A stretch of DNA of 64,000 nt, taken from Bacteroidota bacterium. Its GTDB lineage: Bacteria; Bacteroidota; Bacteroidia; Bacteroidales; GCA-2711565. Location: positions 254,554 to 318,553 of the forward strand of contig JAHIVC010000099.1 of the NCBI GenBank assembly GCA_018816945.1, in the 5' to 3' direction. Shown one piece after another: positions 1-64,000 of the stretch. The translations under genes and the position numbers were made by a program. The notes below the pieces were generated by a model, which was given only the letters and a program-made list of their open reading frames with translations, was not told the origin of the DNA and did not search any database. Each line of letters begins with the position of its first letter. Positions within the stretch are counted from its first letter, which is position 1.

Positions 1-675
1 TATAACTTTCTGATTATTTCCATAATATGTATTTGACATTTCGGTAGGCTTAAAGAGTTTTTCCTTTAAATAGTTTGGATAGGACATTCCTGAAACAATT
101 TCAATTATCTTTCCTGCAAGGGTGTATCCCGAATTGCAATAACTCCATTTTGTACCTGGAGCGAACTCCATAGGTTGATTTTTAAATTCATTAATCAATT
201 CATCCACCGAAAAATCTATTCTTTCCTTGTTGGCATTCCAGCCATCTATATCTCCAAAGCTCTTGATTCCAGACGTATGGCTCAATAAATGCCTTACAGA
301 AATAGAATGTCCGTGAGTGGGGTAGTCTTTAATGAATTTGGTGATATCATCATCGAGTGACAATTTTCCCTGCTCAACTAGCTGTAAAATGGCTACTGCA
401 GTAAATTGTTTAGTTATTGATCCTATACCCAAAATCATATTGGTATCCATAGGAACATTCAATTCCAGGTTGGCCATACCAAAGGCTTTTTGGTAGATTA
501 CCTTCCCTTTTAAAGCAACAAGGATGACACAACCAGGGTCGGTTGATTTATATTGTTCAACTATCAGCTTTTCAAACTTTGTCTTTAATATATTAGAGTC
601 ATCATTTTGCGCAGATATATTTAATTCACATAAAAACAATATCAATAGAATGTTAAAATATGTTGTTATTTTCAT
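1..675 (-). CDS. Exported serine hydrolase, beta-lactamase/S12 family (3' part beyond window)
   Basis: The minus-strand frame is open from the ATG at 675 to the window edge, giving 225 residues. It begins with a signal peptide ending near NISAQ. The S12/class C beta-lactamase motifs are present: SITK at residues 85-88 (nucleophile Ser85, Lys88) and YCN at 178-180. The third motif (HxG) would lie beyond the window. Relatives are D-aminopeptidases, esterases and penicillin-binding-like hydrolases, so the substrate is not predictable. It starts 17 bp after the PD40 gene at 693-1676 and is the most distal visible gene of a long minus-strand array. It is one of three S12 paralogues here. Family certain; antibiotic hydrolysis is not implied. 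Confidence 0.9.
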   Translation of the reverse strand, partial: MKITTYFNILLILFLCELNISAQNDDSNILKTKFEKLIVEQYKSTDPGCVILVALKGKVIYQKAFGMANLELNVPMDTNMILGIGSITKQFTAVAILQLVEQGKLSLDDDITKFIKDYPTHGHSISVRHLLSHTSGIKSFGDIDGWNANKERIDFSVDELINEFKNQPMEFAPGTKWSYCNSGYTLAGKIIEIVSGMSYPNYLKEKLFKPTEMSNTYYGNNQKVI

Positions 676-692
676 ATTAGATAGATTAAGTT

Positions 693-1676
693 TTATTTTA
701 ATTCGTTAATTATTTTAGCATCAACCCAATAGATGTCACTAAAGTAATTTTGTGGAGAGTTATTAAACCGTTTGAAATCTGAGTAATCCTGTGGATTCTC
801 AGGAATAGTACTCAACGGTGTTCTTCTTGAGCCGGTAAAGAACATGTATTTCCCATCCGGACTTAGCATCGGGCTATATTCACTTCCCATCGAATTAATT
901 TTATCGCCCATATTCCTTGCTTTAGTCCAATATCCATCGGGTTTTCTAAAACTGATATACAAATCATCCCCTCCAAAACCATTGGGTCGGCTTGATGCAA
1001 ATATTATAAAGCTTTCGTCAGGAGAAACATAAGGGTCAAACTCCCGAAACTCTGAATTAATGGAACTATCAAGCTTTTCGGCAGTAGAATATTCACCTTT
1101 TACAAGTTTTGACCTGTAAATATTGTTTGTTCCCTGACCTTCCCTTTGGCTTGAAAAATATAAATTTCCATTCTTGGTAACCATAGGGAAATAGTCCTCG
1201 CTTTCGGAGTTAATAAGTTTACCCAAATAAACCGGATTACCCCATGTGTTGCCTTTTCTATCTACCATCCAAAAATCGTTATCCTTTTTTGGCTCGGTAG
1301 TTCCCGGCAATGGTCTTCTGGAAGAAAAGAATAGTTTCGTTCCATCGGAAGAGATATTGATATCAATATCCCCAAATCTGCTTGCAAAAGGTAAGAGTTC
1401 TGGTTTACCCCAAATACCATTTCTCATTTTCATTTGGAATATTGAAGCGCCAGTGGGTTTTCGTAAACAAAAATATAATTCAGAACCATCAGGTGAGAAT
1501 ACAGAGTTAAGCTCGTCGAGTCCGGTTGATACAATACCAGGGGCAAATAGTTCAGGTACATCACCTGGCAACTTTTGTCCGAGGTATAAACCTGTTGGCC
1601 TTGAAACGCCATTTTGTTGTGCGAATAGAGTTCCACACGCTATTATAAGTATCGCTGAAAATACAATCTTTTTCAT
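693..1676 (-). CDS. Exported PD40 (WD40-like) beta-propeller protein
   Basis: 327 residues with an N-terminal signal sequence ending in LFAQQ; an IIAC motif could also act as a lipobox. At least four PD40-type repeats are visible as SPDGSELYF, SSDGTKLFF, SPDESFIIF and SPDGKYMFF, the TolB-like propeller repeat. No catalytic residues are apparent, so a binding or scaffold role in the periplasm is likely. It is paralogous to the protein at 4271-5224. In both cases the PD40 gene is followed by an S12 hydrolase gene in transcription order, which suggests a duplicated PD40-hydrolase pair. The exact function is unknown. Confidence 0.85.
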   Translation of the reverse strand: MKKIVFSAILIIACGTLFAQQNGVSRPTGLYLGQKLPGDVPELFAPGIVSTGLDELNSVFSPDGSELYFCLRKPTGASIFQMKMRNGIWGKPELLPFASRFGDIDINISSDGTKLFFSSRRPLPGTTEPKKDNDFWMVDRKGNTWGNPVYLGKLINSESEDYFPMVTKNGNLYFSSQREGQGTNNIYRSKLVKGEYSTAEKLDSSINSEFREFDPYVSPDESFIIFASSRPNGFGGDDLYISFRKPDGYWTKARNMGDKINSMGSEYSPMLSPDGKYMFFTGSRRTPLSTIPENPQDYSDFKRFNNSPQNYFSDIYWVDAKIINELK

Positions 1677-1691
1677 GACAAGTCCTCCATT

Positions 1692-1880
1692 TTAAAGTTC
1701 TTTCATTCTAATATTATCAATTATCTTAGCATTAACCCAATAGATATCACCATTGTCGTTTACCCTTCGGTGAAAAAAGAAGCACTTCCCATTGGGAGAA
1801 ACACTTTCTGGAAGCTTGATTTTCGTGGTATTAATATCAAGTCCTGTATTCTTTAGATTTGTCCATGAACCATCGGCATA
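1692..1880 (-). pseudogene. C-terminal remnant of a third PD40 protein
   Basis: Read on the minus strand, this stretch encodes about 62 residues. It has a SPNGKCFFF propeller strand and ends with DIYWVNAKII, close to DIYWVDAKII at the end of the intact PD40 protein directly downstream (693-1676). An in-frame TAA lies immediately before the homologous segment, no start codon is placed to express it, and the rest of the propeller is missing. I read it as the tail of a deleted paralogue, left by recombination between PD40 copies. Confidence 0.75.
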
Positions 1881-1913
1881 TTAATATTACATAAATGACG
1901 TTATTTCATCTAT

Positions 1914-2693
1914 TTAATGTTTTCTATAGCCAACAATCAGCGCATAGATTGAAATGAACAACATTGGTAAATGCATTATTCCACCCCACCATGCTTGAGA
2001 GAAGTTAATGCCCCAAGTAAAAAAAATATTGTATGATGCAAAGAGCAACCCAAAAATTCCTGACACTCGCATGATAAACAAGTTAATATGCGGATAAAAT
2101 AATGATTGCAATGTAATATACACAGGGAGCATCATACATAATGCTAATCCTCCTGCCGATGAGAAGATCAATAGTGGATCTAAATGTGGTAAACCGTGTC
2201 GTTCAGGCAACCAGAATGCAAATAAAGATGCTGGAATCAAAAAGTAATGCATTGGCTGGAAGGAGATTTTTGAATAACCATTTTTCTTACTATAGATTTC
2301 ACTAAACCATGCAAATGAAATTATGCCTATCATAACAAACCCTCCTGTATTGAAAACAGTTCCATAATTTGGATGATTAAACCCAATAAGTTGCACCGTA
2401 TAGAAAAGCAGGTAATGAAACCCTACAAACAGGGAGAATGCCGTTCTGGCTTTGTTCCTGATCAAAAATAAAACAACAACCATCAGGATAAAAGCAAGCT
2501 TAACAGGCAAATACAGGAAGTTAAGTTTAGATACAAGTGCGTAATTGGTTGTTGCTTGATCCAATGCCATAAACTCATCAAGAGACCAATTTGCTGTTGA
2601 AACCGGAGGCAAAAATTGGATTAGTACAACTACCGCAAAAAACCACCACATAGAGGATAGGCTGGTCAACTTTTCATTAGAATTTGTTTTCAT
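1914..2693 (-). CDS. Multi-pass membrane protein of unknown function
   Basis: 259 residues, strongly hydrophobic, with about seven predicted transmembrane helices (first near residues 15-30, last near 235-255) separated by short loops. A conserved-looking GGIMHLP segment and several Trp/His residues lie at helix ends. I do not recognise the family. It sits inside the exported-hydrolase array, between the PD40 remnant and the S12-TPR gene (44 bp gap), so it is probably co-transcribed. It could be a small transporter or membrane sensor, but nothing in the sequence decides this. Confidence 0.8.
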   Translation of the reverse strand: MKTNSNEKLTSLSSMWWFFAVVVLIQFLPPVSTANWSLDEFMALDQATTNYALVSKLNFLYLPVKLAFILMVVVLFLIRNKARTAFSLFVGFHYLLFYTVQLIGFNHPNYGTVFNTGGFVMIGIISFAWFSEIYSKKNGYSKISFQPMHYFLIPASLFAFWLPERHGLPHLDPLLIFSSAGGLALCMMLPVYITLQSLFYPHINLFIMRVSGIFGLLFASYNIFFTWGINFSQAWWGGIMHLPMLFISIYALIVGYRKH

Positions 2694-2737
2694 ACATTTT
2701 TCATTGAAATTCTTTTTATATATATTTTAAATTGTAT

Positions 2738-4255
2738 TTATTTTACTTTGTGTTTTGCAATTATGTTCCATGCATTTGATGCATTTCCATAGTTTGGATC
2801 AAGTTCGAGAGCCTTTTCATAGCATTCAATCGCAGATTTATTATTCTTTATTAGGAGAAATGCTTCTCCAAGACTATCAAAAGCATTCGCAGACTTAGGG
2901 TATCGTTTAACAATAAGTTTAAAAACCTCTATGGCATCATTCAGACGTTTCAATTCAATTAATTCATAGCCAATATTATTGAGTTGAGACTCATAAAACA
3001 TAACCTGACTATTATTAGTTAAATTCATGAATTCATCTGGTATATCAGCAATTTTACTTTCAGCTAAAAGTTTTCTTAATGCCAGATCACCAAATATTCT
3101 TGGATTCTCCATTTTTTTATCGGTAATAATCTCAAAAATCTTATCGTAGATTTTATATGTTTCTGATCCATTATTGCTCAGAATAATAATTGTAATCCCA
3201 TTGTCAGGGTTTTTTATATAAAGATTTGATATGCCAGGCAGATGACCGGAATGCCATACGATTTTACCTATACTTGAATTTCTTATACGCCAACCATAAC
3301 CATAAGATTGACCCTTAAGCTCAATCTCGATTGTATCGCCATTCGCCAGTAATCCCGGGGTATAAAGTTCTTGTAATGTATTTAATGATACTATTTTCCC
3401 TGAATTTAAGGCATCATCATATTTTAATAAATCTTCGGTTGTGGAAAGAATGTTTCCATCCCCAACAATACCATCAAGGTATTTCAGGTAATCAAACTCC
3501 TCAAAATTCTCTGGTAATAGATAGCCTTTTTGACTCATTGAAATGATATATCCCTTTGCAATTTCTGCGTTTTCTTCGTTACTACGATTATCGCCCTTAA
3601 CCCAAGTACTATTCATTGCTAAAGGCGTAAAGATTCTATTAGCCATAAATTCTTGATAAGTATTACCTGAAACTTTTTCAATTATTAATGCCAATAGAAC
3701 ATAGCCTGTATTTGAGTATTTCCAACTCTCGCCTGTTTTGAAATCGAGTTCAATTTTCTCTTCTTGCAGTATTTTCAAAACATCTTTATTGGTGGCAACT
3801 TTGGATTTATCCCAATGGTCCTCCATGAAATTATAAAAATCAGGAATTCCCGAAGTGTGGTTCAATAGATGCTTAATTGTAATACCCTGGTAAGGTAATT
3901 CTGGGAAAAATTTGGACATTTCATCAGAATAATCCAGTTTTCCTTCTTCTTTGAGCATAGCAATAGCAAGTGCTGTAAACTGTTTTGTAATTGATGCAAG
4001 GTCGAAAACCGATTGAGATGTAAGTTTTTTTTGACTTATAAAATTTGCATACCCAAACTCTGAACTGTACAGTACTTTTCCATTCTTTGCAACTAAAACA
4101 TTCCCGTTGAATGCATAATTTTCAGATAAGGATTCAAAAAAGGAATCTATTCGCTGAGATATTTTCTCATTGTTTTCAACCCTTGGATTGCAAGAAATTA
4201 TTGTAATTAGTATGAGAATTACATAAATTATGTTGTTTAGTCTATTTTGCTTCAT
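2738..4255 (-). CDS. Lipoprotein serine hydrolase (S12) with C-terminal TPR repeats
   Basis: 505 residues. The N-terminus is a lipoprotein signal with lipobox IISC (Cys22). The S12/beta-lactamase fold spans about residues 35-370, with SITK at 88-91, YSN at 180-182 and HSGH at 335-338, so the catalytic set is complete. The C-terminal 100 residues carry TPR-like helices (for example AIECYEKALELDPNYGNA). Such S12-TPR fusions occur in Bacteroidota; the TPR part probably mediates protein contacts. It lies 15 bp after the PD40 gene at 4271-5224, consistent with one transcript. Substrate unknown. Confidence 0.9.
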   Translation of the reverse strand: MKQNRLNNIIYVILILITIISCNPRVENNEKISQRIDSFFESLSENYAFNGNVLVAKNGKVLYSSEFGYANFISQKKLTSQSVFDLASITKQFTALAIAMLKEEGKLDYSDEMSKFFPELPYQGITIKHLLNHTSGIPDFYNFMEDHWDKSKVATNKDVLKILQEEKIELDFKTGESWKYSNTGYVLLALIIEKVSGNTYQEFMANRIFTPLAMNSTWVKGDNRSNEENAEIAKGYIISMSQKGYLLPENFEEFDYLKYLDGIVGDGNILSTTEDLLKYDDALNSGKIVSLNTLQELYTPGLLANGDTIEIELKGQSYGYGWRIRNSSIGKIVWHSGHLPGISNLYIKNPDNGITIIILSNNGSETYKIYDKIFEIITDKKMENPRIFGDLALRKLLAESKIADIPDEFMNLTNNSQVMFYESQLNNIGYELIELKRLNDAIEVFKLIVKRYPKSANAFDSLGEAFLLIKNNKSAIECYEKALELDPNYGNASNAWNIIAKHKVK

Positions 4256-4270
4256 TTCTATTAATACTAT

Positions 4271-5224
4271 CTATTTTAAAATCGTTTTCATATCAATACA
4301 AAATATATTAAACCGCCCATTATCGAAGTGCAAAGCTTTTTTCTGTATTTCATCAAAAGAGTGATTTGGGCTTCGGTCATTTAGGTTCAAACTTCTGTTG
4401 CTTGCAAAGAACAGGTACTTTCCATCAGGGCTTAATGAGGGTGACATTTCAGTGAATTGAGAGTTGACCCCATTACCTAGATTTTTGGCTTTAGTCCATG
4501 TTCCATCTAACTTACTAAACGAAATATATAAATCGCCTTGTCCCTTATCGTCTGGCCAGCCATGTGAGGTATAAATCAGAAAGCTTTCATCAGGAGCTAC
4601 AACGGCATTGTACTCGCCAACTTTTGTATTTATTGAATCCGAAAGCAGTTCGGGTTCAAGGTACTTTCCATCCTGAAACCTGGATTTCATGATTTTCATG
4701 CTGGCAGAAGTAAAATAAAGTGTTTGATTATTTGTAACAGAAGGATAAAACTCATTATTCTTAGTATTTATAGGAGCACCTATATTAACAGGGTTTCCCC
4801 ATCCTGTAGCAGTTTTTTCGACATACCAGATGTCGTAGTCTTTCTCTTTGCCGGAATTATCCACAGGCCGGTTTGAACAGAAATACAATCGCTTCCCATC
4901 AGGCGAAAACATAGGTTCGCAATCATCGAATTTACCTGAAAAAGGCGCAATCTGTGGTTTACCCCATTTTCCATTTTTATCCTTTTTGATCTGGACAATG
5001 GTAAAATGGGGTTCTTCAAGGATGCAATAGAAAATCTCGCTTGAATCGGGTGAAAGTGCCAGATCCCGATCATTTAACCCAGAGGATATTAGGTTGGGAC
5101 AATAAATCATCGCTGAATCAGCTATATTTAAAGCCCCAATATAAAAATCTACAATTTTTGTATTATCAGTTTTACAGGAGGCAAACAAAATACAGATTAA
5201 TAATAAGTTAATGATGATTTTCAT
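4271..5224 (-). CDS. PD40 beta-propeller lipoprotein
   Basis: 317 residues. The N-terminal lipoprotein signal has lipobox LFASC with Cys17, followed by KTDN. PD40 repeats are visible as SPDSSEIFY, SPDGKRLYF, APDESFLIY and SPDGKYLFF. It shares repeat layout and the SFSKLDGTWTKAKNLG-type segment with the protein at 693-1676, so the two are tandem paralogues. No enzymatic motif is seen; an envelope binding role is inferred. It is flanked by two S12 hydrolase genes at gaps of 15 and about 45 bp. Confidence 0.87.
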   Translation of the reverse strand: MKIIINLLLICILFASCKTDNTKIVDFYIGALNIADSAMIYCPNLISSGLNDRDLALSPDSSEIFYCILEEPHFTIVQIKKDKNGKWGKPQIAPFSGKFDDCEPMFSPDGKRLYFCSNRPVDNSGKEKDYDIWYVEKTATGWGNPVNIGAPINTKNNEFYPSVTNNQTLYFTSASMKIMKSRFQDGKYLEPELLSDSINTKVGEYNAVVAPDESFLIYTSHGWPDDKGQGDLYISFSKLDGTWTKAKNLGNGVNSQFTEMSPSLSPDGKYLFFASNRSLNLNDRSPNHSFDEIQKKALHFDNGRFNIFCIDMKTILK

Positions 5225-5268
5225 ATTCGTTGACTTTTAATTACATATGATTAATAAAAAACCAGATA

Positions 5269-7176
5269 TCAATAAGCCCAAAGCCTTAACCCAACAATTT
5301 CGTAGTAATAAAAGAAAATGGATAAACCAAGCAATGTAAAAGAAACTGTTAGAAGGTATATTTTTTCCATTTTATTTTTAAACCCCGTCCTTTTGGATAA
5401 ATCGTAGGACCAAATGCTGATTAACGAAAACAATGGAAAAAGCAAGGAGAAAGCAAATACCAGGATACTGGTTAAGGAAACTTTTCCGGCATGAATGGCA
5501 TCGCCAAACCAGACAGAAAGGGCATATAAACAAATGAAAAAGCTTAAAACACCCAGCAAAGGCCATAGGCGCCCCCAAACAGAAAATTCCTGTTTTGATT
5601 TACCAAGTAATTTTCTTACCAGTTTTTTAACTGGCCAGACAATGCTAAACACTATAAATGAAAGAAAGATGATTATACTTAGAAATAAAAAAATCCTGTG
5701 AAATGCCGGGATCCATGCTGAACCTTTATAATAAAAAAGCTTACCGGAGATAGTTAACATCATTTTTCCATCTGAATCTTCGAAAAAATAAACGGATTCG
5801 AAATTTTCAGTTGACATTCGGTATGCATTGCCGTCCACATGGATAAGAGCAATTTTATTGCCTTGAAATTCAGTAATATATAAAGAATCTTCCTCAAATG
5901 TTATGGTTTGGCCTCCTAAAAAATAATTCGGAAACCTGTCGAGGCTGATGCCATAATTTGCCTGGGTATAATATCCGGTTAGTTCGTTATTGTTTAATCT
6001 TTTTATGGAATAAATGGATGAATCCTTCTGAATACTCTTGTCAGAATCTAAATACGAAGCAACAGCACTGACCAATTTCCAGAAATAATCAGAGTTTTGG
6101 TTAATCAGGACAATAAAACCGATTCCCGATTCCGGATTGATGAGGAATATAGAATTAAAATTAGGTAATCCGCCTCCGTGACCATAGAATTTTTGACCAT
6201 CTACAAAGAAAGAACTGAAACCAGAACCATATCCTTGCTTAAACCCTTCTTTTGCCGGAATGGAAGAGGAAGGATAGCGCATTTGTACTAAAGTTGCAGA
6301 ATCAATGATACTTCCCTGATCAAATTGGCCATTATTTAAAATCATCTGGACAAATTTTGCCAAATCGGATATGTCAGAATTGATTCCTCCCGAAGGCCTC
6401 ATCATTACCGGCGTATATGGCACAGGTTTACCATCATTGGTATATCCTTGGGCAAAGCTTGTTTTGTCAAATGCTGTTCTGTAATAGGTTGTTGAATTGG
6501 CACCTGTTTTATCCAGTATATTTTGCCGGATGTATTCTTCAAACTTCATTCCTGTTGCTTTTTCAATAACAAGCGCCAGCAATGAATAAGCATCATTCGA
6601 ATAAGAAGTGAATTCACCAGACTTCCAACGTACATTTCTGGATTTGGGGTTTACAGAAAAAATCTCATTCAATGTGGGAATATTGTCTTCATTTGTAAGA
6701 TAGCCTTCGTTAAAATGTACATCATCAATACCTGATGTATGCTCCAATAAATGGATAATCCTAACCGGAAATTCACTTTCCCATTTATTTTTTATTTCTA
6801 TATCAGGAATGTATTTTTTTACAGGATCGTCAAGGCTTATTTTGGTATCTTTTACCAATTGCATGATAGCAATGGCAAGATAGGTTTTTGAAATCGAACC
6901 TAAGCTGAAAATGGTTTTGTTGTTTACAGGGATTTTTTTAGCAATATCAGCATAGCCATAAGTGTTTATCCATATGTTGTCTTTTTGGATGATGGCAATG
7001 GCAGCGCCTGGAATTTCATATTTTTTAAGTATTTCAGCGATATCCTTATTAAATATAGTTGTATCAGTCAGTCTGAATACAGCAGGTTCAATTTTTTGGC
7101 TATATGAATTAATTGTTAGCAAAAGGCATAGAAGCGTCGTGATGATTTGACTTATTTTTTTTTCTATTATTTTCAT
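5269..7176 (-). CDS. Exported serine hydrolase (S12) with C-terminal membrane helices
   Basis: The frame can extend upstream to a TTG at 7203, but ATG at 7176 (MKIIEKK) or 7185 gives a clean signal peptide ending NSYSQ; I chose 7176. Counted from the 7203 start, the S12 motifs are SISK at 103-106, YSN at 201-203 and HGGG at 342-345. After the hydrolase domain comes a DUF3471-like beta segment, then about four transmembrane helices in the last 150 residues. The enzyme is therefore probably membrane-anchored with its active site in the periplasm. This is the third S12 paralogue of the array. The HGGG motif resembles esterase and D-peptidase members more than true beta-lactamases. Confidence 0.9.
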   Translation of the reverse strand: MKIIEKKISQIITTLLCLLLTINSYSQKIEPAVFRLTDTTIFNKDIAEILKKYEIPGAAIAIIQKDNIWINTYGYADIAKKIPVNNKTIFSLGSISKTYLAIAIMQLVKDTKISLDDPVKKYIPDIEIKNKWESEFPVRIIHLLEHTSGIDDVHFNEGYLTNEDNIPTLNEIFSVNPKSRNVRWKSGEFTSYSNDAYSLLALVIEKATGMKFEEYIRQNILDKTGANSTTYYRTAFDKTSFAQGYTNDGKPVPYTPVMMRPSGGINSDISDLAKFVQMILNNGQFDQGSIIDSATLVQMRYPSSSIPAKEGFKQGYGSGFSSFFVDGQKFYGHGGGLPNFNSIFLINPESGIGFIVLINQNSDYFWKLVSAVASYLDSDKSIQKDSSIYSIKRLNNNELTGYYTQANYGISLDRFPNYFLGGQTITFEEDSLYITEFQGNKIALIHVDGNAYRMSTENFESVYFFEDSDGKMMLTISGKLFYYKGSAWIPAFHRIFLFLSIIIFLSFIVFSIVWPVKKLVRKLLGKSKQEFSVWGRLWPLLGVLSFFICLYALSVWFGDAIHAGKVSLTSILVFAFSLLFPLFSLISIWSYDLSKRTGFKNKMEKIYLLTVSFTLLGLSIFFYYYEIVGLRLWAY

Positions 7177-7229
7177 AATCAGCATATTAGTTTTGTAATG
7201 CAAGAGATATGAAATGGCATTCAGTTTTC

Positions 7230-7343
7230 CTATTTTTGATTCACTACTTCTTTTGCCCAGAGTATCTCTGCATTAGGATCAAATTTTAATTCTTTAAATT
7301 TCTGATAGGTCAAAGGGTAATCAGGAGTAAAGCATATCTTCAT
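7230..7343 (-). pseudogene. C-terminal remnant of an S41-type protease gene
   Basis: The minus strand encodes 37 codons beginning MKICFTPDYPLTYQKF and containing DPNAEI. This matches the end of the intact S41 protease at 9098-10717 (FIPDFPLTEQKY ... DPNAEI). The catalytic domain is absent, so this is the tail of a deleted or recombined second copy, now lying between the GGT and S12-TM genes. A short expressed peptide cannot be excluded because an ATG is present. Confidence 0.75.
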
Positions 7344-7355
7344 TTTTAAATATTT

Positions 7356-9071
7356 TTAGAAACCTAAAGCACTGCCATCTAAACTTCTTGGATCACAAGC
7401 ACCGTAAATAATTTTTAATTCCTGATCGATCCAGATACCCATTGCTGGGCCAAATCTCAGATCTTTATATGGCAATACTATATGCCCCATTTTCTTTAGT
7501 AGTTCTTGAGAATCAGAAGATGTTGTAAACCATTGCATGATAATCTGATTTGGAATCCATCCATGAAAAATTCTTGGTGCGGCAATGGCTTCGGCAATAT
7601 TCATCTGAAAATCTATTAGATTTGATATAACCTGAACATTAGTAGTTATAATTGTTGGTCCACCCGGACTACCAAGTACAGCTATCAGTTTGCCATTCTT
7701 AGCCAGAATTGTTGGAGTCATGCTGGAAAGGGGTCTTTTCCCTGGTTCAATCCAGTTAGGTTTTGTCCCAATATTTGCCGTTCTTAATTTTAGGTTAGGT
7801 GCATAATTGAAATCGCCCATATTATTATTAAATACAACACCAGTTCCTTCAGGTACAAAATAAGAACCGAAATCACCTCCTAGTGAATAAGTAACAGATA
7901 CTCCATTCCCTTCAGCGTCAGCAACTGAGAAGTGAGTGGTTTCCAAGGATTCATTAGCTTTCCAAAGTTCAAGTGTATCACTAGTTGATGCTCTTAAAGT
8001 ATCAATTCTACTTGCAATCTCTTGTGCATATTCTTTAGATGTCAGCTCATTGATTGGAATATTCGTATTAAAATCTGGATCCCCAAGGTATAGCGATCTA
8101 TCACGAAATGCCTGTTTAAAGGCTTCTGCCAAAATATGTATATGTTTTGCTGAATTATGAGCATAATCTTTCAGGTTAAAATTTTCAAGAATATTTAACG
8201 TTTCAAGCTCAGTTATTCCTCCAGAACATGGAAGCGACATACCATAAAAATCAAAGCCTCTGTATGTACCTTTAACAGGTTCCCTTTCAATTGCCTGATA
8301 ATTGTTAAAATCTTTTTCGGTAACTACTCCGCCATATTCCTGAATGCCCTTAACTATTAACTTTGTTATACTGCTATTGTAGAAACCGTCTTTCCCTTTC
8401 TTTTGAATTTCTTTTAGAGTTTTTGCCATGTCAGGCTGTTTCCATATTTCACCAACTTCATAGATAGAACCATCCTTCTTCAGAAAGAATGCTTTTGAGG
8501 AAGGAAACATTTCAAAATACTTTTTGCATTCTTCCATCTCTTTATGCAATGCAATTCCTACGGGAAAACCATTTTCTGCCAAATCAATTGCCGGTTGCAA
8601 TAACTCCTTCCAGCTGATTTTTCCATATTTTTTATGCGCTAACTCTAGCCCAGCTACAGTTCCAGGTATCCCGATAGACTTTGGACTATCAAGAATATCT
8701 AGGTTTTCCATTCCTGAACTCCTCATCTTACGACTTTTGAGATCAATGAACATATCCATCTGTGAGTTTGCAGGTGCTTTTACTCTAAAATCAATAGATG
8801 TAACTGTTCCATCACTTTTATGAATCAACATAAAGCCATCGCCACCAATATTCCCACAAGAAGGATAAGTAACAGCCATTGCGAAAGCTGTTGCTACAGC
8901 TGCATCGATTGCATTACCCCCATTTTGTAAAACGGATAGACCGACTTTCGTAGCTATATCATTTGTACTTACAACCATCCCTTTTTTTGACTCCTTTGGA
9001 AAGTATGATTGAGAAAATGATGGATAGGTAAGCGCTAGATTAAGGAATAACACTAATATTTTTGTTTTCAT
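7356..9071 (-). CDS. ggt: Gamma-glutamyltransferase, exported
   Basis: 571 residues with a signal peptide ending PSFSQS. Family landmarks are GGNAIDAAVA near residue 51, the autoprocessing site TTHFSVAD with nucleophile Thr378 (N-terminus of the mature small subunit), PLSSMTPTI and GSPGGPTI. GGT cleaves or transfers gamma-glutamyl groups of glutathione and gamma-glutamyl peptides in the periplasm. It lies 26 bp after the S41 gene. A second GGT-family gene is at 43461-45149 but has a different sequence around its nucleophile, so the two are not recent duplicates. Confidence 0.94.
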   Translation of the reverse strand: MKTKILVLFLNLALTYPSFSQSYFPKESKKGMVVSTNDIATKVGLSVLQNGGNAIDAAVATAFAMAVTYPSCGNIGGDGFMLIHKSDGTVTSIDFRVKAPANSQMDMFIDLKSRKMRSSGMENLDILDSPKSIGIPGTVAGLELAHKKYGKISWKELLQPAIDLAENGFPVGIALHKEMEECKKYFEMFPSSKAFFLKKDGSIYEVGEIWKQPDMAKTLKEIQKKGKDGFYNSSITKLIVKGIQEYGGVVTEKDFNNYQAIEREPVKGTYRGFDFYGMSLPCSGGITELETLNILENFNLKDYAHNSAKHIHILAEAFKQAFRDRSLYLGDPDFNTNIPINELTSKEYAQEIASRIDTLRASTSDTLELWKANESLETTHFSVADAEGNGVSVTYSLGGDFGSYFVPEGTGVVFNNNMGDFNYAPNLKLRTANIGTKPNWIEPGKRPLSSMTPTILAKNGKLIAVLGSPGGPTIITTNVQVISNLIDFQMNIAEAIAAPRIFHGWIPNQIIMQWFTTSSDSQELLKKMGHIVLPYKDLRFGPAMGIWIDQELKIIYGACDPRSLDGSALGF

Positions 9072-9097
9072 GATTTTTGCATTTTAATGAATAATTT

Positions 9098-10717
9098 CTA
9101 TTGGTTTTTTCTTGTATTAATTATCTCCAATCCCAAATGAATTTCAGCATTTGGATCATGGTTCAAGTCTTTATACTTCTGTTCAGTTAGTGGAAAATCA
9201 GGAATAAAACAGTTGCCACGCTCAACATCATCAGGATAAGTAATATTTTGTTTAAAAGACACAAAACCTTTAATTCCACTTTGTTTCAAGTTAAACATTA
9301 AAACATCACCAAAGTTATTTGGAGCCTGACCTGATGGTGTTCCAACAACTTTTGCCCCCACTGAATATAATCCGGTCAATAAATTCAACCCCGAACTATA
9401 GGTAAAAGGTGAGCTTAGAACGATTACACTTGATAGTTTGCAGTATTGAATATGGAATTTTTTAGAGTTATATACTTTCCAAAAGGTTGGCATACCTTTA
9501 AAAATCTCATCATAATTGTAAACATGACCTTTTCCCAGATAAAAATTCTCATTTCGGAAATCATATACAGAGCCGCTATTATTAATACTATCCTTTAGAC
9601 CATTATCATATTGTGAAAAGTACAATTCTGAATATTTCTTTATTGAATATCCATTATCTAATTTGTTTAAAGCATTGTTTCCATATAAAAGGTAAATGAG
9701 TAATTCTCTCATAATTGAATTGCCACCTGTATTATCACGTAAATCAATAATTAGATTTTTAGTGTTGGCTTTTTTCATTTCTTCGATCAGGTTAACAAAT
9801 ACTTCGGTAGCAGAAGGAATTCCTTCAAGTATTTTATTCCAATCGTCTGGCACTGGAGTAGAATTGTAGTTTTGATATACACTTGCAGCCATTTGGTCAA
9901 TACCATTATATGAGCGGGCTTTTAAATCTTCAAACCCTTCACGATATTTACTCATATCCTTAATAACAAGTAGTGCTGTTTGCTTTTTGTCATCCAGAAA
10001 AGAGTATGCAAAATCAGCTTTATCGGTAGAAGGAAGAGTATATTTTGATGGTTGAGTAATTATTTCTGAAGCCTGATGGGGAATGCTTATTTCAATGTTT
10101 TCAATATTGCCATCGCCATTTTTGAAGGATATTTTTAAGGGCGTATTACTTTCCCATTCAGGGATCAACTTGTTTAAGCCATCTTTTTTCCCAAAAGAAA
10201 GGTACTGCATAAAAATTAGCTTTGTATAGTAGTTTTCGGCTCCTCTGATATTTCCCTGACGGTTAACTAATTCTTCAAAAGGAATATTTTCGATAGAAAT
10301 AAGCTTGGCACCCAAAAGTGATTCGAGTTTTTTATCGGGAATGGACTGAACAAAAAGCGACTTTTCGACCGTTTTGAACTTGAATGGTAATCCAGACTCC
10401 TGTCCTGGTTGTTGATTTGGCAATAATCCCGTATGGCTATCACCTATACTTGCAATGAATGGCAAAATAAGGGAATAAAACTCGCTCTTAGTCAACCCCT
10501 CTAAAGGTAAAGAGTTAACAATGTTTTGATATCTTCGATGAAAAGCAATTTTACCACCACCCGAAAGATAAGGATCAGGATGACTCGCTTCAATAATAGT
10601 TAATAGTTGACCAAGGTCTTTTCTTAATGAGTCAGCAGGAATAATTTCGTTTTGAGCAAAAACTGAGCTTATAGTACCGAGAGTTAAAAAAATAGTAATA
10701 CTAATTATCTTTTTCAT
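9098..10717 (-). CDS. Exported S41-family protease
   Basis: The frame is open to 10780, overlapping the upstream permease gene, but ATG at 10717 (MKKIISIT) starts a proper signal peptide ending FAQ, giving 539 residues. S41 features include IGDSHTG at 91-97, the core strand NLIIDLRDNTGG at 321-332 and the nucleophile region PFTYSSG, with Ser441 or Ser442 as the likely catalytic residue. The usual downstream Lys context is not obvious (GTPSGQAPNNFG), so activity is probable rather than certain. It probably degrades or processes peptides in the periplasm. It follows the permease gene by 14 bp; a truncated relative lies at 7230-7343. Confidence 0.88.
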   Translation of the reverse strand: MKKIISITIFLTLGTISSVFAQNEIIPADSLRKDLGQLLTIIEASHPDPYLSGGGKIAFHRRYQNIVNSLPLEGLTKSEFYSLILPFIASIGDSHTGLLPNQQPGQESGLPFKFKTVEKSLFVQSIPDKKLESLLGAKLISIENIPFEELVNRQGNIRGAENYYTKLIFMQYLSFGKKDGLNKLIPEWESNTPLKISFKNGDGNIENIEISIPHQASEIITQPSKYTLPSTDKADFAYSFLDDKKQTALLVIKDMSKYREGFEDLKARSYNGIDQMAASVYQNYNSTPVPDDWNKILEGIPSATEVFVNLIEEMKKANTKNLIIDLRDNTGGNSIMRELLIYLLYGNNALNKLDNGYSIKKYSELYFSQYDNGLKDSINNSGSVYDFRNENFYLGKGHVYNYDEIFKGMPTFWKVYNSKKFHIQYCKLSSVIVLSSPFTYSSGLNLLTGLYSVGAKVVGTPSGQAPNNFGDVLMFNLKQSGIKGFVSFKQNITYPDDVERGNCFIPDFPLTEQKYKDLNHDPNAEIHLGLEIINTRKNQ

Positions 10718-10731
10718 TGTATAATTGTTTT

Positions 10732-13080
10732 TTAAATTTGTCGCAGACTCTCTATTGGATTTAAATTTGCCGTTTTCCATGTTTGATAACTTATTGTTAA
10801 AAATGCTAATAGTAGTGTTGCCAATGCAACCAAAGGGAAAATCAAAAAATTAATATCCGTTCGAAAAGCAAAATTATGAAGCCACTTATCACAATAATAC
10901 CATGCAAATGGCCATGCAATAATATTTGCAATGAGTACCCATTGGAGAAATGATGAAGTAAATACAACGATTATACTGCTGATATTTGCACCCAAAACTT
11001 TCCGTATTCCAATTTCCTTTGTTCTTTGTTGTGCCGAAAATGTTGCAAGGCTGAATAATCCAATAACTGTTATTATTACAATAAGTATTGAAAATATGTT
11101 AACCAATTTGCCCATCCTATATTCTGCAACATACTGTTTTTGTAAATTATTACTTACAAAATCGAATTCGAATGGTGAATCCGGAGCAAAGTCTTTCCAT
11201 GTTTTCTCAATATATTTAATAGATTCGCTAATATTATCTGGATTAATGCGTATTAAAAGAGTCCAGTACCAATCGGGCCACATTATGAACATCAATGGTT
11301 CTATATCACTTGTTAGCGGTTTTGTGTTGAAATCTTTAACTATTCCTATGATTTTGCCAGGAGATGAATAAAGCTCAAATCGCTGTCCGATAGGTTCTTT
11401 AAAACCCATAAGTTTTATTGCTTTCTCATTAAAAATATAATTGACAGTGTCGGTCTTGAATTCGTTGGAGAAACTCCTCCCAGCAACAAGTTCTAAATCA
11501 AACGTGTTAATAAAATCAGCATCGATCGAATTAAAATAGAAATGACCAGATGTTTCTTCCAGTTTTCCCTCCCAATCCAACCCATTCATTTTATTATTAA
11601 TATGAGATGGCAGTTCAGAACAACGACTAACATTGATTATTGACGGGTTAGAAAGTAGTGCTTCCTTAAACACTTCAAAACCTTTATTAATGCCTTTATC
11701 TAATGGTAAATAAAGCAAGTTTTCTTTATTAAAACCCAATTCTTTATTCTGAATAAACTTTAATTGAGAATAAATAATCCCTGTCGAAATCAGAAGTGAT
11801 GATGCTATGGTAAACTGCACGATAACTAAGATTTTACGCAAAGTGAATTTGCTTTTCCCGGATGTTGTAGCTCCACGAAAAACGGATGTTGGTTTAAACG
11901 AAGATGCGTAAAAAGCTGGATATGCACCCGATATCAATGTTATAATTACAATTAGTCCGATAACTCCAAGCACATTAATAATATCCCAAAAATTTACTAT
12001 GATATCTTTCCCTGTTATTTGTATAAATGATGGCAATAAAATTTCAATCATTAATAATGCCAATACCATCGCAATAACCGATTGTATAAATGCTTCAATC
12101 AAAAACTGTAGAATCAGTTCACTTTTCGAAGCACCAACCACTTTTTTCAGTCCAACTTCGCGCATTCTTCTGGCAGCAATGGCTGTTGCTAAATTGGTAT
12201 AATTAATGCAGGCAATTACCAGAATAAATATAGCGATGATACTAAAAATCAGTACATACTGTATTCCTGTTCGTTTACCTTCTGGGCTGTAAAGATGTTC
12301 TTGGGATAGGGCTTGCAAAAGTATGGAGTCTTCTTCGCTTTCATCATTCATGTTTTTGTTGAGAAGTGAAGTTAATTTTGAATTTATAGCTTCAATGTCT
12401 ATCGATGTCTTTGTCAATATATATGTTTCAAACATGTGAGAATTCCAACTGATTCCTCTTTCATCATTCTTGAACAATGGAGTGATGGGTAATACAATAT
12501 TGAAATCCATTAACGTATTGCTTGGTAAATCATCAATAATACCTGTAACAGTGTAGTGATTTGTTGGCCCAACATTGATGTCAATCGATTGTCCAATTGG
12601 ATTTGTATTTCCAAAAAACTTCCTAGCAATCTCTTTAGTAAGTACTACTGAATTGGGATTACTAAGCACATTTTCGGCAATTCCTTCAATGAATTTATAT
12701 TGAAATACCTTAAAAAAATTACTGTCAGCAGCCAGTATTTTATTCTCACGGAATTTTATTTCGCCTTTTGCTACTACTGCTCTTTTGGGGTATGTACGGA
12801 CAAATGCTTCAACCTCTGCAATTTCCTGTTCAATTGCCGGACCAAATAAGTAGGGCAAAGATTTGGTAGTAGTGGTGCCATATCCAATCTTGTTTAATTT
12901 ATTCAAGATATAGATCCGTTTTACATTGGGATTAAAATTTTCATAGCTTATCTCGTTTTTTACCCAGAACATAATTAATACAAAGCTGGTCAATCCAATA
13001 CTTAAGCCAATTATATTTACAACTGTAAATATTTTATTCTTTACAGCAATTCTAAGTGAGCTTTTTAATATTGTTATCAT
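10732..13080 (-). CDS. FtsX/MacB-type ABC transporter permease
   Basis: 782 residues with the double FtsX layout: a transmembrane helix at about 20-42, a periplasmic MacB-like domain, FtsX core helices at about 280-400, a second periplasmic domain, and terminal FtsX helices at about 665-770. ARRMREVGLKKVVGA and QRTKEIGIRKVLGA are the classic cytoplasmic FtsX loops. Such permeases transmit mechanical force for export of peptides or lipoproteins, or control envelope enzymes. No partner ATPase is encoded in the window, so it must be supplied elsewhere. Its place among exported peptidases suggests peptide or toxin export, or sensing. Confidence 0.92.
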   Translation of the reverse strand: MITILKSSLRIAVKNKIFTVVNIIGLSIGLTSFVLIMFWVKNEISYENFNPNVKRIYILNKLNKIGYGTTTTKSLPYLFGPAIEQEIAEVEAFVRTYPKRAVVAKGEIKFRENKILAADSNFFKVFQYKFIEGIAENVLSNPNSVVLTKEIARKFFGNTNPIGQSIDINVGPTNHYTVTGIIDDLPSNTLMDFNIVLPITPLFKNDERGISWNSHMFETYILTKTSIDIEAINSKLTSLLNKNMNDESEEDSILLQALSQEHLYSPEGKRTGIQYVLIFSIIAIFILVIACINYTNLATAIAARRMREVGLKKVVGASKSELILQFLIEAFIQSVIAMVLALLMIEILLPSFIQITGKDIIVNFWDIINVLGVIGLIVIITLISGAYPAFYASSFKPTSVFRGATTSGKSKFTLRKILVIVQFTIASSLLISTGIIYSQLKFIQNKELGFNKENLLYLPLDKGINKGFEVFKEALLSNPSIINVSRCSELPSHINNKMNGLDWEGKLEETSGHFYFNSIDADFINTFDLELVAGRSFSNEFKTDTVNYIFNEKAIKLMGFKEPIGQRFELYSSPGKIIGIVKDFNTKPLTSDIEPLMFIMWPDWYWTLLIRINPDNISESIKYIEKTWKDFAPDSPFEFDFVSNNLQKQYVAEYRMGKLVNIFSILIVIITVIGLFSLATFSAQQRTKEIGIRKVLGANISSIIVVFTSSFLQWVLIANIIAWPFAWYYCDKWLHNFAFRTDINFLIFPLVALATLLLAFLTISYQTWKTANLNPIESLRQI

Positions 13081-13115
13081 TTTAGATGTCTAAATTATAT
13101 TTCTACTAAGATTAA

Positions 13116-15053
13116 CTAGATTTTGTAACCATTCTTAAGCTCAAGTTCCAATAAATCAACCAAGCCCTTTAGATACTCTATTGCATCCTTATAGGGTTTT
13201 TGGGTTGTCATATCTACTCCAGCTAACTTCAATAAATTAATAGGATAATCCTTGCCACCTGCTTTTAACAAATCCAAATATTTACTTATTAAGATTTGTT
13301 TCTTTGTTTCATCTGGCTCATTTGAGATATTTTTAAAAATACTTAAGGCAGCCGAATAGCTTGTTGCATACTGGAACAGATAGAAATACTTATTGTACAA
13401 ATGTTGAGTTCGGAACCAGCCATATTTTTCATTGCCATCACGGTATAAAATATCTCCATAATACGTTTCCTCGATTGTATCAAACATGTTCGAGAGTGAC
13501 TCTATATTAACTGGCATATCATTTTCAACCATTTTATATGCCTTGTACTCAAATTCTGATAATTGTGCAATTCGAAAAAACTTGCTAAAAAAAGTGTTAA
13601 TCTCCTGGTTTATTAAATCAATTCGCTCCTCAGGGGATTCTGCATTTTTTATCAGGTAATCAACTAGTGCTAACTCATTAACAATAGATGCAACTTCAGC
13701 TATAAAAACTGGGTAATCCTTTGATGCCAATGGTTGGTTCAAATTTGATAAGGTTGCATGCATTGCGTGACCTGTTTCATGAGCCAGAGTAAAAACATTT
13801 GCCCTGGTTTCATTAAAATTTAAAAGTAAATATGATTGAACTTCTGGTACACGCATATGAAAAGCACCATTACGTTTGCCTGGGTAAGGATAAACATCAA
13901 CATTACCAGGTCTTAAAAAGGCATCAACCATTTTACCATAGTCCTCACCAAAAACACTAAGAGCATTCTTTGTAATTTCCAGCGCTTGTTCGTATGAGTA
14001 GAATTTTCTGAATTGAGTAAGACCAAGGTTTAAATCTGTTTTATAGAGTGTATCTAAACTCAACGCACTTTTTCGAAGTTGAAAGTATTTTTGGATTGCA
14101 GGAATTGCTTGTGGAGCGGTTTCTAAAAAAGTTGAATAAACTGATGTTGGAATACTATCAGTATCAAGCACATAATCAAGACATGATGGATAGCCATAAA
14201 TCTGTGCAGTTGCCCATCGTGATTTAAGAATACCCGTATAAATTTCAGCAAAAGTATTTTTATTTTTAATATAGGTATTAAAGTTACTGTCACCTATTAA
14301 TTTCCTGTCATTTTGGTTTGTACTTGTATTTAGAAATCGTTCCACCGATGGAGAATTACAAAGAATTTCTTCACCGGTTGATATTCTCACCTTTTCGAAT
14401 TGAATATCTGCAACAGAAAGGGAGTTATAAATATTTTGATTTGATGATAAAGCACTACTCAGTATTGACATAAGTTTTTGTTGATCCTCAGGTAAGATAT
14501 GTTCTCGTTGCCTGAAAAAATCAGATAAATAATGATGGTATGGTTTAAGTCCTGAATATTTTTGTGTCCATTCAAGCAATTTATTCTTATCCAATGTTGC
14601 AAGTTCTGGATCGATCCATGCAACATTTTGCTCTACTTTAGTAATGATATTTGAAAAATATTGCATTTTAGCTGAATATTCAGAGCTTCGAGCATCTATT
14701 GCCTGCCATAAACCTACATAACAGTATAGTTTTGTTGCTTTATTCGACATATTAAATTTTGCATCTAAAAGCTTCTGAAGGATTTCGGGTTTATTAGCAC
14801 CAGATTCATTTATTGCACGGTGTTTCTTAGAATCATCAGAACTTAAAATCCCTTTGTATTTTTGTATTTCAGTAACATCTTGTTGAAGTTCCGTCAGATC
14901 GGCTTCCCATGCCTCCCATGTCGAATAGATTTTGGTTAAATCCCATTGATATTCTTTTGGAACCTCAATGCGCTGTTTATATTGCTTCTGTTGTGAATAA
15001 ACGTTTATGCACAGAAGGAATAGAAGGCTGATAGTTATTGATTTTGGTTTCAT
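13116..15053 (-). CDS. pepF: Exported oligoendopeptidase F (M3B)
   Basis: 645 residues. A signal peptide ends at VYSQQ, unusual because many PepF enzymes are cytoplasmic. The zinc site is HETGH at 425-429, with the third ligand Glu453 in IAEVASIVNE. The N-terminal helical M3 domain and the YxRDGNEKYGWFR-type C-terminal segment are present. The enzyme cleaves short peptides (about 7-17 residues). The exported form would act on periplasmic peptides, alongside the M61, S41 and GGT enzymes encoded next to it. Confidence 0.93.
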   Translation of the reverse strand: MKPKSITISLLFLLCINVYSQQKQYKQRIEVPKEYQWDLTKIYSTWEAWEADLTELQQDVTEIQKYKGILSSDDSKKHRAINESGANKPEILQKLLDAKFNMSNKATKLYCYVGLWQAIDARSSEYSAKMQYFSNIITKVEQNVAWIDPELATLDKNKLLEWTQKYSGLKPYHHYLSDFFRQREHILPEDQQKLMSILSSALSSNQNIYNSLSVADIQFEKVRISTGEEILCNSPSVERFLNTSTNQNDRKLIGDSNFNTYIKNKNTFAEIYTGILKSRWATAQIYGYPSCLDYVLDTDSIPTSVYSTFLETAPQAIPAIQKYFQLRKSALSLDTLYKTDLNLGLTQFRKFYSYEQALEITKNALSVFGEDYGKMVDAFLRPGNVDVYPYPGKRNGAFHMRVPEVQSYLLLNFNETRANVFTLAHETGHAMHATLSNLNQPLASKDYPVFIAEVASIVNELALVDYLIKNAESPEERIDLINQEINTFFSKFFRIAQLSEFEYKAYKMVENDMPVNIESLSNMFDTIEETYYGDILYRDGNEKYGWFRTQHLYNKYFYLFQYATSYSAALSIFKNISNEPDETKKQILISKYLDLLKAGGKDYPINLLKLAGVDMTTQKPYKDAIEYLKGLVDLLELELKNGYKI

Positions 15054-15091
15054 CTCTTTTTATTTAAATTATTTATTACTGATTATATGCT

Positions 15092-17014
15092 TTACTGGAT
15101 TGGCAATTCATTTCTATACCATCTCCTGAAGTTATATTCTTGTTCTTTTGTCATTGAATCACTTACTGAAATCTTATACCTATAAGTTGATGGTGCATAT
15201 TCAACACTAATTGGTAAAAAAGTTTCCATGCCTTCGCGAATAATAGGTAATTCAACAACACTGCCTTTTTTCACATAGTTTCCAACACTATCCCTAAAAG
15301 GTGTTCTGCAATCTTCTCCAAAAACATCATACAAAATTTTATCACCCTTTTTAAAGACACTTCCAGGATTTACCTTTTCAATATTATAGACCCTGACCCT
15401 TTCTACCAACATTTCAACTCCGTAGCCACCATCAAGAGTGCTAACAGGCATATCCTCAGTTATTTTTTCATGAAAATCAAGGCCTAACGATGCGAAAGCT
15501 GATTTGAAGTCGAAATTATCTTTCCCACTAATATATTTTTCGAAGAAATATTTTAGCTCTGGATGAACAATATTGGAAAATTCATTAAAGATTTCATCCT
15601 CTTTAAATGCTTTGTTTTTGAATTTCTTGCTAAGAATAAAGATTACATCGGCAAGATTTTTTTGTCCGTTAGTCAACCTCATGATTTCAAAATCGAGGAA
15701 CATAGCTGTGATGGTACCTTTGTTGTAAACTTGTGAGTATTGCTCACTCCATGGATCTTCTAAAATTTTGGTACTCCAGTTCGTAAAACTGATATCAACC
15801 GGAAATTTATTCATTATGAGCATTTTAATACGCATCACATCGTTTAGGAGCTCATCAAGTCCTATTAACCCGGTTTGTAATTTAGTGTGCCAAGAGAGGT
15901 AATCGGTTACTCCTTCATAAAGCCAGAGATGTTCCGACATTTTCGGTTCCTGAAAATCAAAATTTGCAACTAATTCACTCTTCAGGTTTAATGGAGTAAA
16001 AATATGAAGAAGTTCATGGGTGCAAGTTCTTTGCATAAAGTAGAGATAGGATTCAGGCCTGCCGGCATCTGCATAAAAATAGAATGATGATGAACCATGT
16101 TCCAATGCTCCAACATGTATTTTCGACATCTTCATTTTTTGAAAAATATTAAGTGAGCTACTGCCATAGATTCCATCCTTAAAATGAGTCAAATCCTTTA
16201 AGTATATAATCAGGGAATATTTTTTTAAAGGCAGTTCTTCTCCATAGTATTTTCTAACTGATTCTAAATAAGGTTTTATCCCGTTTTTAATAATATCAGA
16301 AGAAGATTTTCCTGTTTCGGAATAAATACCAATCTGGATAAGCGTTTTGTCCAATAAGAAACTTGTCGTGTCTGGTTTTGAAAATAATACTGGGCAATCG
16401 ATTAATTCTTGGTAGCTTTCTGATGAAAAACTTTGCAAATTTTTCGTGTTTTCAGATTCTGATAAACTTGTAACCCCATAAAAATCATCAGGTTTATTAA
16501 ATGAAAGATTGAACCTAGCTTCTTTATATCCTTCAAAATAGCCAAAAACTGCACTTGTATTAAATGCAAATACCTTATCTTTTGCAAAAATTGAACCGGA
16601 TGATGGTGGAATCTTTTTTCCTTTTCTACCATTATAGGTTGAGCTAACTTGATATGTAATCCTGTACAATGAATTTGCATCCTGAATATTAAAGCAATTG
16701 TCATCAACCTTTTTAACGTTTAGTTCATCTCCATCAACATCAAATGCTTTAAAATGTTTGATAAACCTGCCAAAATCAACCCGATCGTAATTACCAGGAA
16801 TAATTGCGGGAAAGTAGAAATTAATAGTCTCATTACTAATTTTAGGACAAATCAGTTCAACAGATATTTGATTATTATCTGCTTGTAAAAGATCTATGGA
16901 GTAACCATATACATTTGAATCATCACTTCGTTCTTTGTTATTCTTATTTATCGTGGTGTTACACGACATTATCAAGAAAACAAGACAGATTTTTAGAATA
17001 TAATATTTTTTCAT
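15092..17014 (-). CDS. M61-family (glycyl aminopeptidase-like) metallopeptidase lipoprotein
   Basis: 640 residues. Lipobox IMSC places the lipidated Cys at 18. The N-terminal part resembles the M61 beta-sandwich domain. The catalytic zinc motif is HELLH at 333-337, with Glu367 in LYEGVTDY as third ligand. The C-terminal part (about 545-620) looks like a PDZ domain (GSVFKKGDKILY). M61 peptidases prefer N-terminal Gly/Ala residues. It is expected to be membrane-anchored, and is 38 bp upstream of the M3 peptidase gene in the same array. Confidence 0.9.
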   Translation of the reverse strand: MKKYYILKICLVFLIMSCNTTINKNNKERSDDSNVYGYSIDLLQADNNQISVELICPKISNETINFYFPAIIPGNYDRVDFGRFIKHFKAFDVDGDELNVKKVDDNCFNIQDANSLYRITYQVSSTYNGRKGKKIPPSSGSIFAKDKVFAFNTSAVFGYFEGYKEARFNLSFNKPDDFYGVTSLSESENTKNLQSFSSESYQELIDCPVLFSKPDTTSFLLDKTLIQIGIYSETGKSSSDIIKNGIKPYLESVRKYYGEELPLKKYSLIIYLKDLTHFKDGIYGSSSLNIFQKMKMSKIHVGALEHGSSSFYFYADAGRPESYLYFMQRTCTHELLHIFTPLNLKSELVANFDFQEPKMSEHLWLYEGVTDYLSWHTKLQTGLIGLDELLNDVMRIKMLIMNKFPVDISFTNWSTKILEDPWSEQYSQVYNKGTITAMFLDFEIMRLTNGQKNLADVIFILSKKFKNKAFKEDEIFNEFSNIVHPELKYFFEKYISGKDNFDFKSAFASLGLDFHEKITEDMPVSTLDGGYGVEMLVERVRVYNIEKVNPGSVFKKGDKILYDVFGEDCRTPFRDSVGNYVKKGSVVELPIIREGMETFLPISVEYAPSTYRYKISVSDSMTKEQEYNFRRWYRNELPIQ

Positions 17015-17120
17015 AAATCATACATTTATTAAAGAGTCTTTACAATTAAACTTCATTTCAATAATCCGATTCAGGTATTAGATGTTTAAAATTGAAGCGT
17101 AATGATCCATTTTTATGGTT

Positions 17121-19553
17121 TTAGAATTTTTCATTGATTACATTTTGCTGAATCCTATTATTTCTTTTAAAATTGTTTATTTTATAACTGATATTTAAAG
17201 TAATGATGTTATTTTCAGGCATGTAAGCAAAACGATTAATGAAATTGCTCCCATTTTCGTCCATTTTAATTTTGCCCGATTCAAACAAATTACGTGCTTG
17301 CAATACAAGGGTAAGATTTTTCTTTAACAGCTCCTGTTTAACGGAAGCGGTTACCAAATAAAATGGATCTATATCGCCCTGTTGCATTACCGCTTTTCCG
17401 TAGTATTCTGCATTTAACTGAAACAGGGTAGTTTTTGAAATAGCGCAACTTGAATTGAGTCGGATCGTAAAGCTGAAAGCACTGTAATTTGCATTAAAAT
17501 CCTCAATCCTCCCTTTCGATAACATATAGAACAAATCGACTGATGGATAAAGTTTTAATGTTTTAAATAATTTAAAGCTTGAAGAAAATTCAGACCCGGC
17601 AAATCTATTCAGGTTCATGTTACCATAAGTCATAACGTGTCCGCCATTTGAATCGAGTAATGTGATTTGCGTGAGTGCATTTTTTGTATAACGATAATAG
17701 CTGTTAATGGATAAAGTAAATGGTTTGAATATTTTAGTGATATTGAATTCGTAGGAATCTGTAATATCAGGTACGAGGTCTGGATTTCCGATATTCATCA
17801 GTTTTGAACTTCGGCTTGATGGGAATGGATTCAGCCAAAAATCAGTCGGCCTTTGTATCCGTCTTGAATAACTGGCTTGCAATTGAAGTTTTTCACTAAC
17901 TTGTCTTGATAAATGAAATGTTGGGAATAGATGCAATTTTTGATATGTATAATCGATGTTACTCGTTTGTTGCTCCAGTATCCTATCGGTTATTTCACTT
18001 CGTAAACCAAGCTGGTACTCTGTTTGATCAGCTTTACCCATAATCATTAAGAACGCTCCATAAATTTGTTGGTTGAAAACCAGATTATTGGAAAACTCCT
18101 GATTAATCTTCCAATTATTTTGTAAATAATCATAGTTTTCGAAATCAAGAGATACGTTTCTTTTGTTTCGGCTTATCAATAAGCCACTTTCAAAACCTAA
18201 CCTCTCATTAATTTCAAACGAATAATCGGTCTTTAATTCATAAATAAACCTTTCATAGTTATTTGAAGATTTAAGGATTTCAGGTTCAGCATCAATTTGA
18301 AAATAATCCTGATCTGTATCAAAATCTTTCGATAGCTGATCAAAACCGCTATTGAGGTAGGTATATGAGAAATCTAAACTAATTTCATTTCCTTTTTCCT
18401 TGAACTTATGAACGAACAATATTGCAGGGTTAATAAAATATCCATCTACATCGTATGTTTCATTATTTGCAAAATAAGATACCAGCCCATCTGTGGCAGT
18501 CCATTGCTTGTTATAAACCGATTTATTTTTGTGGAAATTGCTTGTTCCAATCGTGTTAATAAATGACAGATTATTTTTAGAGTTGAATTCATAATCCAAG
18601 CCTAATTTTAAATTTGAGGAAGGACGAATTCCTGTTTGATCTACAACTTCATCATTAAAATAAGAAGTATTATTCAGTAGATAATTTCTTTTGATATCAA
18701 AATATTGATTGTTTACATTCTCCCTGATGTCGGCTCCTAGAAAAATATTAATCTTTTCCTTCTTCAGATTAAAAAGAAAGTCGCCTGAATAACTCTCGTT
18801 GCTTGAATAAGAAGTATTCACAATTCCTGATAAGCCCTTTAATATTTGTTTTTTTGTAACAATATTTATTATACCCGCTACTCCTTCGGCATTGAATTTA
18901 GCTGATGGGTTGGTGATTATTTCGATTGTTTCAATTGAATTGGCTGGTATCTGTCTTAAGGCCTCTGATCCCTGAAAAGGACTTTGTCGGCCATCAAGCA
19001 GTACCAGGAAATTGGTGCTGTTCCTTAACAGAACTTCACCGTCAATGTTGGTTTTTACAAAAGCATTGTTTTGCAAGATGTCAATCGCAGTCCCACCCAC
19101 TGAACTTAAATTTTTTGAGACATAAATCACCTTTTTATCAATTTTCTGCTCAACAGTTTTCTGTTCTGATTGAATTGAAACTTCATTTAACTCAAAAATT
19201 TCCTCTTCTAGTTTTATTGATGGGATATCAATCACTTTGTTTTGGATGGTTACGATTAAGTTATCCACCCTATGCTTTTTATATCCAACAAATTGGATGA
19301 TGAGATAAAAATTGCCGTATGGTACATTAGAAAGTGTGTACTTCCCAGATGAATTTGTAATAGTACCGGAAACGAAAGATGAGTCAGAAGCCTTAAATAT
19401 TGCAATGTTTGCGTATTCAATAGGGAAATTGGCTCTGGAATCTATAACTAAGCCGTTAATTTTACCGCCATTGATCTCATTTAAAGTAATTGAATAGGAT
19501 ACCAAGGTCAGTCCAAACACAAAAAATAGAATTGTATTTAATCGTATTCTCAT
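17121..19553 (-). CDS. TonB-receptor-like outer-membrane beta-barrel protein with CarboxypepD_reg domain
   Basis: About 810 residues from ATG 19553; an in-frame upstream start at 19577 would add eight residues before the signal peptide, so I prefer 19553. After the signal sequence there is a CarboxypepD-regulatory-like domain (about 25-110; GKYTLSNVPYG), a plug-like domain with VLLDGRQSPFQGS and GVAGIINIVTKK, and a beta-barrel of the OMP_b-brl_3 type to the C-terminus. These proteins import or bind oligomers or peptides, or transduce signals at the outer membrane. It is the promoter-proximal gene of the array and is divergent from the LytS/LytTR pair. Confidence 0.9.
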   Translation of the reverse strand: MRIRLNTILFFVFGLTLVSYSITLNEINGGKINGLVIDSRANFPIEYANIAIFKASDSSFVSGTITNSSGKYTLSNVPYGNFYLIIQFVGYKKHRVDNLIVTIQNKVIDIPSIKLEEEIFELNEVSIQSEQKTVEQKIDKKVIYVSKNLSSVGGTAIDILQNNAFVKTNIDGEVLLRNSTNFLVLLDGRQSPFQGSEALRQIPANSIETIEIITNPSAKFNAEGVAGIINIVTKKQILKGLSGIVNTSYSSNESYSGDFLFNLKKEKINIFLGADIRENVNNQYFDIKRNYLLNNTSYFNDEVVDQTGIRPSSNLKLGLDYEFNSKNNLSFINTIGTSNFHKNKSVYNKQWTATDGLVSYFANNETYDVDGYFINPAILFVHKFKEKGNEISLDFSYTYLNSGFDQLSKDFDTDQDYFQIDAEPEILKSSNNYERFIYELKTDYSFEINERLGFESGLLISRNKRNVSLDFENYDYLQNNWKINQEFSNNLVFNQQIYGAFLMIMGKADQTEYQLGLRSEITDRILEQQTSNIDYTYQKLHLFPTFHLSRQVSEKLQLQASYSRRIQRPTDFWLNPFPSSRSSKLMNIGNPDLVPDITDSYEFNITKIFKPFTLSINSYYRYTKNALTQITLLDSNGGHVMTYGNMNLNRFAGSEFSSSFKLFKTLKLYPSVDLFYMLSKGRIEDFNANYSAFSFTIRLNSSCAISKTTLFQLNAEYYGKAVMQQGDIDPFYLVTASVKQELLKKNLTLVLQARNLFESGKIKMDENGSNFINRFAYMPENNIITLNISYKINNFKRNNRIQQNVINEKF

Positions 19554-19609
19554 TTCTAAAATATTTATTTTTATCAAAACAATCTTTATTTAATAAGTTT
19601 TACAAATCA

Positions 19610-19639
19610 AATCAACCAAATGGTAAATACAATCAACCA
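19610..19639. promoter_or_regulatory. Candidate LytTR operator (direct repeats)
   Basis: Two perfect copies of AATCAACCA at 19610-19618 and 19631-19639 are 21 bp apart. LytTR regulators bind paired direct repeats about two helical turns apart, and ACCATTTAG starting in the second copy is near the known LytTR-type consensus. The site lies in the 327-bp AT-rich region between the barrel gene and the LytS/LytTR genes, which otherwise shows only a -7 box. Function is inferred. Confidence 0.4.
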
Positions 19640-19856
19640 TTTAGTGTTATTGTAGTTTGTAACTCAATTATTTTTATTGTTGAATAAATAGATTATCAAT
19701 GATGTGCGGATAATTTTTAGGTAGATTTAGAAAAAAATTAATAATCCTTTTTTGATTGGAATTAAATAAAATGGATTAGGTTTACCGGAAATACAAATTC
19801 GTTTAACAAAGATGTAGATTAGTAGATTCTGATTTATAAAGTTTTAAAAAAAACAA

Positions 19857-19864
19857 TAGTTTTG
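19857..19864 (+). promoter_or_regulatory. Bacteroidota -7 promoter box for the LytS kinase gene
   Basis: TAGTTTTG fits the TAnnTTTG -7 consensus of the Bacteroidota primary sigma factor. It lies 16 bp before the ATG at 19881, so the leader would be very short. No clear -33 TTG is seen. Confidence 0.4.
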
Positions 19865-19880
19865 TTATAAAATTTTATCA

Positions 19881-20906
19881 ATGACAATACGGAAACTCAG
19901 GCTTTTTGCTCCAGCATTCTTTTGGATCTTCCAGATCCTAGTACATATTATAAGAAATATCTATGTTATTGTATCTGACTCGTTTTCGATTATATTTTCT
20001 AATATTATTATTATCTATCCTCTCGATGCTGTTACATTTTCGGTGTTTTACTATTATTTTGCCCCGCTTTTTTTTAAGAAGAAGAATATTCAAGTCAACA
20101 TTATTTTTAGTATTGCTTATATTTTTCTGTATGGCTTTGTATGGGTTATGGTTTACTATTTTTGGCAAACACATGATCACAATGAGTTAAAATCTTTATA
20201 CTTTTCAAGTTTTGGGCATAGTTTGAATTATTGCTTTTTGGGTGTATTGATGAGGTTAGGCATCGAATGGTTTGAAAAAAGGGAAACCCAAAAAGAACTT
20301 GAAAAGCAAAACATTAAAACCGAATTGGCTTTATTACGGGCACAAATCAATCCCCATTTCTTATTTAACACTTTAAATAATATCAACTCTTTTGCTACTC
20401 AAAATTCGGAGAAAACCTCATATGCTATCATCAAATTGTCCGAAATAATGAGATACATGCTTTATGAAGCAAACGGAGAAAAGGTGCTTTTAGATAAGGA
20501 ATTGCAGTACATTTATAATTTTCTGGAATTACATAAGCTCAGGTATAAGCATAACTCATTCGTGCAATTTTCAGTCAGTGGTACTACTTCAAACATTTTT
20601 ATTCCACCCATGATTTTCATTCCGTTTATTGAAAATGCCTTCAAACATGGGAAAAAGGGACCCAAGGACGTAATTGAAATAAACATTAGTGTTAGGAATA
20701 AAGAAATTGACTTTAATTGCCAGAACAATAAAAGGCAGCTCAGTGAGAGTGAGAAAAAATTGGATAAAGGTATTGGAATACAAAATATTAAACGAAGGCT
20801 TGAATATTTGTATCCCCAAGGTTTTGTGTTAGATCTTTTGGAAACCGACACAACATATTCCGTTCATCTTAAAATAAAAAATTATGAATCAAGTGTTTTC
20901 ATTTAA
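19881..20906 (+). CDS. LytS/YehU-type sensor histidine kinase
   Basis: 341 residues. Four transmembrane segments occupy about residues 10-125, followed by a short coiled coil and the PF06580-type kinase domain: AQINPHFLFNTL with phospho-acceptor His159, then the N-box FIPFIENAFKHG and a GIGIQNIKRRLEYLYP G-box. There is no large periplasmic sensor domain, so sensing would be intramembrane. The LytTR regulator follows 65 bp downstream. It is divergent from the barrel gene and the peptidase array, which it probably controls. Confidence 0.93.
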   Translation: MTIRKLRLFAPAFFWIFQILVHIIRNIYVIVSDSFSIIFSNIIIIYPLDAVTFSVFYYYFAPLFFKKKNIQVNIIFSIAYIFLYGFVWVMVYYFWQTHDHNELKSLYFSSFGHSLNYCFLGVLMRLGIEWFEKRETQKELEKQNIKTELALLRAQINPHFLFNTLNNINSFATQNSEKTSYAIIKLSEIMRYMLYEANGEKVLLDKELQYIYNFLELHKLRYKHNSFVQFSVSGTTSNIFIPPMIFIPFIENAFKHGKKGPKDVIEINISVRNKEIDFNCQNNKRQLSESEKKLDKGIGIQNIKRRLEYLYPQGFVLDLLETDTTYSVHLKIKNYESSVFI

Positions 20907-20971
20907 CGCTAAAAAGGATGAAAATCTTAAATACGAGTTACTCCCGTCACATTTATTAAGACTATTTACAG

Positions 20972-21676
20972 ATGAAAATTAACTGTATTGTTATCGATGA
21001 TGAATTACCAGCCATTCAGCAAATGGAAGAGTACATTAAGAGAATTCCATTTTTGAATCTGATGCAGTGTTTTGATAATGCAATTGAACCAATTAATTTT
21101 ATAAAGAAGAATCAGGTTGACTTGATTTTTCTTGATATTGAGATGGAGGGTTTCTCTGGCCTGCAATTTATAAAGTCTATACAAAACAAACCCAAAATCA
21201 TTCTAACTACCGCATACGATGCCTATGCGTTGGATGCATACAATCTGAACGTGTCGGATTATTTGCTGAAACCCATTTCATTTGAACGGTTTATTCAGTC
21301 ATTGGATAAGATTTTTGAATATTTTTCAACCATTAAATCGATCACTACCGACGAAAAAGTTTATAAACGCGATTATTTTTTTGTAAAAACCGAGTTCAGG
21401 ATGCAACGTGTTGATTTCAATGATATATTATTCATTGAGGGCATGAAAGAATACTTGCGTATTCATACTGCTGAGGAAAGAATAATGACATTACAAAACT
21501 TTGTAAGTATAATAGAATTGTTGCCTTCCGATAATTTCATTCGGGTTCATAAATCATATATTGTTGCTGTGAATAAAATTAAATCTATTGAAAGAAATAG
21601 GATTTATATTGGTGATCAAATCATTCCTATCAGTGCATCCTATAAGGATCAATTTTTCATGTTCTTAAAGAGATGA
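20972..21676 (+). CDS. LytTR-family response regulator
   Basis: 234 residues. The receiver domain has the acidic pair DD at 9-10, phospho-acceptor Asp55 in LIFLDIEM, a conserved Thr in ILTTAYDAYA and Lys in LLKPIS. The LytTR DNA-binding domain covers about 130-234 (FIEGMKEYLRIHT; FIRVHKSYIVAVNKI). It is the partner of the kinase directly upstream. The paired repeats at 19610-19639 are a plausible target. Confidence 0.95.
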   Translation: MKINCIVIDDELPAIQQMEEYIKRIPFLNLMQCFDNAIEPINFIKKNQVDLIFLDIEMEGFSGLQFIKSIQNKPKIILTTAYDAYALDAYNLNVSDYLLKPISFERFIQSLDKIFEYFSTIKSITTDEKVYKRDYFFVKTEFRMQRVDFNDILFIEGMKEYLRIHTAEERIMTLQNFVSIIELLPSDNFIRVHKSYIVAVNKIKSIERNRIYIGDQIIPISASYKDQFFMFLKR

Positions 21677-21879
21677 GTTTATTTTGGGAGAGCGGAAAGT
21701 AAGTTGAAAAAACGAAAAAAGATCAAAAACAAAACTTTATTTGCAAGAAAAAAAGGTAGATATATCTAAAAAATATACCAAAAATTTTTCTTTGAGAAAC
21801 GGGATTATACCCAATTAATCATCCACCTATAAATCACTGTAATAAGGAGGGATTCAGCGAAATTCTGGCCGGGGAGCTC

Positions 21880-22258
21880 ATGGCCAGGGCGAATGAAGAA
21901 TGGTTCCCGGGAAAAATCAAAACTTATACTACACAACATTGTAAATCGTCAGCAAAAAGTTTAACTTGGTTTCAAACCTCATGGTTCACGCACGGATTGG
22001 CACTAGAAAAGGGGTTGAACTTTATCGACTTGAATGATCGGAATCAACAACTTATTAATCGGACAAATGAAGGTGTTTCTAAATTCAACCTTGGTGACGG
22101 ATTAAAGCAGGTCGCATAAATCAATTAGACGCAAAGAGACTCATTATGCATTAAATGATTTGAACCCGATCCGTTACGTCGAAAATTTTCTCAATAAGGT
22201 CATCATTGAAAAAAAAGATATACCTTTGGTAGGTGCTACTTACACAATGTTTTATTGA
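21880..22258 (+). pseudogene. Frameshifted remnant of an unidentified gene
   Basis: An open frame from ATG 21880 to 22119 encodes about 79 residues (MARANEEWFPGK...). It stops at GLKQVA, and a +1 frame continues at once (SIRRKETHYALNDLNP...) to a stop at 22258. Together they look like one coding sequence broken near 22105-22120. I do not recognise the family; a mobile-element protein is possible. The flanks (21677-21879 and 22259-22339) show no other gene. Confidence 0.4.
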
Positions 22259-22339
22259 AGGGAAGCTTACAAGTACGCCATATCAAATCTAAATCTTTCA
22301 GGAAAGGTTCGGAGAAAATTTCAGATAGGGGTACGGTTC

Positions 22340-22376
22340 AAAAGCGCTCTCTTTATATAAAGTAGGGCGCTTTTTT
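22340..22376 (+). terminator. Intrinsic terminator-like hairpin
   Basis: The outer stem AAAAGCGC/GCGCTTTT encloses an inner CTTTA/TAAAG stem and is followed by a T run. It would end transcripts from the LytTR side or the broken gene before the protease gene. Confidence 0.6.
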
Positions 22377-22493
22377 GCTATACTATTATTTTCTTTTGAA
22401 ATGAGCCTGAAAACTATTGAAATATTTTTTCGTATGAAAAAATAATGGATTTCATCCTGGTTCCATAAGATTAACATTAAAATTTTTTTATTG

Positions 22494-24113
22494 ATGAAAA
22501 TTAATTATAAAAATGCTTCCGTATATCTGCCAATTGCCTTTGCCATAGTTTTAATTATTGGGATTTTTGTTGGAAAGAACATTAATTCCGGGCTCACGCT
22601 TGATCAGGCTTTAATGCCATCAAACACAAATAACCCGTATAATAAGTTGGCTGATATTATCAATTATATTGAGAAGGATTATGTAGATCCGATTGATCGT
22701 GAAAAATTGACTTCTAAGGCAGTTATGTCTATCATAGAAGAACTCGACCCTCACACTTCTTATATAAGTCAGGAAGAATTTAATGCTGTTAATGACCCAC
22801 TTTTGGGTTCTTTCGATGGAATCGGAGTACAATTTAATGTTATTGAGGATACCATTGCCATTGTTCAGGTAATTCCAGGAGGTCCTTCAGAAAAATCGGG
22901 AATAATAGCGGGAGACAGAATCACAATGGTTAATGATTCGTTAATAGCAGGCGTTGGTATTACAAACAATGGTGCCATTAGATTATTAAAAGGTCATCGG
23001 GGTACGAATGTTAAAGTGAGTGTTTTCCGAAGAGGATTTCCCGAGCTCATAAATTTCGATATCATCCGAAATATTATTCCTACTTATAGCCTTGATGTGG
23101 CTTACATGATCAATGATTCGGTTGGTTATATGAAGCTGAACACTTTTTCTGCCACAACCTATGCAGAGTTTAGTGAAGCTGGTAAAAAACTTAAGCAGCA
23201 AGGCGTAAAAAATATTATTTTAGATTTGCGAGGAAATACAGGGGGCTATGTAAGGCCAGCCGTTCAAATTGCTGATGACTTTTTGGCCGATGGTAAACTA
23301 ATTGTTTATACAAAAGGGAACAATCGTCCCAAGAGCTCAGTTTACTCGAAATCAAATGGCTTGTTTGAAACTGTAAACGTAATCGTTTTAATCGACGAAG
23401 CATCTGCATCGGCAAGTGAAATTTTAGCAGGGGCAATTCAGGATAATGATCGGGGCACCATCATTGGTAGACGATCATTTGGTAAGGGATTGGTACAGGA
23501 ACAACTTAATTTCCCTGACGGTTCCGGATTAAGAATGACCATAGCCCGTTATTATACACCTACAGGCAGATCGATTCAGCGGGCTTATGGCGATGGTTTT
23601 GACGAATATTATAATGAATTTTATCATCGTTATACCAATGGTGAATTACTAAGTGCCGATAGTATCAAATTTGCCGATTCACTGATGTATAAAACTCCCG
23701 GTGGAAAAATTGTATATGGCGGAGGTGGTATCATGCCCGATCTCTTTGTTCCAATAGAAATGTCAAATCCGATTTTTTATAATGTTGTCATAAACAGAGG
23801 ACTTGCTTATCAATTTGCCTTTAATTATACAGATACGCACAGGGAAAAATTGAGTAAATACAAAAAGCCCATCGACTTTATTGATTCGTTTGAATTCACA
23901 GATGAAATGTATGATGAATTTGTTGCTTTTGCTATTTCGAACGGAGCCGATAATAATGAAGCAGAGATTAATAAGTCGGCAATAAAATTAAAATCATTGA
24001 TTAAAGCCTATATTGGAAGAAATATATTGGATAATGATGCTTTTTATCCAATTTTTAATAAAAATGATGTGGTAGTCATTAAAGCTCAAAATTATTTAAC
24101 TTCGAAAAAGTAA
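22494..24113 (+). CDS. C-terminal processing peptidase (S41A, CtpA-like)
   Basis: 539 residues from ATG 22494; a TTG sits directly upstream at 22491 but the ATG is preferred. A signal anchor or transmembrane helix covers residues 10-28, a PDZ domain about 85-170, and the S41 core includes NIILDLRGNTGG. The catalytic dyad is Ser306 in EASASASE and Lys331 in SFGKG, 25 residues apart as in Prc/CtpA. It trims C-termini of periplasmic proteins. It is followed 30 bp later by superoxide dismutase. Confidence 0.94.
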   Translation: MKINYKNASVYLPIAFAIVLIIGIFVGKNINSGLTLDQALMPSNTNNPYNKLADIINYIEKDYVDPIDREKLTSKAVMSIIEELDPHTSYISQEEFNAVNDPLLGSFDGIGVQFNVIEDTIAIVQVIPGGPSEKSGIIAGDRITMVNDSLIAGVGITNNGAIRLLKGHRGTNVKVSVFRRGFPELINFDIIRNIIPTYSLDVAYMINDSVGYMKLNTFSATTYAEFSEAGKKLKQQGVKNIILDLRGNTGGYVRPAVQIADDFLADGKLIVYTKGNNRPKSSVYSKSNGLFETVNVIVLIDEASASASEILAGAIQDNDRGTIIGRRSFGKGLVQEQLNFPDGSGLRMTIARYYTPTGRSIQRAYGDGFDEYYNEFYHRYTNGELLSADSIKFADSLMYKTPGGKIVYGGGGIMPDLFVPIEMSNPIFYNVVINRGLAYQFAFNYTDTHREKLSKYKKPIDFIDSFEFTDEMYDEFVAFAISNGADNNEAEINKSAIKLKSLIKAYIGRNILDNDAFYPIFNKNDVVVIKAQNYLTSKK

Positions 24114-24143
24114 ACCTGATATATTAACCTAAAACAAAACATC

Positions 24144-24719
24144 ATGAACTTTGAACTTCCATTATTACCTTTTTCAATGGATGCCTTGGAACCATTTATT
24201 TCAAAGCAAACACTTGATTTCCATCATGGAAAACACCACCTCACCTATGTGAATAATTTGAATAAATTGATTGTAGGAACAAAGTTTGAAAAATTAAGTT
24301 TAGAAGAAATTATCTTAACAGCCGATGGTGGGATTTTCAATAATGCCGCTCAGGTTTGGAATCACACTTTTTACTGGAATTGTATGTCTCCAAAAGGAGG
24401 GGGTGAACCTACCGGAAAATTGCTCGAAGCTATAAAAAACGAATTTGGATCTTTTGAAGAATTCAAAGAAAAGTTTTCGGTTGCGGCTACTACCTTATTT
24501 GGATCAGGTTGGGCCTGGCTCGTGAAAAACAAGGAAAATAAACTTCAGATCATTCAAACCTCAAATGCAAATAATCCAATGACTCAAGGATTCATATCTT
24601 TGTTGACTTGCGATGTTTGGGAACATGCATATTATTTGGATAAACAAAACCGTCGACCGGCATATGTGGAAGACTTTTGGAAGCTTGTTGATTGGAAAGC
24701 AGTAACTAAAAGATTTTAA
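24144..24719 (+). CDS. sodB: Iron superoxide dismutase
   Basis: 191 residues, normal length. The metal ligands His27, His74, Asp157 and His161 are all present (FHHGKHH, WNHTFYW, DVWEHAYY). Gln70 in NNAAQVWNHTFYW is at the position that marks Fe-type enzymes. It converts superoxide to hydrogen peroxide and oxygen in the cytoplasm. It may share a transcript with the upstream protease. Confidence 0.96.
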   Translation: MNFELPLLPFSMDALEPFISKQTLDFHHGKHHLTYVNNLNKLIVGTKFEKLSLEEIILTADGGIFNNAAQVWNHTFYWNCMSPKGGGEPTGKLLEAIKNEFGSFEEFKEKFSVAATTLFGSGWAWLVKNKENKLQIIQTSNANNPMTQGFISLLTCDVWEHAYYLDKQNRRPAYVEDFWKLVDWKAVTKRF

Positions 24720-24730
24720 TAAAAATAATT

Positions 24731-24751
24731 CCCCGAAGCTCTGCTTCGGGG
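24731..24751 (+). terminator. Terminator hairpin after sodB
   Basis: CCCCGAAGC/GCTTCGGGG is a perfect 9-bp stem with a 3-base loop, 11 bp after the sodB stop, followed by a short T run. Confidence 0.65.
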
Positions 24752-24765
24752 TTTCCGTATATTCT

Positions 24766-24823
24766 CCCCTGAATAGGGGACCTGCCGTCAGGCAAGTATC
24801 CCATAGCTCTGCGACAGGGATAG
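24766..24823. repeat. Cluster of small hairpins (REP-like)
   Basis: CCCCT-gaat-AGGGG, TGCC-gtca-GGCA and TATCCC...GGGATA follow each other directly behind the sodB terminator. Together with the similar cluster at 30796-30881 this suggests a REP-like intergenic repeat. No coding is seen from 24720 to 25011. Confidence 0.4.
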
Positions 24824-25011
24824 TCAATATTAAGAATTTTTTTATTCCTTATAAATGTTCAAAAAATCAAATTAAAGCTCCCATTTTATAAAGCTTTTAA
24901 TTTTAACGCAGTTTTAATCCACCTTAAATTTCTATTTCTTATTAGGTTTTAACTTGTATAGATTGATAATTTTCATTAAAATTGTATGAAACTTATTAAT
25001 CATGTAACAAA

Positions 25012-25548
25012 ATGAAACCAGGCGAAAACCAAAATCCAATTTTAATTCCTGAAGAAAGTATTATTGAGGGATTTATTAAGACCAAAAAATCATTCAGAAT
25101 AGAAAGTAATTTCTATGGTACATTATTGTCTACAGAGAAGGTAATCATTGATGAAACCTCCAAAGTAGTAGGAGATATTGTTTGTTCAGAGCTGCTTATA
25201 AGTGGTAGTTTCGAAGGTAATATATTTTGTACCGGTAAATTTAGCGTTGTTGGAAGTTCTAAAATTAAGGGACAAGTTTATACGAAACTATTCCAAAATG
25301 AGGAGAATTGTGATTTGAACTGTTTTATCCAAATACCCAACAATGCAGTAATCAACGCAATTCAGGATATCTTGATAAATGTTGATGCTTCAACAAAACT
25401 TTCTACAGATGCGAATCTAAAGAAAATCATTCAATTATTTAAGGAGAATGTTTATACTGCAACCGACGAATCAAAAAAAATAAAGAAAGATTCTCCGGTT
25501 GAAAAGGAAGTAAAAGATTCGGATCCAATTGCTCCAAAGCAAGTTTAA
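25012..25548 (+). CDS. Bactofilin (polymer-forming cytoskeletal protein)
   Basis: 178 residues. The central right-handed beta-helix repeats (SNFYGTLLSTEKVIIDE, ISGSFEGNIFC, VVGSSKIKGQVY; about residues 25-105) are typical of DUF583/bactofilin. A Lys/Glu-rich, disordered C-terminal tail follows. Bactofilins polymerise without nucleotide and organise cell-wall or stalk sites at the membrane. It converges on glmS with a 30-bp gap. Confidence 0.9.
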   Translation: MKPGENQNPILIPEESIIEGFIKTKKSFRIESNFYGTLLSTEKVIIDETSKVVGDIVCSELLISGSFEGNIFCTGKFSVVGSSKIKGQVYTKLFQNEENCDLNCFIQIPNNAVINAIQDILINVDASTKLSTDANLKKIIQLFKENVYTATDESKKIKKDSPVEKEVKDSDPIAPKQV

Positions 25549-25578
25549 AATAAACTTTAACCGTTTTAGTTAATTCGC

Positions 25579-27417
25579 TTATTCCACCGTTACTGATTTC
25601 GCAAGATTTCGTGGTTGGTCAACATTACAACCTCGCATGACCGCTATATGATACGAAAGTAATTGTAAGGGTATTATTGCTAACAAGGGCACCAATAATT
25701 CATCGCATTCCGGAATTTCAATCACAATATCAGATATTTTTTTAACTTGAGTGTCACCCTCTGTAACTATAGAGATGACTAGTCCTTGTCGGGCTTTTAC
25801 CTCCATAATATTACTTTGCACCTTTTCATAGGTCCCTCTGTTGGTTGCAATAAAAACGACGGGCATATGCTGATCAATGAGTGCTATCGGGCCATGTTTC
25901 ATTTCAGCCGCAGGATATCCTTCAGCGTGTATATAAGAAATCTCTTTAAGCTTAAGTGCCCCTTCAAGTGCTACCGGGAAATTGTAACCTCGACCTAAAT
26001 ATAAAAAGTTACGGACATCTTTAAACCTTTTTGCGATCTCAATAATTTGCGAATTAGAATTGAGCAGTTTTTCTACCTTTTCAGGAATTGCATCCAGTTC
26101 GAATAAAAGATTCTGTAATCTTGATTGTGCAATTGTTCCCTTTTTATTTGCAACCATTAATGCCATCAAAATTAATACAGTGACCTGAGCCGTAAATGCT
26201 TTTGTTGAGGCAACTCCTATTTCGGGTCCGGCATGTGTAAACGATCCGGCATGGGTTTCTCGAGCAATAGTTGAGCCAACTACATTACAAATCCCTAAAA
26301 TAGTAGCTCCTTTTGATTTAGCCAATTGTATAGCTGCAAGGGTATCGGCTGTTTCGCCGGATTGTGAAATGGCAATTACAATATCATCTTCGTAAATCAC
26401 CGGATTACGATATCTAAATTCAGAAGCATACTCAACTTCAACAGGTATTCTGGCGAGGTCTTCAAATAAATATTCACCAACCATTCCTGCATGCCATGAA
26501 GTTCCGCAAGCAACAATTATTATACGTTTTGCATTAGCGAGTTTTTGCTCATAATCCTTAATTCCACCGAGAGATACAATGCCTTTATCAAGGCTTAATC
26601 TTCCTCTAAAACTGTCTCGTATCGATCGGGGCTGTTCATAAATTTCTTTAAGCATAAAATGCTCGAAACCACCCTTTTCAATAGCACTCAAATTCATTTC
26701 CAGCCTTTGGATATAGGGTGTTTGGATTTTATTCTTAATTGTCTTTATCTCGAGTTTTTTCTTGTATCTGATTAATGCAATTTCTTCTTCTTCAAGATAA
26801 ACGACATTTCTTGTATATTCAATAATTGGTGAAGCGTCGGAAGCAATATAATAATCATCATCCCCTATCCCGATTACTAGTGGGCTACCCTTTCGTGCTG
26901 CTACCAGCATATTCGGCTCAGTTTTGGATATCAGAACGATGGCGTATGCGCCAATTACCTGGTTTAAAGCGATACGTGTTGCTTCATACAGATTAACATT
27001 TTCATTTTTCTGAATATCTTCAATTAAGTATACCAGCACTTCTGTATCTGTGTCGCTTTGGAATATATAACCGCGATTAAGCAATTCTGCCTTTAATGAA
27101 TTGTAATTTTCAATAATCCCATTATGAATGATGGCAATTTCTTTGCTTTCCGAATAATGCGGATGAGCGTTCTGGTCGTTTGGTTCGCCATGTGTAGCCC
27201 ATCTGGTGTGAGCAATCCCAATATTGCCATTGGTGTTTTTGCCAGAGATTAAAGCCTCAAGATCGGCAACTTTACCTTTAGTTTTATATACACGAAGACC
27301 ACCATTTAATAATGCAATACCTGCACTATCATAACCCCGATATTCAAGTCGTTTTAACCCCTTCATTAAAATTGGGTAGGCTTCTTTTTTTCCTATATAT
27401 CCAACGATTCCACACAT
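25579..27417 (-). CDS. glmS: Glutamine-fructose-6-phosphate aminotransferase
   Basis: 612 residues, full length. N-terminal glutaminase domain with nucleophile Cys2 (MCGIVGYIG) and RLEYRGYDSAG; two SIS domains at about 285-420 and 455-600 (CGTSWHAG, ISQSGETADT), and the C-terminal NLAKSVTVE. It makes glucosamine-6-phosphate for peptidoglycan and lipid A. It lies 73 bp after the DUF4270 gene on the same strand. No glmS ribozyme was seen in the short leader. Confidence 0.97.
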   Translation of the reverse strand: MCGIVGYIGKKEAYPILMKGLKRLEYRGYDSAGIALLNGGLRVYKTKGKVADLEALISGKNTNGNIGIAHTRWATHGEPNDQNAHPHYSESKEIAIIHNGIIENYNSLKAELLNRGYIFQSDTDTEVLVYLIEDIQKNENVNLYEATRIALNQVIGAYAIVLISKTEPNMLVAARKGSPLVIGIGDDDYYIASDASPIIEYTRNVVYLEEEEIALIRYKKKLEIKTIKNKIQTPYIQRLEMNLSAIEKGGFEHFMLKEIYEQPRSIRDSFRGRLSLDKGIVSLGGIKDYEQKLANAKRIIIVACGTSWHAGMVGEYLFEDLARIPVEVEYASEFRYRNPVIYEDDIVIAISQSGETADTLAAIQLAKSKGATILGICNVVGSTIARETHAGSFTHAGPEIGVASTKAFTAQVTVLILMALMVANKKGTIAQSRLQNLLFELDAIPEKVEKLLNSNSQIIEIAKRFKDVRNFLYLGRGYNFPVALEGALKLKEISYIHAEGYPAAEMKHGPIALIDQHMPVVFIATNRGTYEKVQSNIMEVKARQGLVISIVTEGDTQVKKISDIVIEIPECDELLVPLLAIIPLQLLSYHIAVMRGCNVDQPRNLAKSVTVE

Positions 27418-27490
27418 AGTAATAACTAAACTTTAGAATTTTAAAAAATCAAAAACATAAGAAAACTTATACATAAAGAAGCTTATTAGC

Positions 27491-28852
27491 CTACTCTATA
27501 ATTGTATATGTAATCATTAATTTTAGTCTGTCAGAATAGGGAGTTGGTAAGGCTGGGTTTGTTCCATTTATGATAAACTGACCTCCGCCGGTTGCATTCC
27601 CATAAACTTTCAGATATATCCCATTATCATTTGCATCTGTATTAATTAACTTATGGATATATCTGGCGATTTGGAATTTGTATTCATTTTTGACAGAATC
27701 ATAAAAACCGCCAAAATAAGCGTCGCCCTCTACCATGTCAATAATTCCCTGAGTGGTTGTGCCATCATGATTAATCTGGTCAAGAGTCAAGCGGTCAGGA
27801 GGTTTATTTCCATTATTATCTTCAATGCCCTTTATTGTCAACTCCGCGCTATTGATTGCAATATTTCCGATCGATTTTAGATTTTTAATAAACGGGAATG
27901 TTATTTTAGTCCGCACGCCACCCAATGCCTGAACATAAATGAGTTCTTCTCCTAAACTTGTATTCCCATCCAATACTTGTGCCTTAAATTCCGGAGAAGC
28001 ATCCTGATAATTATTGTGATCAAAGTTGTTAAAATGATAAGTAGAATCGTAGAAATTCATTGAATAAATTTTTCCGGTTGCAGAATCATTACTATAATAT
28101 GCTGTAAGCTTTGTAAAAGAAGAAGAAAGATCAATATATATAATCGATCCACCGGTATTTACCGGTTCAGAAATGATACAAAGCCCATTAATATAGTCAA
28201 TGAATCTTTCATTGTTTTGCAAAATGTCAACAGGTGTTGATATAAGTTTTGTCCCGAATGCATTGCCTAGTTCCAATAAATCAATACTGATGTGTGGATT
28301 ATAAGTTGTTGTATCACTTGTGCCATATTGATATATTGGAGTATTGGGTTGTGGTTGAAAAGTTATTCGTCCAATTTCAATTGGTTTATATAAAAGTTTG
28401 TCGAATGAATAATAATAATGGGTACTATCGGTAACTAACTTTTCATTTAATTCATAAACCTTTAAAGTTTGATAGGTGTTAGTATCTCCATAATAACCGC
28501 TATAAGCAAGCGATAGAATAAGTGAGTCGACTACCGGGTTAGGTCCAAAATTAAAACTGTCTATCCCAGATTTTAATCGTAATTGGGTATAGTAGTTTGC
28601 AGTAGTTTGTCCAAAAACCGGATCCATCATACTGCCCAACAAAATTCTGGAATAATTATAAGTAATCAGTGAATCATGAACTTCTGAAAAAGCAACAAGA
28701 GTGGCAGTATCAGTTGACTCAACTTCTAAATTGGCTGTTGGGCGAACTTCTAATCCAATTAATTGGGCTTTTTTAGTACAGGAGGTTAAATAAATTCCAA
28801 ACGACAACACTACAAGCATGGAAATATTCCACGCACCATTCAATATTTTCAA
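27491..28852 (-). CDS. DUF4270 family lipoprotein
   Basis: 453 residues. The start is probably TTG at 28852 (KILNGAW follows); ATG 28819 would leave an n-region with no positive charge. The lipobox LTSC (Cys25 counted from TTG) is followed by TKKAQ. The pattern of SLAYSGYYGDT, a tail of MITYTIIE and the location between a GT5-like glycogen synthase and glmS match DUF4270 of Bacteroidota. The function of the family is unknown; a surface lipoprotein is inferred. Confidence 0.85.
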   Translation of the reverse strand: MKILNGAWNISMLVVLSFGIYLTSCTKKAQLIGLEVRPTANLEVESTDTATLVAFSEVHDSLITYNYSRILLGSMMDPVFGQTTANYYTQLRLKSGIDSFNFGPNPVVDSLILSLAYSGYYGDTNTYQTLKVYELNEKLVTDSTHYYYSFDKLLYKPIEIGRITFQPQPNTPIYQYGTSDTTTYNPHISIDLLELGNAFGTKLISTPVDILQNNERFIDYINGLCIISEPVNTGGSIIYIDLSSSFTKLTAYYSNDSATGKIYSMNFYDSTYHFNNFDHNNYQDASPEFKAQVLDGNTSLGEELIYVQALGGVRTKITFPFIKNLKSIGNIAINSAELTIKGIEDNNGNKPPDRLTLDQINHDGTTTQGIIDMVEGDAYFGGFYDSVKNEYKFQIARYIHKLINTDANDNGIYLKVYGNATGGGQFIINGTNPALPTPYSDRLKLMITYTIIE

Positions 28853-28893
28853 GTTAAGCTCTTTTTAAGTTAATAATTCTTTTTTTAAGAAGA

Positions 28894-29709
28894 TTACTCT
28901 TCCATAATTTTATCATAAAATCGGTTGTATGCGTCAATATAGGTTTCTTCAGGGTGATACTCAAGAAATGGTTTTCCTGATTCCTTTAAATAAGCTTCAG
29001 CTTCCGCATTTATTTTTTCACTACCTATAATTAGGGCATCTGAATAATCAACAGCTGCTTTCATCAAGTTCACGTAATTTCCACTTTTGTAATGTTTCAA
29101 GTCATCATCACTAATGCCTTCCAATTTTATTTTTTTTGCAAAATTTTTATTTAAATTTTCTGAGAAATCGTCATTATATATTGAGCAAATTACTTTAGAA
29201 TCGGAAAAGAGTGGGTTATCTTTGAAAGCTTTCTTTAGATATAGAGGTGTTAAACTTCCAATCCAGCCATGGCAGTGAATAATGTCGGGCGCCCAACCAA
29301 GTTTTTTTACTGTTTCTAAAACTCCTCGTGAAAAGAAAATGGCCCTTTCATCATTATCCTCATAAAACTTATTGTTTTTATTGGCAATGGTAAATTTTCG
29401 TTGAAAGTAATCTTCGTTGTCGATAAAGTATATTTGCATACGGGCTTGCTGAATTGAAGCAACTTTAATAATTAATGGATGATCGGCGTCATCAATTATT
29501 AAGTTCATTCCCGAAAGTCGAATTACTTCATGCAGTTGATTTCGACGTTCGTTAATTAATCCATAGCGAGGCATAAATGTTCTAATCTCCTTTCCTCTTT
29601 CCTGAATCCCCTGAGGTAAATATCTGCATATTTTTCCCATGGGTGTTTCCTTTAGGTACGGAGTAATCTCTTGAGCAATGAATAGAACTCTTGCTTTTTG
29701 CATAACCAT
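28894..29709 (-). CDS. Glycogen/starch synthase N-terminal (GT5) domain protein
   Basis: About 271 residues from ATG 29709 (or 29703). The frame runs up to a TTG at 29727 but that codon overlaps the -7 box, so it is not a start. It has the GT5 N-terminal domain features (RVLFIAQEITPY; PQGIQERGKEIRTFMPRYG; IIHCHGWIGSL), but it ends before the C-terminal nucleotide-sugar-binding domain of a normal ~480-residue synthase. Bacteroidota genomes carry this short form next to DUF4270, so it is probably an intact family rather than a truncated gene. Catalysis is doubtful. Confidence 0.85.
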   Translation of the reverse strand: MVMQKARVLFIAQEITPYLKETPMGKICRYLPQGIQERGKEIRTFMPRYGLINERRNQLHEVIRLSGMNLIIDDADHPLIIKVASIQQARMQIYFIDNEDYFQRKFTIANKNNKFYEDNDERAIFFSRGVLETVKKLGWAPDIIHCHGWIGSLTPLYLKKAFKDNPLFSDSKVICSIYNDDFSENLNKNFAKKIKLEGISDDDLKHYKSGNYVNLMKAAVDYSDALIIGSEKINAEAEAYLKESGKPFLEYHPEETYIDAYNRFYDKIMEE

Positions 29710-29724
29710 TGATTTTTGAAAATG

Positions 29725-29755
29725 CAAAATTACGAATAATTTGCTAATTATTCAA
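29725..29755 (-). promoter_or_regulatory. Promoter of the GT5-DUF4270-glmS run
   Basis: On the minus strand TTG (29753-29755) is followed after 20 bp by TAATTTTG (29725-29732). This matches the Bacteroidota -33 and -7 elements, and the predicted transcription start is a few bases before the ATG. Confidence 0.65.
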
Positions 29756-29854
29756 TGAATAGAGATTGGAGTTGCACGTTAAATTAAAAGAAAATGCCTA
29801 ACTCTCAATTCATTAAAGCAATTTACTTTAACTTATTTTAACACTAATAACATC

Positions 29855-30766
29855 TTATCCCCTAAAAAACAAGGCCTTAATGATGAGAAAAGCCATTTTA
29901 GGGTTCTCTTTTAATCGACGGGTTGAATATGCAAACCAATCTTTACCATAAGGAATATAAACCCTCATGGTATGTTTGTTTTCAACAATTGATGACCTTA
30001 ATTCCGGAGTAACCCCATACAACATCTGAAATTCATACATGTGTTTGGGTACATTATACTTATTAATCAGTTTAAATGCACCTTCAACCAATGGCTTATC
30101 ATGGGTAGCGATAGCTGGATAAATTTTATTTTGAAACATGTATTCCAAATCCTCCATATAATGCTGATTAATTTCTTCATATTTTTTATAAGCTATTTCT
30201 GCCGGTTCAACATATATACCTTTGCATAAACGATAATTAATTGGCGTTTCATTTGAATTTAAATCCTGAAGGCTTCTGATATCGTTTAGTGTACGCTTCA
30301 GGTAAGCCTGAAAAACTAAACCAACATTTTTCGGAAATTCAGTTTTAATTTTCCTGAAAAGATCTAATTCTAAATCAACGCATTGCGAGTCTTCCATGTC
30401 GATCCTGACAAAATTATTATATTTTGCTGCCCGTTCCACAATTCTTCGGATATAGGTATAACATGCATCGGCATCAATCAACAATCCAAACATGGTTGGC
30501 TTAAGTGAATAATTTCCATCAATATTGTGATCCTGAACAGTGTCGATAATATTGAGATATGTTTCAGTATTTTCAATGGCCTGATCGATGGTTGTAATAA
30601 ATTCACCCAACAGATCAATCGTTACTTTAACCCCTTGAGCGTTTAAATCTTTTGAAACTTGAATGGCCTCTTCAATTGTTGTTCCGGCGATATAACGTTT
30701 TGAAAATAGCCAAACAAAATTTTTAGGCATATAAGGCAAAATTCTTGAAATCAGTTTATTGATCAT
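29855..30766 (-). CDS. Proline dehydrogenase (monofunctional)
   Basis: 303 residues forming the FAD-binding TIM barrel of PRODH. Motifs include RIDMEDSQ, RLCKGIYVEPAEIAY, AIATHDKP and YEFQMLYGV, and the C-terminal RRLKENP with the substrate-carboxylate arginines. It oxidises L-proline to pyrroline-5-carboxylate at the membrane. No P5C dehydrogenase is adjacent. It is divergent from the large iron-sulfur flavoprotein at 31051, suggesting linked proline or hydroxyproline catabolism. Confidence 0.94.
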   Translation of the reverse strand: MINKLISRILPYMPKNFVWLFSKRYIAGTTIEEAIQVSKDLNAQGVKVTIDLLGEFITTIDQAIENTETYLNIIDTVQDHNIDGNYSLKPTMFGLLIDADACYTYIRRIVERAAKYNNFVRIDMEDSQCVDLELDLFRKIKTEFPKNVGLVFQAYLKRTLNDIRSLQDLNSNETPINYRLCKGIYVEPAEIAYKKYEEINQHYMEDLEYMFQNKIYPAIATHDKPLVEGAFKLINKYNVPKHMYEFQMLYGVTPELRSSIVENKHTMRVYIPYGKDWFAYSTRRLKENPKMAFLIIKALFFRG

Positions 30767-30795
30767 ATCTTAGCTTTTTAGTAGTCTTTAATCAG

Positions 30796-30881
30796 CCTTC
30801 GCGTTCCGCTTCGGCAGACGAGAAGGGGTGTTTTAATTCCTCGGAGCTTGCTCCGAAAGAAAGGGTTCAGGGCTTACCCTG
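30796..30881. repeat. Three consecutive small hairpins (REP-like)
   Basis: A CCTTC...GAAGG pairing, CGGAGC-tt-GCTCCG (30842-30855) and CAGGG-ctta-CCCTG (30868-30881) lie in the 284-bp gap between proline dehydrogenase and the flavoprotein gene. They resemble the cluster at 24766-24823. Confidence 0.4.
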
Positions 30882-30994
30882 GGGTTTAAGGCCATTTATC
30901 TTTAAATCCAATGCAAAAATAACCTTTCTTATTTTGATTAAGTAAAAATTAACCCTTTTTTTCTCCACAATTATCAATAATAATACAGAAGGAT

Positions 30995-31002
30995 TACCTT
31001 TG
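30995..31002 (+). promoter_or_regulatory. -7 box of the flavoprotein gene
   Basis: TACCTTTG matches TAnnTTTG exactly. It lies 48 bp before ATG 31051 and rules out the upstream in-frame TTG at 31000, which overlaps the box. Confidence 0.5.
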
Positions 31003-31050
31003 TCTGTTAAATTTTTCACAGTTGTTTTATATTGTTTAATATTCATTCTT

Positions 31051-34000
31051 ATGTATAAAATAGATAAACATCCGATTATAGATGTTAAAGCATGCGAATC
31101 AGTAAAATTCTTATTAGAAGGAAAAGAAATTATAGGTGAAAAGGGTTTTACCATTGCGGCTGCTCTTCATCAGGCCGGGTATCCGGTGCATAGCCATAGT
31201 TTGCAAAACCGTGAGCGAAGCCTTGAGTGCGGAATCGGAAAATGTGGTGCATGTGAAATGTTAGTTGATGGACAAATTAAACGTATATGTATTACAAAGG
31301 TTGATCATGTTAAAGAAGTCAGAGAAATTCCTAAAGATTTTCAACCATTTCAAACAACTGTTCAAAATAAAGAGGCGGTAAAAGTATATAAAACCAGTGT
31401 GGTTATAATCGGAGCGGGTCCGGCCGGATTAGCTGCTCGTGAAGAATTGAACAAATATGATATCGAAAATATCGTAATCGATAATAATGATAAAATTGGC
31501 GGTCAATTTTTAATGCAAACACATCAATTTTTCTTCTTTGAAAAAGAAAAGAAATTCGGAGGCATGCGGGGTTTTGAAATCGCGGAGACCTTAGCAGGTG
31601 AAAAACTGGATGGTATTTTTCTGGATTCAACGGTTTGGGATATCTTGGAAGGCAAGAGGGTTGCAGTGAAAAACATAAGTACAGATGAAATTTATTATGT
31701 TGATGCGGAACATTTGGTGATTGCTACAGGAGCTGTTCCTTTTATGCCAACGTTTGAAAACGATGATTTACCGGGTGTTTACACAGCGGCTGTTGTTCAA
31801 AAAATGATGAATAGCGAATTGACATTATTGGGTAAAAACGTACTGACTGTTGGAGCCGGTAATATCGGATATTTGACATCCTACCAGCTAATGCAAGCTG
31901 GTGCTCGTGTTAAGGCCATTATTGAAGCACAACCCAACGAAGGTGGATTTCCTGTTCAGGCAAATCGTGTTCGTCGTTTAGGGATACCGGTCATGTTATC
32001 AAAAATATTAATTAAAGCTATTCCGAATGAAGATCATACCGGCATTAAAGGGGCCGTGGTGGCCGATTGTGAAAACTTTACTCCAATTCCGGGAACAGAA
32101 CAAATCATCGATGGGATTGATGCAATAAATATTTGCACGGGTTTGGTTTCTGATGATCAATTGTTAATCAAAGGAAATGAAATTTTTGGAAGGGACTGTC
32201 ACGGTGCAGGTGATGCAATTCGAATTGGGGAAGGCACCAGTGCTGTATTACGAGGGAAACAAGTCGCTTTTGAAATCCTTCAGGCAATGAACATCCGTTT
32301 CAATTACGATGAATATTTAAGCTTATCAAAAGAATATATTGACTCACAACAGCACCCGATCAGAATCACTGAAAAACCCTATTTCCCAACGGATGAAAGA
32401 CTTGAAGAAAAACCCTTTGTTTTGATCGATTGCCTGTATGGATTTGCATGTAATCCCTGCGAATTTGCATGCCCCCATGGTGCAATTACAAAAACTTCAA
32501 CAAGTACCACGCCTCAGCTCGACTTTGATAAATGCATTGGTTGCATGCAATGTGTTTATCAATGTCCCGGATTGGCAATTTTTGGATATAACCTGAAAAA
32601 AGACTGGCTCTTTCTTCCAATTGAGTATGAAGCAACTGAAGGTGAAGAAGTATTTTTGGTAAATAACAATGGTGAAAAATTGGGTGAGGGCAAAATCGAA
32701 AAAATATTAAAGAAGCCGAATAAAACCAATATAGCCAGGGTAAAATCGAACAATTTAAGAGGAAAAGAACTTACCGAAGTTCGCGGTTTTATCGTAATGG
32801 ATAATTATCCTGAAAAGGTAATTACGAAAGAATCGGAAGCTGTTGAATCTGAAACCTATGTTTGTCACTGTGATGATGTAACCCTGGAAGAAATACTTAA
32901 TGTTATCGGCGACCGTAAATTTATTTCCGTTGATGAAATTAAACATACCACGCGTTTGGGAATGGGTGCTTGTCGAGGTAAACGTTGTATTCCGCGTTTA
33001 AAACAAAGTATTCGCAAATATGGGATTACGATCGTAGGAGATGCAACACCACGCGGACCCTTATCAAACCAGGTAACTTTAGGTGATCTTTATCCAAGTA
33101 ATCAAAAAGAAAAAGTGCTTGTTTGTGATCATAAAAAAGAAGTAAAAAAAGTAATAGTTGAAGCATTGGTTGCCGGAGGAGGAATAGGTGGAAGTGCTTT
33201 ATTCCGTTACTTGGCAGAAAATGGCAAAAAACCGGTTTTGATCAATTATGGCAGGGGAGCATCCTGGAGGAATATTGCAGGTGGACGGCCTAATTTTAGT
33301 GTTCCAGAATTGTCAGATATCGCAGTTCATAACCTTGAAATTTTCAAAGAATTACAAAGAATTAAAAATGTAGATTTTCTTCCTATCGATTATGTGACCT
33401 TTGCTCATGATGAAGCTATGTACAAAGCCCTTGTAGCATCAATGGCCTGGTCGGATGGTGAAATGATCGAGCCTAAAGATTTTTCAAAAAGGATATCTCC
33501 TTATATAAATCCTAAATTGGATAAATATAAATCTGCTTTAATTACGCATAATTGTTGGCAGGCCACTCCGGGGCGGGTAGTGGACCTCATTCGCCAAATC
33601 GGTATAAAAAATGGAGGCGAGGTTAAGGAAGATTGCAAATTAATCAATATTGAAAAAACAGGCAATACCTTTAAAGTTTTGGTACAGGATCATGACAAAA
33701 CCTATATTGAATTTGAAACAGAGGTCTTCATTAATGCACTGGGGCCTGATGGTGATAAGTTTGCCAAACAATTGGGCATTGCAACCGGAATTTATCCGGT
33801 AAAACACCAGGCGTTTATTACGCGTCGATTACCAATGATGGGAAACAATAATATTCCACTACCAATGATTATTGACCGCAGAAACTATAAAGGATTTACA
33901 GCTGTTTATGGTCAGCAATTAGCCGAAACAGGTCAAATTATCGGCTGTGCATCTCCGGGTATCGAAGCCATGGAAACAGATAAGGATGTTAAATTCAATT

Positions 34001-34281
34001 CTAAAGAATTTATCGAAATAGTGTCCGAGGTATTTACAGATTGGATTCCCGAATTGTCATCCGTTGGATTTCAGGCCATTTGGGCCGGTTATTATGTTGA
34101 ACCACGCATGGTGATCGACCCTGAACTTGGTTTATTTATTGGATTACGTGGACAAGGTTTTATGCTTGGTCAGCATTTAGCTAAAATATACGTTGAGAAA
34201 CTTTTAGGAAAAGCAGTTCCTGCTTATTTTGATCGACTGAAATTAAATGAAGATGGATTATTGGAAAAAGCATTTAAGTAG
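31051..34281 (+). CDS. Single-chain 2Fe-2S / FAD / 2x4Fe-4S / 2Fe-2S / FAD dehydrogenase (HcnA-HcnB-HcnC fusion)
   Basis: 1076 residues, cytoplasmic by sequence. Domains in order: an HcnA-like [2Fe-2S] domain (Cys60, 65, 68, 80); an HcnB/sarcosine-oxidase-alpha-like pyridine nucleotide-disulfide oxidoreductase domain (GAGPAG at 121-126, second dinucleotide fold VGAGNIG near 267); two [4Fe-4S] sites (Cys461/467/470/474 and 495/498/501/505); a BFD-like [2Fe-2S] domain (Cys605, 607, 641, 646); and an HcnC/DAO-type FAD domain with GGGIGG at 709-714. In known opine, glycine (HCN synthase), D-hydroxyproline and dye-linked proline dehydrogenases these parts are separate subunits. Adjacent PRODH suggests a proline-type imino acid as substrate; this is inference. 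Confidence 0.9.
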   Translation: MYKIDKHPIIDVKACESVKFLLEGKEIIGEKGFTIAAALHQAGYPVHSHSLQNRERSLECGIGKCGACEMLVDGQIKRICITKVDHVKEVREIPKDFQPFQTTVQNKEAVKVYKTSVVIIGAGPAGLAAREELNKYDIENIVIDNNDKIGGQFLMQTHQFFFFEKEKKFGGMRGFEIAETLAGEKLDGIFLDSTVWDILEGKRVAVKNISTDEIYYVDAEHLVIATGAVPFMPTFENDDLPGVYTAAVVQKMMNSELTLLGKNVLTVGAGNIGYLTSYQLMQAGARVKAIIEAQPNEGGFPVQANRVRRLGIPVMLSKILIKAIPNEDHTGIKGAVVADCENFTPIPGTEQIIDGIDAINICTGLVSDDQLLIKGNEIFGRDCHGAGDAIRIGEGTSAVLRGKQVAFEILQAMNIRFNYDEYLSLSKEYIDSQQHPIRITEKPYFPTDERLEEKPFVLIDCLYGFACNPCEFACPHGAITKTSTSTTPQLDFDKCIGCMQCVYQCPGLAIFGYNLKKDWLFLPIEYEATEGEEVFLVNNNGEKLGEGKIEKILKKPNKTNIARVKSNNLRGKELTEVRGFIVMDNYPEKVITKESEAVESETYVCHCDDVTLEEILNVIGDRKFISVDEIKHTTRLGMGACRGKRCIPRLKQSIRKYGITIVGDATPRGPLSNQVTLGDLYPSNQKEKVLVCDHKKEVKKVIVEALVAGGGIGGSALFRYLAENGKKPVLINYGRGASWRNIAGGRPNFSVPELSDIAVHNLEIFKELQRIKNVDFLPIDYVTFAHDEAMYKALVASMAWSDGEMIEPKDFSKRISPYINPKLDKYKSALITHNCWQATPGRVVDLIRQIGIKNGGEVKEDCKLINIEKTGNTFKVLVQDHDKTYIEFETEVFINALGPDGDKFAKQLGIATGIYPVKHQAFITRRLPMMGNNNIPLPMIIDRRNYKGFTAVYGQQLAETGQIIGCASPGIEAMETDKDVKFNSKEFIEIVSEVFTDWIPELSSVGFQAIWAGYYVEPRMVIDPELGLFIGLRGQGFMLGQHLAKIYVEKLLGKAVPAYFDRLKLNEDGLLEKAFK

Positions 34282-34354
34282 AATTATCATACAATGCATT
34301 GTTTTACAGGATGTATTATCTAACACACTTAATTTAAGTTAGCATTTAATATAT

Positions 34355-34385
34355 TTGTTATTAACAATTTTAATATATAATTTTG
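34355..34385 (+). promoter_or_regulatory. Promoter of the DUF177-rpmF-plsX operon
   Basis: TTG (34355-34357), a 20-bp spacer, then TAATTTTG (34378-34385): a full match to the Bacteroidota -33/-7 pattern, 26 bp before the GTG start. Confidence 0.7.
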
Positions 34386-34410
34386 CAGGCCGAAATAAAA
34401 AAGGCTTGAT

Positions 34411-34932
34411 GTGAGTTACTTAAAGGATTTTATTATTCCTTTTGAAGGATTGGGCATCGGAAATCATGAGTTTGTTTTCGATGTAAATCAGTTGTTCTTT
34501 GAAGAAATAGCGTATTCAGAATTTAAAAATGGTGCTGTAAGGGTTAAACTTGACTTAGAGAAGCAGGATAATATGCTTATTCTACTATTTAATATTAGTG
34601 GCGTGGTTAAGGTATTATGTGATCGTTGTGCTGAGGAATTTAATTATCCAATTCAGGGCGATCAACAATTACTGGTTCAATTTGGTGATCAATTTGTTGA
34701 AGAAAGCGAAGATTTGATAATCATTCCGAGAGGTGATTATGAAATTAATCTCGCACCTTATATTTATGAATACATTTGTTTATTGCTTCCAATACAAAGA
34801 ATACATCCTGATGATAAATCAGGAAAATCAATGTGTAATGCTGAAATGTTGAAAAAATTAAATGAATTATCCTTCAATATAAAGCAAGATGATCCCAGAT
34901 GGGATGTTTTGAAAAAACTAAAGAAAAATTAA
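34411..34932 (+). CDS. DUF177 (YceD-like) protein
   Basis: 173 residues, beginning at GTG 34411 (the overlapping ATG at 34409 meets TGA immediately). The CDRCAEEF motif and a C-terminal DDPRWDVLKKL are typical of DUF177. The family is encoded upstream of rpmF in most bacteria and is tied to 23S rRNA and L32 assembly. Here rpmF follows after 21 bp. Confidence 0.92.
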   Translation: MSYLKDFIIPFEGLGIGNHEFVFDVNQLFFEEIAYSEFKNGAVRVKLDLEKQDNMLILLFNISGVVKVLCDRCAEEFNYPIQGDQQLLVQFGDQFVEESEDLIIIPRGDYEINLAPYIYEYICLLLPIQRIHPDDKSGKSMCNAEMLKKLNELSFNIKQDDPRWDVLKKLKKN

Positions 34933-34953
34933 CAGCTTAAAATAATATTTAAA

Positions 34954-35139
34954 ATGGCACATCCAAAACGTAAGATTTCAAAAACCAGAAGAGATAAAAG
35001 AAGAACTCATTATAAAGCTGTAGCTCCTACTATTGCTATTTGTTCTAATTGTGGTACCTCTGTATTATATCATCGTGTTTGTTCAGCTTGTGGTTATTAC
35101 AAGGGTAAATTAGCTATTGAAAAAGCCGGAGTAGAATAA
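34954..35139 (+). CDS. rpmF: 50S ribosomal protein L32
   Basis: 61 residues: [17 protein letters not shown] start, then a zinc-type pattern CSNCG ... CSACG (a Cys4 ribbon). It lies between DUF177 and plsX, the conserved arrangement. Confidence 0.97.
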
Positions 35140-35177
35140 TATTTATTTTCATTCAATTATTCCATAAAAATTATTAG

Positions 35178-36119
35178 ATGAGAATAGGATTAGATGTAAT
35201 GGGTGGTGATTTTGCTCCAAAGGCTACTATTGCCGGAGCCGTCATGGCTAAGACGGAGCTTGGTACATCTGACCAGATTGTTTTGATTGGTGATGAGAAA
35301 AAAATCTATCAACAGCTTAAAGAAGAAAATACAGATCCTAAAGATTTTCATATTATACATGCTGCTGAAGAGATTACAATGGGTGAGCATCCATTAAAAG
35401 CGTTTAAAACAAAACCAAATTCAAGCATAAATATAGGTTTCGGTCTTTTAAAAGCAAAAGAAATTGATGCTTTTTCAGGAGCAGGAAATAGTGGTGCAAT
35501 GGTGGTGGGTGCAACCTATGCGCTTAAGCCGATTACTGGCGTAATTCGTCCATGTGGTGCTGCTATTCTTCCAAAGCAAAATGGCGGAATTACCATTCTT
35601 TTGGATATTGGAACTAATCCGGATCCTAAACCGGATGTGATGTATCAGTTTGGTATCTTGGGTTCAATTTATGCCGAGTTTGTTTATGGCGTAAAGAATC
35701 CAAAGATTGGTTTGCTGAATATAGGCGAAGAAGAAGAAAAAGGAAACTTATTATCCCAATCAGCTCATCAATTGATGAAGGATACCAATGATTTCAATTT
35801 TATTGGAAATGTTGAAGGTCGCGATTTGTTAAATGATAAGGCTGATGTTATTGTCTGTGATGGGTTTACCGGAAATGTAGTGCTAAAACAGTTGGAATCA
35901 ATGTATCGCGTTTTATTGAAACGTGGGTTAATTGATGATTATACAAAAAGATTTAATTACGAAAATACTGGCGGAAGCCCTATTCTAGGGATCAATTCTT
36001 CCGTAGTTATGGGTCATGGTATTTCCAGCCCGATTGCAATCAAAAACATGTTACTGCTTTCAAAGGATATCTCCTATTCTGATTTATATGAAAAAATAGC
36101 TCAGACATTGAATAAATAA
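35178..36119 (+). CDS. plsX: Phosphate acyltransferase PlsX
   Basis: 313 residues. MRIGLDVMGGDFAPKATI is the diagnostic N-terminus; EEKGN and VCDGFTGNV follow. It makes acyl-phosphate from acyl-ACP for phospholipid synthesis. fabH, which often comes next in Bacteroidota, is absent; a gene remnant and terminator follow instead. Confidence 0.96.
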   Translation: MRIGLDVMGGDFAPKATIAGAVMAKTELGTSDQIVLIGDEKKIYQQLKEENTDPKDFHIIHAAEEITMGEHPLKAFKTKPNSSINIGFGLLKAKEIDAFSGAGNSGAMVVGATYALKPITGVIRPCGAAILPKQNGGITILLDIGTNPDPKPDVMYQFGILGSIYAEFVYGVKNPKIGLLNIGEEEEKGNLLSQSAHQLMKDTNDFNFIGNVEGRDLLNDKADVIVCDGFTGNVVLKQLESMYRVLLKRGLIDDYTKRFNYENTGGSPILGINSSVVMGHGISSPIAIKNMLLLSKDISYSDLYEKIAQTLNK

Positions 36120-36215
36120 TATCAACTAATTTTTGTCTTCGTTAAATAATAATTATCATTATGAGGCTTAGGGCTGCTCCAATGTGCAGGGTTGTGGCCC
36201 CAAACCTTAAAACCA

Positions 36216-36340
36216 AAAACATATAAATTCCGTGGCAAAAAACATAAATTATCAACACAGGGATGGAAAGACGGCGTTTATATTGTCCGCGCTATAGTTA
36301 TGATGAAATGGTAAGTGGAAAATTTGTTGTAAAAAAATGA
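36216..36340 (+). pseudogene. Frameshifted T9SS type A sorting-domain remnant
   Basis: The segment reads KLSTQGWKDGVYIVRAIV and then, after a shift of one base, DEMVSGKFVVKK before a stop at 36338-36340. This is the typical end of a secreted Bacteroidota protein with a C-terminal type IX sorting domain. The body of the protein is missing, and coding is lost upstream of about 36200. Confidence 0.65.
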
Positions 36341-36354
36341 GCTTAATTTTAAAC

Positions 36355-36387
36355 AAAAAAGACAAGCTTTTCCGGCTTGTCTTTTTT
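36355..36387. terminator. Bidirectional terminator between plsX side and atpC
   Basis: AAAAAAGACAAGC / GCTTGTCTTTTTT is a perfect 13-bp stem with a 7-base loop and T runs in both directions, between convergent genes. Confidence 0.85.
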
Positions 36388-36407
36388 ATATATTTGCTGA
36401 TTAAAAT

Positions 36408-36644
36408 TTATTCAGCCAGTATTAGGATTTTATTCTTTAACACTTCAACTACCCCACCTTTAATTTCAAAAAATTCAATCTGATCTTTATCATTTTTGAT
36501 TTTAACTTTTCCTTTTTTTAGCACAGAAATCAATGGGGCGTGATTGTTCAAAATCTCAAATAAGCCATCAATTCCGGGTAACTGAACCAAAGAGGCAGTT
36601 CCTGAAAATATGATCCTATCGGGGGTTATAATTTCAATGATCAT
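36408..36644 (-). CDS. atpC: F1 ATP synthase epsilon subunit (short form)
   Basis: 78 residues, only the N-terminal beta-sandwich (LVQLPGIDGLFEILNNHAPLIS). The usual C-terminal helical hairpin that inhibits ATP hydrolysis is absent, as in other Bacteroidota. It follows atpD by 5 bp. Confidence 0.93.
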   Translation of the reverse strand: MIIEIITPDRIIFSGTASLVQLPGIDGLFEILNNHAPLISVLKKGKVKIKNDKDQIEFFEIKGGVVEVLKNKILILAE

Positions 36645-36649
36645 AGCGA

Positions 36650-38170
<1,521 letters not shown>

Positions 38171-38185
38171 TTAAAAAATTTGGGT

Positions 38186-38193
38186 CAAAGATA
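38186..38193 (-). promoter_or_regulatory. -7 box of atpDC
   Basis: Minus-strand TATCTTTG matches TAnnTTTG and lies about 25 bp before the atpD start. No clear -33 element is seen. Confidence 0.45.
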
Positions 38194-38231
38194 GAAATTT
38201 AATTTGTTAAGATTAGATAAACAAGAATTCT

Positions 38232-38879
38232 TTATGGGTTTATCGCTTGATTTTCTTCTATTTCCCCTTCAATAGGTTTGACTTTCTTTGCAAAAACATT
38301 TCGTTGAAACAGAATCAAGCTTAATACTCCAATTGTAATGGCTGAATCGGCAATATTAAATACGGGCCTGAAAAAAATGAAATCTTTTCCTCCTAAATAA
38401 GGAACCCAGTCGGGATAAAAGGTATGAATAACAGGGAAGTAAAGCATGTCAACAACTTTTCCGTGTAAAAAACTTGAATAACCTCCTCCTTCGGGCATAA
38501 ATGCTGCCACGTTATAATAGGTACTCTCCGAAAAAATTACACCATAAAAAACACTGTCGAGGATATTTCCAAGTGCACCTGTTAAAATCAATGAAATACT
38601 GGCGATGAGTCCAAAACCGGCTTTTTTATTGATCAGATGTTTTATATACCACCCAAGGGCTCCAACTGCAATAATTCGGAAAACGGTTAGAATGACTTTG
38701 CCGGTTTCTCCTGCAAACTCCATCCCAAAAGCCATTCCATTGTTCTCAATAAAATGTATAATAAACCAATTACCCAACACCTTAATTTCTTCACCTATGT
38801 GCATATGGGTTTTTATCCAAATTTTAAAAATCTGATCAATGATGATAATCGGTATGATAATGAATAACGCTTTTTTCAA
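38232..38879 (-). CDS. lspA: Prolipoprotein signal peptidase (SPase II)
   Basis: 215 residues, longer than the usual ~160, with an insertion between the catalytic residues. Start codon is TTG at 38879 (KKALFIIIP), with no usable ATG nearby. Catalytic pair: Asp144 in KVVDM and Asp178 in FNIAD; conserved N-terminal IIDQ and GNILDS. Four transmembrane helices. It cleaves lipoprotein signal peptides; several lipoproteins are encoded in this window. It lies downstream of traR/dksA and ileS but behind a terminator-like hairpin. Confidence 0.95.
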   Translation of the reverse strand: MKKALFIIIPIIIIDQIFKIWIKTHMHIGEEIKVLGNWFIIHFIENNGMAFGMEFAGETGKVILTVFRIIAVGALGWYIKHLINKKAGFGLIASISLILTGALGNILDSVFYGVIFSESTYYNVAAFMPEGGGYSSFLHGKVVDMLYFPVIHTFYPDWVPYLGGKDFIFFRPVFNIADSAITIGVLSLILFQRNVFAKKVKPIEGEIEENQAINP

Positions 38880-38899
38880 AATATTTCTTAATTAAAAAG

Positions 38900-38936
38900 A
38901 AAAGAAGTAACCAATACAAGCCTGATTACTTCTTTT
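38900..38936 (-). terminator. Hairpin between traR/dksA-like gene and lspA
   Basis: AAAAGAAGTAA / TTACTTCTTTT, an 11-bp stem with a 15-base loop and T-rich 3' flank on the minus strand. It may attenuate readthrough from ileS-traR into lspA. Confidence 0.6.
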
Positions 38937-38953
38937 CCTGTATTCACAAAATT

Positions 38954-39358
38954 TTAGTTGTTTTGATTGAGTTTTGCATCCATGCTTAAAGTGGCGTGAG
39001 GAACACTCCTAAGCCTTTCTTTTGCAATTAATTTTCCGGTAACCCTGCATATTCCATAAGTTTTATTTTCGATACGGATGAGTGCATTTTCAAGATTGTT
39101 GATGAATTTTTCCTGACGACCTGCCATTCGGCTGTTTTCTTCTTTTGACAATACATTATGACCTTCTTCCAATACTTTGAATACGGGAGAGGTATCATTG
39201 GTGCCATTCTCGTTCTTGTTAGTATAAGCTTCCGTAAGCAACTCGAAATCTTTTCTTGCTTTTACCAGTTTTGCCAAAATCAAATCCTTGAATTCCTCTA
39301 ATTCCTCATCAGAATATCTGGTTTTCTTTACGTCGTCCTTTGCTGCTTGCTTTTCCAT
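38954..39358 (-). CDS. TraR/DksA-family regulator
   Basis: About 134 residues from ATG 39358; an upstream in-frame ATG at 39388 would add ten residues. TRYSDEELEEF, a coiled-coil middle and the C-terminal YGICRVTGKLIAKERL segment are characteristic. Only one of the four zinc-finger cysteines remains (Cys in GICRVTG), so it is a degenerate-zinc DksA form. It probably modulates RNA polymerase. It is 39 bp after ileS. Confidence 0.88.
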   Translation of the reverse strand: MEKQAAKDDVKKTRYSDEELEEFKDLILAKLVKARKDFELLTEAYTNKNENGTNDTSPVFKVLEEGHNVLSKEENSRMAGRQEKFINNLENALIRIENKTYGICRVTGKLIAKERLRSVPHATLSMDAKLNQNN

Positions 39359-39397
39359 GGTTTCTATTTTTAAAATGAACTGGGCCATCTCTTTTTG

Positions 39398-42300
39398 TCA
39401 GATTATTTTAACAATTTGTAATTGAGCCTGAATATCGTCTGTAAGTTCGATAGTTATTGCTTTTTCGTTGTTAAGCTGATCAACAAAAGTGAGAGATTCT
39501 GCCAGCGTTTCAGAACAAATATATGAATTATTATGAATAATTGCTTTATCAATTTCATTGTTTTTTACCAGCTCGATTTTAATGCGATCAGTAACCTCAA
39601 ACTTCTGATCTTTTCGATAGTTTTGGATGCGATTTATGAACTCTCTGGCAATCCCTTCTTCTTTAAGTTGGGGGGTGATAGAAATATCTAAAGCCACTGT
39701 TAAGCTATCTAGATTCGTGACAACCCAACCCGGGATATCTTCTGTTAATATCTCTACATCAGTAAGTTCAAGCTCAATCTGCTGACCATCAATATTAAGT
39801 TCGTATTTTTTATCATTCTCAATTCTGGTGATGTCATTTTGTGTCAATTGATTTACTGCATCTGCAATTTGTTTCATCATTTTACCAAATTTCGGGCCCA
39901 GGGTTTTAAAATTGGGCTTTATCTTTTTAACGAGTATTCCTGAAACATCAGTGAGATATTCAATTGCTTTTACATTTATTTCCGATAAAATAAGTTGTTC
40001 AACGGCTTCAATCTGATTTTTGAAATTATCATTTAGAACCGGAATCATAATTTTATTCAGCGGTTGTCGCACACGGATGTTTGTTTTTTTTCGCAAGGAA
40101 AGCGCCATTGAAGATATTTTTTGCGCCAATTGCATGCGTTCTTCCAGATCCTTGTCTATCAGTTGTTCATCAACCAAAATATAATCTGTTATATGAACTG
40201 ATTTTGTTTTCACTTTTCCTGTAACTTCATTTAAATCGTTGAAAAGCCTGTCCATGTAAAATGGCGCAATAGGAGAAGCAATCTGAGCGATGGTTTCCAA
40301 ACAGGTATAAAGCGTTTGATAAGCTGAAATTTTATCTTCTGTGTATGTGCCTTTCCAGAATCTTCTTCGGCAAAGTCGCACATACCAGTTACTTAAATGT
40401 TCGTCAACAAACTCCTGAATGGCACGACCCGCTTTTGTTGGCTCATAGTCATTATAGGCTTCATCAACATTTTTAACTAAAGTGTTTAGTTCGGAAAGTA
40501 TCCAACGATCGATTTCCGGTCTTTCATTCACTGGTATTGGGTCTTCTTTAAAAGAAAAACCATCAATATTTGCATAGAGTGCGAAGAAGGAATAGGTATT
40601 GTAAAGGGTGCCGAAAAACTTTCGGGTAACTTCACTAATTCCATCCAGATCGAACTTCAAATTATCCCATGGTTGGGCATTTGTAATCATATACCAACGT
40701 AAAGCATCAGCACCGTACTTTTCAATAGTTTCAAAAGGTTCGACCGTATTGTTCAAACGCTTCGACATTTTATTGCCGTTTTTGTCAAGAACAAGCCCGT
40801 TCGATACACAGGTTTTAAAAGAAACCGAATCGAACAACATCACCGAAATTGCATGGAGGGTAAAAAACCATCCACGGGTTTGATCTACACCTTCCGCAAT
40901 AAAATCGGCCGGAAAACTTGATTCAAATTCTTCAATATTGTCGAATGGAAAATGAAACTGGGCATAAGGCATTGCTCCAGAATCAAACCAAACATCAATC
41001 AAATCGGGTTCACGAAACATTTTTTGTCCGGACTTGGAAACCAGAAAAATTTCATCAACATACGGACGGTGAAAATCAAAAGTTTGATAATTTTCGTCCG
41101 AAAGATTATCGGGATCAAAATTAGCCAATGGACTTTCGGTCATGAATCCTGCTTGAATTGATTTTTCAATTTCGGCTTTTAATTCTCTGGCCGAACCAAT
41201 GCAAATTTGCTCTGAGAGATCTTCTGTGCTCCAGATTGGCAAAGCAACTCCCCAAAATCGTGAGCGCGATAAATTCCAATCAACCAAATTCTCAAGCCAG
41301 TTACCAAATCGGCCACTACCTGTTGATTTAGGTTTCCAATTAATGGTATTGTTCAACTCAATCATCCGATCTTTAAAATCAGTGGTTTTTATAAACCATG
41401 AATCTAAAGGATAATAAAGGATGGGTTTATCGGTTCTCCAGCAATGAGGATAGGAGTGTTCGTATTTCTCGGTCTTAAAAGCTTTGTTCTCCTGTTTAAG
41501 TTTAACGATGATATCGATATCCACATTGTCTTTTTTATCTGGATCGATTTTTGAATCATATTCGTTCTTAACATATCGTCCGGCAAACTCACCCATCTCT
41601 TCAGTAAATTTACCTTGTTTGTTAACCAATGTAAGCGACCCAATTCCGTTTTCATGGGCAATCTTAAAGTCATCAGCACCAAAACTGGGTGCAATGTGAA
41701 CGATTCCGGTTCCGTCTTCAGTGGTAACGAAATTGCCGTTCAAAACTTTGAAAGCATCTCCATCTATGGGCTGGGCGTAGGGTAATAATTGCTCGTAGTT
41801 AATGCCTTTAAGTTGTTTTCCGGTAAATTCTTCTCCTAATTCAAAAGGAATATTTTTTTGACCATTTTCATATTCGCTGAGCTTCAGTTCTGCACTTTTC
41901 TCAGGAAAAAATTTCCCTACCAGATCTTTTGCAAGGATTACTGTAATTGGCTCGAAGGTATATGGATTATAGGTTTTTACTTTAACGTAATTAATTTTGG
42001 GACCAACAGCCAGAGCTGTGTTTGATGGAAGCGTCCATGGAGTAGTTGTCCATGCAATAAAAAATAAATCGCCATGAGTATCATTGAACAAAAAAGCCGA
42101 TTTTTTATCGTTCTTAACTTTGAACTGGGCTGTTACCGTATTGTCTTTCACCATTCGGTAACAACCGGGCATATTCAATTCGTGTGAACTTAATCCGGTT
42201 CCGGCAGCAGGTGAATACGGCTGAATGGAATAGCCTTTATATAGCAATCCCCTTTTGTGGAGTTTACTTAAAAGGTTCCAAACCGATTCAATGTATTTAT

Positions 42301-42757
42301 TGTCGAAAGTAATGTAAGGATTGTCAAGATCGACCCAATATCCCATCCGTTTGGTCAAATCGTCCCACTTATCTTTATATTTCATGACCTCCTTGCGACA
42401 GGCTTTATTATAATCTTCAACTGAAATTGATTTACCGATGTCTTCTTTCGTAATTCCGAGGGTTTTTTCAGTGGCAATTTCGATGGGTAAACCATGCGTA
42501 TCCCAACCGGCTTTACGTTTAACGTAAAATCCTTTTAAGGTTTTATATCGGCAGAAAATATCTTTAATGGCACGTGCCATCACGTGATGAATTCCGGGCA
42601 ATCCGTTGGCAGAAGGTGGACCTTCATAAAACACGAAAGATTTTTTCCCTTCCCTGTTCTTCAAACTGGCTTCAAAAATGGCCTGATCTTTCCAATACTT
42701 TTCAACCTCAGTTCCGACCTGTGATAAGTTAAGTTTTTCGTATTCCCGGTATTTCAT
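39398..42757 (-). CDS. ileS: Isoleucyl-tRNA synthetase, eukaryote-like class
   Basis: 1119 residues. The catalytic motif region reads PPSANGLPGIHH at 47-58, with GIHH replacing the common HIGH; KMSKR is at 663-667. WDTHGLPIE and the editing domain are present, and the long C-terminal part lacks the bacterial type zinc finger. The YEGPPSANG and RKAGWDTHG signatures place it in IleRS type 2, the class of MupA. It charges tRNA-Ile. First gene of ileS-traR-lspA. Confidence 0.96.
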   Translation of the reverse strand: MKYREYEKLNLSQVGTEVEKYWKDQAIFEASLKNREGKKSFVFYEGPPSANGLPGIHHVMARAIKDIFCRYKTLKGFYVKRKAGWDTHGLPIEIATEKTLGITKEDIGKSISVEDYNKACRKEVMKYKDKWDDLTKRMGYWVDLDNPYITFDNKYIESVWNLLSKLHKRGLLYKGYSIQPYSPAAGTGLSSHELNMPGCYRMVKDNTVTAQFKVKNDKKSAFLFNDTHGDLFFIAWTTTPWTLPSNTALAVGPKINYVKVKTYNPYTFEPITVILAKDLVGKFFPEKSAELKLSEYENGQKNIPFELGEEFTGKQLKGINYEQLLPYAQPIDGDAFKVLNGNFVTTEDGTGIVHIAPSFGADDFKIAHENGIGSLTLVNKQGKFTEEMGEFAGRYVKNEYDSKIDPDKKDNVDIDIIVKLKQENKAFKTEKYEHSYPHCWRTDKPILYYPLDSWFIKTTDFKDRMIELNNTINWKPKSTGSGRFGNWLENLVDWNLSRSRFWGVALPIWSTEDLSEQICIGSARELKAEIEKSIQAGFMTESPLANFDPDNLSDENYQTFDFHRPYVDEIFLVSKSGQKMFREPDLIDVWFDSGAMPYAQFHFPFDNIEEFESSFPADFIAEGVDQTRGWFFTLHAISVMLFDSVSFKTCVSNGLVLDKNGNKMSKRLNNTVEPFETIEKYGADALRWYMITNAQPWDNLKFDLDGISEVTRKFFGTLYNTYSFFALYANIDGFSFKEDPIPVNERPEIDRWILSELNTLVKNVDEAYNDYEPTKAGRAIQEFVDEHLSNWYVRLCRRRFWKGTYTEDKISAYQTLYTCLETIAQIASPIAPFYMDRLFNDLNEVTGKVKTKSVHITDYILVDEQLIDKDLEERMQLAQKISSMALSLRKKTNIRVRQPLNKIMIPVLNDNFKNQIEAVEQLILSEINVKAIEYLTDVSGILVKKIKPNFKTLGPKFGKMMKQIADAVNQLTQNDITRIENDKKYELNIDGQQIELELTDVEILTEDIPGWVVTNLDSLTVALDISITPQLKEEGIAREFINRIQNYRKDQKFEVTDRIKIELVKNNEIDKAIIHNNSYICSETLAESLTFVDQLNNEKAITIELTDDIQAQLQIVKII

Positions 42758-42842
42758 ATTTAATAATTGATTAAACGATCTTTAATCGAACTTTTGTGAG
42801 TTAAAGATTAGTAGTGATTTTATGTAAATTAATAAGTGGGTG

Positions 42843-42850
42843 CAAAGGTA
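42843..42850 (-). promoter_or_regulatory. -7 box of ileS
   Basis: Minus-strand TACCTTTG, with a possible TTTG about 23 bp upstream. The leader is about 80 nt and shows no T-box. Confidence 0.5.
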
Positions 42851-43013
42851 AAAAAAAATGTAAATAATTTAGCCAAAGGTTTTTAATACTAATGAAATTG
42901 ATCTTTATACAGATGACACAGGTTGATTAATATCTCAATGTCTTAAAGTGAAGCAACCATACTACTATTAAAATCATCTTAAAGAATAAAATTAAAACCC
43001 TAATTGGATTAAT

Positions 43014-43412
43014 ATGAAACTAAAATTTAAAAAAATAAATTGGCTGTTAATCGTTTTAATTATTACCCTATCAGCAGGAGGAGGATGTAATAATAAAGAA
43101 CTAAATATCGAATGTGGAGCCGAAGATCCAATAAAAAACCTTCCATGGTTAGCTGCATTAAAAGACAATCTTAATTCTAACACATCAATTTCAGTTGCTG
43201 AGGTTGAATTGTATGTTCAAATGAATGGTCAAAATAATATATATTTCTTTTATATAAGCCAAAGTATTCAGGATGCCTTTGATTTGCCGGCTGGTTTTAT
43301 TTATAATTGCAAGGGTGAAATCCTTTATTCTTGTGGAGGTAATCAGCCCACCGATTCCTGTCAAGATTTCTTTGCAAGCGCAATCTTTGTTAAATCCTTA
43401 TGGAAAAAATAA
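43014..43412 (+). CDS. Small lipoprotein, unknown function
   Basis: 132 residues. The lipobox SAGGGC places Cys at 25. Several further cysteines occur (IECGAE, YNCKGE, SCGGN, DSCQDF), which suggests disulfides. I do not recognise the family with confidence; it resembles small DUF6970-like lipoproteins. The 256-bp upstream region has no clear -7 box. It converges on the GGT gene through a strong terminator. Confidence 0.75.
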   Translation: MKLKFKKINWLLIVLIITLSAGGGCNNKELNIECGAEDPIKNLPWLAALKDNLNSNTSISVAEVELYVQMNGQNNIYFFYISQSIQDAFDLPAGFIYNCKGEILYSCGGNQPTDSCQDFFASAIFVKSLWKK

Positions 43413-43419
43413 TATCAAT

Positions 43420-43454
43420 CAACCCTGCGATGGTTTTAAACCATCGCAGGGTTG
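43420..43454. terminator. Bidirectional terminator
   Basis: CAACCCTGCGATGGTTT paired perfectly over 17 bp with AAACCATCGCAGGGTTG around a single central base, between the convergent lipoprotein and GGT genes. Confidence 0.8.
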
Positions 43455-43460
43455 GGTTAA

Positions 43461-45149
43461 TTAATATCCTGCTGCCTGCCCGTCTTTACGCGATTCGGAA
43501 GCACCGAAATAAACTTTATTTTTTGCATCCCACATAATAGCCTGATAACCTCCGTAACCACCTAAATCCCATTGGATTTTATGGCCCTTCATCAGGAGTT
43601 TTTGAAGTTCTTCCCATCGGATTCCGCTTTCGAGCAATAAAACACCTCCATTGGTCATTTTTTCGCCTGTTGGTTCCGATGAGCCTTCATGTTGTATACG
43701 TGGGGCATCACCCGCTTCCTGTAGATTCATGCCAAAATCAATCAGGTTTACCACGATTTGGGCATGGCCCTGAGGTTGCATGGCACCACCCATCAAACCG
43801 AAACTAATCCATGGTTTTCCATCTTTGGTTATAAAAGCGGGAATGATGGTATGAAAAGGTCGTTTACCGGGTTCGTAAACATTGGCATGGCCTTCTTCCA
43901 GTGAGAACATTTCACCCCGGTCCTGCAAAATAAAACCTAAACCCGGAGGGCAAATACCTGAGCCCATTCCGCGATAATTACTTTGGATTAATGATACCAT
44001 ATTGCCAAATTCGTCGGCAACGGTCATGTAAATCGTGTTTCCTATCTCTAGCTCTCCTGCATTATATGCTTTGGCAGCGATATTAGCGTTGAAGAGTTTG
44101 AGCCTTTCTTTTGCATATTCTTTCGTCAGCAATTTTTCAATTGGTATCTTGTTAAAATCGGGATCGGCATAAAATTTGGCACGATCTTCAAAAGCAAGTT
44201 TTTTAATTTCAGTAAAGAGATGGATGTATTCGGCAGTACCGAAACCCATGGCAGCAATGTCATACTGTTCAAGCATATTCAGCATTTGAAGAGCTGCAGT
44301 ACCTTGTCCGTTAGGAGGCAGTTCCCAAACATCATAACCACGATAATTAACCGAGAGGGGTTCAACCCATTCAGAATAATGTGAGGCCATGTCTTCATAA
44401 GATAAAAAGCCCCCTTGTTCTTTCATAAATTTGTCAATGGTACGGGCAATGCTTCCTTTATAAAATTCGTCCCTGCCTTTATTGGCAATCAATTCGAGGG
44501 TATTTGCCAATGCCGGATTTTTGAAAATTTCTCCTTTTTTAGGTGCCGCTCCATTCGGCATATAAACATCGGCAACGTTTGGAAATTTTTTTAAATTCCG
44601 TGTTCCGGTTTCCATGTAATAAGCAATAAGTTCGGTAACAGGGAACCCTTTTTTAGCATATGTAATTGCAGGTTGTAATATTTCTTTCATGGGCATGGTC
44701 CCAAATTTTTTGTTCATTTCAAACCATCCATCAACTGCCCCGGGAACAGAAACCGGTAAAACTCCGTGAGGGGGAATTGATTTGTAAGCATTCTTTTTAA
44801 AATACTCCAAAGTAAGCGATTTTGGGGATCTTCCACTTCCATTTAAACCATAGAGTTTTTGATCTTTAGCCGACCAAATAATGGCAAAAATATCGCCACC
44901 AACCCCATTTCCTGTAGGTTCAACCAAGCCTAAAACTGCATTTGCAGCAATAGCAGCATCTATGGCATTGCCGCCTTTTTTTAAGATATCGAGGGCAACT
45001 TGTGTGGCAAGCGGTTGACTTGTTGCTGCCATTCCATGCTGAGCTATAATTTCGGAACGGGTTGCAAAATCACGGCCAGTGATCCGATCCTGCGATAATA
45101 CCGGAACTGCCAATAGTACTATAAAAGAGATGACCAGTAAGTTTTTCAT
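43461..45149 (-). CDS. Gamma-glutamyltransferase-family hydrolase (YwrD-like), exported
   Basis: 562 residues, signal peptide ending VLSQD. GGNAIDAAIAAN near residue 55 and the Ntn-hydrolase site NTIYMTVADEFGNMVS, where the Thr after Asn is the expected nucleophile. The TIYMTVAD form and SNYRGMGSG resemble YwrD/GgtB-type rather than glutathione GGT; the second Thr of the TTH motif is replaced. It is 9 bp after the M20 gene, so probably an M20-GGT operon for peptide or acyl-amino-acid hydrolysis. Confidence 0.9.
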   Translation of the reverse strand: MKNLLVISFIVLLAVPVLSQDRITGRDFATRSEIIAQHGMAATSQPLATQVALDILKKGGNAIDAAIAANAVLGLVEPTGNGVGGDIFAIIWSAKDQKLYGLNGSGRSPKSLTLEYFKKNAYKSIPPHGVLPVSVPGAVDGWFEMNKKFGTMPMKEILQPAITYAKKGFPVTELIAYYMETGTRNLKKFPNVADVYMPNGAAPKKGEIFKNPALANTLELIANKGRDEFYKGSIARTIDKFMKEQGGFLSYEDMASHYSEWVEPLSVNYRGYDVWELPPNGQGTAALQMLNMLEQYDIAAMGFGTAEYIHLFTEIKKLAFEDRAKFYADPDFNKIPIEKLLTKEYAKERLKLFNANIAAKAYNAGELEIGNTIYMTVADEFGNMVSLIQSNYRGMGSGICPPGLGFILQDRGEMFSLEEGHANVYEPGKRPFHTIIPAFITKDGKPWISFGLMGGAMQPQGHAQIVVNLIDFGMNLQEAGDAPRIQHEGSSEPTGEKMTNGGVLLLESGIRWEELQKLLMKGHKIQWDLGGYGGYQAIMWDAKNKVYFGASESRKDGQAAGY

Positions 45150-45158
45150 TTTTAAGTT

Positions 45159-46499
45159 TTATTTATTGTTGAATAGGTTGATAACAGATCTGCTCATGGC
45201 TGCAACACCAGTCCTGAAAGTTGGTTCAAAGTCAGGTTTGTAAGCCGAATTATGAAGCCCCGGAAGTGATTTGCCATTATTTTGAGAATCATTATATTGT
45301 TGGCGGTTAACACTTCCCAGCCAAAATAGGGCAATGGGTATTTTTTCTTCAGTCCGTCCATATTTACCAAAATCTTCACCAACGGTGGCAGGATTAACTT
45401 GATAAACATTTTCTTCACCAAGAATTTCCTGCATGGATTTAACAGTACTTAAAACTAATTCAGGATTGTTTGCAACCGGTGGAGTAAATTCTTTTTTTAT
45501 CTCAACCTTGGGCCATTTATCTTCAGGAAGACCTGCCGATATTGCAATCCCCTTAGGGATTCGGTTGATTGCTTCGCATATTTCAGCATATACTTCATCG
45601 GTAAAAAACCGGATTGTAAGCTGCATTTTTACTTCATCAGGGATGATATTATGCTTACTGCCCCCATGAATTGAGCCAACTGTAACAACTGCAGGATTGA
45701 ATGGATTAATTTCCCTGCTTACGACAGTCTGTAAGGCTAATATTGTTCGAGCTGCCAATACAATCGGATCAACAGTTGTGTGTGGCAAGGCACCATGGCC
45801 TCCTACTCCAAAGATGGTTAAATCTACAGAGTTAACCCCGGCGAATATAGGTCCGGGAAAATAACCAATTTCACCGGCAGGAATTTCTGCACTTACATGA
45901 TAACTAAAAGCATAATCTGGTTTAGGAAATTTTTTGAACAAGCCATCATTAATCATCGCAATACTTCCAATACTACCTTCTTCAGCAGGTTGTGCAATTG
46001 CTAATATGGTACCTTTCCATTCATCTTTAAGTTTTACCAGGGTTGCAAGGGCACCTAACCAGGTTGACATGTGCATATCATGGCCGCAGGCGTGCATCAC
46101 AGGTGATTCAATACCTTCAGAATTATTCATCACTACTGAACTTGCATAGGGCAAACCTGTATTTTCTTTGATGGGCAGGGCATCCATATCTGTTCGAAGC
46201 ATGATGGTTTTGCCTTCACCGTTTTTAAAAACCCCGACAACTCCATTTCCGCCAAAATTTGTGGTGACCTCAAACCCCAATTGCTTAAGTTGATAAGCCA
46301 TTTTTTCGGCAGTTTTAAACTCCATTAATGAAAGTTCAGGATTTTGATGTAAATCGATATAAAGTTCATTGATCTTTTGAACTTGTGCTTCAACTGCTTT
46401 GAAAATTTTCTTATTCAACTCAAGGGATTTTGTTTGAGATTGGATCAAAATATTGGCTGAAAAAAGGAGAAATACTGTAATTATAATTGATCGTATCAT
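45159..46499 (-). CDS. Exported M20D amidohydrolase/peptidase
   Basis: 446 residues from ATG 46499 (MIRSIIITVFL), with a signal peptide ending LIQSQ. The frame is open to 46589, but a -7 box at 46521-46528 shows the start is downstream. Metal-site motifs: RTDMDALP (102-109), HACGHDMH at 136-143 (His136, Cys138, His140, His143) and AQPAEEG with Glu173/174. The family removes N-acyl groups or cleaves dipeptides (IAA-amino-acid hydrolase-like). Co-transcribed with the GGT-like gene. Confidence 0.92.
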   Translation of the reverse strand: MIRSIIITVFLLFSANILIQSQTKSLELNKKIFKAVEAQVQKINELYIDLHQNPELSLMEFKTAEKMAYQLKQLGFEVTTNFGGNGVVGVFKNGEGKTIMLRTDMDALPIKENTGLPYASSVVMNNSEGIESPVMHACGHDMHMSTWLGALATLVKLKDEWKGTILAIAQPAEEGSIGSIAMINDGLFKKFPKPDYAFSYHVSAEIPAGEIGYFPGPIFAGVNSVDLTIFGVGGHGALPHTTVDPIVLAARTILALQTVVSREINPFNPAVVTVGSIHGGSKHNIIPDEVKMQLTIRFFTDEVYAEICEAINRIPKGIAISAGLPEDKWPKVEIKKEFTPPVANNPELVLSTVKSMQEILGEENVYQVNPATVGEDFGKYGRTEEKIPIALFWLGSVNRQQYNDSQNNGKSLPGLHNSAYKPDFEPTFRTGVAAMSRSVINLFNNK

Positions 46500-46520
46500 T
46501 TTATGATTTGTTAGTTTAGT

Positions 46521-46528
46521 CAAAGATA
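46521..46528 (-). promoter_or_regulatory. -7 box of the M20-GGT operon
   Basis: Minus-strand TATCTTTG lies about 22 bp before ATG 46499, indicating a leader of about 15 nt. Confidence 0.5.
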
Positions 46529-46698
46529 CACATATAGGTTTGCTAATATAAAAAGTTTTTATATCAGATCGGAATTTGCATATTAACAAATCGACAAGAA
46601 GTCAGATTCATTATAATAAAATAGCTTTTTAGGGTGTGTTTTAAACTTGTAACAAGTTGCATTTTTATTAATTTAGCCAATATATAAAGTTGAATTGA

Positions 46699-48645
46699 TT
46701 GATAAAACCAGAAACCATACAAGAGATTTTTGAAACTGCCAAAATTGATGAAGTTGTTGGTGATTTTGTTTCGTTGAAACGCAGGGGAATAAACCTTATC
46801 GGACTTTGCCCGTTTCATAATGAAAAAACACCCTCGTTTACTGTTTCTCCTGCCAAGGGAATTTATAAATGTTTTGGTTGTGGTAAGGGTGGAAATGCAG
46901 TCAATTTCATCATGGATCATGAGCATTATACTTACCCTGAGGCTTTAAAATATCTGGCTCATAAGTATAATGTCGAAATTGATGAGGAAGAGCGAACACC
47001 TGAAATGCTTCAACAGCATAGCTCGATGGAGGGCTTATTTCATGTTTCGGCCTTCGCCCAGAAATATTTTTCGGAAACACTTAATAATACAGAGGAAGGC
47101 AAAGCAATTGGGCTGTCCTACTTTTTGGAACGGGATTTTACGGAAGAAACCATCCTTAAATTTCAGTTGGGTTATTGTTTGGATAAATTCGATGATTTTT
47201 CAAAAACTGCTTTAAAAGAGGGATACAAAAAAGAACAACTGATCAAGTCGGGTTTAAGCATTGAAAATGATCAAAATATTTTTGACCGCTTTAAAGCGAG
47301 GGTAATTTTCCCAATTCATAATTTAACAGGCAGGGTTGTTGGTTTTGGCGGGCGAATTTTAAGCAGTGAAAAAAGCAAGGCGAAATATATAAATTCGCCC
47401 GAATCGGATATTTACAATAAGAGCAAGGTTTTGTATGGGATTTTTTATGCAAAAAATGCCATTTTAAAGAATGATGATTGCTTGTTGGTTGAAGGCTATA
47501 CCGATGTAATTTCACTGCATCAGGCCGGGATTGAAAATGTGGTTGCTTCATCGGGAACTTCGCTTACGATCGATCAGATTAAACTCATCAAGAGATTCAC
47601 TCCCAACATCACGATTTTATATGATGGAGATGCCGCAGGTTTAAAAGCTTCTTTCCGGGGGATCGACATGATTTTGGAAGCTGGCATGAACGTAAAGATT
47701 GTCCTTTTCCCGGATGGAGAAGATCCGGATTCTTACGCTAGAAATCATTCGAGGGACGATGTTAAAGATTTTATTAAAAAAAATGCTGCTGATTTTATTT
47801 CATTAAAGACCAATTTATTGGTCAGGGAATCGGATAAGGATCCTTTAAAAAAGGCCGCTTTAATTAAAGAAATTGTCCAAACGATTGCCCTGATCCCTGA
47901 TGGGATTTACCGCTCGGTTTATTTAAAAGAGTGCAGCTCGATCATGGATATTGCCGAACAAACATTGGTAAACGAGCTGAATAAACTGCTTCGTAAAAAA
48001 TTTAAAGATCAAAATAAAGAAGAATCTTCTGAAGAGATTCCGCAATATGCGGTTCCTGATCTGAAGGAAAAATACGAGGTTGAGCGATTTGATACACTTA
48101 CTCACGAACGCGAGATTATCCGATTATTGCTTACTTATGCCGATCAGGAAATAATTTTTGACGATATTGATGAAAATGATCGAAAAATTGAGGTCCCGAT
48201 CAAGATTGCCGAATATGTAATCCACGATTTAAAATCGGATGAAATTGGCTTTCATGATGCAGAATTGCAGTTAATTTTTAATGAGTTCGATCGAGCGCTT
48301 GAAAATGGCACCATTTTATCGAGCGAATTTTTCACGCAAAATCCGGATGCAAAGCTATCAAAACTGGCCATTGATTTAATGGCAACACCTTATGAACTAA
48401 GTGATAATTGGTTGCGAAAACGAATCCCGGTTAAGCACGAAAGTGATAATTTGATTAAGCTTATTACCTCCTGTGTTTTATCATTTAAGGCTAAAAAAAT
48501 TGATCAGATGATTTTGGATAATCAGAAGGAACTCAATGAAGTTGTTGACCCAACTGAATTTATGTTGCGACAGCAAAAACATATGAGTTTAAAAACCATC
48601 AGTATTGAAATTAACAAAGAATTGAGCCGGATTATAACAAAGTAA
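46699..48645 (+). CDS. dnaG: DNA primase
   Basis: 648 residues. TTG at 46699 starts the conserved N-terminus IKPETIQEIFE; an in-frame TGA lies just upstream and no ATG fits. Zinc domain CPFHNEKTPSF ... CFGCGKGG, TOPRIM motifs LLVEGYTDV and LYDGDAAG, and a C-terminal helical domain that binds the replicative helicase. It makes replication primers. It stands alone, without rpoD nearby. Confidence 0.96.
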   Translation: MIKPETIQEIFETAKIDEVVGDFVSLKRRGINLIGLCPFHNEKTPSFTVSPAKGIYKCFGCGKGGNAVNFIMDHEHYTYPEALKYLAHKYNVEIDEEERTPEMLQQHSSMEGLFHVSAFAQKYFSETLNNTEEGKAIGLSYFLERDFTEETILKFQLGYCLDKFDDFSKTALKEGYKKEQLIKSGLSIENDQNIFDRFKARVIFPIHNLTGRVVGFGGRILSSEKSKAKYINSPESDIYNKSKVLYGIFYAKNAILKNDDCLLVEGYTDVISLHQAGIENVVASSGTSLTIDQIKLIKRFTPNITILYDGDAAGLKASFRGIDMILEAGMNVKIVLFPDGEDPDSYARNHSRDDVKDFIKKNAADFISLKTNLLVRESDKDPLKKAALIKEIVQTIALIPDGIYRSVYLKECSSIMDIAEQTLVNELNKLLRKKFKDQNKEESSEEIPQYAVPDLKEKYEVERFDTLTHEREIIRLLLTYADQEIIFDDIDENDRKIEVPIKIAEYVIHDLKSDEIGFHDAELQLIFNEFDRALENGTILSSEFFTQNPDAKLSKLAIDLMATPYELSDNWLRKRIPVKHESDNLIKLITSCVLSFKAKKIDQMILDNQKELNEVVDPTEFMLRQQKHMSLKTISIEINKELSRIITK

Positions 48646-48657
48646 ATTAGTGAGACT

Positions 48658-48679
48658 ATGATTTTGAATTCAAAATCAT
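48658..48679. repeat. Perfect 22-bp palindrome
   Basis: ATGATTTTGAA and its complement meet without a loop, 12 bp after dnaG. It may help end transcription or bind a dimeric protein. The rest of 48680-48860 shows no recognisable gene. Confidence 0.6.
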
Positions 48680-48867
48680 TAGCCGAAATTCTGCCAGATG
48701 TTATACCCACCGAAGGAGGGCAGGCTGGAATCCCGAGAACGTGCATTAAGCAGCAGTCGAAATGTAATTGAGGGATCAGAGGGTTATAATTAACTTGCCT
48801 AATAGCAGTCAGGTTCCCGGCATTTTGATGCGGATTATAAAAATAAATTCCATTAAGACATTAGAAA

Positions 48868-48999
48868 TTAGACGTTAGAAAAAGTCCTCCTTTGTCTAAC
48901 GTCTAAAATCTAAGATCTAAAATCTTGAAGATCCCGATATGCTTCGCAATCGGGATTTGTTCGCCTTGATTATTTTACTTCGTAATACTCGTAAAATAA
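48868..48999. repeat. Run of three inverted repeats
   Basis: TTAGACGTTAGA/TCTAACGTCTAA (48868-48879 and 48895-48906, 12 bp perfect, 15-base loop), ATCCCGAT/ATCGGGAT (48931-48956) and TTATTTTAC/GTAAAATAA (48970-48999). TTAGA and TCTAA units are repeated on both sides of the first. These are typical intergenic repeat elements and lie directly beside the candidate RNA. Confidence 0.6.
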
Positions 49000-49375
49000 T
49001 AGGCTTACAAAAACACAACGGGAACCCATTCTCGCCGAATGAATTCCCGCTCACGCCCTTTGTACCGTAGCACTCCGTTTGTGCCAAGTTACCGTTATTT
49101 TGACTAGCTTTTTTTGGTTTCACCCCGAAGGGATTTTCCGTTTGCCCGGTGTTTTCGAATTAGTCCACCTTTCGGTTCAACTTCATCGTGTTCACCCCAG
49201 ATCTCAAAACTTGCTTCAAATCCAACTTACCTTGCGGTTCGTCTTTTTTCAAGTGTGAGTGCCTGATTTGTTCCTTGCGGTACTTTCAATCCACTCTTCG
49301 TTTTTCGATTGGCCTTTTATCGCTCACTTGGTGATTCAAATATAGTATCAAGACGAGGGCGATACCAACTTTTTT
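49000..49375 (-). ncRNA. Candidate structured RNA of unknown family
   Basis: This gene-free segment is visibly richer in G+C than its surroundings. Minus-strand hairpins are capped by stable tetraloops: CC-GCAA-GG at 49230-49237 and 49273-49280, CC-GAAA-GG at 49168-49175 and CCC-TTCG-GGG at 49123-49132. CTCACTTG (49322-49329) can pair with CAAGTGTGAG (49250-49259), and GTATC/GATAC (49345-49365) closes the 5' end. I found no RNase P, tmRNA, SRP RNA or group II intron signature. No clear promoter is seen. The ends are approximate. Confidence 0.5.
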
Positions 49376-49481
49376 AATCTCTTCTTATTCACAATTCATG
49401 CACAATGGTTATTAACAAATGTTAATAAAGTGTGTTGTTTATTTTTGTCAGATTTAGCTCAAATTATTATTTTTCTGCAAC

Positions 49482-49489
49482 TATCTTTG
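49482..49489 (+). promoter_or_regulatory. -7 box of the cyclase-like gene
   Basis: TATCTTTG, 22 bp before ATG 49512. The -33 is weak. Confidence 0.5.
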
Positions 49490-49511
49490 CAATACTTAAA
49501 AAAAGAGAAAT

Positions 49512-50441
49512 ATGGCTACAAAAATAAAAGAACTCGAATTTAAAAAGATACTTGAAATGCTTAATGAATTCGATTCTGATTCGGTTTATGAGGAAGTGAA
49601 TATTCTTCCGAATAGTGAAGATTTAAGGGCACAGGTTGAGAAATATGTAGATACAAAATCGATTAATAAACGCTCGGTATTTGGGATTGATATTTATCGG
49701 TATGGTATGTATAATCATCTGGAACAAACCCTCATTCCGCCTGTATTTAAAATTTTGTTCAATAAAGCCATTAAATTGAGCCTTGAAAACAATCAATTCG
49801 TATTTCAGAAATACACAAAGGAAAGTATTGAAAATGCATTTATAAGTACAGGAGATGGAGGCTTCGTAATTTTTGACAATCCGCTTCATGCCTTATTTTT
49901 TGCAATCAATTTTGAAATGCTGGTGAGGGCGTATAACTCATACCACTTATATCCAAAGTTGCGCGACATAACCGGGAGCATCAGTTTAAGGTACGCGATC
50001 ACAACCGATACCATACATTCATTTGATCATAATTTTTACGGAACCGCCATCATAAATAATTCACGGATACTTGAAAAAGATTCATTAAACCGCTGTTTAA
50101 TTGATCAGGATACCTATAATTGGTTTTTGATCAATATCGATGGAATTGAAAACCTTCAGGTATTGACCATTAGGGAGATTGCGAATATTTACGAATTTCA
50201 AGATTACGACCGAACATTTTTGAGTGGTGAAAATGAAATCATGAATACGCGGGTAAGTCGTTATTCGGGGATCATCAATTCAGATATTTCTAAAATCGGA
50301 CAGATAAAGTCAAAAGAAATGAATTTGAATATTTATAATCTTCACCTGCAAGTTACCATGAAAGCATCATCATCGGCGAAAAGCAAAAGTCAAAGAACGA
50401 TCACGATCAGTATCGGAAACTTAAATACCTCCGGTATCTAA
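49512..50441 (+). CDS. Divergent class III nucleotide cyclase-like protein
   Basis: 309 residues, no signal peptide or membrane segment. Cyclase-like landmarks: FGIDIYRYG with Asp60 at the first metal position, STGDGGFVIF with Asp115 at the second, LRYAITTD, and NFYGTAIINNSRIL with Arg185 and Asn182/183 near the transition-state Asn/Arg positions (spacing off by one). The base-selecting residues are not recognisable. The N-terminal 50 residues may be a coiled coil, and the last 60 residues are unassigned. It could be an adenylate or other cyclase, or a catalytically dead relative. Confidence 0.6.
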   Translation: MATKIKELEFKKILEMLNEFDSDSVYEEVNILPNSEDLRAQVEKYVDTKSINKRSVFGIDIYRYGMYNHLEQTLIPPVFKILFNKAIKLSLENNQFVFQKYTKESIENAFISTGDGGFVIFDNPLHALFFAINFEMLVRAYNSYHLYPKLRDITGSISLRYAITTDTIHSFDHNFYGTAIINNSRILEKDSLNRCLIDQDTYNWFLINIDGIENLQVLTIREIANIYEFQDYDRTFLSGENEIMNTRVSRYSGIINSDISKIGQIKSKEMNLNIYNLHLQVTMKASSSAKSKSQRTITISIGNLNTSGI

Positions 50442-50445
50442 TATT

Positions 50446-50475
50446 TTGAGATTGATGTTTTAACAACTATATTTG
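50446..50475 (+). promoter_or_regulatory. Promoter of the DUF2892 gene
   Basis: TTG (50446-50448), a 19-bp spacer, then TATATTTG (50468-50475), 22 bp before ATG 50498. The small membrane protein can thus be transcribed separately from the cyclase-like gene. Confidence 0.6.
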
Positions 50476-50497
50476 GCTTACACTAAATAAAAATGTC

Positions 50498-50713
50498 ATG
50501 AAAAAAAATGTTGGATTAATTGATAAAATTATCAGAATCGTAATCGCAATTATCATTGCATATTTGCTTTATGCGAAAATAATTGTTGGTACCTTGGCGA
50601 TTGTTCTGGCCGTATTCGGAATTATTATGATCGTTACCTCAATTTTTGGATTCTGTGCACTTTATGTTTTATTTGGGATTAAAACCTGTCCGGCTAAAAC
50701 AAATAAGGATTAG
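50498..50713 (+). CDS. DUF2892 small membrane protein
   Basis: 71 residues: KKNVGLIDKIIRIVIAI start and two transmembrane helices (about 12-28 and 33-60), ending with the conserved FGIKTCPA. It matches the YgaP-type DUF2892 pattern; function unknown. Its stop codon overlaps the tadA stop codon on the other strand. Confidence 0.85.
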   Translation: MKKNVGLIDKIIRIVIAIIIAYLLYAKIIVGTLAIVLAVFGIIMIVTSIFGFCALYVLFGIKTCPAKTNKD

Positions 50714-51156
50714 CGCTTTTTCTGAAAAAACAGACTTAAAAGATTTGAGCATTCAGCCTCTAAAATACCTGATGAAACTTTGGTTTTAGGGTGTAATAGA
50801 GGCTGTTTAATTGTTGTGAATCCTCTTTTGGGATCGGAAGCGCCGTATTTGATTTGTGAGATTTGTGCCCAAAGTGAAGCTCCGGCGCACATGTAACATG
50901 GTTCGAGCGTAACGTATAAAGTGCATTGATCAAGATATTTGCCTCCCAACGTATTTGTGGCTGAAGTAAAAGCCTGCATTTCTGCATGCGCAGTTACATC
51001 ATTTAATGTTTCGGTTAAATTATGAGCGCGGGCAATAATCCGATCATTAAAAACGATGATTGCACCAACAGGAACTTCATCTTTTTCAAAAGCAATTTGG
51101 GCTTCTTTCAAAGCTTCTTTCATAAAGTATTCATCAGAAAAAATATGAATGCCCAT
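50710..51156 (-). CDS. tadA: tRNA-specific adenosine deaminase
   Basis: 148 residues. Zinc site HAEMQAF and PCYMCAGA with the catalytic Glu of HAE. EVPVGAIIV and AHNLTE are typical of TadA, which converts A34 to inosine in tRNA-Arg(ACG). A guanine deaminase is the alternative, but the GASDPKRG segment favours TadA. Confidence 0.92.
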   Translation of the reverse strand: MGIHIFSDEYFMKEALKEAQIAFEKDEVPVGAIIVFNDRIIARAHNLTETLNDVTAHAEMQAFTSATNTLGGKYLDQCTLYVTLEPCYMCAGASLWAQISQIKYGASDPKRGFTTIKQPLLHPKTKVSSGILEAECSNLLSLFFQKKR

Positions 51157-51193
51157 AATTTGTTTTAAAATATAAACCCTTGAGGAGGGGTTT

Positions 51194-53944
51194 TTACTGA
51201 TGAATTATTTTTTTTGAAATGAGTTTATCATCAATAAGCAGATTGATAATCAATACCCCTTTTGGGAATGATGTTAAATCAATAGATTTGGTGTAAACCC
51301 CATTTATATCAAATTTTTCTTCTGAAAAAACCATTCGGCCTGCAGGATCATAAATCATAAGCTTGAGTTTCTTGGCCTTAGAAATTTCAAAAGAAACATT
51401 TATGACATCATTAGCTGGATTTGGATAAACTTTGAACGTTTTGTCAGTAGTATTTGAATCATCAATTCCAACCTGTGATATCGCAGTATAAGCCAGCCCC
51501 CTTCCATGGGTTGCGGCTAAAATAGTCTGATCAGAATTTCTAATCTGAAGCATGTCAACCCTTACTTTGGCTAATCCATTGTCCAGCGGAACCCATTCGG
51601 GATTCTGTTGCATTAGCTGATCTGTTGCCCAAACACCGACTTCTGTTGCGAGAAAAGCTTTATTCGCATTGTAGGGATGGTATAGGGCCCATCTGATTGG
51701 CATGTCAGGCAAGTTGCCTTCTTTTTCGTTCCAACTTTGGCCACCATTATAGGTTTGCCATACCGATGATACGCCGTAGTTTGAAAATGTCACCAACAAA
51801 GTGTCTTCCGATTTTCCGATAGCAATACACGAAATATTTGCTGTTGGGAAATTAGTACTCCCAATTTCGGTAGTGACTGGAATATTTTGTGCATTTTTAA
51901 TCTTGAACAATCTTCCTGATTGAGTTCCTGCAAACAGGGTTGTTGTATTGGTTGGCGAATGTTCTGACACTGCAATATGTGAAAATGGGACATTCACGTC
52001 AGAAGTTACTGTAATCATAGTTTCGGAAGGGGCACTTGGAATACCCGTAATCTTGAGTAATTTATTCGGGTTGTTACCAAGAAAGGTAATTGCATTGGCA
52101 TAAAGAATATTTAAACGGTCGTCATAATCAGAAGGATTAATGAATGTTCCTGAACCGTAATTAACACTCGCAGTTCCAACGCGAGTCAAATTATTAAAAA
52201 ACAGATAGCGGTTATAATAAATTGAAGTTATTAATATTTCAGGCTCATTCTGATCAATAAAACAAAAGGCACCGTCGCCCCCATCAATCATTGCATTGTT
52301 TGAAATAGGGCTTCCGGCATATCTCACCGTGCCATTGTCCTGCAAACCACCAACAAAAATATTGGTTCCTGCCCTGGGGTCCATTGCGCAGGAATAGAAT
52401 TGCAAAGAGTTGTAATTGTTATTCTTTGGCGAAAAATCAGGTTGGTTTTGGGTGGCATTGGCCGTATAAAATATGCCTCCATCGGTGGCAACGATCATCT
52501 GGTTCGAACTTTTGTTCAGGAACATGATTTTATGAATATCTGCATGTATATAACGACCACCTAAATTTGAGTACATTCCGGTCCAATCGGATACCCTAAC
52601 CCAACTTGAACCTCCATTTGTCGACTTATAGGTATCAAGACCGCCAATAAAAATGGTATTGGCATCATTTGGATCAACTGCTGCTGCAAGTGCGTGCCAT
52701 CCGATAGTAGCCCAGTAATAACTACCCCCAACGGGCATATTAACACTGTTCCATGATTGTCCTTTATTAACCGATTTTATGATGTGCCTTCCTTCTGAAT
52801 GTTTGAATCCATTTTCAGGGTTAATAAAAGCGACATCCAGCAATGCATAAACAGTATCTGGTTTTGAAGGTGCACTTGCCAGGATAACCCTTCCCGGAAT
52901 ATTATATTTGGTGGTCGAATTTCTGATAATGTTGGCATATTCATCATAGATGGTCCATGATCCAAGAGTACCTGCATCAGAGTATAAGATGGTTCCTCCA
53001 CCATTATCCTCCAAATTGCGCATGCTTCCTATATAAATTCTACCGTTTGAGGCAATTTCAATATCAGCAGGGGTATAAGGCTTATTGTTTCCAACGATAT
53101 TGGGCAGTACCTGCGTCCAGCTAACACCATTGTTCTCTGAACGATAAAGACCATCAGAGGGAAGGCTTTCATGGTTTAGTCCATGATAAACCCCTGAAGT
53201 TACACAGGCATAAATTACACTTGATCCGTTCTCAAGCCTTATTTCAAGATCAGTAATGTATTTAAATTTATCGGTTGAAGGGATTTGTGCCCAGCTTAAT
53301 CCACCATCAGTAGTTTTCCATATTCCGGCTCCAACACCCGATGATTCGCGATAAATGGTAAATGCGGTTTGAGCCTCACCTGTGCCAACATAAAAAACAT
53401 TTGGATTCTGAGGATCGGAAATGATGCAACTAACAACCAAATTGCCCCAAAATTCATCAACGGGGCGCCAGAGCGAATTATCACTTTTAAAATTATCATT
53501 TACCCAAAGCCCGCCGGTTACTGATCCTGTCCATGCTTTGTCCCCACTAATCACGTTTGGATCTATCATAAAAGCACGAGTACGGCCGGCCATATTTGAA
53601 GTAACTTCTTTCCATTCAATGTCGGAACCAAAAGCATTTGAACTTTTTAGTTTACTGATTGATTCGGTATTAAGATAAGCTGTTTTGAGCCTTTCAACAG
53701 GAACCCGTTTTAAATCGGGATCAAGGGTCATATAATAATTCTGGATGGCTGCCAAATCAGGTCTGGTCGGCTTCGGGAGATCTTTTAACTCCTCTTCGCT
53801 CATTTGCGGGATTTTCTGATATTCGGCCAAAAGAAATTGTTCATATTCATCCCTGGGATTCTTGTCATTTGGAATGTTTAAAATTAAAAAGGAACCAATG
53901 ATCGTTAAAAATAAAATTATTGGTATTCTGAATGTTTTTATCAT
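51194..53944 (-). CDS. Exported sialidase-like/VPS10-type propeller protein with T9SS sorting domain
   Basis: 916 residues with an N-terminal signal anchor. Repeated segments such as GIWKTTDGGLSW, YRSENNGVSW, YKSTNGGSSW and VWQTYNGGQSW are BNR/VPS10-like blades of a large beta-propeller. The last 80 residues form a type A sorting domain (VYPNPANDVINVSF ... GRMVFSEE ... KKIIHQ), so export through the type IX system to the surface is expected. No Asp-box catalytic set is evident; binding or glycan interaction is possible. Confidence 0.9.
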   Translation of the reverse strand: MIKTFRIPIILFLTIIGSFLILNIPNDKNPRDEYEQFLLAEYQKIPQMSEEELKDLPKPTRPDLAAIQNYYMTLDPDLKRVPVERLKTAYLNTESISKLKSSNAFGSDIEWKEVTSNMAGRTRAFMIDPNVISGDKAWTGSVTGGLWVNDNFKSDNSLWRPVDEFWGNLVVSCIISDPQNPNVFYVGTGEAQTAFTIYRESSGVGAGIWKTTDGGLSWAQIPSTDKFKYITDLEIRLENGSSVIYACVTSGVYHGLNHESLPSDGLYRSENNGVSWTQVLPNIVGNNKPYTPADIEIASNGRIYIGSMRNLEDNGGGTILYSDAGTLGSWTIYDEYANIIRNSTTKYNIPGRVILASAPSKPDTVYALLDVAFINPENGFKHSEGRHIIKSVNKGQSWNSVNMPVGGSYYWATIGWHALAAAVDPNDANTIFIGGLDTYKSTNGGSSWVRVSDWTGMYSNLGGRYIHADIHKIMFLNKSSNQMIVATDGGIFYTANATQNQPDFSPKNNNYNSLQFYSCAMDPRAGTNIFVGGLQDNGTVRYAGSPISNNAMIDGGDGAFCFIDQNEPEILITSIYYNRYLFFNNLTRVGTASVNYGSGTFINPSDYDDRLNILYANAITFLGNNPNKLLKITGIPSAPSETMITVTSDVNVPFSHIAVSEHSPTNTTTLFAGTQSGRLFKIKNAQNIPVTTEIGSTNFPTANISCIAIGKSEDTLLVTFSNYGVSSVWQTYNGGQSWNEKEGNLPDMPIRWALYHPYNANKAFLATEVGVWATDQLMQQNPEWVPLDNGLAKVRVDMLQIRNSDQTILAATHGRGLAYTAISQVGIDDSNTTDKTFKVYPNPANDVINVSFEISKAKKLKLMIYDPAGRMVFSEEKFDINGVYTKSIDLTSFPKGVLIINLLIDDKLISKKIIHQ

Positions 53945-53949
53945 AAGGT

Positions 53950-53957
53950 CAAAAATA
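53950..53957 (-). promoter_or_regulatory. -7 box of the T9SS protein gene
   Basis: Minus-strand TATTTTTG, directly before the ATG at 53944, so the transcript would be nearly leaderless. Confidence 0.35.
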
Positions 53958-54015
53958 GGTAATGTTTAGTAATGCCTGATAAAATGAGAGTTTAAAATAT
54001 ATGACTGGTAAATGT

Positions 54016-54735
54016 TTATTTTTTAGGTCGATTAAAAATATTATTGTCAATCTTTTTATCATATTCAACATGATCAATTTTAATCTGTGCAGATGTCTGT
54101 CCATTTGATTTTGTTTCAATACTAAAAGCCACGGCTGTTCCTTCAATCATTTTATAATTACTTAAAAATGTTTCGGTTAAAGCATCGGTGCCCATCATAG
54201 TAGGAAGGATGGCCTCCGTTTTTATAATCAAATTTGAATCTACCCCAATAAAAATTTTTACTACATCGTCGTCCTGGTATGTTGCCTTGATCTTAAATGC
54301 GTCAGCACCATTAACTTTTTCAATCCCTGCATATTCAAGAATTATGCCTTTTGCCTCATAATTGTATAAAGCACCATCAAAGTCTGCTTCTTTTTTCATG
54401 ACCTTCAATTGGTTGACAGGAATATCTTGTGGGTCAACTGAGCCGGTCCAAGGTGCGATCATCCATCCATCAATCCCATTATATGCCTGAACAAATTTTT
54501 GACCCATTATATCAGCCTCCAGATAAAATTTATCCGGTCGTGTGTTTATTCGTTTAAAACTAAATTCAGAACCCATTTGAAAAATAGTACCAGTTATGGT
54601 CATTGTTTTGATTTGATTTATTTTAGTCCGACCATTGCTTTTATAATAATTATCAAGGATCTCCTTTAAATCCTGTGCTTGCAACGTACTCACTAAAAAG
54701 CCAACGATGACAATAATTATATATAATTTTTTCAT
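54016..54735 (-). CDS. LolA-like periplasmic lipoprotein-sorting family protein
   Basis: 239 residues with a signal peptide ending STLQAQ. The fold looks like LolA/LolB (RPDKFYLEADIMGQKFVQAYNGIDGWMIAP; FLSNYKMIEG). Members bind lipid or acyl chains; direct lipoprotein transport is not shown. It is 71 bp upstream of the propeller gene. Confidence 0.75.
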   Translation of the reverse strand: MKKLYIIIVIVGFLVSTLQAQDLKEILDNYYKSNGRTKINQIKTMTITGTIFQMGSEFSFKRINTRPDKFYLEADIMGQKFVQAYNGIDGWMIAPWTGSVDPQDIPVNQLKVMKKEADFDGALYNYEAKGIILEYAGIEKVNGADAFKIKATYQDDDVVKIFIGVDSNLIIKTEAILPTMMGTDALTETFLSNYKMIEGTAVAFSIETKSNGQTSAQIKIDHVEYDKKIDNNIFNRPKK

Positions 54736-54842
54736 TTGTGGTGTAATTTAAAAAGCATAAGAATTTATTGGTTCATTAACCGGTTTCAAAAAATAAACAT
54801 AAATATATAGATAAATGATCTATGGTTGCACGAAAAATAGAA

Positions 54843-54871
54843 AAAGCCTGCGCTAATTTAGTACAGGCTTT
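54843..54871 (-). terminator. Terminator after tRNA-Phe
   Basis: AAAGCCTG/CAGGCTTT stem with a T-rich tail on the minus strand, directly downstream of the tRNA. Confidence 0.7.
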
Positions 54872-54879
54872 AATTTGAG

Positions 54880-54952
<73 letters not shown>

Positions 54953-54968
54953 TTCCTCTTTGGTGGCG

Positions 54969-54976
54969 CAAATTTA
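54969..54976 (-). promoter_or_regulatory. -7 box of tRNA-Phe
   Basis: Minus-strand TAAATTTG, 16 bp before the tRNA 5' end. Confidence 0.5.
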
Positions 54977-55037
54977 CGAAGTTTTTTTAAAATCAGAAAT
55001 TTTTTTTAAAAAACGACTGATTTTTGCTGCAGATACG

Positions 55038-55045
55038 TATTTTTG
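55038..55045 (+). promoter_or_regulatory. -7 box of the coaX operon
   Basis: TATTTTTG, 26 bp before the coaX ATG at 55072. Confidence 0.45.
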
Positions 55046-55071
55046 CATACTTATCTTATTGATTCACACGA

Positions 55072-55803
55072 ATGAAGTTAATTATTGATTTTGGTAATAC
55101 TTTTATAAAAATTGCAGTTTTTAGGCAAGATATTATTGTTAAACAATTTCAGTATAAAAACTTAATTGTTAGCGATATAAGTGCAATTGTCGATATTTAT
55201 CCCCAAATTAGGGCTGTAATAGTTTCAGCGGTTATCAATTATCCTGAAGAGATAAAACAATTTTTAATTGAAAGATTTGATTTTATTGAGCTTGGGGTCA
55301 ATACACCAATCCCAATCGTAAATAAATATAAAAGTCCCGAAACACTTGGGAAAGACCGATTAGCTGCAGTAGTTGCTGCCGCAGAGCTTTATCCCAATAA
55401 AAATGTTTTGGTTATCGATGCCGGAACATGTATAACTTATGATTTAATTAATGAGAAAAGGGAATATTATGGTGGATCAATCAGCCCTGGAATAAACATG
55501 CGATTAAAAGCGATGCATGAGTTTACAGGCAATCTTCCCTATATTGAAGCTAAAAAAGTTGACTTTCTGATAGGGTCTAATACTGAAGAATCAATCTTAT
55601 CTGGAGTTTATAACGGATTAATCAACGAAATTGACGGAATAATAGGGTCTTATAAAGAAAATTATGAAAATTTAACAGTTATTTTAGGGGGTGGGGACTA
55701 TATTTATTTTGATAAAAGACTAAAAAATAACATCTTTGCACTCCCAAATATTGTTATGATTGGGCTAAATGTAATACTAAAATTTAATGATAGTAAAAAA
55801 TAG
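55072..55803 (+). CDS. coaX: Type III pantothenate kinase
   Basis: 243 residues. ASKHA-type motifs LIIDFGNTFIKIAVF at the N-terminus, KSPETLGKDRLAAVVA and DAGTCITYDLI mark CoaX. It phosphorylates pantothenate, the first step of CoA synthesis. The next gene starts inside its last codons (17-bp overlap), beginning a conserved envelope block. Confidence 0.95.
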   Translation: MKLIIDFGNTFIKIAVFRQDIIVKQFQYKNLIVSDISAIVDIYPQIRAVIVSAVINYPEEIKQFLIERFDFIELGVNTPIPIVNKYKSPETLGKDRLAAVVAAAELYPNKNVLVIDAGTCITYDLINEKREYYGGSISPGINMRLKAMHEFTGNLPYIEAKKVDFLIGSNTEESILSGVYNGLINEIDGIIGSYKENYENLTVILGGGDYIYFDKRLKNNIFALPNIVMIGLNVILKFNDSKK

Positions 55804-57070
55804 CGGTTTTCGAAGTCTGTTAATTGGGTTGGCATTATTGTTTCCTATTACATTGTTAGCGCAAACTAGAACAACTTCCCCTTATTCAATTTATGGGTTA
55901 GGCGAAATTAATAATACTTTCAATGTAAAGAGCCTTTCGATGGGAGGGATTAGTTATTCTATTTACGACAATGGTTCCATTAATTTTTCGAATCCTGCAT
56001 CTTATGCAGCTTTCGACACACTCTCTTTTCTCTTTGATGCCGGATTGTTAGCTAATAATGTTTCGCTTAAAAATGCAAGTACCTCTGAGAAAACAAGTTA
56101 TGCATCATTAAGTTATGTGTCATTGGGATTCTCCATCAACAGATGGTGGAAAACTAGTATTGGACTTGTACCATTCAGTAATGTTGGTTACAATTATGGC
56201 TATGTCGAAAATATTAATCAAATTGGAAATGTGAGGTTCTATGATGAAGGCAGTGGGGGCATAAATCAATTATATTGGGGACATGCTTTTAAGATTGGTA
56301 AGCATCTATCAGTTGGTGTTAATATGGGCTATTATTTTGGAAGTATAGACAAAGAAAGATCTGTTAGTTTTGTCGACTCGGTAAATTTCTTATCTACAAA
56401 TATCCTTAACACAGTTTCAATTAATGATTTTTATTTAAACTATGGGATTAATTATCATACAAAAATAAATGATTTTGACATTAATGTTGGGATGGTTTAT
56501 AGCAATAAATCAGAATTAAAGGCAAATAAGGATGAATTTACAAGGACATTTGTCCCTGCCCATACTGATGTGAAAGAATACAGAGACACCATTTCTTATA
56601 TTCAGGATGCTCAAGGAGCAATTGTAATACCTAAGAATATTGGTTTTGGCATAATGATCTCAGAAAAAAATAAATGGAAAATCGGAGCCGAATTTCAAAA
56701 ACAATATTGGAAAGATTTTAAATCATTTAATGTTTCCGATTCTTTGAGTAACTCTATAAGGTTGGGACTTGGTATGGAAATCATACCTAATTATAATAGC
56801 GTAAATTCATACTTTAAAAGAGTAAGTTATCGCTTCGGTTTTAAGTTTGAACAAACTCCATTATCCATTAATAATACCCGCATCAATGATTTTGGCATAA
56901 GTTTTGGAATAGGGTTACCATTAAGAAATTCAAGATCAACGGTTAATTTAGGAATGGAATATGGGCAACGTGGAACGGTAAAAAATAATTTAATACAGGA
57001 AAAATATTTTAAATTTTCAATTGGAATTACAATGCACCAGAGATGGTTTACCAAGCCCAGATATAATTAA
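55787..57070 (+). CDS. Outer-membrane beta-barrel protein (FadL/PorV-like)
   Basis: 427 residues with a signal peptide ending ITLLAQT. Alternating hydrophobic strands continue to a C-terminal KFSIGITMHQRWF, and the N-terminus TTSPYSIYGLGE is typical of a Bacteroidota barrel family found in this neighbourhood. It is translationally coupled to coaX. Transport or assembly role unknown. Confidence 0.82.
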   Translation: MIVKNSGFRSLLIGLALLFPITLLAQTRTTSPYSIYGLGEINNTFNVKSLSMGGISYSIYDNGSINFSNPASYAAFDTLSFLFDAGLLANNVSLKNASTSEKTSYASLSYVSLGFSINRWWKTSIGLVPFSNVGYNYGYVENINQIGNVRFYDEGSGGINQLYWGHAFKIGKHLSVGVNMGYYFGSIDKERSVSFVDSVNFLSTNILNTVSINDFYLNYGINYHTKINDFDINVGMVYSNKSELKANKDEFTRTFVPAHTDVKEYRDTISYIQDAQGAIVIPKNIGFGIMISEKNKWKIGAEFQKQYWKDFKSFNVSDSLSNSIRLGLGMEIIPNYNSVNSYFKRVSYRFGFKFEQTPLSINNTRINDFGISFGIGLPLRNSRSTVNLGMEYGQRGTVKNNLIQEKYFKFSIGITMHQRWFTKPRYN

Positions 57071-57088
57071 CAATAAATAATTACAATT

Positions 57089-58441
57089 ATGAAAACTAAA
57101 CTTATATTCATTTTCTTATTAGGGGGGTTAGTTTTAAGTCCTAATATAAATGTTATTGGACAAGATGAATCAAAATTTGGAGACAAACCTGATGACTGTA
57201 GAATGAACATTTCACTTTATCAGGAATTTTTCAGGCAATGGAAGGAATCTGATTATAAAAGCGAGGTTATAAAAGATGCAATAAGGCCATGGAGATGGGT
57301 GTTTTTAAATTGTCCGGCCGCACTGGAATCAACATATGTTAATGGCATTAGGATAATGACTTATCTTATTAATAAGGAAAAAAATGAAGCGATGAGAGAA
57401 AAGTATATTGATACTTTGTTCATGGTTTATGATAAAAGAATTGAATTCTTTGGCAAAGAAGGTAGTGTTTTAGCTTATAAAGGGAATGATTATTATAAGT
57501 ACAGAACTCAAAATTTTGTTGAGGCCAATGCTATCTTTAAACGATCAATGGAATTACAAGGCAATGAAACACAAGGTGCCGTATTGAGTTATTATTTCCG
57601 TACTACGGCAAAGATGGTTTCTGAGGAGGTTGTTGAAAAATCTACAATTATTGATGCTTATGATAACGTTAGCGCCATCATTGATTTTAATTTAAAAAAG
57701 TATGAGAAGGATGCAAGAAGATTGGAAGAATGGAAGAATATCAAAGGTAATATTGAAGCTGAATTTGAGCCATTTGCCACTTGTGATGATCTTATTGCCA
57801 TTTATCAAACAAAGTTTGATGCCAATAAAAATGATCTTGAACTTTTGAAAAAAATTACCGACATTCTTGATAAAAAAAGATGTAACGAATCACAACTATT
57901 TTTTGATGCGTCTGTTCAATTATATAAACTTGAACCATCGCCGGCTTCAGCATATTTAATTGGTAAAATGTATTTAAAATCTGAAAATATTAATGAAGCG
58001 TTAAGATATTTAACCGAAGCCACAGCATTGCAAGATACAGATGATTTAGCATTGATTTATTTTTATATGGCTAGATGTAATCAGTCGCTTAATAAATATG
58101 CCGAAGCTCGAAAAAATGCACTTAAGGCGATCGATTACAAACCAAATTATGGAGAAGCTTATATTTTAATTGGTGATCTGTATGGTATGACAGCAAAAGA
58201 TTGTGGAGATAATGAATTAACTTCAAGAGTTGGATATTGGGCTGCAGTTGATAAATATGAAAAGGCTAAGCAGGTTGATCCTGAATTGGCAGAAATTGCT
58301 AATGATAGAATTAGAAAATATGCTATTCATTTTCCAACAACTGAAACGATCTTTTTCTATAATTACCAAGAAGGAGATATGTATAAAATTGAGTGCTGGA
58401 TTAATGAAACAACCAAAATAAGAGGAGCTAAAACAAATTAA
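57089..58441 (+). CDS. Exported TPR-repeat protein
   Basis: 450 residues, signal peptide ending NVIGQDE. A helical repeat protein; clear TPR units at about 280-390 (SPASAYLIGKMYLKSENINEALRYLTEATAL; KYAEARKNALKAIDYKPNYGEAYILIG). It is 18 bp after the barrel gene and 6 bp before the LptC-like gene. It is probably a periplasmic scaffold. Confidence 0.85.
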   Translation: MKTKLIFIFLLGGLVLSPNINVIGQDESKFGDKPDDCRMNISLYQEFFRQWKESDYKSEVIKDAIRPWRWVFLNCPAALESTYVNGIRIMTYLINKEKNEAMREKYIDTLFMVYDKRIEFFGKEGSVLAYKGNDYYKYRTQNFVEANAIFKRSMELQGNETQGAVLSYYFRTTAKMVSEEVVEKSTIIDAYDNVSAIIDFNLKKYEKDARRLEEWKNIKGNIEAEFEPFATCDDLIAIYQTKFDANKNDLELLKKITDILDKKRCNESQLFFDASVQLYKLEPSPASAYLIGKMYLKSENINEALRYLTEATALQDTDDLALIYFYMARCNQSLNKYAEARKNALKAIDYKPNYGEAYILIGDLYGMTAKDCGDNELTSRVGYWAAVDKYEKAKQVDPELAEIANDRIRKYAIHFPTTETIFFYNYQEGDMYKIECWINETTKIRGAKTN

Positions 58442-58447
58442 AATTCA

Positions 58448-59023
58448 TTGAAAATCATTAAATTAAGTAATTTATTGATCGTTAAAAGCATTGTTTTGCT
58501 GATTGGCATTACAATGCTTTCTTCGTGTAAAAACGACATTAGGGAAGTAACTGCACTCAATGCTGGGGATTCTATTCCTGACCTGACTGCAAAAAATTTT
58601 GTGTACCTCAGAAGTGACGCTGGTCGCATTGTTGCAAAACTCCAAAGCCCTAGAATGACCCAATTTATGGGAGAGAATTCCCATATGGAATTCCCCGATG
58701 GATTCAAAATAGAATTCTATAACAGATTAATGCAGGTTGAATCTGTCCTGACAGCAGATTACGGAATTCAATATGACAAAAGAAAGTTAATTATAGCGCG
58801 GAAAAATGTTGTAGTAATCGATTTAATCGCAAATAGGCAATTGGAGGCCGAAGAATTGGTTTGGGATCAACGAAGAAAAAAAATCTATTCAGAATCGAAA
58901 ATAAAAATTACTACTCCCACTCAAATATTGTTTGGGGCAGGTTTCGAATCGGATGAAAATTTTAGGGGCTATGAAGTTTTTAAAGGAAGCGGTGACTTTG
59001 AAATTGATGAGGGAATAAAATAA
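58448..59023 (+). CDS. lptC: LptC-like LPS export lipoprotein
   Basis: 191 residues starting at TTG 58448, the only suitable start. The lipobox MLSSC gives Cys27 in a hydrophobic signal. The body is an LptC/LptA-type jellyroll (YLRSDAGRIVAKLQSPRM; FPDGFKIEFYN; LVWDQRRKKIYS). It is expected to link LptB2FG to the periplasmic LPS bridge; lipidation is a Bacteroidota variation. Confidence 0.85.
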   Translation: MKIIKLSNLLIVKSIVLLIGITMLSSCKNDIREVTALNAGDSIPDLTAKNFVYLRSDAGRIVAKLQSPRMTQFMGENSHMEFPDGFKIEFYNRLMQVESVLTADYGIQYDKRKLIIARKNVVVIDLIANRQLEAEELVWDQRRKKIYSESKIKITTPTQILFGAGFESDENFRGYEVFKGSGDFEIDEGIK

Positions 59024-59049
59024 AAAGATTTCTTATAATTATTTATTAA

Positions 59050-60324
59050 ATGGACAACTGGACGATCGTTATAATAACTATAATCTTTTCTGGATTTTTC
59101 TCCGGTATTGAGATTGCTTATTTAAGTTCAAACCGTTTAAAAATAGAATTGGATAAAAGCAAAGGTCTTTATAATGCCCGCATCATTGCTTCATTTGCTA
59201 CCAAACCATCAAAGTTTATCGGAACCCTTTTGCTTGGGAATAATATAGCTCTTGTCCTATATGGCATTGCCATGGCAAATATTCTAACTCCTTGGTTCAT
59301 TAAAATCTACATACAGCCATTTAACACTAAATTTTTTATCCTTATAAGCCAAACTATAATCGCCACCTTAATTATACTTGTAACTGCCGAATTTCTGCCA
59401 AAGATACTTTTTCGAATCAGGCCAAATGCGATCCTAAAATTCTTCGCTGTACCTGTAAAGGTTATTTATGTCATTCTGTATCCTTTTGTTTTTATCTTTA
59501 TTGGCTTTTCTGAGTTTGTTTTACGTAAACTTTTTCGTGTAGTTTTTAATACTGAAGACTATAGCTTTAGCCCTATTGACTTAGGTGATTATGTTAAGGA
59601 ATTTGCCCAAGGTGAAAATGATGAAAATGAGATTTCACAAGAGATTCAAATTTTCCAAAATGCAATTGATTTTCAAAATATAAAACTCAGGGAATGTATG
59701 AGCCCCCGAACAGAAATCATTGCCCTGGATGAAAGCGACACTGTTGAACTATTGCGTTCACGATTTATCCAAACTGGTCACTCAAAAGTTTTAATCTATC
59801 GCGAAAATATCGACAATATTATTGGATATACCCACTCCTATGATATGTTTAAAAAACCAGCTACTATTCGTGAAATTTTGCGATCAATAATTATCGTTCC
59901 TGAAACCATGCTGGCAAATAAAGTTCTCTCAATGATGTTGATTGAAAATCAAAGTGTTGCAGTAGTGGTTGATGAGTATGGTGGCACTTCCGGAATGATA
60001 ACCATAGAAGATATAATTGAAGAAATTTTTGGTGAAATTGAAGACGAACACGATATCGAAGATCTTATAGAAAAACAGATACAATCTGATGAATTCCTGT
60101 TTTCGGGCAGGTTAGAAATTGATTATTTAAATGAAAAATATAATTTATCTATTCCAACTTCTGACGAGTATGAAACCCTTGCAGGATATATTTTACATCA
60201 TTATGAAAACATACCATTGATTAATGAAAGCATGAAGATTAATAATTTTCATTTCAAAATTGTTCAGGCCGAAAAAAACCGGATCGAACTGGTTTATTTA
60301 AAAATTAGCAATCCTGATGTCTAA
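59050..60324 (+). CDS. CNNM/CorC-family hemolysin-like transporter
   Basis: 424 residues. DUF21/CNNM membrane domain (four helices in about 1-175), a pair of CBS domains at about 205-320 (MSPRTEIIALDESD; VVDEYGGTSGMITIEDIIEEIFGEI) and a CorC_HlyC domain at about 345-420. Probably a Mg2+ or other divalent-cation transporter or regulator in the inner membrane. Confidence 0.93.
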   Translation: MDNWTIVIITIIFSGFFSGIEIAYLSSNRLKIELDKSKGLYNARIIASFATKPSKFIGTLLLGNNIALVLYGIAMANILTPWFIKIYIQPFNTKFFILISQTIIATLIILVTAEFLPKILFRIRPNAILKFFAVPVKVIYVILYPFVFIFIGFSEFVLRKLFRVVFNTEDYSFSPIDLGDYVKEFAQGENDENEISQEIQIFQNAIDFQNIKLRECMSPRTEIIALDESDTVELLRSRFIQTGHSKVLIYRENIDNIIGYTHSYDMFKKPATIREILRSIIIVPETMLANKVLSMMLIENQSVAVVVDEYGGTSGMITIEDIIEEIFGEIEDEHDIEDLIEKQIQSDEFLFSGRLEIDYLNEKYNLSIPTSDEYETLAGYILHHYENIPLINESMKINNFHFKIVQAEKNRIELVYLKISNPDV

Positions 60325-60493
60325 ATTGTTGATATATCGTGGAAAATTTTAAATCAAAAAATTTACCTATTGCCTAAATAATTCCTATTAAAATTTCATT
60401 TTAGCAGAAAATACAAGCTAAGTATTTGTATTTGTGTGTTTTATTACAAACAGCTTTGTGATGTATTTTTTTTTAAATATGAACTTTCTGTTG

Positions 60494-60501
60494 TACATTT
60501 G
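60494..60501 (+). promoter_or_regulatory. -7 box of the PpiD-like gene
   Basis: TACATTTG, 27 bp before ATG 60528, in a 203-bp spacer after the CNNM gene. It suggests that the gene has its own promoter. Confidence 0.5.
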
Positions 60502-60527
60502 CAAACTCTAAAAAAAAGTTTAATAAG

Positions 60528-62639
60528 ATGGCAGTAATTGGTAAAATTAGGAAGCACTCAGGATTATTGGTAATTGTTATTGGAGTTGCATTAGCAGCTT
60601 TTGTTTTAGGCGATCTATCAAAAACCAGAACAAGTAATACAAACACCATTGGTGAGATTAATGGCGAAAAAATTTCTTATCGCGAATTTAATAATAGGCT
60701 CGATCAGAACCTCGAATACGAAAAGCAACGCTTAGGTAAGCAAAGCCTTGACGCAAATGAAAATTTCAACGTAAGGCAGATGACCTGGAATCAGTTTTTG
60801 AATGATGTAATTATGGGCGAAGAGTATGCAAAAATTGGCCTTGACGTATCTTCAGATGAATTATTTGAACTTGTTCAAGGAGCAAATCCTCACCGTTTTA
60901 TTTTACAGTATTTTGGCAATCCAAATACAGGTGAATTTGATCGAAATATTGTTTTAAATTTCTTGCAAAACATAGATAATCTGGAACCTGCTGCAACAAC
61001 ACAATGGTTGCAAATTGAAAAAGCGATCAAAAGCGATCAACTCACACAAAAATTTATAAACCTTGTAAAAAAAGGATATTATGTTCCTGCTGAAATTGCC
61101 AATTTTGAATTTAAGGCTCAGAATGAAAAAGTTAAAATTGAGTTGATTTCAACTTCATATTTTGAAATTTCAGACAGTCTTGTAAGCGTAACTGAAAAAG
61201 AAATCGAGAAATACTATTCTGAGCATCTTGCCGATTATCAGCAACAAGAAGAACAACGAGATATTGATTATGTAATGTTTGAGGTTAAACCTTCAGTTGA
61301 AGATCGTGTTAATACAACCAATCAGGTGAATACTATTTTTCAAGAGTTTAAAAATACTACCAATGTAATGACCTTTGTTAATTCTGTTTCTGATCGTCGT
61401 TATGATAGTAACTATTATAAAAAAGAAGAATTACCTGTTCAATTAGCAGAGACTTTGTTCAATGTAGAAGTTGGAACTTTTGCCGGGCCATACCTTGATA
61501 ATGACGTATACTATATGGCTAAATTGATGGATTCGCAAGTCAGGGCCGATTCATTGAGTGCCACCCATGTGCTTATATCCTATATCGGGGCTCAATACGC
61601 CGGTCCTGAAATCACTCGAACACGTGAACAAGCAAAAGCATTAGCAGATAGTATTTATAATGTTGTAAAAGCGAATAAAAATAAAATTAATGAGATCGCT
61701 AAAGCAATATCTGATGATCCTTCGGCCAAAGAAAATGATGGTGACACAGGATGGTTTCCTGATATGGGAATGATTTCCTCATTTAATAATGCAATAATGG
61801 ATAACGCATTGAACGATATTGTGATCTCAGAAACTCCATTTGGCTATCATGTGATAAGGGTAATGGGTAAGAAGGGTTTTAATCAAAAAGTAAGGGTTGC
61901 TGTTATTGAGAGAGCGATTGAAGCAAGCGGAAAAACTTATCAGGATACTTATACTGAAGCAAGTAAATTTGCTGCTTTAGCCACAACTCCAGAAGCATTT
62001 GAAAATTCGATTATTGAGCAAGGGCTTAATAAACGCAGTGTTCCGGGATTGCGTAAAATGAGTAATTATATAGCCGGAATTGAAAATCCCAGAAGTATTA
62101 TCCAGTGGGCTTTTAATACAGAAACTACTAAAGAAATCATTTCACCTATTTTTGATTTAGATGGGAAATATGTGGTTGCTCATATAAGTGGGCTTCATCC
62201 AAAAGGAGATATGGCTTTAGAAGAGGTACGTGAATTAGTAAGATCTCAACTTATTAAAGATAAGAAATATGAATACTTTTTAAGTAGAGTAAACGGGAAA
62301 ACCGATCTGAATCAAATTGCGTCCGAATTAGGAAAAATTCCGCAGGAAATAGAATTGAATTTTGCTTCCCCAAATGTTGAAATATATGGAAGAGAGCCAA
62401 GATTAGTCGGTAAAGTTTTCTCGATGCAACTTGGAGAAAATTCATCATTGTTTAAAGGGAATAATGGAGTGTATGCTTTCAGTGTTATTGAAACTACTCC
62501 AGCTCCTGAAACTGCATTGCTCGATTTTTATAGAAATCAATTAGTAATGATGTTGGAAAGCAGATTAGCAAACAACTCCCTTTTTCAGGCATTAGAAACC
62601 AATGCAAAAATTGAAGATAGCAGATATTTGTTTTACTAA
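60528..62639 (+). CDS. PpiD-like membrane-anchored peptidyl-prolyl isomerase
   Basis: 703 residues. One transmembrane anchor at about 13-31, a SurA-type N-terminal chaperone domain (NGEKISYREFNNRLDQ), and a parvulin domain at about 345-450 (ATHVLISY; DDPSAKENDGDTGWFP; FGYHVIRVMGKK). A periplasmic chaperone that helps outer-membrane proteins fold. It ends in a shared terminator with rodA. Confidence 0.93.
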   Translation: MAVIGKIRKHSGLLVIVIGVALAAFVLGDLSKTRTSNTNTIGEINGEKISYREFNNRLDQNLEYEKQRLGKQSLDANENFNVRQMTWNQFLNDVIMGEEYAKIGLDVSSDELFELVQGANPHRFILQYFGNPNTGEFDRNIVLNFLQNIDNLEPAATTQWLQIEKAIKSDQLTQKFINLVKKGYYVPAEIANFEFKAQNEKVKIELISTSYFEISDSLVSVTEKEIEKYYSEHLADYQQQEEQRDIDYVMFEVKPSVEDRVNTTNQVNTIFQEFKNTTNVMTFVNSVSDRRYDSNYYKKEELPVQLAETLFNVEVGTFAGPYLDNDVYYMAKLMDSQVRADSLSATHVLISYIGAQYAGPEITRTREQAKALADSIYNVVKANKNKINEIAKAISDDPSAKENDGDTGWFPDMGMISSFNNAIMDNALNDIVISETPFGYHVIRVMGKKGFNQKVRVAVIERAIEASGKTYQDTYTEASKFAALATTPEAFENSIIEQGLNKRSVPGLRKMSNYIAGIENPRSIIQWAFNTETTKEIISPIFDLDGKYVVAHISGLHPKGDMALEEVRELVRSQLIKDKKYEYFLSRVNGKTDLNQIASELGKIPQEIELNFASPNVEIYGREPRLVGKVFSMQLGENSSLFKGNNGVYAFSVIETTPAPETALLDFYRNQLVMMLESRLANNSLFQALETNAKIEDSRYLFY

Positions 62640-62654
62640 TAAAAAATATTAAAT

Positions 62655-62689
62655 AAAAAAAGGTGGCAATTTTATTGTCACCTTTTTTT
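62655..62689. terminator. Bidirectional terminator between ppiD-like gene and rodA
   Basis: AAAAAAAGGTG/CACCTTTTTTT with an inner CAAT/ATTG pair; A and T runs on both sides. It overlaps the rodA stop codon. Confidence 0.85.
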
Positions 62690-63947
62690 ATAGGTTTTCA
62701 AGCCGTGATGCATCTTGCCTGATAAAGATAAACAGGAGTATTGTAAATGCCCATAGGGATGACCCACCGTAACTCAGGAAAGGTAATGGGATTCCTATAA
62801 TCGGTGCAAGCCCAATGGTCATTCCGATATTCACTACAAAATGAAAAAATAAAATAGAGGCGACCCCATAACCATAAATCCTACTGAAAGCCGAGCGCTG
62901 TCGCTCGGCAAGAATTATTAACCTTATAATTAACCAAATAAATAAGCTTACTAAAACAGCACTTCCGAATAAACCCCACTCTTCTCCAACTGTGCAAAAA
63001 ATAAAATCGGTACTTTGCTCAGGAACAAAATTAAATTTGGTTTGGGTACCTTTTAAAAATCCTTTACCAAAAAACCCGCCACTTCCTATTGCAATTTTTG
63101 ATTGATTAACATTGTACCCGGCCCCTTTCGGGTCAGATTCCTTTCCTATTAAAACATTAATCCTCTTTTTTTGATGTGGTTCTAGAATATTGTCAAATGC
63201 ATAGTCGACACTTAGAATATAAGTTGAGCCAACCAGAAGTATTAACAAAACAGCCAAGATACTTCTTTTGCTCTTTCTGATTCTTAAATAGAACAAAATG
63301 AGAATCCCGGAAAGAATAGCGATGACAATATATGCATGCAATAGTAGTGTAGTGATGAACAAAATTACAGCAAAGGCTCCAAAAATTAAAAATTTGGATG
63401 AAAGCCCTTCCCTGTAAAGTACAATTATTAAGGAGCTAAAAACCAAAGCTGAACCTGTTTCGGGTTGCAGTAATATAAGGATTGCAGGAATTGAGATAAT
63501 CAGTCCCACTTTAAACAAACTGTTAAATCGTCGAAGATTTACATTTTGACCACTCAGAAATTTAGCAAGAACCAAAGCACAGGTAAATTTTGCAAATTCT
63601 GATGGCTGAAGTCCAAATCCTCCAATTTGGAACCACGATCTTGATCCTGATATTTTTGTTCCAATGACCAGCACGGCCAATAATAAAATAATCCCAATTA
63701 CATACAATAAGTATGAAAAAGCTGAAAACAACTTTGCATCGATGAGTAAAATTGCAAAGGCAATAATAAAAGCAGCCGCAATCCAAAGCAATTGTTTACC
63801 ATAACGTTGTGAAAGATCAAATATACCGCGATGTGCTTCATCATAAATAGCCGAATAAATACTCAACCATCCAATCAGTACCAGCATTAAGTAAAGAAAT
63901 ACAGTTATCCAATCAATATTTAAAAAGGTTCCTGTTCTTGCTCTCAA
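62688..63947 (-). CDS. rodA: Rod-shape determining protein RodA (SEDS glycosyltransferase)
   Basis: 419 residues from a TTG at 63947 that overlaps the TGA of the gene before it. About ten transmembrane helices; SEDS motifs GSRSWFQIGGFGLQPSEFAK, VPEQSTDFIFCTVGEEWG and the C-terminal PLPFLSYGGSS are present. It polymerises lipid II glycan strands with PBP2 during elongation. An ATG start is not available close by. Confidence 0.95.
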   Translation of the reverse strand: MRARTGTFLNIDWITVFLYLMLVLIGWLSIYSAIYDEAHRGIFDLSQRYGKQLLWIAAAFIIAFAILLIDAKLFSAFSYLLYVIGIILLLAVLVIGTKISGSRSWFQIGGFGLQPSEFAKFTCALVLAKFLSGQNVNLRRFNSLFKVGLIISIPAILILLQPETGSALVFSSLIIVLYREGLSSKFLIFGAFAVILFITTLLLHAYIVIAILSGILILFYLRIRKSKRSILAVLLILLVGSTYILSVDYAFDNILEPHQKKRINVLIGKESDPKGAGYNVNQSKIAIGSGGFFGKGFLKGTQTKFNFVPEQSTDFIFCTVGEEWGLFGSAVLVSLFIWLIIRLIILAERQRSAFSRIYGYGVASILFFHFVVNIGMTIGLAPIIGIPLPFLSYGGSSLWAFTILLFIFIRQDASRLENL

Positions 63948-64000
63948 CGTTTGTTTTTTATTAAAACTGTGTTTAACATTTTTTCTTCGGTTGCAGTATG
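63944..64000 (-). CDS. C-terminal end of an upstream gene, probably PBP2 (mrdA)
   Basis: The minus-strand frame enters from the window edge and encodes 18 residues (HTATEEKMLNTVLIKNKR) before a TGA that overlaps the rodA TTG by 3 bases. mrdA directly before rodA is the common gene order in Bacteroidota, and this is the only basis for the name. The sequence itself is too short to identify. Confidence 0.5.
   Translation of the reverse strand, partial: HTATEEKMLNTVLIKNKR

Follow-up and report, generated by a model that had tools for sequence, protein, structure and literature searches.

A Probable Family of Structured Noncoding RNAs in the Class Bacteroidia, Recognized in a Gene-Free Gap Downstream of dnaG

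Introduction

What is encoded in the 866-bp gap that separates the end of dnaG (48645) from the start of the next open reading frame (ORF; 49512) in the window, that is, the whole 64,000-nucleotide stretch of Bacteroidota DNA analysed here? The initial annotation, made from the letters alone, proposed that this gene-free gap contains a G+C-rich segment (49000-49375) whose minus strand encodes a structured RNA not described before. Both the gap size and the composition were borne out by measurement, the GC content being 45.5% in the RNA segment versus 34.9% in the whole window, and 37.3% and 26.8% in the flanking parts of the gap, toward dnaG and away from it, respectively.

Few noncoding RNAs are both large and conserved, and those whose function has been worked out have mostly proved to be central machines or regulators. 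The comparisons described below indicate that the segment is almost certainly the gene of an independent structured noncoding RNA family, which is previously uncatalogued and belongs to the class Bacteroidia.

Locus and Transcription Signals

The predicted RNA is framed by recognizable signals at both ends (Table 1). Directly upstream of it the promoter has the layout TTG-N21-TATATTTG, which fits the Bacteroides sigma consensus of TAnnTTTG with a TTTG-like box upstream (PMC7366714), and in 101 of 142 relatives TTG is located 20-21 nt ahead of TAnnTTTG. At the opposite end a terminator hairpin is followed by a U-rich tail, and a tail of the UGUUUU type is found in nearly all relatives. These elements show that the RNA gene possesses the predicted signals of its own housekeeping-type promoter and of an intrinsic terminator. 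The originally proposed extent was close and was revised to 49008-49332, the surplus 40 nt on the 5' side being promoter. The GTATC/GATAC helix, which had been taken to close the RNA, falls at 49341-49366, inside the promoter spacer and upstream of the likely start, and is probably untranscribed, given its place between the -33 and -7 boxes.

Two further features of the neighbourhood were observed. Between dnaG and the RNA terminator there is an imperfect inverted repeat of 32 nt accompanied by the direct repeats TCTAACGTCTAAAA/TCTAAGATCTAAAA; this element looks like a small intergenic repeat. In addition, homologues of the 309-aa ORF (ORF309) adjoin the RNA gene at 8 loci in several families.

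Table 1: Features of the RNA gene and its surroundings, in positions of the window
Feature	Position	Strand	Basis
dnaG	46699-48645	plus	Pfam DNAG_N, Zn_ribbon_DnaG, Toprim
Intergenic repeat	48853-48921		sequence
RNA, about 325 nt	49008..49332	minus	5' end inferred from promoter, 3' end from terminator
U-rich tail UUGUGUUUUUG of terminator	49008..49018	minus	sequence; first bases also close terminator stem
Terminator hairpin CGGGAAUUCAUUC...GAAUGGGUUCCCG	49017..49051	minus	covariation helix 3, 95% of cells paired
3' hairpin	49052..49083	minus	CAC/GUG outer pairs around GUGC(UACG)GUAC stem-loop, UNCG type; covariation helices 1 and 2
P1 3' strand ACUUGG	49084..49089	minus	covariation with P1 5' strand
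Conserved internal loop, 3' strand AAAAUAACGGUA	49090..49101	minus	AAC and final A invariant
P2 3' strand GUC	49102..49104	minus	covariation with P2 5' strand
Variable middle domain, GNRA/UUCG-capped hairpins	49105..49311	minus	tetraloop enrichment; subfamily covariation in another family
Tetraloop hairpin CCCUUCGGGG	in 49121-49134	minus	sequence
Tetraloop hairpin GAACCGAAAGGU	in 49165-49180	minus	sequence
Tetraloop hairpin AACCGCAAGGUAAG	in 49226-49241	minus	sequence
Tetraloop hairpin GUACCGCAAGGAAC	49270-49283	minus	sequence
P2 5' strand GGC	49312..49314	minus	pairs with 49102-49104
Conserved internal loop, 5' strand GAGCGAUAAAA	49315..49325	minus	G12, A13, U14, A15 invariant in 43 diverse members
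P1 5' strand CCAAGU	49326..49331	minus	covariation with 49084-49089
-7 element TATATTTG	49337..49344	minus	sequence; position-weight matrix in relatives
-33 element TTG, Bacteroidota-type promoter	49366..49368	minus	sequence; Bacteroides consensus
ORF, 309 aa, unannotated	49512-50441	plus, divergent from RNA	no Pfam match

Relatives and Distribution

When the segment was used as BLASTN query, matches were obtained in 11 of 99 genomes with only the two ends alignable, and the oriented relatives displayed a 5' motif (YCAAGUGAGNGAUAAAAGGC) and a 3' motif (GUCAYAAUAACAGUARCUUGG) with a variable stretch between them. A first covariance model, comprising the 98-nt 3' domain and built from 8 sequences, found matches in 91 of 393 genomes of the same order, distributed over about 36 families, and in 4 of 296 genomes of a phylum sample that included the genome of the window. 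The second model, built from 107 sequences, matched 43 of 395 genomes in a class sample and 17 of 148 in a different order. Scanning GTDB contigs for the pattern yielded 34 named ones, most of them from uncultured Bacteroidales and some binned as Cyclobacteriaceae, Flammeovirgaceae, or Flavobacteriales with good model scores; a contig binned as Terriglobia, which had a chance-level model score, was left out of the count.

Because the covariance model knew the 3' domain only, matches to the 5' motif provide an independent confirmation. The position-weight matrix of promoter (TAnnTTTG) plus 5' motif, trained on relatives and applied with a threshold of 10, recognized a site upstream of 109 of the 118 3'-domain matches, the best background score being 2.2, and gave RNA lengths of 244-651 nt (a value of 860 was an artefact of a tandem pair). 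The 5' motif also accompanied 34 of the 53 matches in the widened set, some of them RNAs of about 235 nt encoded by small genomes. In total 142 distinct RNAs were collected, with a median length of 424 nt and a range of 234-715 nt, and the carriers represent considerably more than 100 species of Bacteroidia. The weakest model matches lacking the 5' motif (E of about 1e-4 to 1e-3; e.g., L195, L200, L208, and L210) are probably false and were not counted.

The spread is patchy, with a detectable member in about one-quarter of the sampled genera of the order. Most genomes contain one copy and some contain two, which may reside at separate loci (e.g., in genomes G012 and G129). Tandem duplicates of the gene, spaced 0.4-1.5 kb from each other, were also observed in unrelated families (L148, at 236 and 1730; L025, at 1501 and 1985; L110; L122; L203; L204). 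The order dnaG-RNA-ORF309 is kept over several families, and this synteny is consistent with vertical descent accompanied by frequent loss or divergence. In one genome of the same genus (G003) the RNA is absent; since dnaG is missing there too, this absence may represent an assembly gap. Twelve dnaG loci from other non-carriers yielded no divergent RNA copy.

Three RNAs of one family (f121; L202, L198, and L194) deserve separate description. They have a Bacteroidota promoter, a 5' AUCAAGAACGAMGUAYUUUGACAG, a 3' ACUUGAUGC, a UACG hairpin, and a terminator, and retain P1 complementarity with loss of the GAUAAAAG/AAUAAC loop (model E of about 1e-4). Judging from these elements, they are possibly a distant version of the family.

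Conserved Core

The helix P1, with the consensus YCARGY/RCYUGR, is a long-range one that joins the RNA ends across 200-600 nt. Its covariation was evaluated in 43 members with similarity below about 0.78, where 96.5% of P1 cells were paired and five of the six pairs had both-side changes, the outermost pair being seen as CG, UA, UG, AU, and GC. Inward from P1 there follow a near-invariant internal loop (AGNGAUAAAA / AAUAACNGUA) and then P2, which is only 3 bp long in most members, was paired in 88% of cells, and had both-side changes at all three pairs in the same 43 members. The loop is purine-rich, with the consensus GAGNGAUAAAA / AYAAUAACNGUA, and its GAUA and AAC, one on each strand, were unvarying in this diverse set. 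A sarcin-ricin/loop-E reading of AGUA...GAG beside P1 was considered and is not claimed, because the variants ACA, AUA, and CCA replace GUA.

The long-range CTCACTTG/CAAGTGTGAG pairing suggested in the initial annotation proved to be unconserved (5.2 bp observed versus 4.8 in shuffles); CTCACTTG pairs elsewhere, and the strand that really pairs with CCAAGU is ACUUGG at 49084-49089. Thus both helices named there are replaced by P1 and P2, while its central idea, a new structured RNA read from the minus strand, is supported by homologues with strong covariation in P1, P2, and the 3' domain.

The 3' Domain and the Middle Domain

Just 3' of P1 the relatives have two hairpins, one of the UNCG type and one belonging to the terminator. 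In the 3' domain as a whole 26 pairs were 91.6% paired over 105 distinct sequences, as against 65.5% in shuffled and at most 51% in slid alignments, and both-side changes occurred at all 26 pairs. This 105-sequence alignment is fitted to the model; in the unfitted alignment of 8 sequences 90.9% were paired and both-side changes were seen at 17 of the 26 pairs.

The middle domain is variable in sequence and size, and its common property is the abundance of stable tetraloops. All four tetraloop hairpins initially noticed on the minus strand were located in the sequence, and the density of such loops is far above expectation throughout the family: over the 142 relatives the words CUUCGG, CGCAAG, and CGAAAG occurred 115, 99, and 116 times versus 9, 16, and 35 expected, respectively. 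In one subfamily of 425 nt unguided RNAalifold predicted 78 pairs, 32 of them with compensatory changes; the middle domain came out as branched, and both core helices (P1 and P2) reappeared along with the 3' hairpin and the terminator. The single-sequence fold was moderately better than shuffles (z = -2.23 for the minus strand and -1.39 for the plus strand), so the case rests on the relatives.

The word GUUCUUU was also seen to recur 3' of P2, with 44 occurrences versus 3.2 expected in 42 of the 142 RNAs, belonging to otherwise dissimilar subfamilies (e.g., L024:1172-1597, L148, and L050).

Known RNA Families and Other Gene Classes

Covariance models of Rfam 15 gave no gathering-level match over the window except one tRNA, relaxing the cut-off to E = 10 brought only chance-level matches in the gap, and no match was obtained for the RNA in 10 and 13 relative loci. 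Neither a known family nor a protein gene nor a known repeat was matched. The initial annotation could not match the RNA to RNase P, tmRNA, or 6S, and separate RNAs of these kinds are located elsewhere in the same genome: the RNase P RNA (RF00010) at G000:C37:7610-8026, the tmRNA (RF00023) at G000:C30:74960-75327, and a 6S-flavo-like RNA at G000:C60:32105-32241. The architecture also differs from 6S, as the loop is flanked by the 6-bp P1 and the 3-bp P2 only and not by extended helices.

The absence of a weak Rfam 6S match in all 13 carriers (0/13) had hinted at mutual exclusion, with the RNA as a 6S replacement, and this candidate was rejected because a rebuilt model finds a 6S-like RNA in the same genome and in many carriers. 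The 6S-flavo-like RNA (ACUCAACAUUA...AACAGGCC...GUGGACGUUCGA), with a model made from 9 weak matches, was present in 332 of the 393 sampled genomes of the order, and the cut-off of RF01685 was reached in 0 of 60 genomes; RF01685 is apparently too restrictive for these bacteria.

A gene for a small peptide or protein was rejected as well, since the median longest ORF of the 142 relatives was 28 aa versus 31 in shuffles. No reverse transcriptase, as in a retron, is adjacent, the neighbours being dnaG and an ORF with no Pfam match. The 110 downstream genes fall into 70 clusters (62 genes on the same strand and 48 on the opposite one), and among them the RNA holds no consistent place upstream of related genes, as a riboswitch or leader would; nor was any protein-coding gene consistently linked to the RNA among its neighbours. 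Such widely different neighbouring genes imply that the RNA is not a cis-element. Viral contigs, phage records, and plasmid records contained no match to the RNA. In the openly accessible article texts on large or structured Bacteroidota RNAs no description of the motif was found, and an earlier one is conceivable. The family probably escaped Rfam because most carriers are uncultured and the size of the middle domain varies.

Discussion

According to these data we infer that the RNA most likely has a trans-acting role of the ribonucleoprotein type, with the internal loop as the binding site. The P1-loop-P2 clamp would be the functional site, binding a conserved protein or another macromolecule, most likely a protein; the middle domain may serve as a rigid scaffold giving stability or presenting the partner, with its exact hairpins being changeable; and the RNA would act as a stable ribonucleoprotein and not as an mRNA leader or messenger. 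Such a scaffold mechanism, drawn from analogy to other large RNAs, is put forward tentatively and with less than even confidence, and for the joint reading of an independent, trans-acting structured RNA family working by this mechanism the chances appear balanced.

Several large RNAs offer comparison. The raiA-motif/ModT and OLE RNAs are large structured bacterial noncoding RNAs (PMC11706538, PMC12286853), and like them the present RNA is several hundred nucleotides long, structured, independently acting, and found in many species without a single linked gene; however, it has no Rfam match to either, was found here only in Bacteroidota, and has the P1-loop-P2 clamp as its core, with a middle domain that varies in length. 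GOLLD and ROOL are large, ornate RNAs borne by phages or plasmids (PMC12286853); the RNA described here is also large and rich in stable tetraloops but has no viral, phage, plasmid, or Rfam match and varies three-fold in size. With 6S RNA (6S-flavo, RF01685) it shares the character of a trans-acting Bacteroidota housekeeping RNA, although the sequences do not match and both RNAs occur in one genome. Y RNAs and similar molecules combine paired 5' and 3' ends, a conserved protein site in an internal loop, and a middle part of variable size. At the level of this general description the present RNA resembles them in its paired ends, internal-loop element, and variable middle, while no sequence resemblance was noted and the 3' UNCG hairpin and terminator lie outside the closing helix here; no linked Ro/Rsr gene was seen in the window.

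Among the other explanations the one that survives best, still an unlikely one, is a trans-acting small RNA that base-pairs with mRNAs via loops or linkers of the variable domain, such as GUUCUUU, with the core providing stability or chaperone binding. The enrichment of this word at a similar place in several subfamilies agrees with such pairing, as do the purine-rich single-stranded linkers, but most members have no GUUCUUU, the best-conserved unpaired stretch lies within the closed internal loop beside P1, and both the length (up to 715 nt) and the structure are atypical of a base-pairing small RNA.

It is improbable, to a greater degree, that the invariant P1/P2 internal loop is the active site of a ligand-binding or catalytic RNA. 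GAUAA and AAC are near-invariant while the flanking helices vary freely, and the large scaffold with stable tetraloops is reminiscent of structured ribozymes; against this, the core folds into a very simple secondary structure, none of the known Rfam ribozymes is similar, and the RNA has no riboswitch-like gene link.

A regulatory role as a decoy in the manner of CsrB/RsmZ, sequestering a CsrA-like or another RNA-binding protein, would account for the many small hairpins with GCAAGGA/GGA elements and is more doubtful again, for the core is conserved and non-repetitive and the enriched words are tetraloops and not a repeated protein site; the CsrA version is contradicted, as CsrA is missing from the same genome and present in 1 of 41 relatives only. 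Finally, a cis-acting leader, 3'-UTR element, or mobile element, for which the intergenic position and the tandem duplicates (in the genomes of L148, L025, L110, and L122) could be cited, is hardly credible and already contradicted by the RNA's own promoter and terminator, by the diverse and often oppositely oriented downstream genes, by the usually single copy, and by the lack of matches in viral contigs, phages, and plasmids.

Conclusions

The independent structured RNA family proposed here is rather probably an ancient Bacteroidota-specific class of large ribonucleoprotein or otherwise functional RNA, to be placed beside RNase P, tmRNA, and 6S, in which the loop described above would be an undescribed functional site and the middle (the whole RNA being about 230-715 nt) would have been remodelled freely. 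The RNA is spread over dozens of Bacteroidia families. With its core motif, models, and boundaries defined, experiments can now be aimed directly at its partner, targets, and phenotype.
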